28,367 nt of DNA, taken from NCBI GenBank assembly GCA_023334545.1, contig JAADVB010000231.1:1-28367 (forward strand). The letters run 5' to 3'. Made by a program: the position numbers and the translations under genes. How positions within the stretch are numbered: the first letter of the stretch is position 1; every line of letters starts with the position of its first letter. The notes under the pieces are model-generated. The model saw only the letters and a list, made by a program, of their open reading frames with translations. It searched no databases and was not told the origin of the DNA. The DNA is from Salisapilia sapeloensis. Its lineage: Eukaryota > Oomycota > Peronosporomycetes > Peronosporales > Salisapiliaceae. Below, in pieces: positions 1 to 28,367 of the stretch.

Positions 1-207
1 GTTCGTAGAGACGTTCCTCTCTATTTCTTCCTGGAGAGGTACATGGAGGCGTACGTGAATGAGATGGAGGCGTTCATCCAGATGTGCGCGAACGACAGTG
101 CGAATCCTGCGAGCGGTTTAGACGGTCGAGCCGCGTTGGTGTTGGCACTGGCAGCGAACAAGTCTCTCAAGGAAAATCGTCCTGTCAAAATATCCGAAAT
201 CAAATAA
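1..207 (+). CDS. Inositol 2-dehydrogenase-like oxidoreductase, C-terminal end (partial)
   Basis: This is the last 68 codons of a gene that begins outside the window; the frame is open from base 1 to a TAA at 205-207. The visible sequence (PLYFFLERYMEAYVNEMEAF, then ANPASGLDGRAALVLALAANKSLKENRPV) is the usual C-terminal part of Gfo/Idh/MocA-family oxidoreductases, closest from memory to NAD-dependent myo-inositol 2-dehydrogenase. In that family this part packs against the substrate domain and ends with a conserved pattern of alanines, leucines and a final proline-valine. The Rossmann fold and catalytic lysine/histidine are upstream and cannot be checked. An AATAAA-like signal overlaps the stop codon. 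The gene converges on RPN11 with only 38 bases between the stop codons. Family assignment is good; exact substrate is inference. Confidence 0.82.
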   Translation, partial: VRRDVPLYFFLERYMEAYVNEMEAFIQMCANDSANPASGLDGRAALVLALAANKSLKENRPVKISEIK

Positions 208-245
208 AAGAGAGAATAGGATGGTAGCAAGTGTCTTGTATTGGT

Positions 246-1237
246 TTAAAAGACGATCGTGTTGAGCATCGTGCCAAGGCACTGGACCGTGTTCATCGCC
301 ATGAGTTCATACACGTCCGTCTCCAAGTGTTTCTTCGGATCGACCTTGCCAACATTAAGCACCTCGAGTTCCTCTGGCGTCTTCTCCTGTTCATCCTGCA
401 CGCGTTTCTGGTACTGGACCGTCAGATCGAGCATGTCTTTAGCCGTCTTTTCATTCGCTTGCGTATGGTTTTCGAATTTCGACAGGACCAGACCGTCACT
501 CCACGTGTGCTTATGGAGGTTCATGAGCATCTGCTCTTCCAACTCGTTCTTACGGTAGTCAATAGCGATGCTGTAGTAGTGTCGATTGAGACCATGGATG
601 AGTGCCTGGATGGATGGTTTATTCAAATGTCCAATGTTGCTCGTGGTCTGTCGAGGTTCCTGTCCGAGCATCATGAGCTGCGGATTGATGAGTCGGAAGG
701 CATCAATCACGACTTTGCCCTTGACACTCTGAATCGGGTCCACGACGACGGCGACAGCTCGGCTATTGAGCGCCTCAAAGCTCTGCTGGGTGTTAATATC
801 GACACCAGAGAGCCAGCAGCCAAATCCTGGATGCGAGTGGTACCATCCGACAACCATTTCGGATCTATAGTAGACGTTACAAGGGTCAGAAGGTCGCTAT
901 AAGAGGCGAAGGAGACGTACCGTCCGGTTTGCTTGAGCATATCGAGCATTTTGGTCTGGAAGACAGGGTCAACGGCTTCGACACTGACGCCAGTACCGCT
1001 CTGCGGCATGGCAAAGACGTCAATGCAGTTGACCGTGTAGTCATCGACGAATTCGCCGAGCATGAGGCCCATGACTTCCATCGGGACGCCGGCTCGGCCG
1101 TGCTTAAGCATTTTCAAGAGCGCCAAGGACGAGATGTGTACCTTTTCGGCCGTATCAACCTGTGGTCCATCTCCTCCCGGTCCTCCTTGGCCGGTCATGC
1201 CCGGCAGATTGCCAAATAGACGCTGGAGTCGGTCCAT
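246..1237 (-). CDS. RPN11: 26S proteasome regulatory subunit RPN11 (PSMD14/POH1), JAMM deubiquitinase
   Basis: RPN11 is the zinc metalloprotease of the proteasome lid that removes ubiquitin chains from substrates as they enter the core. Two exons, 1237-921 and 864-246, flank a 56-nt intron (GTACGT...CTATAG), giving 311 residues against 310 in human PSMD14. The splice joins KQTGR to [13 protein letters not shown], exactly matching the family. The JAMM metal site is complete: Glu54 in [10 protein letters not shown], then H115-S-H117 with Asp128 ten residues on ([14 protein letters not shown]). The N-terminal QRLFG leader and the C-terminal NTIVF end also fit. The start codon at 1237 is the first ATG and faces a small divergent gene 106 bases away. 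No key residue is missing. Confidence 0.98.
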
Positions 1238-1343
1238 CTCGTATATCTTTTTCTTTGGTCTGTTGGTCTGTTTGTATACGACGAATGAAAAATAGAATAC
1301 GGTAGTTTTATTTTACTTGGTTTTCGTATGCTTTAGTATCGAC
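1238..1343. promoter_or_regulatory. Divergent intergenic promoter region, RPN11 / small acidic protein
   Basis: These 106 bases separate the start codons of two head-to-head genes, so both promoters must lie here. The tract is T-rich on the top strand (for example TTTTATTTTACTTGG). I see no proteasome-associated control element of the yeast type (GGTGGCAAA). Confidence 0.5.
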
Positions 1344-1550
1344 ATGGAAGACGAACGCAAGACACGGGAACCGCATGCACCGTCAGGTATGAAGCGCATG
1401 GCGATGCGATTGAAACGACCGATGGATACGGGAGAAGATGAGGAGGGTATGGACTTGAGCGTCGATAATGCTCGTGCAGATAAAACACTGGTACACGCCG
1501 AGGATGTGCCGCATTTGGAAGACGACTTTGACGATGACGATTTAGCGTAA
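1344..1550 (+). CDS. Small acidic protein of unknown function (68 aa)
   Basis: A single-exon reading frame starts at an ATG in good context (CGACATGGAA) and encodes 68 residues. The N-terminal half is basic and methionine-rich (MKRMAMRLKRPMD); the C-terminal half is strongly acidic and ends EDDFDDDDLA. No membrane segment or signal peptide is visible, and the protein is probably mostly disordered. I do not recognise a family. Its small size, acidic tail and shared promoter with RPN11 recall the proteasome lid protein Sem1/Dss1, but the tryptophans typical of Sem1 are absent, so that identity is not supported. The gene converges on CARNMT1, whose stop lies 17 bases downstream. The tight spacing on both sides argues that it is a real gene rather than a chance frame. 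Confidence 0.6.
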   Translation: MEDERKTREPHAPSGMKRMAMRLKRPMDTGEDEEGMDLSVDNARADKTLVHAEDVPHLEDDFDDDDLA

Positions 1551-1567
1551 AACACGACTTGTATTGC

Positions 1568-3001
1568 CTACGAAGTGTCTTTCTTTGCTGTGAAGAAGCT
1601 GCAGTTGTATACGGTCTTCATCATCGACTTGACATTGTTCGTATATGTGCATTCGCGCGTGTCTTGTTGCTATCGACACCGATTAGTACTCGATCTACTT
1701 TACATACAAAAACCAAGTACAAGAAGACGGAAATGGAATGTCGACATAATGTGCTGGATCTCGTCCATCGACAGCTCGATGCTCTCTTCGTATCGAGCGT
1801 CGCCGTCGCCGTCCTGCCAATGATAGAGCAGTGGACCGAGGTTGATCCAGTACCCACCAGGCTTGAGCATACGTTCGAACGCGCTAATGTACTCGATCAC
1901 GTTGGGCGCGGCATCGATGAAAAAGCACGTCACGATGCAGTCCCAGCACTCTACGTCGTCAGCGTAGGCCTCGAGGAACTCACCGGCACACATGCTAAAG
2001 TCCGGCGTGTGTCCGTCGGCGAGGCCGAGGAGCTCCGATGGTTGTACGTCTGGTACACGGATGGTACGCAGGAGATCTGCCTTTGCGAAGGCGTTCGACG
2101 GGTTATGGATCCACGGATGAAGCTCAAACTCTTGCGACTGCTGCGTACTGTATGATCTTAGTATGGTTTGGTAGAAGGAGGAAGGATGTAGGTACCAGTT
2201 GAGGATAAAGTTGCTGGCAAAGAGCATCTGATAGGAGAATTCATTGCCCTGTGCCGCGTACCCTATCTGGCATATAGTTAAGGCGAAGGTGTGGATGTGT
2301 AGATGAGGTACCTCTGGATGCAATCTCAAGTGCAAGACGACCAAGACCGGCGCCTGGAATCAAGACTTGCTTTCGACTACTGTCGCTATGTTTATGACTT
2401 GTGGAATTGTATGGGATAATGCATATACTCGGAGGAAGTAGTCGGAAGTACACGCTGTAGCTCTTCTAGGATCGGACCATAGCACTGTTCACGCTCCTCT
2501 TTGCCCTGTACTAGAATTTTAGAGCGTGCGTATTGGATGGGAGTATCTAGAGTACTTCTTCTGCCCAGTCTCGAACGAACTGGTGTAGCGTGCTTTTGAG
2601 TTTGGAGAAATGGCGGTAGGGCGATTGAAGCGGGATCTTCGGTCCGACAGGTGGCAAGTCGATGTCTGGACCACTGGACAATTGCGTCTGTACTATTTTT
2701 TCAAAGAAGACCTGGTTCTCCTGTGCTGCATTCTACCGGCGGAAGCGATAGATGACGAAATGATAGAAACAAACGTATAAAGATAGCATCGTACGATGAA
2801 TTCATGGAGCGTGTGGAGGACCGAGTTTGGTGGTAGACGTTTCTTCATATCGTCCGGAAGTTTCTGCAGGTGTTTCTTCCGACGAAAGATCTCTCGCATC
2901 ATGAATCCATGGTACTCTCGAAAAGATAGCAAGACGGAAGCATAGTGCGCTTGCTCCTCGGCATCTTGGTCCATTTCGTGTCCGTTTGGTGTGTTCGTCA
3001 T
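1568..3001 (-). CDS. CARNMT1: Carnosine N-methyltransferase-like protein (CARNMT1, N2227 family)
   Basis: An S-adenosylmethionine-dependent methyltransferase of the N2227 family; the human member converts carnosine to anserine by methylating histidine. I reconstruct six exons: 3001-2795, 2732-2556, 2505-2429, 2379-2312, 2262-1721 and 1669-1568, with introns of 62, 50, 49, 49 and 51 nt, giving 390 residues. The last intron carries a textbook branch site (TACTAATC). Family marks in order are the N-terminal helical region with LPPNS, the block DWAEEGKEEREQCYGPIL, the SAM-binding loop VLIPGAGLGRLALEIA (glycines near residues 163-167), GNEFSYQM, HPWIHN, WDCIVTCFFIDAAPNVIEYI, WINLGPLLYHW, and the C-terminal block NNVKSMMKTVYNCSFFTAKK. 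An upstream in-frame ATG at 3052 would add 17 residues but would leave only 15 bases to the LSM5 start, so I prefer 3001. Substrate in this organism is inference. Confidence 0.93.
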
Positions 3002-3067
3002 ACAAACATCAAGTGAGTGAGACGGATCACATCTGCTATCGCCTCCTGCCACCCTACTTTCGCCACC
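3002..3067. promoter_or_regulatory. Divergent intergenic promoter region, CARNMT1 / LSM5
   Basis: Sixty-six bases lie between the two start codons. LSM5 begins in an ideal initiation context (CGCCACCATGTCC). Confidence 0.45.
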
Positions 3068-3566
3068 ATGTCCGAAGGCCGTCTCTTGCCCCTCGGTAAG
3101 TTCTCTCTAGCACTCGTACAAGTGTACTAGGATGGTAGAAATGAACGCATGTGTGCATAGAACTCATTGATAAATGCATCGGATCTCGTTTGTGGATCAT
3201 CATGAAAGGAGACAAGGAATTTGTCGGAACGCTCCGAGGCTTTGATGACTACGTCAGTACGTGTGCTATCTACTCTATTTACTATATATATTACTCAGCT
3301 TGTTGCATGCAGATATGGTCCTAGACGACGTCGTCGAGTAGTACGTCTATCTATTTTGTATGAAAGAGGTAGATACTAAGAGGATACGTGTATAGCGAAA
3401 TGAGCCCAACGGGCAAGAAGGAGGTCAAGCGAGACCAAGTGCTCTTGAACGGCAACAACGTTTGTCTGGTACATTCATCTATATCTTATCTACCAATCCG
3501 TCTCCTAACTTTTATACTATCTAGCTCGTACCAGGAGGCTCACCGACGACGGAATCAACTAGTTAA
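3068..3566 (+). CDS. LSM5: U6 snRNA-associated Sm-like protein LSm5
   Basis: LSm5 is one of the seven proteins of the LSm rings that bind the 3' end of U6 snRNA in the nucleus (LSm2-8) and drive mRNA decapping in the cytoplasm (LSm1-7). Five exons, 3068-3095, 3161-3256, 3313-3340, 3396-3468 and 3525-3566, encode 88 residues; introns are 65, 56, 55 and 56 nt. The spliced protein has both Sm motifs: Sm1 in [20 protein letters not shown] with DDVVEYE after it, and Sm2 in [16 protein letters not shown]. The leader [20 protein letters not shown] is characteristic of LSm5. The high intron load for so short a gene is notable, and two of the four introns begin GTACGT. The start is the first ATG. Confidence 0.96.
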
Positions 3567-3608
3567 GTAGAGCACAAAGCCAAACAACATCTTGTTCCAT
3601 CTCTATTC

Positions 3609-3941
3609 TTAATTGTTTGTCTTGGCATTATTCATCGCTCGAACTCGATTGCGGTTCGCGAGCGACAGGTACCGTCGTTGTTCCTCCATCGTCAAATTCT
3701 CAAAGCCCTTGCGCTCCAATTCACCCACCGTCGGGCCTTCTTCCAAGAGCGTAAAGAGCCATTCGGGATACTCTTCCTTGGCTTTCAATTCCGGGTGCGA
3801 ACCTTCCTTGTAGATATTCACGGGCACATACTTGCTCAAGTCGACAACAGGTTCTTGGACTGCTGCTGCCTTCCCTCCCTTGCCTTTCGCAGGCGCGGCA
3901 TAGCCTCGCACAAGCACTCGCTGGAGCTGACGTCGGAGCAT
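3609..3941 (-). CDS. MRPL54: Mitochondrial large ribosomal subunit protein mL54
   Basis: A single exon of 110 residues. The N-terminus is a mitochondrial targeting leader rich in arginine and lacking acids (MLRRQLQRVLVRGYAAPAKG), followed by a mature part with the family block VVDLSKYVPVNIYKEGSHPE and the motif EYPEWLFTLLEEGP, which is the recognisable signature of mL54 (the yeast MRPL37 / human MRPL54 family). The C-terminal helix (MEEQRRYLSLANRNRVRAMN) also fits. It acts as a structural subunit of the mitoribosome. The gene converges on LSM5 (42 bases between stops) and is divergent from the TPR protein gene, 80 bases away. The frame stays open upstream to 4004, but the ATG at 3941 gives a proper presequence and is preferred. 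Confidence 0.87.
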   Translation of the reverse strand: MLRRQLQRVLVRGYAAPAKGKGGKAAAVQEPVVDLSKYVPVNIYKEGSHPELKAKEEYPEWLFTLLEEGPTVGELERKGFENLTMEEQRRYLSLANRNRVRAMNNAKTNN

Positions 3942-3986
3942 ACTGTAGACAAATGAGTGGCGACTAGTTATTGTCTTGTATAACAA

Positions 3987-4025
3987 ATGACCTCGGACAA
4001 CCAACGGACACGAACGCCAAGATGA
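3987..4025 (+). promoter_or_regulatory. Upstream ORF of 12 codons whose stop overlaps the main start (ATGA)
   Basis: An ATG at 3987 opens a 12-codon frame that ends with TGA at 4023-4025. The main ATG of the TPR protein is 4022-4024, so stop and start share bases in the arrangement ATGA. If the transcript begins upstream of 3987, translation of the main frame would need leaky scanning or re-initiation. Confidence 0.5.
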
Positions 4026-5081
4026 TGAAGAAGAAGGGCAAGAAGCGTGGGCGTAGTAGCAAGGGTGCTGAGAATTTTGCGCTCTCGTCCGAACAGAGCC
4101 GTCGAGAGACAGCTGAGAAGAAGGAGCAGATTCGAAAACGCTTGAAAGTTGTCCACTTGCAACGTGAGCTCGAGCGCAAGGAGACCGAGTTGCGAAAGAC
4201 GGTCAAGAATCCACAGGAGCCCAAGCCAAAGCGTCCGAAGGGACCTCTTCGGCCGGAGGAATGGAAACTCAAGGGTCCAGCTCGACCTGCTGCCATGTTA
4301 GCACGGATTGAGGCGGGAGAGCTGGATGAACGTGGAGATGAGATTCCGATTCCACCCGAGACCTACGATCTACTGCAGCAGGTGAAGGATGAAGGCCGAA
4401 TGGGAGAGCATCCGGAGACGAGAGAATACCTACGGTAGGTCTATAAACTCGTACTGTCCTATAAAATCTAACTCGTAACGTAGGATCATGCGTGACTTGG
4501 CTGGTGCGTGCTGCGAGGCTGGGAAGAACGCCAAGGGTATTCGCTTGTACGAAGAGGTGATGAAGCTGGATGAGGAGGATGCAAGTAAGGCGAGTGAAGG
4601 GCTCGCGTGTGCGCTTGTGGATGAAGGTAGAGGCGTGGAAGCGCGCGCTTTACTAGAAAAACGCCAGGACGTCGCGTCTGCTGTGTTAGCTTACTGTCGA
4701 GTCGTGCTAGAATACGTTAGTTGGGAGGTGTTAGAGGAAGAGGGGGCATCGGAGGAAGTGGTGCGAGAGGCGTTGAAGAAAGCGTACGCCTTGAATCCGT
4801 TCATTGCTGTCTTTATCTCGATGCATGAGTCCTTCTTCCAAGCAGTCGAGTACGTCGAGGAGATCCCAGAGCCAGCACCTCGAGGCTCGATCGATGAGTG
4901 TTTCCTCTACTGCAGTCGGAATATGGGCGTGTGGATCGATACAGTCGGTGCGTGTGCCTGGATCGAGAAGGAGTTAGAGACGATGGGTATGCCTAGTGTC
5001 AAAGAGGGAGACGCGAGTGATAGCATGTACATTGGCATGTACGAGACGGCGGTGGAGATGCATCAGGAGAGTGTAGAGTAA
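4022..5081 (+). CDS. Tetratricopeptide-like (TPR/ST7-like) helical repeat protein
   Basis: Two exons, 4022-4434 and 4484-5081, with a 49-nt intron (GTAGGT...CGTAG) encode 336 residues. The first ~100 residues are very basic (MMKKKGKKRGRSSKG) with a charged helix and a proline/lysine stretch, as in a nuclear or RNA-associated protein. The rest is TPR-like: residues from the splice onward read LAGACCEAGKNAKGIRLYEE, then GLACALVDEGRGVEARALLE and a conserved-looking block EYVSWEVLEEEGASEEVVRE. The same layout, including the phrase EYVSW..EEEG, is familiar from bacterial and plant TPR proteins related to ST7. Its partner and role are unknown; TPR units generally act as protein-binding scaffolds. 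The start is the first in-frame ATG (MMKKK). The gene converges on the VOC gene with 17 bases between stops. Confidence 0.82.
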
Positions 5082-5098
5082 GATGAATCGAATGACGT

Positions 5099-5569
5099 TT
5101 ATTCCTCCACGTACTTGGCGAACAGGAACTCGGGGTTTGTCATGGCCTTGAACTCGAGATTATTCCCGCTCGGGTCCTTGAAGAACATGGTCCACTGCTC
5201 TCCCTTCCGGCCTTGAAAGCGAATGTGCGGTTCTACGATGAACTTGATCCCGGCGGTACGTAGCCGATCGGCGAGAGCGTGGAACTCATCGACTTCCAAG
5301 GCCGCGCCAAAGTGCGGCACGGGCACGTCATCGGCGTCCACGGGGTTGAAATGGTCTTGACAGCGGTAATCCTTCCCGGCTTCATGTACTACGAGCTGGT
5401 GGCCGAGCATGTTGTAGTCCTGCCAGGTCTTGGAGGATCTGCCCTCTTCGAAGCCGAGGGTCTGTCCGTAGAACGCTTTCGCGAGCTCGAGGTCATGCAC
5501 CGGCACGGCGAGGTGGAATGGAGGCATGGCACGAGAGGACATGGCGCGCGTGAACGCTTGGCGTAGCAT
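5099..5569 (-). CDS. VOC-superfamily (glyoxalase/dioxygenase-fold) protein, probably mitochondrial
   Basis: A single exon of 156 residues. The first ~14 residues ([16 protein letters not shown]) look like a short organelle-targeting leader. The rest is one vicinal-oxygen-chelate module pair: [23 protein letters not shown] opens the first beta-alpha-beta unit, and [14 protein letters not shown] opens the second, which ends [18 protein letters not shown]. The expected metal ligands are present: His19, His86 and Glu139 (the H/H/E triad). The family includes glyoxalase I, epimerases and ring-cleaving dioxygenases; the sequence alone does not fix the substrate. In length and motif order it resembles single-domain bacterial-type glyoxalase/bleomycin-resistance proteins, so an ancient bacterial origin is possible. 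It is divergent from panB, with 57 bases between start codons. Confidence 0.88.
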
Positions 5570-5626
5570 CTTGATGTGTTCCGATGGGAAATGAGAAATA
5601 AAGTCATTTTTTCTTCGTCTAATAGC
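5570..5626. promoter_or_regulatory. Divergent intergenic promoter region, VOC gene / panB
   Basis: Fifty-seven bases lie between start codons if panB starts at 5627. If panB starts at 5591 the gap is only 21 bases, which makes that start less likely. Confidence 0.4.
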
Positions 5627-6764
5627 ATGATTACCGGGTTGAAAGCGACGTGGCAGCTGACGAGAGTGGCACGGGCATTCACGTCCAAGAGCTATGATCC
5701 GGCACGCGCGGCACGGACGCAGAAATTGCTTGAGAGACGTAAGGTTACTACAAGAGATCTTGGTGTCCTGAAGCGGAAGCAAAAGCCTATCACGATGGTC
5801 ACGGCGTACGACTACCCGTCGGCCGTGCATGTGGATTTGGCTGGCTTTGACGTGCTCCTCGTCGGAGATTCTGTCGGGATGGTCGAGTTGGTACGATAGT
5901 AGCTGGCCTAGTGCTTGCTTAGGAGCTTACGATGGTTCTAGGGCATGGACACGACGATCCCCGTGACAATGGACGAGATGATCCATCACACGCGAGCGGT
6001 GAAACGTGGGGCCCAGCGGCCTCTGGTCATCACGGACATGCCGTTCGGGTCCTGCGAAGGATCTCCTTACGACGCGCTGCAGAACGCCCAGCGCATCCTC
6101 AAGGAAGGCGGCGCGGACGCCGTGAAGATCGAAGGCGGACGTGAGATGACGGAGAACATTGCCAAGATCGTGCATAGCGGCATCGCTGTCATGGGCCACG
6201 TCGGCCTTCGGCCTCAGCACATTAGTGTCATGGGCGGCTTCCGGGCACAAGGTCGCACGGCCAAGCAGGCAGAGGAGATTATTGAGGATGCGCTCGCGGT
6301 GGAGAAAGCAGGAGCCTTTAGTGTCGTGTTGGAGTGCGTGCCGTCTGCCGTCGCCAAACACGTGACGGAGATCCTGTCGATCCCGACGATTGGCATCGGC
6401 GCTGGGCCGCACACGAGCGGGCAAGTTCTCGTCTTCCACGATATGCTCGGGATGCTCCAGCACCCGCACCACGCGCAGTTCGTGCCAAAGTTCTGCAAGC
6501 GTTATGCACAAGTAGGTGAGAGCATTCGTCTTGGTTTGGAGGATTTCCGAGATGATGTCGAGAACCATCGCTTCTCGAGTGAAGAGTACTCGCCGTACAA
6601 GGTATAAAGCGGTTCTAGTGCCTATAGGCAAAAAGGTATTCATGTGAGTCTAGATGTCAGCAGAGGAGACGGAGAAGCTGGAGAAGCTCGTTCAAGACAA
6701 GTACAAGAAGGGAGAAAAGCACGAGGAAGACGACACGGCGTCGGATGTGACGAAAGTGTATTAG
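5627..6764 (+). CDS. panB: 3-methyl-2-oxobutanoate hydroxymethyltransferase (ketopantoate synthesis), mitochondrial
   Basis: PanB transfers a hydroxymethyl group from methylene-tetrahydrofolate to 2-oxoisovalerate, the first committed step of pantothenate and coenzyme A synthesis. Three exons, 5627-5890, 5942-6601 and 6654-6764, with introns of 51 and 52 nt, give 344 residues. The first ~40 residues ([20 protein letters not shown]) form a likely mitochondrial presequence. The core has all the family blocks: [28 protein letters not shown] (across the first splice; Asp is a magnesium ligand), [38 protein letters not shown] (the catalytic Glu lies here) and [16 protein letters not shown]. The last exon adds a charged C-terminal tail beginning [12 protein letters not shown]. 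Another in-frame ATG exists at 5591. The gene stops one base before the stop codon of the next, convergent gene. Confidence 0.96.
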
Positions 6765-6765
6765 A

Positions 6766-7236
6766 CTAGGGTGGTTCTAGGAACGAGAAACTTGGTGGAA
6801 ATGGAACCTCTTCGTCCCCTTCACTGTCTTGTGTTTGTCTTGTGTCTTGCTTTGGACTTATATGAACTGGGGGTTCCGCCCGGCATTCACCCGTCGCAGT
6901 GTTCTGGTAAAAGTGGCATCCGGCTTGGAAGCACTCGACCCACGTGGATAACCTTCGTGTGGTCTCTCTTGCTAGCCGCTGCTTTCGACCACTGCGGGGT
7001 GAGGTGATACCGTTCGGACGGCGTGGAGGTGAGGGTGCGCCTTCGAGTTTCCGAAGGGATTCGACGCCAGAGTTACTACGCTGACTGTCCTTCTGAGCTT
7101 GCTTCCGTGTCATGAACAGCACTTCCGGCTTGACTGAGCTGTCCTCATGAAGGTACTTCATCCGACCGGTGTACATGATCGTCATGGCTTCCGCGTCTTC
7201 CATCGCGTCCGACATGCTGATGGATGCTGCACTCAT
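6766..7236 (-). CDS. Small protein with a degenerate WW-like domain
   Basis: A single exon of 156 residues with no known full-length match that I recognise. The N-terminal part is methionine-rich, the centre is basic and proline/serine-rich (GAPSPPRRPNGITSPRSGRK), and the C-terminal tail is acidic then proline/phenylalanine-rich. Residues 99-123 look like a WW module: Trp99, then HFYQNTATGE (109-117) and the closing proline at 122. A canonical WW has a second tryptophan in the final strand (xWxxP); here that position is Arg (ECRAEPP), so proline binding may be altered or lost. It follows the large WD40/Ig gene on the same strand, 90 bases after that gene's stop, and is convergent with panB. 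Function unknown. Confidence 0.7.
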   Translation of the reverse strand: MSAASISMSDAMEDAEAMTIMYTGRMKYLHEDSSVKPEVLFMTRKQAQKDSQRSNSGVESLRKLEGAPSPPRRPNGITSPRSGRKQRLARETTRRLSTWVECFQAGCHFYQNTATGECRAEPPVHISPKQDTRQTQDSEGDEEVPFPPSFSFLEPP

Positions 7237-7326
7237 CGCTATCGCAAGTGAAGAGCTAACGGTACTGACTAAAGTAAAGACCTCTTTATCTTATTCTCTC
7301 GTCCTTGGACTAGTAGCTATTTATAT

Positions 7327-9604
7327 TCACATGCTCTGTGGCTTGATGTACGCTGCGATCAGCTGCCGAGTTTGCCTTCCTTTCCAAACCTTTTGGATTG
7401 TAGCAGCACGACCATCTAACTCGTCACATCTCCTCGCTTCAAAGTCAGACAGTTGGACGAACTGCCGAGTCTGTAGACGTCCTTCAGCAAACGCTGTAGA
7501 CACTAGCATGCTTGGCAGAGGTAAGAAGGCTACACGAGCGACACCTCGGTCATGTACATGAACGTTCCATATGCAGAGGTTGCCAGCTTCTAGATCCCAT
7601 AGTTTGATGTATCCATCTACTCCAGATGAAATCAACAGATTGGAAGGTTTCGTCCATTCCAAAGACATTATCGTCCCACGATGAGCTGGAAAGCGTCGCC
7701 TAGACTTGAGCTTCGTGTGTACATTGACTACCGATAGGTATGTATGAAAACAGGATGTGGCATCTGCTATAACCAAGTGGAAACTTAGGTCGTCAAACGC
7801 TGTGCAGTGAGATGGAGCCGCTAGATCCATGCTGTGGGCTTTGAACACCCATCTAGACTCCGTACAATCACCTGACATGAGTAGCATACTAGCTTGATGC
7901 TGGAAGCTCACGGCGATGTATGGACATGTGGTTGCGGTGGAAACATGAGCGACGATATCTACTTCAGTTGGTGATTGCCAGTGATAGACCAAGTGAAAGT
8001 CTGGTGATTGAGCGTATATCGCGACAGTCCGATGGAGATCTGAAACGACTACAAGCTCGCCCTTCGCAGCAAAGAGAACGACTTTGGGATCTTTTTTGAA
8101 CTCGGGTAGTGGTGTGGTGACTTGACTCAAGAAGTGTTTAGCAGCTTCAGGCTTCCGGCTAAAGACAGGTAGCTTTGATTTTCGCTTAGAAACAGAGGAT
8201 CGTGCCAACGATTCTTTTCTAGGAGGCTCAACATCAACTGGTGTGTACAGCAGCAGCGTATACGTCGTTGATCGAGTCTTCTTGTTCGATGTTACCATAG
8301 TAACTACGAGAAGATTTACGACGTCAGACCATTGCATGCTTGTGGTATGTGAGAGAAGATGTGCATGAGATGGAGTCGGGAGGCGGACGGGAGCGAAAAC
8401 TTTCGACGGGGTCAGTGTCGACGCTGCTACAGGTGTAACTAGACTAGTGTTATTATCGACCTTTGTACAAAAGATCGTTTCATAGGTAGCAGACACCGTC
8501 ATGAGCTTAGTGAAAAATGAAGGAGGGTTTGCCTTTCGACTTGCCACCGTGCGAGCTTGTAGCTTGACGATACTAACGCTACACTTGGACGTCTCCATCA
8601 TACCTTCTTCGTTCTCGCAGACGCAATAGTATTCGCCAATTGTCCGCCGTGTCAGCTTATGGATGACTAGCACGAGTTTATCGGCACCTGCCCACACTGA
8701 CTGATGCTCGAACCGGTCGGATATGAGCTTGTTGTCCAAGTACCATTGGCAATGCTGAATATACTTGCCTCTGACTCGGAGAACTACGGAAGTATGCTCA
8801 TGAGCGACGATTCGAGATGGTAGCGAAGTGTCTAGAAGAGGAAGCTGTTCCTTGTCTGGATCCAATCCGAGAGCAAGTTTCTTTGCTCGAAGCTTGGCAC
8901 GTCGAGCACGATCCAGAGCCTCTCTTTCTTTCTGTTGACGCACTTCTAGTTCTCGACGAGCTTCCTCTTCTTCGACGAGCTTTCGCTGCTTTTCAATTGC
9001 ATGCGTCTCTGCGTCTTCCTCTATCCATCTACCGGTTGGCGTTAGGATGCGACGAAGGTCTTGGAGAAATTGGATGACACGTTCATCATCTCTCGCGTGC
9101 GTCTGGAGCGTTTGGACGCAAGCGACGATGCCGTCGTGGGTAGGCTGGAAACCGAACGTCGGGATGACTTGGTGGAGAGCATCGAAGACCACTGGTAGGT
9201 AGTCCTGGAAGATCAGGAAGATATCGCCTTTGCCTATAAGTAGAGGAAGGATGAGAGACGTAGTAAGGAAGTAAATTACGTTCTTACATTGCTCTAAGAC
9301 CTTCTCTAGCTGGTGCTTTGTCCCTGGACGGTCGAAGGTATCTTGTAAGGCATCAAGTAGTTCTACAAACACGAATTGGCTTCTTACTAGTGTAAAAGAA
9401 TGATAATAATCCCAAGTTACCATCAATGTCTTTCTTATCAAACGGTTGGCAGGTATGCTGGAGACCATCGGACTTTACTCGACGCGTAAGGTTTGGTTCG
9501 AGTAGTCCACAGACACAACATTTTACGTATGCTTCATTCACTCGCTTCACTTGCCTACTTCCACAGCTTATGCAGAGTCCATTGGACGTGTCTTGGTTAA
9601 GCAT
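7327..9604 (-). CDS. Large multi-domain protein: zinc ribbon, coiled coil, Ig-like domain, WD40 repeats, IQ motif
   Basis: Three exons, 9604-9421, 9362-9288 and 9233-7327, with introns of 58 and 54 nt, encode 721 residues. Visible parts in order: a zinc ribbon with CISC (11-14) and CCVC (29-32); a helical region to ~150; a charged coiled coil at ~158-208 (for example KLVEEEEARRELEVRQQKER); an immunoglobulin-like domain at ~224-308 with the cysteine pair and the hallmark GEYYCVCENEEG before the last strand; a beta-rich region; and C-terminal WD40 units, one clear (SGVDGYIKLWDLEAGN), ending with an IQ calmodulin-binding motif (AATIQKVWKGRQTRQLIAAY). I know no named protein with this order. IQ plus WD40 plus coiled coil suggests a cytoskeletal or flagellar scaffold, but that is inference. 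Intron 2 has no stop and is a multiple of three, so its splicing is supported by the donor/acceptor and not forced by frame. Confidence 0.83.
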
Positions 9605-9688
9605 CACGTCGCGTCGTTTGATGAAGGGACGGAGGAAACGCTTATAGCTGCCAACGTCTCATTACAAGTCGAAAGGAAAGAAGCAGAG
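9605..9688. promoter_or_regulatory. Divergent intergenic promoter region, Ig/WD40 gene / STI1 gene
   Basis: Eighty-four bases lie between the start codons of these two head-to-head genes. No recognisable element is seen. Confidence 0.4.
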
Positions 9689-10635
9689 ATGTATGATAGT
9701 GATGAGGAACCTCCACTTCTTGTTGAGGATCATGATGAGATTCAAGTAGAAGATAATGTGGAAGACAGTAGTTTGATGGACGAAATGCTCAAGGCCTCAG
9801 AGCAAGCCAAGCAGGAGAAAAACAGAGAACAAGATGCGACTAAGAACCGAAAGTCCTTTGGCAGTGGCCTTCGCAAAGGATTTTTTCAGCAGAAAGCTCC
9901 AGCCAAGAAGCCTTCTTCATCTACTCTCGAGCAAAAGGTAGTTATTATGCGATTTAATTTGTATTGATCCCTAACGACAGCAAGTAGAGAGAAAGCAAGC
10001 TCCATATCATCAAGGATTCCAATGTGAAAGAGTCTAAAGCATACGACCAAGGCTTTGTGTTTCCAGAAGTGCAGAAAGCAATGAGTGATATGCATCAAAT
10101 GGATCCGAAGACATGGATGAATGATCGGTTCATGGAGAAAGTAGCAAAAAACTCGAAATTAGCTCGAGCTGTCCAGAATCCTCGTTTCGTTCGAGCAATG
10201 GAAGAGATGCAAAGAGATCCGAAAGGAGCCACGCAAAAGTACAAAGACGATAAGGAGGTTTCATCCATGCTGCAGACGTTCATGCAGTTCATGGGTGATC
10301 ACTTTGAAGAGTTAGGAAAGAAGCAGGAGAAGGAAGAATCGAAACAAAAACCAAAGGAAGATAATCAATTGACCACAACCCCAGCAATTGTCGATATGGA
10401 TGCCAAGCGTCGAGAGGCTTTAGAAGCAATGCCACGATCGAAAGAGGAGGATGCACACGTCCGGAAGATACTAGAGCATCCTGAGCTCATGGCAGCTCTT
10501 TCGGACACTCGATTGATGGACCAGCTCAAGGCATGTCAAGCTTCTCCTGCAAACCTCCAGCGTCTCGCAGCAGATCCAGACCTCGGGCCCAAGTTTCGAC
10601 TTTTATTACAGCATAAGCTTGTCTCCTTTGCCTAG
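9689..10635 (+). CDS. STI1-domain protein (Hop/Hip-like co-chaperone without TPRs)
   Basis: Two exons, 9689-9937 and 9988-10635, with a 50-nt intron encode 298 residues. After an acidic, disordered leader (MYDSDEEPPLLVEDHDE) and a basic stretch, there are two STI1 (DP-type) helical modules: one around 105-185 with PKTWMNDRFMEKVAKN and NPRFVRAMEEMQRDPKGA, and a clearer one at the C-terminus (~243-295) with EHPELMAALSDTRLMDQL and ADPDLGPKFRLL. In Sti1/Hop and Hip such modules bind client protein or Hsp70 tails, normally beside TPR domains; no TPR is present here. This suggests an adaptor in chaperone handover or ubiquitin-linked quality control, but the exact role is inference. The start is the first ATG in the frame, 84 bases from the divergent zinc-ribbon gene. 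Confidence 0.82.
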
Positions 10636-10745
10636 ATAACGGATGGAATATACTAGATATGTACATGTCCTACAGTTCCTACTCCTCTTCCGACCCTTCA
10701 AGATCGTACGTCTTGGGCCACCATTTCGACATCAAAACGTACAAA

Positions 10746-11326
10746 ATGTCCAAGGAGCAAGTCGAAGCCGAGATGACGCGCTACCGTGCGCTTCAAGAAG
10801 GTTAGTTGATTGAATATTCTTGTATTTAATAGATACAAGACGTGGGCGTGCTCATGTATATTTATTTCGTACCAAAGAGGTGCAGGAGCTTGCTGGCCAA
10901 CGTCAAAAGTTCGCCCAGCAGCAGAATGAAAATGACATGGTCCAAAAGGTATCCTTCCATACGTTATATCTCGTTCTGCTTTGCTTGTACTCAATCTACT
11001 TGTGTATATATTACAGGAGCTAGAATTGCTTGACGATGACGCCAAGGTCTTTAAGCTCGTGGGTCCAGTGCTGCTCAAGCAGGAGGTCTCGGAAGCTAAA
11101 TCGAACGTCGAAAAGCGTCTTGAGTTCATCAACCACGAGCTGTACGATCCTTCGTTATCCTCTACTATCCCACCTACCTACCATATCTTGTAGATCCAAA
11201 GTAAGCGGCAAGATCGAGCAAAAGGAGAAGGACGCGACGACCATTCGACAGAAAGTGTCTTCCTTGCAGATGGACATGCAGCGCCAGGCATCCGAAGCTG
11301 CACAGAGCGTCATGTCGAATGAATAA
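10746..11326 (+). CDS. PFDN6: Prefoldin subunit 6 (beta-type)
   Basis: Prefoldin is a hexameric jellyfish-shaped chaperone that delivers unfolded actin and tubulin to the chaperonin CCT. Four exons, 10746-10800, 10878-10948, 11017-11141 and 11194-11326, with introns of 77, 68 and 52 nt, give 127 residues, the normal length. The protein is two long helices around a beta hairpin: RYRALQEEVQELAGQRQK, then QNENDMVQKELELLDDDAKVFKL, the conserved hairpin VGPVLLKQEVSEAK, KRLEFI and a C-terminal coiled coil. The match to human PFDN6 is continuous across all three junctions. An in-frame ATG lies upstream at 10659 and would add 29 serine/tyrosine-rich residues; the downstream start matches the family better. 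The gene begins about 110 bases after the STI1 gene on the same strand. Confidence 0.94.
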
Positions 11327-11375
11327 ACAGCATCTAGCAAACACTAAAACCGCAAAACAAATTCTTTTTTCGTCT

Positions 11376-13211
11376 CTACAAGCGTAAAGCTTGCCATTCA
11401 TGCGGCCTCGCACCTAGTACGTCTGTCGGGATCATCGCATTCACTTCCACGAGACTCGTTCGAGCGATCGGCGTCGCATGGAGTGTATGTCGTCCAGCTT
11501 CCTTGACTCGCACGAGGACATAGTCTCCCTTCTGCGCTGTCACACCAGTGGTACAGCCTTCTACCGGCGAGAACGCTTTCCATTGGCTCCCAACGACGTT
11601 CTTGAACTCGATTAAAGACGACGGCATGGTCGTGTTTGGGAAGACACAGCGCTTGTTGGTGTCTGTGAGTCCTGTCAACCTCGGATCTTCATCTGTAGAT
11701 CGACGAGAAGGTCCTTGGACCTGCACAACATGCAATCGATCGCTATCTTCGACCAAGTTTTTCTGGGTTACCACTTGGCCGAACGTGTCGATGACTTCCT
11801 GTAGTCGACGTAGCTTGACGTCCTGCGGTACGTCGTCTTCTAGTCGATGCGCAGCATGCGTTCGAGCTCGCATCGAATAGGCAAACATGAATGCATGGTC
11901 GTACGCGACTTGGCGCATGAGCGACAAGGTGTCTTGATGCTCTTCCTCGGTCTCGCTGCAAAAGCCGGCGATAAAGTCCGAGGAAATGGCGACACCAGGG
12001 ACTTTAGCACGCATCTTCTCGACTAGAGACAAGTACGCTTCGCGCGTGTATCCCCTCCTCATGCGCTCTAGCACGGACGAACTACCGCTTTGTGCTGGCA
12101 TGTGGACGCTGTTGCAAATGTTCACACGTTCTTGCATGAGGTCAAAGACCTCGTCTGGAAAGTCTTTCGGATGTGGCGAAGTGAATCGAACACGGACTTC
12201 TGGATCGACGTCCGAGACTTGTGCCAAGAGATCGACGAAGCGAAAGCCTGGTGTATCACGACTTTGAAACATATTTTTAAATCCGTCAGCAGAGACATAG
12301 CCTCGACCTTTTTCCAATGCACCTTCTGACTTTTTATCATGATAACTATTGACGTTCTGACCGAGTAAAATGATTTCTTTCACGCCATTGTCACGAAGTG
12401 TCTTGACTTCATCAACGATAGACGGAATGCCTCGACTACGTTCTCGACCGCGTGTGAACGGGACGATGCAATACGAGCACATGTTGTTACAACCACGCAT
12501 AACAGAGACAAAGGCAGAGGCACTGTTCGGATCAGCACGGACTGGCGCGATGTCTGCGTACGTCTCTTCGAGCGATAGCTGGACGTTGGCGGCTTGCTCA
12601 GCGCCATCGGGACTGCGTACGACCTTGAGGAGATTCGGGACGTCTCGATAGGCATCAGGACCGACGACTAGATCGACCATTTTGTCTGATTCGAGCAGCT
12701 TGGTCTTGAGGCGCTCGGCCATACACCCGAGCACACCGACGACAGGCACGCGCTTTTGGTTTAGACGAAGGAGCTTGGCTTTGGTCTGCCGCAATTGCTC
12801 GAGTCGGTTCCAGATCTTGGACTCTGCGTTCTCTCGAATCGCACAAGTGTTCAGGAGGACGACATCGGCGTCGGCGGCAGACTCGGCGGCGTAGTACCCG
12901 TGCTCCTGGAGGATAGCACGAACGATCTCTGAGTCCGAGACGTTCATCTGACACCCGTATGTCTCTAGGAAGAAGGATTTGGGCTCCTCTAGCTCTTCCA
13001 AAGCAGTGATACGAGTAGGAATGTTCATCTCGCTCTCCTCCACCGACGATAAATCGGCGGCTGGCGAGCTGTCACGGATAAAGTCGGCTAAACCTGGACC
13101 AGAGGATGGAGCGGACCGACGGACCTTTACATTCCGACCTGCCGAAGATGGCGTCGTGGACAGTCCGCGGCGCTGGAGCACCCGCACGGCCCGAGCTCGT
13201 ACTCCTGCCAT
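11376..13211 (-). CDS. CDK5RAP1: Mitochondrial tRNA methylthiotransferase CDK5RAP1 (MiaB type)
   Basis: A radical-SAM enzyme that adds a methylthio group to N6-isopentenyladenosine-37 in tRNA (ms2i6A), in mitochondria in animals. Single exon, 611 residues. The first ~30 residues (MAGVRARAVRVLQRRGLSTT) form a clear mitochondrial presequence. The UPF0004 domain has the three auxiliary-cluster cysteines Cys87 (ETYGCQMN), Cys123 (NTCAIRENAE) and Cys163 (LGCMAE). The radical-SAM cluster is Cys241, 245 and 248 (RGCNNMCSYCIVPFTRG). Further blocks are KEIILLGQNVNSY, RFTSPHPKDFPDEV, HMPAQSGSSSVLERMRRGYT and SSDFIAGFCSETEEEH. The C-terminus holds a TRAM-type RNA-binding region (~480-590). An insert rich in charge after the NVNSY block (roughly 285-315) is also usual in eukaryotic members. 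Its start lies about 100 bases upstream of the stop codon of UNC119 on the same strand. Confidence 0.97.
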   Translation of the reverse strand: MAGVRARAVRVLQRRGLSTTPSSAGRNVKVRRSAPSSGPGLADFIRDSSPAADLSSVEESEMNIPTRITALEELEEPKSFFLETYGCQMNVSDSEIVRAILQEHGYYAAESAADADVVLLNTCAIRENAESKIWNRLEQLRQTKAKLLRLNQKRVPVVGVLGCMAERLKTKLLESDKMVDLVVGPDAYRDVPNLLKVVRSPDGAEQAANVQLSLEETYADIAPVRADPNSASAFVSVMRGCNNMCSYCIVPFTRGRERSRGIPSIVDEVKTLRDNGVKEIILLGQNVNSYHDKKSEGALEKGRGYVSADGFKNMFQSRDTPGFRFVDLLAQVSDVDPEVRVRFTSPHPKDFPDEVFDLMQERVNICNSVHMPAQSGSSSVLERMRRGYTREAYLSLVEKMRAKVPGVAISSDFIAGFCSETEEEHQDTLSLMRQVAYDHAFMFAYSMRARTHAAHRLEDDVPQDVKLRRLQEVIDTFGQVVTQKNLVEDSDRLHVVQVQGPSRRSTDEDPRLTGLTDTNKRCVFPNTTMPSSLIEFKNVVGSQWKAFSPVEGCTTGVTAQKGDYVLVRVKEAGRHTLHATPIARTSLVEVNAMIPTDVLGARPHEWQALRL

Positions 13212-13311
13212 TGAATATGCGATTTTGGTGGTTTAGCAAAAGAAAAGAAAAATAAGAAAGAAAAGAAAATGGAAACTGATTCTCTTTAGATGATACGTGT
13301 CCTGGTTCGTC

Positions 13312-14071
13312 CTAATCGTAATCGTCTTCCTTGGACCACTTGGCACCACCGGTGCTTGGGATGGCCTTGGCAGTCTTGGCATCCGCACGCACGGACTTGG
13401 CTGCCTTGAGATCGTCCTCGTCGCGATCATACGAGCGCTTGGCTTGCGCTCGATCCTCCGGCAGGTACTTGTACTCGGCCTTGTTATGCATAATGAGCTC
13501 GTCACCGATGAAATAGAAGCTGTCGGAGACCGTCGCATATGGTTTCGCGACGATCTCATTCAGGATGTTTTCATCGAGCGGTGGGAGGGCGTAGACGGCG
13601 TCCCACGTGTTGATACTGTTGGGGATGCAGAACCCAAAGGTGAAATCAAAGCTCTTAATGATTTCATCTCGAAAGTAATGTCTCTCGATCATACGAAAGC
13701 CATGCACTTCATTCGGTCCGACGGCGAATTCGAGCTCCGTCTGGATCGACGGCAGTCGTAACACGTCTTCCGAGAACTCGTACCTGATCGTCCGATACGC
13801 GCTCTCTCCACGGCCGCCCGTGTTCTTCGGAATAGCAGCTGCGGCTGTCGGTGGTTGATTCTTCCCGATCTCGAAGATCTTGCGCTTACTCTCATAGTCC
13901 GAGATCTTGAAATTCAGGAACTCGATGCCGTACGTATTGGCGCTTAAAGGGCATAAGAAATCTATTCCATTCCATTCACACACGTTCCGACCATCGCCTA
14001 GGAGCATACATACCTTCGGTCGGTGCCTCTAGTTCCAAAACATCCTCTGGCGTGTATCGCTGACGCACCAT
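13312..14071 (-). CDS. UNC119: UNC119/PDE6-delta-family lipid-binding chaperone
   Basis: UNC119 binds N-myristoylated proteins in a beta-sandwich pocket and, with ARL3, delivers them to cilia and flagella. Two exons, 14071-14010 and 13942-13312, with a 67-nt intron (GTATGC...TTAAG) give 230 residues. The N-terminal exon (RYTPEDVLELEAPTEGI) and the start of exon 2 (NTYGIEFLNFKISDYES) are the family signature. Later blocks are RTIRYEFSEDVLRL, FAVGPNEVHGFRMIERHYF, KSFDFTFGFCIPNSINTWDAVY and the closing FYFIGDELIMHNKAEYKY. After this the protein continues with an ~45-residue lysine/aspartate-rich tail (QAKRSYDRDEDDLKAAK) not found in short animal forms as I recall them. Two donors are possible at the exon 1 end (GTATGTATGC); only the second keeps the frame. 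It is divergent from an unknown gene 56 bases away. Confidence 0.93.
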
Positions 14072-14127
14072 GTCGGGTCCAGGTGTCCAGTGTCTTTCCA
14101 AGATCTGGCGTCCGGAAGATAAGTCCA
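14072..14127. promoter_or_regulatory. Divergent intergenic promoter region, UNC119 / unknown gene
   Basis: Fifty-six bases separate the two start codons if the unknown gene starts at 14128. With the later start at 14342 the shared upstream region would be 270 bases. Confidence 0.35.
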
Positions 14128-15312
14128 ATGGATCGTTTCCAACGCCTCGTGGCCTTCGATCCGCCTCTTCGCTCGAGTGAAGTTGAAACGACTAACGTTA
14201 GTACTCGAGTATTCCAGTCGTTCTGATCTACGGACTTCCGAATCCATCCACCTTCCATCGGGTCCATCCTCGTATACTCAACTCCAGTCATATTCGTACC
14301 CTGTAACGCACCACGAATCAACACCGAGAAGACCGTCGAGGATGAATCCGGATGGAGCAGCTGACGTCCACGCCACAAGTCCATTCGACGACCAACGCGA
14401 CTCGAACGACATGTTAGAGGCACCAAGACCTCCACCGACGCCGCAGGATGCGAGCGCGAGCTGTACGTTCCAATCGATCTTTGCCCATCGACAAGGGGAG
14501 ACGACGGACGATTTGGACAATGAGCTCTGGGCTGGCGACGATACGGACTTGATCGAGCTTACGCCAGATAAGCGATCTAGAGTCCGGTCTGTCGAGAGTC
14601 CGAATGACGTAGGTGACTTTTTCATGTGCATGTATACAAGGTGCTGACGAATCGATCGTAGCGCCAGGCGATAAACAAGTGGGCAGACAATGAGGAAGAC
14701 GAGGATGTCTTTAACGATGCGTTGCAGGAACGAGTGAATGAATTGACGCTCGGTGGATTCGCCACGAACAGTATAGACATCGAGCTAGATGATGTCGAGG
14801 AGCTCGTACAGGAGGACGTGGCACCTCCCGAGACGCTTCTGACGGTCGAAAAGCCTCGGAAAGGGTCCAAGGAAGAACCCAAGGGCTACAAGCCTGGACA
14901 TGTCGAGACGTCGGATCTACTCAAGATGCCAGATCGGCGTCGTGCGCAGTCGACGGACTTTGTCGCGAGAAACATTAAAGCGGTGGAAGGCAAGAAGGGT
15001 GCGATCAAGGCAGCGTCTAGTCCTCGTTCATCTCCACGAAGTCGAAGTAGCTCGGATGCCAAGAGTAGTCCGAGAGCGAGGAGTAAACCGGCCGTGAGTG
15101 ACGTCGAGAGCGTCCGTCGATACATTACGAATGACCTTAAGCAGGTACATATTCCTCCTTGCTCTTACCTAGACGTTATACTCATGATAAAGTAGATCTC
15201 TGTGGATCGTATTGTCTCAGATGCCAAGCGTCTACAATTCCTCGAACAGTTCTATCGTCGATATCAAGCGCAACAAGCTGCTGCTGCGGAGAAAATGGCT
15301 GCAACGACATAG
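14128..15312 (+). CDS. Uncharacterised disordered protein with charged and Ser/Arg-rich segments
   Basis: I do not recognise the family. Four exons are proposed: 14128-14196, 14288-14608, 14662-15144 and 15196-15312, encoding 329 residues. The last two introns (53 and 51 nt, both ending TAG) are firm; the first (91 nt) is longer than usual and uncertain. The alternative start is the ATG at 14342, giving 281 residues. The protein is mostly acidic and disordered (DLDNELWAGDDTDLIEL, KWADNEEDEDVF), has short motifs that look conserved (LLKMPDRRR near 215-224 and STDFVARNI near 227-235), then a serine/proline/arginine-rich tract and a short C-terminal helix (AKRLQFLEQFYRRYQAQQA). It shares a promoter region with UNC119, a cilium-related gene, which hints at, but does not prove, a flagellar role. 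Confidence 0.62.
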
Positions 15313-15439
15313 CGTTTACACGGTGCGGATGGATGTTGTCAATGATAGGAGCTGGCGTAGACCTACGAGAGAGAGCTGCCGTTTGTTTTTATTTATTTGT
15401 TTTCCCACCGACAAGAACGAAATACACGCCAGACATGCT

Positions 15440-16566
15440 TTACTCGTTTCTTGTCATCTTTTGGAGGAGACTCAAGGACAATTCGTACGATGCGAACGTC
15501 GCACTTGCAGTCACAGCAGACTTGAGGATACTTGCTGTCGTGCCCTTGTACAGTCCTCTCATGCCTTCCTTGTTGACGATGTCTCGACCACATGCGTATG
15601 CAGATCTGTAGTGAGGGATCGTACCGTAGCTCTCGGGACGTTGCACACCTCGCATCTGCATCCGCTTCTTGATCGTGTCAAGCGGATACATGATAAGTTT
15701 TGCGCTGACGCCGGAGATCGCGCCGCTGCTGATGAAGCCGAAGGCTTGGGCGACGACAGACCGGTGCTCCTGCTTGTCGCTGGACGCGAGAGCAGAGGTC
15801 TTTTGGAGCGTCGTGTAGAGACCAAAGGTGATGCCCATGTACGGTGCGATTTGGAAGAGCGTGGAGCTCGCGCCGCTATAGAAACCTCGTGGACCACTGG
15901 TAGCCCATGTGTGGAGGACGAAGGAACGCATGGTCGGATATTTTTTAGGCAAGCCTTGGCTCGCCATGATCGTCCTACAGAGGTCTAGAGGGTATGTGAT
16001 GGCTGTGGTGACGACGCCTGCTACGGCACCGTTGGTCATGGTCACGGTCGTTTCGTGATTAGCGACGTAGTGGCCTGGCCAGAGTGTCTGGAGGTGGCGG
16101 TAGACGCTGAACTGGATTGCAGAGTACGTCATCCAGAGGGATGTCGCTGCGATATTGCCGCTATCACGTATAGGTAATGGGATGGTACTGATGGATGGAT
16201 GCATGGGACGAACCGCCAGAAGCTACGAAGGCCCTCTTCGGCGTGGATACTGCGGATGGATTGGAGCAGGCCATGATACTTGCTACCTCCATCTGCACTG
16301 ATAGGAGTCTGCTGCACTTGGAAGCTTTTGGATATGCATATTAGCTATCTAGAGATAAAGATGCAATGCATACAAGTAGAATCGAACCGAATTTTAATCA
16401 AGTCGAGTGGTGCCGCGATGATGCGTGTCACGCCTGGAAAGGAGAGAAAGACATAAGGCTATATATTCCATTCTCCTACGGTCCTAGACATGTATAAAGT
16501 AGTGGATGAACCTCCGGAGACGGCACCCGCGACGGCAGCTTCGCTCGTGCTATCTGCAGCGCGCAT
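15440..16566 (-). CDS. Mitochondrial carrier (SLC25 family), thiamine pyrophosphate carrier type
   Basis: A six-helix inner-membrane transporter. Four exons, 16566-16512, 16433-16388, 16324-16214 and 16160-15440, encode 310 residues; introns are 78, 63 and 53 nt and all three begin GTTC. Three repeats each carry the carrier signature: PLDLIKIRF, PLDLCRTIM and PLDTIKKRM. The matching matrix-side motifs EEGLRSFWRGN, SGPRGFYSG and KEGMRGLYKG follow. The pattern DLIKIRFQVQQ, the segment SKYHGLLQSIR and the final ILKSAVTASATFASYE resemble the thiamine pyrophosphate carrier (human SLC25A19, yeast Tpc1), which I take as the likely substrate class; this is from memory and should be held loosely. Upstream in-frame ATG 16647 would add 27 polar residues but overlaps a tiny ORF; 16566 gives a leader of normal length. 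It converges on the unknown gene with 127 bases between stops. Confidence 0.86.
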
Positions 16567-16630
16567 GGCCAGGAACGATCGGTCTGCTTGGTGGGAAGCG
16601 GTACGGCGATCTTGAGAGGTCGCGACAACT

Positions 16631-16792
16631 TCAATGCTGTTTGACATATCGTCGGCGAGGTCGAGGCTGAGGTGTCGAGGTAGGAGAGTCTGTTGGGAGA
16701 CTGAAGAAGTAGGACGGCGCTAGAATGATAAAGATGAGTGCGCAGGCGACGCATAGGCTCAACCAGATCTCGGTGATGCCTTGTTCCGCCAT
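16631..16792 (-). CDS. Possible single-span membrane micropeptide (53 aa)
   Basis: An ATG in good context (CCATCCATGGCGG on the minus strand) opens a 53-codon frame. It encodes a short polar N-terminus, one convincing membrane span (IWLSLCVACALIFIILAPSYFF) and a proline/arginine tail (QPRPRRRYVKQH). I recognise no family. Its 3' end overlaps the possible upstream start of the carrier gene (16647), but not the preferred start (16566), which it precedes by 64 bases, in line with spacing elsewhere. It could be a real tail of gene-dense DNA, an upstream ORF of the carrier transcript, or chance. No second exon is evident. Confidence 0.4.
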   Translation of the reverse strand: MAEQGITEIWLSLCVACALIFIILAPSYFFSLPTDSPTSTPQPRPRRRYVKQH

Positions 16793-16949
16793 GGATGGAT
16801 GTGGTTTAAGAAGTTTCATTTCATTCCAACAGGATCTAAAGATGGATGGATGTATTCATGCACTCTATAGAGATCGCGTAATACGAAGAATGTCTAGAGC
16901 TGCTAGAGTAGTAGCATGAGCATATAAGTCTTGTACATCTCTAAGCTAT

Positions 16950-17447
16950 TCATGTCGAAAGGAATGACTCGATCGGGGAGTATGAAAGCTTTGATGTGTG
17001 GCGAGTATTCAGGTGGAGCGAGGCCACGTCACGCAAGGTGGATGATAGCGAATGAGTAAATGATTGAATAGAATGATTAATCAGGAAAGATACCACCTGT
17101 CGTGCTAGATACGTCACGACACGTAATGTGTGGCATCCATAGCGGGTTTGGAAATAATCATGCAGCATGGATGGATGTTTAAATCTTTGAATCCATCCAT
17201 AATGGTACCATTCTTTATTGATGGTGGTTCCCTTAAAGATATTTGACCGAGTTGTATCCATGACATCAATTAATCTTGGTACATAGTTATACCACACTCT
17301 GCAGTTCTCCAAAGGTGAAGTTGTGGAACTTGTCAGCTGCAAACTACTTCTATGTGATTGAGAGCAAATTTTCAGCATTCGACCAGCGGTACGCTTCCAC
17401 TCTGGTAAATAATTAGGCCGTGTGCGCGCCAAATACCGATTCGGCAT
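16950..17447 (-). CDS. Unexplained ORF of 165 codons (hypothetical)
   Basis: A continuous frame from ATG 17447 in an A/T-rich stretch where long frames are not expected by chance. The protein has a basic N-terminus (MPNRYLARTRPNYLPEWKR), a tyrosine/tryptophan-rich centre (INKEWYHYGWIQRF) and a serine/histidine-rich C-terminus. There is no signal peptide, membrane span or recognisable domain. It could be a lineage-specific gene, one exon of a gene, or a decayed element. A second frame starts 30 bases away on the opposite strand. Confidence 0.3.
   Translation of the reverse strand: MPNRYLARTRPNYLPEWKRTAGRMLKICSQSHRSSLQLTSSTTSPLENCRVWYNYVPRLIDVMDTTRSNIFKGTTINKEWYHYGWIQRFKHPSMLHDYFQTRYGCHTLRVVTYLARQVVSFLINHSIQSFTHSLSSTLRDVASLHLNTRHTSKLSYSPIESFLST
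17167..17200. repeat. Perfect 10-bp inverted repeat (ATGGATGGAT / ATCCATCCAT)
   Basis: The arms 17167-17176 and 17191-17200 are exact reverse complements around a 14-base A/T-rich loop. The same 10-mer occurs three more times within the preceding 1 kb (16191, 16791 and 16842). Confidence 0.75.
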
Positions 17448-17477
17448 GATTGAATTCCACCTTTCGTAAGTTCATTC

Positions 17478-17882
17478 ATGATACTCGAATCGGACAGCTC
17501 TGTATTCGTTGATAAGTGCCGATCGAGAGTAGCTACATGGTATGGAAACCTAACACAACCCTTCTATAGATCTTTCTCTCACTATATCGAATGCATAAAC
17601 GAGTGTTCTGTACTGTCAATGGAAATGCGAATTTCTATTCTTGGTCTGTCTCTATCTTGGTCATTGATGCAATCAGGAGGAAGTAAGTTTGGAGAAGACC
17701 TCAAGTCACGCTTGATATTCTACATGTGCACATTTGAAAAAGCGCGCGAAAGACTTGGTGAGCTCTTCGCTTTACCTGCGCTACTTAGCTCTTTGCTTTT
17801 ATTTCGGAACAGACATAGTACTGTGGTGGACGAAATAATTGAGCGATATAGCGCAAGTAAATCGAACGCAGCTTCAACCTGA
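17478..17882 (+). CDS. Unexplained ORF of 134 codons (hypothetical)
   Basis: An ATG-initiated frame that is divergent from the 165-codon frame, with 30 bases between starts. The product has mixed hydrophobic segments (MRISILGLSLSWSLM and LFALPALLSSLLLF) and a charged C-terminus (DEIIERYSASKSN). No family is recognised, and no intron was needed to keep the frame open. As with its neighbour, the evidence is only frame length in A/T-rich DNA. Confidence 0.28.
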   Translation: MILESDSSVFVDKCRSRVATWYGNLTQPFYRSFSHYIECINECSVLSMEMRISILGLSLSWSLMQSGGSKFGEDLKSRLIFYMCTFEKARERLGELFALPALLSSLLLFRNRHSTVVDEIIERYSASKSNAAST

Positions 17883-18758
17883 AGGACTTTGACGATCAAC
17901 CACGATACGCTCGGCACTATTCCCACCAAAGCATGACAGAGGAGCGGGCGATACACGTGGACAGCAAAGTACGAGTAGGACGAACAGTTAAGGACTTGGC
18001 CATTGATTCCTAGTACAATTCATCCATCTTTGTTTTCACATAGTGCCTGCTGTTCCTTCATACTACCCAAATTACCGCTCAACGAACACAACCTTTCTAT
18101 TCTTGCTTACTTTTGGTTATGTTGCTTGGTTGATGTTTAGACACACTGACAATTTGCCCTCAGATAGTACTCTGATTTCTTCGTTCCTTCCATTATGGCC
18201 ATGATACATGGAGAACGATGGGAAAATGGACGGAAAAGATTCCAAACCCTGATCCATAGGCAGATTTTAAAAGATCACGTAGGCATCTAGCGCTAGGTGA
18301 TGGTGGAAACGGTCGAATGTATTGAACGCAACGCTCTTGACACGCTTCCGAGTTGCTTGGAAGATAGATCAATTGGTAGATATCCGTAGCATATATTATC
18401 AAGATTATTTCGAGCTCGTGACTGAGGTTTATCTCAACCAAGTACAAAGCAAGACTAGCTCTCTGAGCTCTTTTGCGGCTTATAGCCGTTCGATACGGCT
18501 GCAATGGACGTGGTAACCTCGATACGTTCCAGCTGAACCATGCATCCTCTGTCCGGACCACCATCCAGACGACTGATAATACTACCAACTATCCAAAGTC
18601 ACACATAGCACTACAACTATTCGCATCTCTTTAATTCTTCTATCACGCACGTTCAAGTATCTTTTAAAGCAGACTTTTAACAAAAGAATACGATCTGATA
18701 CCAACGTAAAAGATAGACATTGTATCTCTTCCAATGTATACAAAAAGCAAGTAAAAAC

Positions 18759-18785
18759 TTGGCGCGTCGATAAAGAGGCGGGAAA
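18759..18785. promoter_or_regulatory. Two E2F/DP-like sites in front of the coiled-coil gene
   Basis: TTGGCGCG (18759-18766) and GGCGGGAAA (18777-18785, the reverse complement of TTTCCCGCC) lie 40 and 14 bases before the ATG at 18799. The second is a full match to the E2F consensus TTTSSCGS. The close spacing is typical of composite E2F promoters. Confidence 0.6.
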
Positions 18786-18798
18786 TTCGAATACAAGT

Positions 18799-19923
18799 AT
18801 GGACGTCGATATCAGTGGCAAAGGGCGCAGTGGAGGACTACGAGCAGTGCAGAGTGAAGTCGCTGAGAAAGATCGGGAGATCATGAGTCTAAAGATGGAG
18901 GTCGCGAGTCTTCGAGAGCGCTTATCGACTCGAGTGGGCGGTGACGTGACGGCGCAAGAGCTCGAGGCGGAGAACTTTACGTTACGACAGAACCTTAAGG
19001 AAACGCAGGATCGCGTCGCTGGTTTCCAAAGAGCGCTCAAGGACTTTAAAGTCGAATACGGGAAGGCACAGCGGAATCTAGCGAAAATGGATGCAGCATG
19101 GCGATCAAGTTGGCAGGAGAAGCAGGCAAAAGCGAAGCAAGTAGAGCAGTTAGTGGATGAAAAGAAGGTTTTAGAAGAGGAGATACGGCAGCTAAAGACA
19201 TCTGAAGGAAAGGAGGTGGAGGATGATGAGAAGGATAAAGAGATGGAGACATTTCGACAGGAGATGGAGAAGAATGAGATCAAGTACAGACAAGAGCTGG
19301 AGGTTCTTGAGAAGGAGAAGAAGAGTGTGGAGGAACAGCTCAAGGCAGTACAGACTAAAGCATCAGATGCTGAGAACCTAGAGGCAGAATGTGAAGAGCT
19401 GAAGCGTAGGATAGTGGCGATGGAACGTGGACAAGTGGCGTCGAAAGAGCAGATATCGGCACTGCAGCAGACACTCGAGCGTACACGGGAGGAAGACGCT
19501 AAAGCGAAGACGTTGCTTGCAGAGCTAGAGAGTAGGAATAAAGAGTTGCAAGAGCAGGTAGAAACATACAAGTCAAGTAAGAAGAGCGACGTACAGTCGG
19601 CGCATACGTGTCTAATACAGAGTAACAAGGCGGATGATCTGCGTCATCCGAAGCAGTTTAATGCCGTGGAGGACGCTATTCGGAGGCGACAAGAGCGCTT
19701 GTCTCGAAAGGCTCCGACGTCTGTAGCGATGGAGACGAATGGCAAGGAGAATAATAGCGTCAATGCCCTTCATATCGGCATGAAGAGGAAGCTATCTCAA
19801 GTCACAAGTATCGAGTCCAAGGTAGATGGTACGGATGTTAGAAAGGAACCAGTTGGCGAGTCGAGACGGAAAGCTCGGATGGACTTTGCATCCAAGTACA
19901 TGCCAGCGTTTAAACATGTATGA
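18799..19923 (+). CDS. Long coiled-coil protein with a KEN box
   Basis: A single exon of 374 residues. Residues ~15-260 are an almost unbroken coiled coil (for example EVAEKDREIMSLKMEVASLR and QQTLERTREEDAKAKTLLAE), and the remainder is basic and disordered. Features of the tail are a KEN triplet at 316-318 (TNGKENNSV), a nuclear-signal-like MKRKL at 328-332, and a C-terminal segment MDFASKYMPAFKHV. I do not recognise a named family. KEN is a common degron for the anaphase-promoting complex. With the two E2F-like sites just upstream, this suggests a protein made in S phase and destroyed at mitotic exit, such as a spindle, centrosome or kinetochore component; that is inference. The gene converges on a membrane-protein gene with 109 bases between stops. 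Confidence 0.85.
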   Translation: MDVDISGKGRSGGLRAVQSEVAEKDREIMSLKMEVASLRERLSTRVGGDVTAQELEAENFTLRQNLKETQDRVAGFQRALKDFKVEYGKAQRNLAKMDAAWRSSWQEKQAKAKQVEQLVDEKKVLEEEIRQLKTSEGKEVEDDEKDKEMETFRQEMEKNEIKYRQELEVLEKEKKSVEEQLKAVQTKASDAENLEAECEELKRRIVAMERGQVASKEQISALQQTLERTREEDAKAKTLLAELESRNKELQEQVETYKSSKKSDVQSAHTCLIQSNKADDLRHPKQFNAVEDAIRRRQERLSRKAPTSVAMETNGKENNSVNALHIGMKRKLSQVTSIESKVDGTDVRKEPVGESRRKARMDFASKYMPAFKHV

Positions 19924-20032
19924 AGAGGTGTCTCTTATTCGATCCATCGGTAATGTAGACGTAGTAGTTGAATAAAAAAGGTAAAAGCAATGACAAGAGT
20001 ACATGTCGGAGAGATCTTGAATAGCTACGAGT

Positions 20033-21239
20033 CTACATTTCATCATGTTCATGTGCTGTAAAAGACCATCCGACGATACTACGTTGATCATGGACACGAA
20101 GTCGAACATCATCGAAACAGTACGAGCTCGTGTCTCGAGACGGAGAGTAGCATGGAATGTACTCGTTTGGTTCGAGAAATGAGACGAGAACGCCACCGTC
20201 GTGAAGGATTTGCGTTGCTACGGGAGATGTGTCTGTCGTTGGATCTGCATCGATAGGACGCCAGTAGGGCACCCATGAGATATTGCCACCGTCCTCTAGG
20301 TTCTGTCCGTCGATAGCAATCTACAGTACGAGTGTTAGGTCGTAGGAAGGCATGTAGAGGAGTAGGACGTACGAAGATGGATTCATTCACGTATGCGACT
20401 GTCGGGTCGATGGACTGGACTTGGATGGCACTGCGTTTCGCTGCTAGATGCTGTGTGTACCAAATACCGCAGATGGACGTAGCAGCAGCAGCTAGGATAG
20501 TTGCTTTGACGATGGTTTTATGAAAGTTAAATAGCAAGAGGACGCCGATGAAAGCAACGAACGATTGGACTCGTGACTGAGAGCAGGATGGCGTCACCTC
20601 TGGATACAAGTCATGACACTCTTCCAGTCCAGAGCGAAGTGAGAGTCCACAGGACATAAAATCAGGAATGTCTAGTTCTTCCCACCACTTGCCATATAGA
20701 TTAGAATACGTGAGCTGAGTCCATGGATGCGTACAAGTGATGTACAAAGTGGAGAGGAGAATGGTGATGAGTACGAGAGCATTTAGTAAGCCCTTTAGCA
20801 TGCTCTCGAGTGCACTACGACTGTTTAGTGGGTACTTGTTCTGGATACTAGATCGATGCTGCTTGATAAAGAGAGAGTAGATGGGAATTGGAAGCAGCAA
20901 GAGCGTCAGGATCGTCCACACGAGGTTGGCAGTAAAGCTTCGACCACTCGAAAAGCGTGATAGGTCCTTGTCTCGCGTCGTAGCAGCAACATGAGCATAA
21001 AAATCGTCCGACTGGACACTACTATCGCTTTCGTCACCGCTATTCGCAGCCACGAGCTCCTGTTCCTCGTCACTGGACGATGGCTCCGAGTCTTCGCCAC
21101 GGACGTCCCAAGATGGTAGCATACCACGCACCATCTGTGCATCCAATTGCTCATCTTTGGTCTCTAGATAGGCGTCATCCCAAGTTTCATCTGAAAAGCG
21201 GCGGATACCCGTCGCCTTGGCCTGCGCCCGTGTCTGCAT
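20033..21239 (-). CDS. Uncharacterised multi-span membrane protein
   Basis: Two exons, 21239-20373 and 20320-20033, with a 52-nt intron (GTACGT...TGTAG), encode 384 residues. The first ~110 residues are cytosolic-looking and acidic (EDSEPSSSDEEQE). Membrane spans follow at about 110-130 (LVWTILTLLLLPIPIYSLFI) and 148-170 (ALVLITILLSTLYITC). A probable luminal loop with four cysteines comes next (MSCGLSLRSGLEECHDLYPE, then SCSQ), followed by a span near 232-258 (FVAFIGVLLLFNF with ATILAAAATSIC). The C-terminal ~120 residues are soluble and charged, with a plausible compact domain (DGGVLVSFLEPNEYIPC). The reading frame is continuous across the splice and the exon 2 frame looks coding. I recognise no family and assign no function. 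Confidence 0.8.
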
Positions 21240-21350
21240 GCTACTACCCTACGCGTACCAATATGCTCTAGTGGTTGTCAGTCGCACAATACATGTCGTA
21301 TTTGATAGTGTCCCATTGGAATTACTCTATAGCTTCTCTATAGCTTAAAA

Positions 21351-24300
21351 CTAAGAAAAGAATTTTTTCAAGTCGTCCAGATTGAGATGCTCCTGTCGCT
21401 TGTCGTCATGGCTTTTCGAGACCACAAGGACGTTTTTCGCGAGCTCTTCCTTGCGTTGTTGAAGCTGGAGGAGCATATCTTCCACTGTATTGTCGACAAT
21501 ATACTTTTTAACGAGTACTGGATGTTGCTGTCCGAGTCGATGGACACGATCGATTGCTTGAACTTCCACGCCAGGGTTCCACCATGGATCGAGGAGTATG
21601 ACTGCAGAGGCGCATGTGAGGTTCAGTCCGACACCTCCGGCTTTTAAGCTTGTTACGAGTACTCTAGTCTTTGGATCGGAATGGAAACGCTGGAGGACTT
21701 GCTGGCGAGTATCCGACGTCAATCCGCCATGGAAGACACCGTGCTGGATGTCCATGGCGGAGAGTAAGGACGCTACGAGTTCTAGCATCTGTGTCCATTG
21801 GGAGAAGACGACGACTTTACGTTCAGGGTCGTTAGCAAACATTTCCATGAGATCAGCTTTCAACTGTCCAAGCTTGACGCTCTCGGACACGTCCTTTTGA
21901 TCTGTCTTGACGCGTTCGTCTTTCGTATCTGGGAGAGAACAAACAAGGGATTTATCTACATGCACACGACATACAGGACATGCTTCTTCTGCATCTACAC
22001 GTAAACTATTTTCTAGACAGTCTTGACACAGCACATGAGCACATGGCGTCAAGACTGCCTTGCTCGGCACGTCAAGACATACAGGACACTCGTGATTCTC
22101 TACACCATCTTCCTGTACTTGTTGGAGGACAGTAGAGAGGTAGGATGAGACATTTGTCTGGTCTTTTGTGAGTGCATGAGAGATACGATGATAGTAGTCT
22201 GTCGACGACTCGTCCGGTCGTGGTTGGAACAACTGGGGTTTTTGGTCATCTCGCTGCACCTTGTGTCGACCTAGAGCAAGAAGCGGATGGTCACATGCTT
22301 GTCGTAGACGCAGCAAGAGTGCGAGGATAGCGACGTAGCTCGTCATCGCGGCGCCAGTAGCCACATACCCTTGGAACTCGGCACGAGACTTGGCGAATAC
22401 AGCGTCGTAAAAGCGTCGCTCTTCGGTCGAGAACTCGAGTCGCACGGTTTCCACGCGCTTTTCAGGTAGCTCTAGTAGTGGCTGACCTTGTGGATCGAGA
22501 GAGTACTTGGTCCTACGTAGCAAAACAGGCGACAATAGCATTTTCAAACGACCTAAAGCCTGCTTCTCCTCCTGATTCTCATACGGCTGCGAGATGACTC
22601 GCTTCCACCACGCTGGACGAGACCATGGTTCGTACTGGAGAAAACTAATGAGAGCATACAGATCGTCTAGGGCGTTTTGAATAGGTGTACCCGTGAGACA
22701 CCAACGGTGTGGTGCTTGGAGACTTTGACAGGCACGAAAGTAGGCTGTCTGTCGATTCTTGATCGTATGTGCTTCGTCCAGGATGATGCGAGACCAGTCT
22801 TTCGTAAACAATGGACTTGACATTTTGTCCATTCGCTCCATCTCTTTCGATAATACGCCGTAAGTAGTTAGGACGATGTCTGCTGTGAGAGCAGATGGGT
22901 TGCGTTCGTCTCCGTAGTAGATGCTTACGGACAATGTGCGTGGTTTGAAGTGGCTCTGGACTTCGCTCTGCCATTGATAGAGCAGACTGAGTGGACAGAC
23001 TACCAGTGTCGCGAGTGGATCCCGTGTCAAATACTTTTGATATGCAAGAAGAGCAAGAACGGACATGGTTTTTCCCATCCCCATATCGTCTGCCAAGATA
23101 CCTCCTCGACAGACTTTTGGAGGAGATGGACGTGTGTTACTAGCTACTTTTTCAAACGTATTGACATAGTAGGGAGGGTGGGAAGCAAAGGAACGTTCGT
23201 CCCAGAGCGGGCTAGCTTCGTGTGTTTCCTGTGGCTGATTCTCACGATAGATCATCCATTGCAACGCTTGTTTCTGATGCTCTCGAAGCTTGATGCGCTG
23301 GAGCATCGGTGCGACTTGTGCTGCTGGATCGGATGTTTCCATGTTGCTGGAAAGATGTGGACTGAGGAAACCAGAGAAGAGTGTTTCGACGTCCGAAGCA
23401 CGGACAGTGTCTTCCATGTCTGAGACCGACGTCACGTCGGATGTTTCGTTCGATGCACTGGGTTTCACGGCTTCTAGAGCAGCGAAGAGTGAATCAGAGA
23501 GATGGAAACGAGGATGGTCTTCGTTGAAGATGTCAAAGGCATCGTGACGAATGTACAAGTAGACACGAACCTAGTGCTTGATGAGATAGACATTCAGTCG
23601 ATAAGAGAGGTACATGACGTACTTGGAAAGAAGCAAAGACTTGAGTGGATGTAGGTGGTACTGAGCAAACGACTACGCTCTCTACAAGTCCTTCCTTCAT
23701 TAAGGGCTGCAGGATGAGCTCCATCTCACGACTCAATCGTCCAATCTACCACAACAAGGATAAGCTTAGATATTTATGTACGTCTGGAATATACATACCT
23801 GTGCTTTAGAGGTCGATGCGATGCGTACAACACCTGAAGTAGCCTTGGAACTAGAGAATTGGTTCGATCTCGAGCGTTTCTTGCCTGCATTCTCGGCCTG
23901 GAGGATGACACGATGACCTTCCTGCAGTTTTACATTGGCTCTCGTGATAGAGGCAGCCACGAGTGTACTACCGACTAGTCTATATCTGTCCTTATCAAAT
24001 GCATTCGTGAGTTCTGGTGGATGATGCTCCTCATTCTCTGGCAAAGACGACTGCTCTGGTGCGGTCGGAGAAGCATTTGCTTGTTGCTCAAAGTATGCAG
24101 ATGCTGCAAATGGGACGCAATAGCAATTCCTAGCAAGCAAGTCTTTAAGCTCTTTATCGGACAAGGCGATACCCATGTCCTGTAGCTGCGCTACTTTCTG
24201 AGCTAGCTTCTCGGATGCTTGGGCGTCGGAGCTACCGACTGCGACGGGCATGAGTGTCTGTTGTATTTTACTACGCTTCGATGTGGCGGTTGAGACTTTT

Positions 24301-24386
24301 GGACGAGGTGCACCACCTCCACACATGATGCATTTAGACGCTGTCGCAGCATTCTCGTACGTACATCTCGGACAGTTCCAGATCAT
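21351..24386 (-). CDS. RAD5: RAD5/HLTF-type SWI2/SNF2 DNA translocase with RING finger
   Basis: RAD5 and HLTF extend ubiquitin chains on PCNA and reverse stalled replication forks in post-replication repair. Three exons, 24386-23799, 23745-23623 and 23570-21351, with introns of 53 and 52 nt, encode 976 residues. In order: a RanBP2-type zinc finger at 3-23 (WNCPRCTYEN, then CIMCG); a UBA/CUE-like helix bundle at ~67-101; a HIRAN domain at ~125-245 (YRLVGSTLVAASITRANV to VYLYIRHDAFDIF); SNF2 N with Walker A ADDMGMGKT (Lys404) and DEAH (502-505); a C3HC4 RING at ~732-771 (CPVCLDVPSKAVLTPCAHVL, closing CPVC) inserted between the helicase lobes as in RAD5; and helicase C with SLKAGGVGLNLT and DRVHRLGQ. 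All motors and RING ligands are present. The zinc finger and UBA-like part are not standard in yeast Rad5. SHPRH is less likely because of the HIRAN. Confidence 0.94.
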
Positions 24387-24438
24387 TTTCGCGCAATTCG
24401 ACTTGATTTTTGTATGAAAAAAACAAAAGCGCGGGAAA
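24387..24438. promoter_or_regulatory. Two E2F/DP-like sites in front of the RAD5-like gene
   Basis: TTTCGCGC at 24387-24394 and GCGCGGGAAA at 24429-24438 (TTTCCCGCGC on the minus strand, the strand of the gene) lie directly upstream of the ATG at 24386. Both fit TTTSSCGS. The region to the TEN1 stop is only 95 bases, so the promoter must be here. Confidence 0.6.
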
Positions 24439-24481
24439 TACGCGAGAAAGGAATGTCTGTGATTGCTCCGTTACGACTAGT

Positions 24482-24891
24482 TTAAGTGGTAGAAGACTGG
24501 AGGAATTGTCGACGTAGTGTTAGTGCCTCGAGGAAGAGATTCATGTCCATCCCATCGACGTTACGACCGACGCGAGCTACGAGACGTACTTGGCCATTTG
24601 TTTCATACGTTTCTCCGATAAATTGATACATCGATCCGATCTGTAGTTCCAATGCATCTAGTGCCAAAATACGTGTTTCCACTGTCATGGAAGCGCCTTG
24701 AAATGAAATTCGGAGTATGCCGCGAGCTGCATCATATTCATCCAATCTACTCTTTCGATTATTCATTATATAAACTACAAAAGCAATGCGTGCATATATA
24801 TCTACCGTCCAGTAATACGCACGGAATGCTGATGCAAACGAGGTGTATCGAGTACCTCTTGGATCTGGTAGATCTCGCCAAAGGACGTCAT
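24482..24891 (-). CDS. TEN1: CST telomere-capping complex subunit TEN1
   Basis: TEN1 is a single small OB-fold that joins STN1 and CTC1 in the CST complex, which controls lagging-strand fill-in at telomeres and helps stalled replication restart. Two exons, 24891-24806 and 24746-24482, with a 59-nt intron give 116 residues; human TEN1 has about 123. The start reads GEIYQIQEVLDTPRLHQHSV, continuing RITGRLDEYDAARGILRI, which are the first strands of an OB-fold. The diagnostic part is near the C-terminus: LELQIGSMYQFIGE, then RLVARVGRNVDGMDMNLFLEA and LTLRRQFL, which parallels the human GSLYIVLGEL, VKARVLTCVEGMNLPLLEQA and IREQRLY. An E2F-like site lies directly upstream. Chance similarity of small OB-folds is the alternative, but the order, length and end match well. 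Confidence 0.85.
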
Positions 24892-24896
24892 GGGAG

Positions 24897-24905
24897 TTTC
24901 CCGCC
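24897..24905. promoter_or_regulatory. E2F/DP-like site in front of TEN1
   Basis: TTTCCCGCC at 24897-24905 (followed by AATTAA) is a perfect match to the E2F consensus and begins only five bases above the TEN1 start codon. It lies in the 109-base divergent region shared with CGR1, so it could act on either gene, though its closeness to the ATG implies a very short TEN1 leader. Confidence 0.6.
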
Positions 24906-25000
24906 AATTAAAAGGTTGCTCCTTCTGTCGGTTGCATGAATGTATTCTATAGAAGGTCGTCACAACAGGAGTCATAATCGGTTGGAAGCAGGCATTCGGC

Positions 25001-25444
25001 ATGACCTCGATGACCAGCTCTACGACAGCTACCCCTGGTAAATCGGTGACTCCATCGGAGGCTCCGAGAGGCAAGCCTGTGAGCGGACGTCCATGGAAAA
25101 AGACGCAGACGAAACGCTTTTCCACTGCGCGCTACAAGGGCACAAAGGTGCTGAGCACGACGTGGGAGCAGAAGCAGCAGAAGCGTGCGAAGCAAAAGGA
25201 GCTCAAGGAATTGCAGAGTGAGATCAAGGCGAGACGTCAGGCTGAGAAGGATGAGCTCAAGCAAGCACGTGAAGAACGCGAGAAGCGTCGACAGGAGAAT
25301 GAGCTCAAATCGGCGTCCGTCCAAGTGCTTTCTCGCACCGACAAGCTCAAGTCGATGAGCAAGAAGCAACTGCGGAACATCAAGAAGACGATCGTGAACA
25401 AGCATGGCGTCGTAGAGTATGCCCCAGTGTACGGACAAAAGTAA
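25001..25444 (+). CDS. CGR1: rRNA-processing protein CGR1 (CCDC86 family)
   Basis: Cgr1 family proteins are small, very basic nucleolar proteins needed for pre-rRNA processing and large-subunit assembly. Single exon, 147 residues. The serine/threonine/proline leader is followed by the signature GRPWKKTQTKRFSTARYKG, then LSTTWEQKQQKRAKQKELKE and a long charged helix rich in Arg, Lys and Glu (RRQAEKDELKQAREEREKRR). It ends with the conserved block SMSKKQLRNIKKTIV. The region is extremely basic, as expected for nucleolar retention. ATG 25001 is the first, with a second ATG in frame three codons later. A polyadenylation-type AATAAA overlaps the stop (GTAATAAAG). TEN1 is its divergent neighbour; the GH17 gene converges on it with 154 bases between stops. 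Confidence 0.87.
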   Translation: MTSMTSSTTATPGKSVTPSEAPRGKPVSGRPWKKTQTKRFSTARYKGTKVLSTTWEQKQQKRAKQKELKELQSEIKARRQAEKDELKQAREEREKRRQENELKSASVQVLSRTDKLKSMSKKQLRNIKKTIVNKHGVVEYAPVYGQK

Positions 25445-25598
25445 TAAAGCTTGCATTTCTTGTGTATCAACTACCAAAGCTCCTAGATGAACAAAAGCGT
25501 AATTGTATTTCGTATCCGGAGCATCTAGCCTAGGATATATCGAGGTCAGGAAATGAGAAATCGTCGAGTACTGCTCGTCACGTTAGATTGCTAGACGC

Positions 25599-26918
25599 TT
25601 AGGCGTCGCAGTCAGCTCCATTGTCCGCTACCGGCTTGCTCGGGCTCATCGCCGGCGAGTTACCATCAGCAGCAGGCGCATCAGGGGAAGCACCGTCGGC
25701 AGCAGGCGCCTCGTTGGTGGCGTCATTGACGGCGCTGCCATTTTCGCCTTCGAGCTCCGTTTCGCCTTCAGTGGCAGGGTCCTTGGCAGGGTCCTTGGCA
25801 GGGTCCTTGGCAGGGTCCTTGGCAGGCAGTTCAGGCGTGTAGTCACCACCAGCGGATTCGGCGGCGTCGTTGCTGACATCGCTGTCAGTTTCCGAAGCCG
25901 TATCGTCCGAGGTAGACTTGGCGCTACCGCTGGCGTCGGCGACTGGGTCTGTGACACCACTGACGACACCGGAGAGCACGCCCTTCCAGTCGATGGAGGC
26001 GATGGCCGTCTTGAGCGTGCGGCCGACGTTGAAGATACCGAAGGATCCTTCAACCGTAGCGTCTTCGTCGGCCATCTCGTTCTTCCAGGCCTCGTCAATA
26101 CCTTCGAAGTAGTAGTAATCAATGTCCTTCTCTTCTGCCAACTGGACAAATTCGAGGAGGTACTTAGCAGCATCGGCTTCGCCCGTGGGGCTCGAGTCGT
26201 TGCTGCTACCAGAAGTCGCCCAGCCAGTCTCACTGATCTTGACGGTCTTGCCCAAGGCTTCTGCCTTCACCACGAGCTGTGAGTATCGGTCCCAGAAGTG
26301 GTCGACGGCAACGCTAATGTCCGTCTTCTCCCAGAACGGGAAGTAGTTGGCACTGACAAAGTCAACGGCTTCGATCATCTCTGGGTGGCTCATGTACGAG
26401 TCGCCAATGTCGGCGATGGTGCACGGGATGTCCGGCACGAGCTCCTTGATCTCGTTGTAGTATCCAATCATGACGTCCGCCGTGACGTCTCCACGGTAGA
26501 CAGCTTCACTACCAATGTGGATCTGAGCGATGGCGTCAGCCGTGAGGATACCCTGTTCCTTGAGTGCCTCGAAACGCTTCTTCTCTTCCTCGAAGCCAGC
26601 ACCGTCCTTGCCGACCCAAAGACCAAGGTCCAGCTTGAAGCCCAAGTCAATAGCTTGCGGAATCACATTCGCATCCTGGTCACAGTCCATGAGACTGTAG
26701 AGACGCAGGTTAGTGGAAACCGCACGAAGGAGGCTCAAGTCGGCCGTGATGTCCGCCGCAGCCTTGCATTTCTCTTCAGCAGGTGCCCAGTCCGGTCCAC
26801 AACGACTGTTGTAGTTGATACCACGCAGCGCTAGTCCGTTCAGTTCGGGCAGTTCCAACGAGGCAGAGGCACTAGCGGCGATCGAGCCGAGGGCAATTCC
26901 AGCAGAGATTTGGACCAT
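25599..26918 (-). CDS. Secreted glycoside hydrolase family 17 endo-1,3-beta-glucanase
   Basis: GH17 enzymes cut beta-1,3-glucans, the main wall polymer of oomycetes and many fungi. Single exon, 439 residues from ATG 26918, which begins a convincing signal peptide (MVQISAGIALGSIAASASAS). The catalytic domain spans ~25-330: LRGINYNSRCGPDW near the start, LRLYSLMDCD, KLDLGLWVG, then the acid/base glutamate Glu138 (IHIGSEAVYRGD), SANYFPFWE and the nucleophile Glu230 (KISETGWATSG). The C-terminus (~345-439) is a low-complexity stalk of Ser, Thr, Asp, Ala and Pro with tandem KDPA units and is likely a spacer, possibly for wall attachment; no hydrophobic GPI-type tail is visible. The frame is open to 27128, but the extension would bury the signal peptide. 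It may act in wall remodelling or on host or food-source glucans; which one is open. Confidence 0.93.
   Translation of the reverse strand: MVQISAGIALGSIAASASASLELPELNGLALRGINYNSRCGPDWAPAEEKCKAAADITADLSLLRAVSTNLRLYSLMDCDQDANVIPQAIDLGFKLDLGLWVGKDGAGFEEEKKRFEALKEQGILTADAIAQIHIGSEAVYRGDVTADVMIGYYNEIKELVPDIPCTIADIGDSYMSHPEMIEAVDFVSANYFPFWEKTDISVAVDHFWDRYSQLVVKAEALGKTVKISETGWATSGSSNDSSPTGEADAAKYLLEFVQLAEEKDIDYYYFEGIDEAWKNEMADEDATVEGSFGIFNVGRTLKTAIASIDWKGVLSGVVSGVTDPVADASGSAKSTSDDTASETDSDVSNDAAESAGGDYTPELPAKDPAKDPAKDPAKDPATEGETELEGENGSAVNDATNEAPAADGASPDAPAADGNSPAMSPSKPVADNGADCDA
25773..25820. repeat. Four perfect 12-bp tandem repeats inside the GH17 stalk
   Basis: The unit GGCAGGGTCCTT is repeated four times without mismatch (25773-25820), plus a partial fifth copy. 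On the coding strand it encodes Lys-Asp-Pro-Ala units. The exact identity at the DNA level points to recent copy-number change. Confidence 0.9.
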
Positions 26919-28367
26919 GTTGTCGAGGAGCTTGGGCGTTTGAAGCAAATTGAAGAGTGAGCTGTGGCACGCGTTACAGCTGAGATGGTCGAAGTTCCAT
27001 ATACTCAGAGCTACGTCACTGTCGTTTGGTTGTGGATATCCATTTGGATGCGTACGCTTTCGGATCGCGAAACTGGCGCAAGGTAGACGCCCGTCGTGTT
27101 CACGCGATTGCACCTCTTCGTCCAACATGGCTCATACGAGTTATAAAATAGCTGCGCCGATGAAAGTATCGGTAGTAGAAAGTTGGGATCGTATGGTATG
27201 CGTGTCTATCGTAAATGGTTTTGTCTTCGTCGGACTTGCATCCTTTACTCGCGAGTAGCTAATCGAACGATGCACTACGCTGTGAGAAACTAATTGAACC
27301 GCTGGGTACGACTACACACACGGCGTATCGACTTGTACATCGCGTGAGCTCGATAGGAATAAGATATACTTTCTAAGAGTTGTAACTGAGATATTGACAT
27401 TCAATACAGGCTCATCTATATGACCAGTCTCCAGTTGTAGTCTCAATTCCTTGGATTAAATCTATGTTGATGGTATGGGTGGAGTCCTGCTAGCTGCAAG
27501 CTATCTATGGCTACTGTGTTCTATTGTTGTTCGATATGTGTTAAATCTGGGTTGGGAAAGAGAGGCGGAGTAGCTACTTGCTCTTGGCTTTTTGGCTACA
27601 TAGCTTCGTGCGAGTAGCTGACTTTCTGTTGAACAGACTAGTAGCCAAGCGGGTACATTGGAAACGAAGAAAGGCAATAGAGATGCAGAAGCTAGAGCGA
27701 GTACTCATCCAACAAATGATCCTTCTATATTAAACAGCAGAAATAGGAGCAAGCAGACGGAGCGGCGCATTGACGCAAAGAAAAGCAGTTCAAGCATGCG
27801 CGTGGTAGATGATAGCAACGAGAACGAGCATAATGGCGATGAAACGAGAGGATTGAAATCGTATTTGAACTGACTTGGCCATGTGTCTCCGATATAGCTG
27901 ATCGAAGATAGTCTTCTAAAGAGACATGCATAGTGGGAAGCATCGTATCGTCACTGTACTTTAGCTTCCCAGTAGATCCTTTCAATCCTATAGAAGCTGG
28001 TCTATCTTCACGCTTGACTCAGTCGCGCATTGTCAATCTTGTCAGTTTCTTCAGCTGTAATGATATGCTTCTCACATGGATGCTCATGGTAACACAGACG
28101 TTGTAAGGAAGGGTATGAAAAGAGGATAATCGGGTATGAGTGTACTCGAGGCACGGATCGACCAGCTTGGTCCATAGTCTGTGCCACGTTTGTTCCAACA
28201 CGACTGGCGAAACGCTCCAGAAGCGCTTAAACGGATTAAGGGAGGTGGGTAGACATCGTTTGTGGCGAGTCTAGTACGTTGTGACAGACGTCCTGGTGCT
28301 CTTTGATTACCAGGTTATCCTCTTCTTTGTCTCGTGTCTCTTGTCTTTTACACGCCGTTTCGAAGCA
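26919..28367. other. Right-end non-coding stretch; GH17 upstream region plus unassigned DNA
   Basis: Only short frames are present (71 codons or fewer beyond the GH17 extension) and none looks like a known protein. The part next to 26918 must hold the GH17 promoter and leader. No tRNA, 5S, U6 or transposon ends could be recognised. A small hairpin (CCTGGT 28292-28297 with ACCAGG 28309-28314) lies near the end. The last ~150 bases could be the upstream or downstream flank of a gene outside the window. Confidence 0.55.

Follow-up and report, generated by a model that had tools for sequence, protein, structure and literature searches.

E2F-type promoter words before TEN1, a RAD5-like gene and a coiled-coil gene in the oomycete Salisapilia sapeloensis

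Two neighbouring genes of the oomycete Salisapilia sapeloensis, TEN1 and a RAD5/HLTF-like gene, are very likely members of an S-phase gene set of the E2F type. This reading follows from an excess of the full E2F word in the genome, the association of that word with replication genes, and a contrast between the starts of MCM genes and those of proteasome and chaperonin genes. More broadly, we favour the view that the two, and probably a nearby coiled-coil gene as well, are part of an ordinary oomycete E2F-DP-RB G1/S set. All three lie in one window (contig JAADVB010000231.1), by which we mean the whole 28,367-nt stretch of DNA that was analysed. Its relevant genes and one repeat are as follows.

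17140..18260 (approximate), + strand: one copy of a dispersed degenerate repeat, holding TTTSSCGC at 17426 and 17744
18799..19923, + strand: coiled-coil protein gene, an open frame of 374 aa
21351..24386, - strand: RAD5/HLTF-like gene, exons 24386-23799, 23745-23623 and 23570-21351, inferred from GT-AG boundaries and frame
24482..24891, - strand: TEN1 gene, exons 24891-24806 and 24746-24482, intron inferred
25001..25444, + strand: Cgr1-family gene, head to head with TEN1

TEN1 is a telomere-capping protein of the CST complex that acts in telomere end-filling, and RAD5-like proteins are DNA-damage-tolerance helicases; both work at replicating DNA. The initial annotation named these two genes correctly. 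The TEN1 product has a Ten1_2 domain (87.9 bits, 5e-25) and is 62-67% identical to proteins of Pythium, Globisporangium, Phytophthora and Peronospora, several of which are named TEN1 by their source. The RAD5-like product combines a RanBP2-type zinc finger, an SNF2 helicase and a RING domain, and a candidate HIRAN domain in the inferred spliced model scores 24.2 bits, just short of the curated cut-off of 24.7. A search for the Stn1 family gave no match anywhere and so does not bear on whether Stn1 is absent. The same annotation had also placed the coiled-coil gene in an S-phase group, a role that is undocumented. Its one homologue found, a partial protein of Aphanomyces astaci, is 48% identical over 25% of the query and matches Cnn_1N (the centrosomin motif, CM1) at 19.7 bits, under the 28.5 cut-off, and the window protein itself has no Cnn_1N match over the cut-off. 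Searched against PDB with a two-sequence profile, it gave weak coiled-coil-type matches only (best E 0.07).

A word scan of both strands found seven TTTSSCGS matches in the window, each of the form TTTSSCGC. They are listed here with one weaker half site.

5304, - strand: within a 243-aa open frame
17426 and 17744, - strand: within the repeat copy
18759..18766, + strand: TTGGCGCG, a weak E2F-like half site one base short of TTTSSCGC, 32 nt upstream of the coiled-coil ATG
18778..18785, - strand: TTTCCCGC (GCGGGAAA on the gene strand), 13 nt upstream of the coiled-coil ATG (18799)
24387..24394, + strand: TTTCGCGC, adjoining the RAD5-like start codon
24431..24438, - strand: TTTCCCGC, which reads TTTCCCGCGC when extended by two bases (to 24429), 44 nt upstream of the RAD5-like ATG (24386)
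24897..24907, + strand: TTTCCCGCCAA, the full E2F word, 5 nt upstream of the TEN1 ATG (24891) and 93 nt upstream of the divergent Cgr1-family ATG

Four of the individual sites first reported are thus among the seven; TTGGCGCG at 18759 is not a TTTSSCGS match because it is preceded by C. TTTCCCGC occurs three times in the window, once for each of the three starts and always within 60 nt upstream, which bears out the original observation of E2F-type sites there. Among the three genes, only TEN1 has the full 11-mer, a site that may act on the divergent Cgr1-family gene as well. We compared the sites with 20 starts, picked by hand from open reading frames rather than annotation (the TEN1 start being 2 nt off). 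Exactly the three named starts had a site within 60 nt, and the same three within 100 nt; the remaining 17 had none. The upstream regions were then shuffled 2000 times per word: three or more starts gained a site in 2 runs for TTTSSCGC, in 0 for TTTCCCGC and in 9 for TTTSSCGS. In 300 shuffles of the whole window, the corresponding counts were 0, 0 and 1.

Such a concentration could mean that selection has kept the three genes together as a co-regulated neighbourhood, an idea compatible with membership in an E2F set which we nevertheless regard as unlikely. In its favour are three start-proximal sites in 6.1 kb and the tandem arrangement, 95 nt apart, of RAD5-like and TEN1, both of which work where DNA replicates. 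Were roughly 100 genome sites start-proximal and no more (an assumed number, not a count), approximately 0.05 triples within 6.1 kb would be expected by chance. With every one of the 323 TTTCCCGC sites of the 19.5-Mb genome included, however, the expectation is approximately 1.6, and the first 100 listed sites form 9 pairs (10.1 expected) and 0 triples (0.5 expected). The coiled-coil gene also lacks a known replication role, a 376-aa open frame at 20109-21239, between it and the RAD5-like gene, has no site, and the window was chosen by its reader for its cluster. Since the all-site count shows no excess, and the expectation depends strongly on how many sites are start-proximal, we set clustering aside as evidence. 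Local clustering is not supported as matters stand: three independent E2F targets that happen to be neighbours would account for the arrangement, although a special cause may exist.

Genome-wide counts were compared with one control per pattern, the reversed word of the same composition. For the full word TTTCCCGCSAA there are 48 matches against 4 for its control, a 12-fold excess, and TTTSGCGCSAA has 77 matches (56 distinct places) against 18. The short 8-mer TTTCCCGC is weakly informative (323 sites against 205). The broad word TTTSSCGSGC, at 152 against 163, is not above its control and was dropped as evidence; TTTCGCGCGC makes up 55 of its first 100 listed places, and 17 of these 55 belong to the repeat or have one of its sites at most 1 kb away.

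All 48 full-word sites were inspected, and genes were named by Pfam matches on open frames. Seventeen sites lie within the dispersed repeat and 31 outside it, and at 15 of these 31 a gene for replication, recombination, repair or the cell cycle has its ATG within 60 nt. The full-word genes include POLD2, RNase H2, SMC1, SMC3, MCM4, DHFR-TS and TEN1, and sites are likewise found upstream of CCDC113/96, Npa1 and PDZ genes. The enrichment for replication and repair functions that the E2F idea called for was found: with function classes set after the hits were known, 15 of the 18 Pfam-named frames whose start is no more than 60 nt from a site outside the repeat fall in these classes, compared with 3 of 20 other Pfam-named frames of the same loci (Fisher 5e-5). 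The RAD5-like gene, which has its own site in the TEN1 locus, is in neither group of this test; the value becomes 9e-5 when it is added to the others and 7e-4 when the CDK and WDHD1-like calls are removed. Thirteen of the 31 non-repeat sites, all kept in that total, have no Pfam-named gene start within 60 nt: two are within coding frames (L066, L070), one is in an XPA frame or 84 nt before it (L067), and the others are L042, L047, L049, L051, L057, L068, L069, L076, L078 and L098.

The MCM genes offer a second view of this association. Among the five with an inferred start, four carry a strict site no more than 60 nt away, and the fifth has GTTGGCGGGTAAA immediately upstream of its first ATG, where the relaxed core TTGGCGGG was accepted. 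Two of the seven MCM-family genes (L011, L013), whose starts were not inferred, have no word in the DNA examined. By comparison, none of the 14 exon matches to proteasome and CCT (chaperonin) genes for which an upstream ATG lies in frame is accompanied by a strict site within 100 nt, and the relaxed core is found approximately 90 nt upstream of one of these 14 control starts (L015). For two B-family polymerase genes (L092, L093), whose starts were not fixed, the upstream DNA examined contains no TTTCCCGC and one doubtfully placed TTTCGCGC. The same signal recurs at many replication genes and therefore looks real.

A real element need not be read by E2F: it could instead serve another winged-helix or cell-cycle regulator, or be a general oomycete core-promoter element. 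Motif presence by itself names no factor, and SBF and E2F consensus sites overlap, as noted in the part of PMC4862756 concerned. We nevertheless judge this quite improbable, since proteasome and CCT starts lack the word, E2F, DP and RB genes are present in the genome, and oomycete E2F proteins bind CGCCA motifs (PMC11267843, in the passages on binding). Chance matches in short 5' leaders with no regulatory role are very unlikely: 8-mers of this class are common, the broad word is not enriched and the repeat holds such words in non-promoter DNA, but all three window TTTCCCGC sites are start-proximal, a pattern not reached in 2000 shuffles, and the full word is both in 12-fold excess and a marker of replication genes.

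The machinery itself can be recognised by profile matches: the genome encodes an E2F with a CC-MB domain, a DP carrying its dimerisation domain, a candidate E2F of the double-winged-helix type and an RB_B protein. Together with the cis sites and their enrichment, these genes uphold the E2F/DP half of the earlier proposal of an E2F-controlled, locally clustered S-phase group; its clustering and the coiled-coil gene's S-phase role are not supported. Under the E2F reading, an E2F-DP dimer would recognise TTTCCCGC(C/G)AA-type sites that lie 0-60 nt upstream of the ATG, and RB would keep the targets silent until released by cyclin-CDK. DNA tolerance and telomere end-filling factors would thus be made as replication begins. 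E2F-DP binding, RB control and S-phase timing are what the promoters of these genes predict.

Separately, the dispersed repeat carries E2F-like words, including the 17 full words counted above. A tentative and rather doubtful extension is that an oomycete E2F regulon spans TEN1 and a RAD5-like fork-remodelling helicase through start-packed sites, while the repeat spreads E2F words and may titrate E2F or recruit targets, as reported for Brassicaceae. In that family, transposable elements are reported to have spread E2F sites and to hold approximately 85% of the words (Henaff 2014, as summarised in PMC12595863). The oomycete repeat is similar in bearing a sizeable share of the genomic words; it differs in that this share is 17 of 48 full words and in its distant lineage.

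Taken together, the DNA letters alone suggest that E2F control of S-phase reaches the genes expected of it in an oomycete, whose lineage is remote from those of animals and plants. TEN1 and the RAD5-like gene join the list of candidate E2F targets, and the 11-base word and gene list can be tested directly in oomycetes kept in the laboratory. With the repeat, the question of whether E2F sites are spread by mobile DNA can be put to a second lineage.

In animals and plants, E2F/DP-RB switches on G1/S (genome-copying) promoters, with MCM, RFC, POLD, DHFR-TS and cohesin genes as known targets. In this oomycete such genes are candidate targets too; a TTTSSCGC-type word likewise stands near the start, and the genome also encodes E2F, DP and RB. 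It is set apart by sites 0-60 nt from the ATG and by TEN1 and RAD5-like as putative targets. A literature search, partial and short on subscription journals, found no survey of oomycete E2F target promoters. In Plasmopara halstedii, two upstream motifs of co-expressed genes were likened to Cryptosporidium parvum motifs, including the E2F motif TGGCGCCA (PMC10031896, in the part concerned). The P. halstedii words given there, ATGGCTACA and AACTTCAAC, differ from the word described here, and TTTCCCGC and GGCGGGAA are absent from the main text of that paper. Closer to our word is Phytophthora infestans, whose E2F proteins bind CGCCA-containing motifs like those of plants and humans (PMC11267843); the passages concerned deal with binding specificity rather than a survey of S-phase target promoters, and their CGCCA is contained in TTTCCCGCCAA.

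The coiled-coil, RAD5-like and TEN1 genes are best explained, from their sequence, as three probable members of an ordinary oomycete E2F G1/S gene set, with TEN1 and the RAD5-like gene proposed here as new candidate members. The genes concerned are:

18799..19923, forward strand: coiled-coil gene
21351..24386, reverse strand: RAD5-like gene
24482..24891, reverse strand: TEN1
25001..25444, forward strand: Cgr1-family gene

A word scan of the window gives seven matches to TTTSSCGS and three to the 8-mer TTTCCCGC, and the latter have the coiled-coil, RAD5-like and TEN1 start codons 13, 44 and 5 nt downstream, respectively. TTTCGCGC adjoins the RAD5-like ATG, and three further TTTSSCGC words lie inside a dispersed repeat (two) or an open frame (one). 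The RAD5-like and coiled-coil genes have the 8-mer rather than the 11-mer TTTCCCGCSAA (the full E2F word), each with a second full or near site. TTGGCGCG at 18759, named as a site in the initial annotation, is a near-match but one base off the consensus. Its claim that these three promoters stand out was borne out: of 20 starts picked by hand, these three and no others are preceded by a site at a distance of 60 nt or less. When the regions upstream of all 20 were dinucleotide-shuffled 2000 times, three such starts were reached in nine runs for TTTSSCGS, two for TTTSSCGC and none for TTTCCCGC.

We scanned the whole genome (19.5 Mb, 452 contigs), using reversed words as controls for composition. 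TTTCCCGCSAA occurs at 48 places vs four for its control (binomial 7e-11), and all 48 were inspected: copies of a single dispersed repeat account for 17, leaving 31 vs the unfiltered control's four. At 18 of these 31, a Pfam-named open frame has its ATG within 60 nt of the site, and 15 of the 18 are replication/recombination/repair/cell-cycle genes, in line with the S-phase association first suggested: POLD2, RNase HII, an RFC subunit (a case hinging on a short first exon), SMC1, an HhH-GPD protein (slightly below cut-off, 25.9 of 26.2 bits), MCM4, TEN1, DHFR-TS, a Y-family polymerase, a BRCT protein, SMC3, Hop2/TBPIP, an MCM-binding protein, a CDK1/2-like kinase (start uncertain because the kinase match opens 87 residues past the chosen ATG) and a WDHD1-like WD40 protein (partial match, below cut-off). 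The remaining three fall outside these classes: CCDC113/96, Npa1 and PDZ. The same classes make up 3/20 of the other Pfam-named open frames at these loci (Fisher 5e-5, or 7e-4 if the CDK and WDHD1-like assignments are left out). Both members of the cohesin pair, SMC1 and SMC3 (loci L044 and L062), have the full word, 58 and 47 nt upstream of their ATGs. TTTSGCGCSAA is also enriched (77 vs 18; 56 distinct places), TTTCCCGC only 1.6 times (323 vs 205) and TTTSSCGSGC not at all (152 vs 163).

Working from gene to word, we found seven MCM-family genes and inferred starts for five: four have TTTTGGCGCCAATTTT, TTTTCCCGCC, TTTGCCGCCAA or TTTCCCGCCAA within 60 nt of the start, and the fifth has GTTGGCGGGTAAA directly upstream. 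The other two, whose starts were not fixed, have no such word in the DNA examined. Two B-family polymerase genes, their starts likewise not fixed, lack TTTCCCGC in the stretches examined upstream, which hold one TTTCGCGC of doubtful position. As controls we examined 27 of the 33 exon matches to proteasome and CCT genes, several being exons of one gene. No strict site lies within 100 nt before the ATG in the 14 with an in-frame upstream ATG (one, L015, has the relaxed core TTGGCGGG ~90 nt upstream), nor within 1.5 kb upstream of the match in the 13 without one. All control loci together hold eight distinct words: three precede the exon match, by ~240 nt (L086/L090), ~520 nt (L088) or ~700 nt (L029/L030); three lie within matches (L016, L020/L035, L084) and two are downstream (L015 and L088, the latter TTTCCCGC).

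While the promoter signal is real, a special local cluster of the three genes, also claimed, is possible but rather unlikely. The number of triples to be expected within 6.1 kb depends on which TTTCCCGC sites are counted: ~1.6 in the genome for all 323, ~0.4 if 200 are start-proximal and ~0.05 if only ~100 are. Among the first 100 sites listed there are nine pairs (10.1 expected) and no triples (0.5 expected), and the window was singled out on account of the cluster itself.

Also new here are E2F words inside a dispersed, degenerate repeat, which has a copy at 17140-18260 and 66-85% identity among the other matches listed (40 scored of 171 first-look candidates; loci L037, L040, L041, L048, L050, L052, L053, L055, L058, L059, L064, L065, L074, L075, L079, L097 and L100). 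The first 100 places listed for TTTSSCGSGC include 55 TTTCGCGCGC, and 17 of these fall in the repeat or no more than 1 kb from its sites.

Among the three putative E2F set members, TEN1 matches Ten1_2 at 5e-25 with one inferred intron taken out, and its protein is 62-67% identical to those of Pythium, Globisporangium, Phytophthora and Peronospora and 52% to that of Aphanomyces stellatus; these matches, like the Aphanomyces astaci homologue of the coiled-coil protein, mark the window as oomycete DNA. It is divergent from the Cgr1-family gene, head to head with start codons 109 nt apart (24891-25001), so a single site may serve both. The RAD5-like protein combines a RanBP2-type zinc finger with SNF2 and RING domains, and in its inferred spliced form a HIRAN match falls half a bit short of the curated cut-off. 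The protein begins with the zinc finger (inferred first exon, 24386-23799), which is not known from yeast RAD5 or human HLTF. The coiled-coil protein has no family match above cut-off and a single homologue match, from Aphanomyces astaci; that homologue's below-cut-off match to Cnn_1N (centrosomin motif) may offer a lead, and only a lead, to the protein's nature. A conserved N-terminal block reads LKMEV-LRERL-GGD-TAQELE.

E2F_TDP matches fall at four places in the genome: an E2F with a CC-MB domain in the adjacent frame, a DP with a dimerisation domain, two winged helices ~350 nt apart (L002/L003, C343:10496-11278) and one weak match. The two-winged-helix locus is a candidate atypical double-domain E2F, its layout being one we take to be E2F7/8- or DEL-like. 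RB_B has one match (1e-11). Phytophthora infestans E2F proteins are reported to bind CGCCA motifs, as plant and human ones do (PMC11267843).
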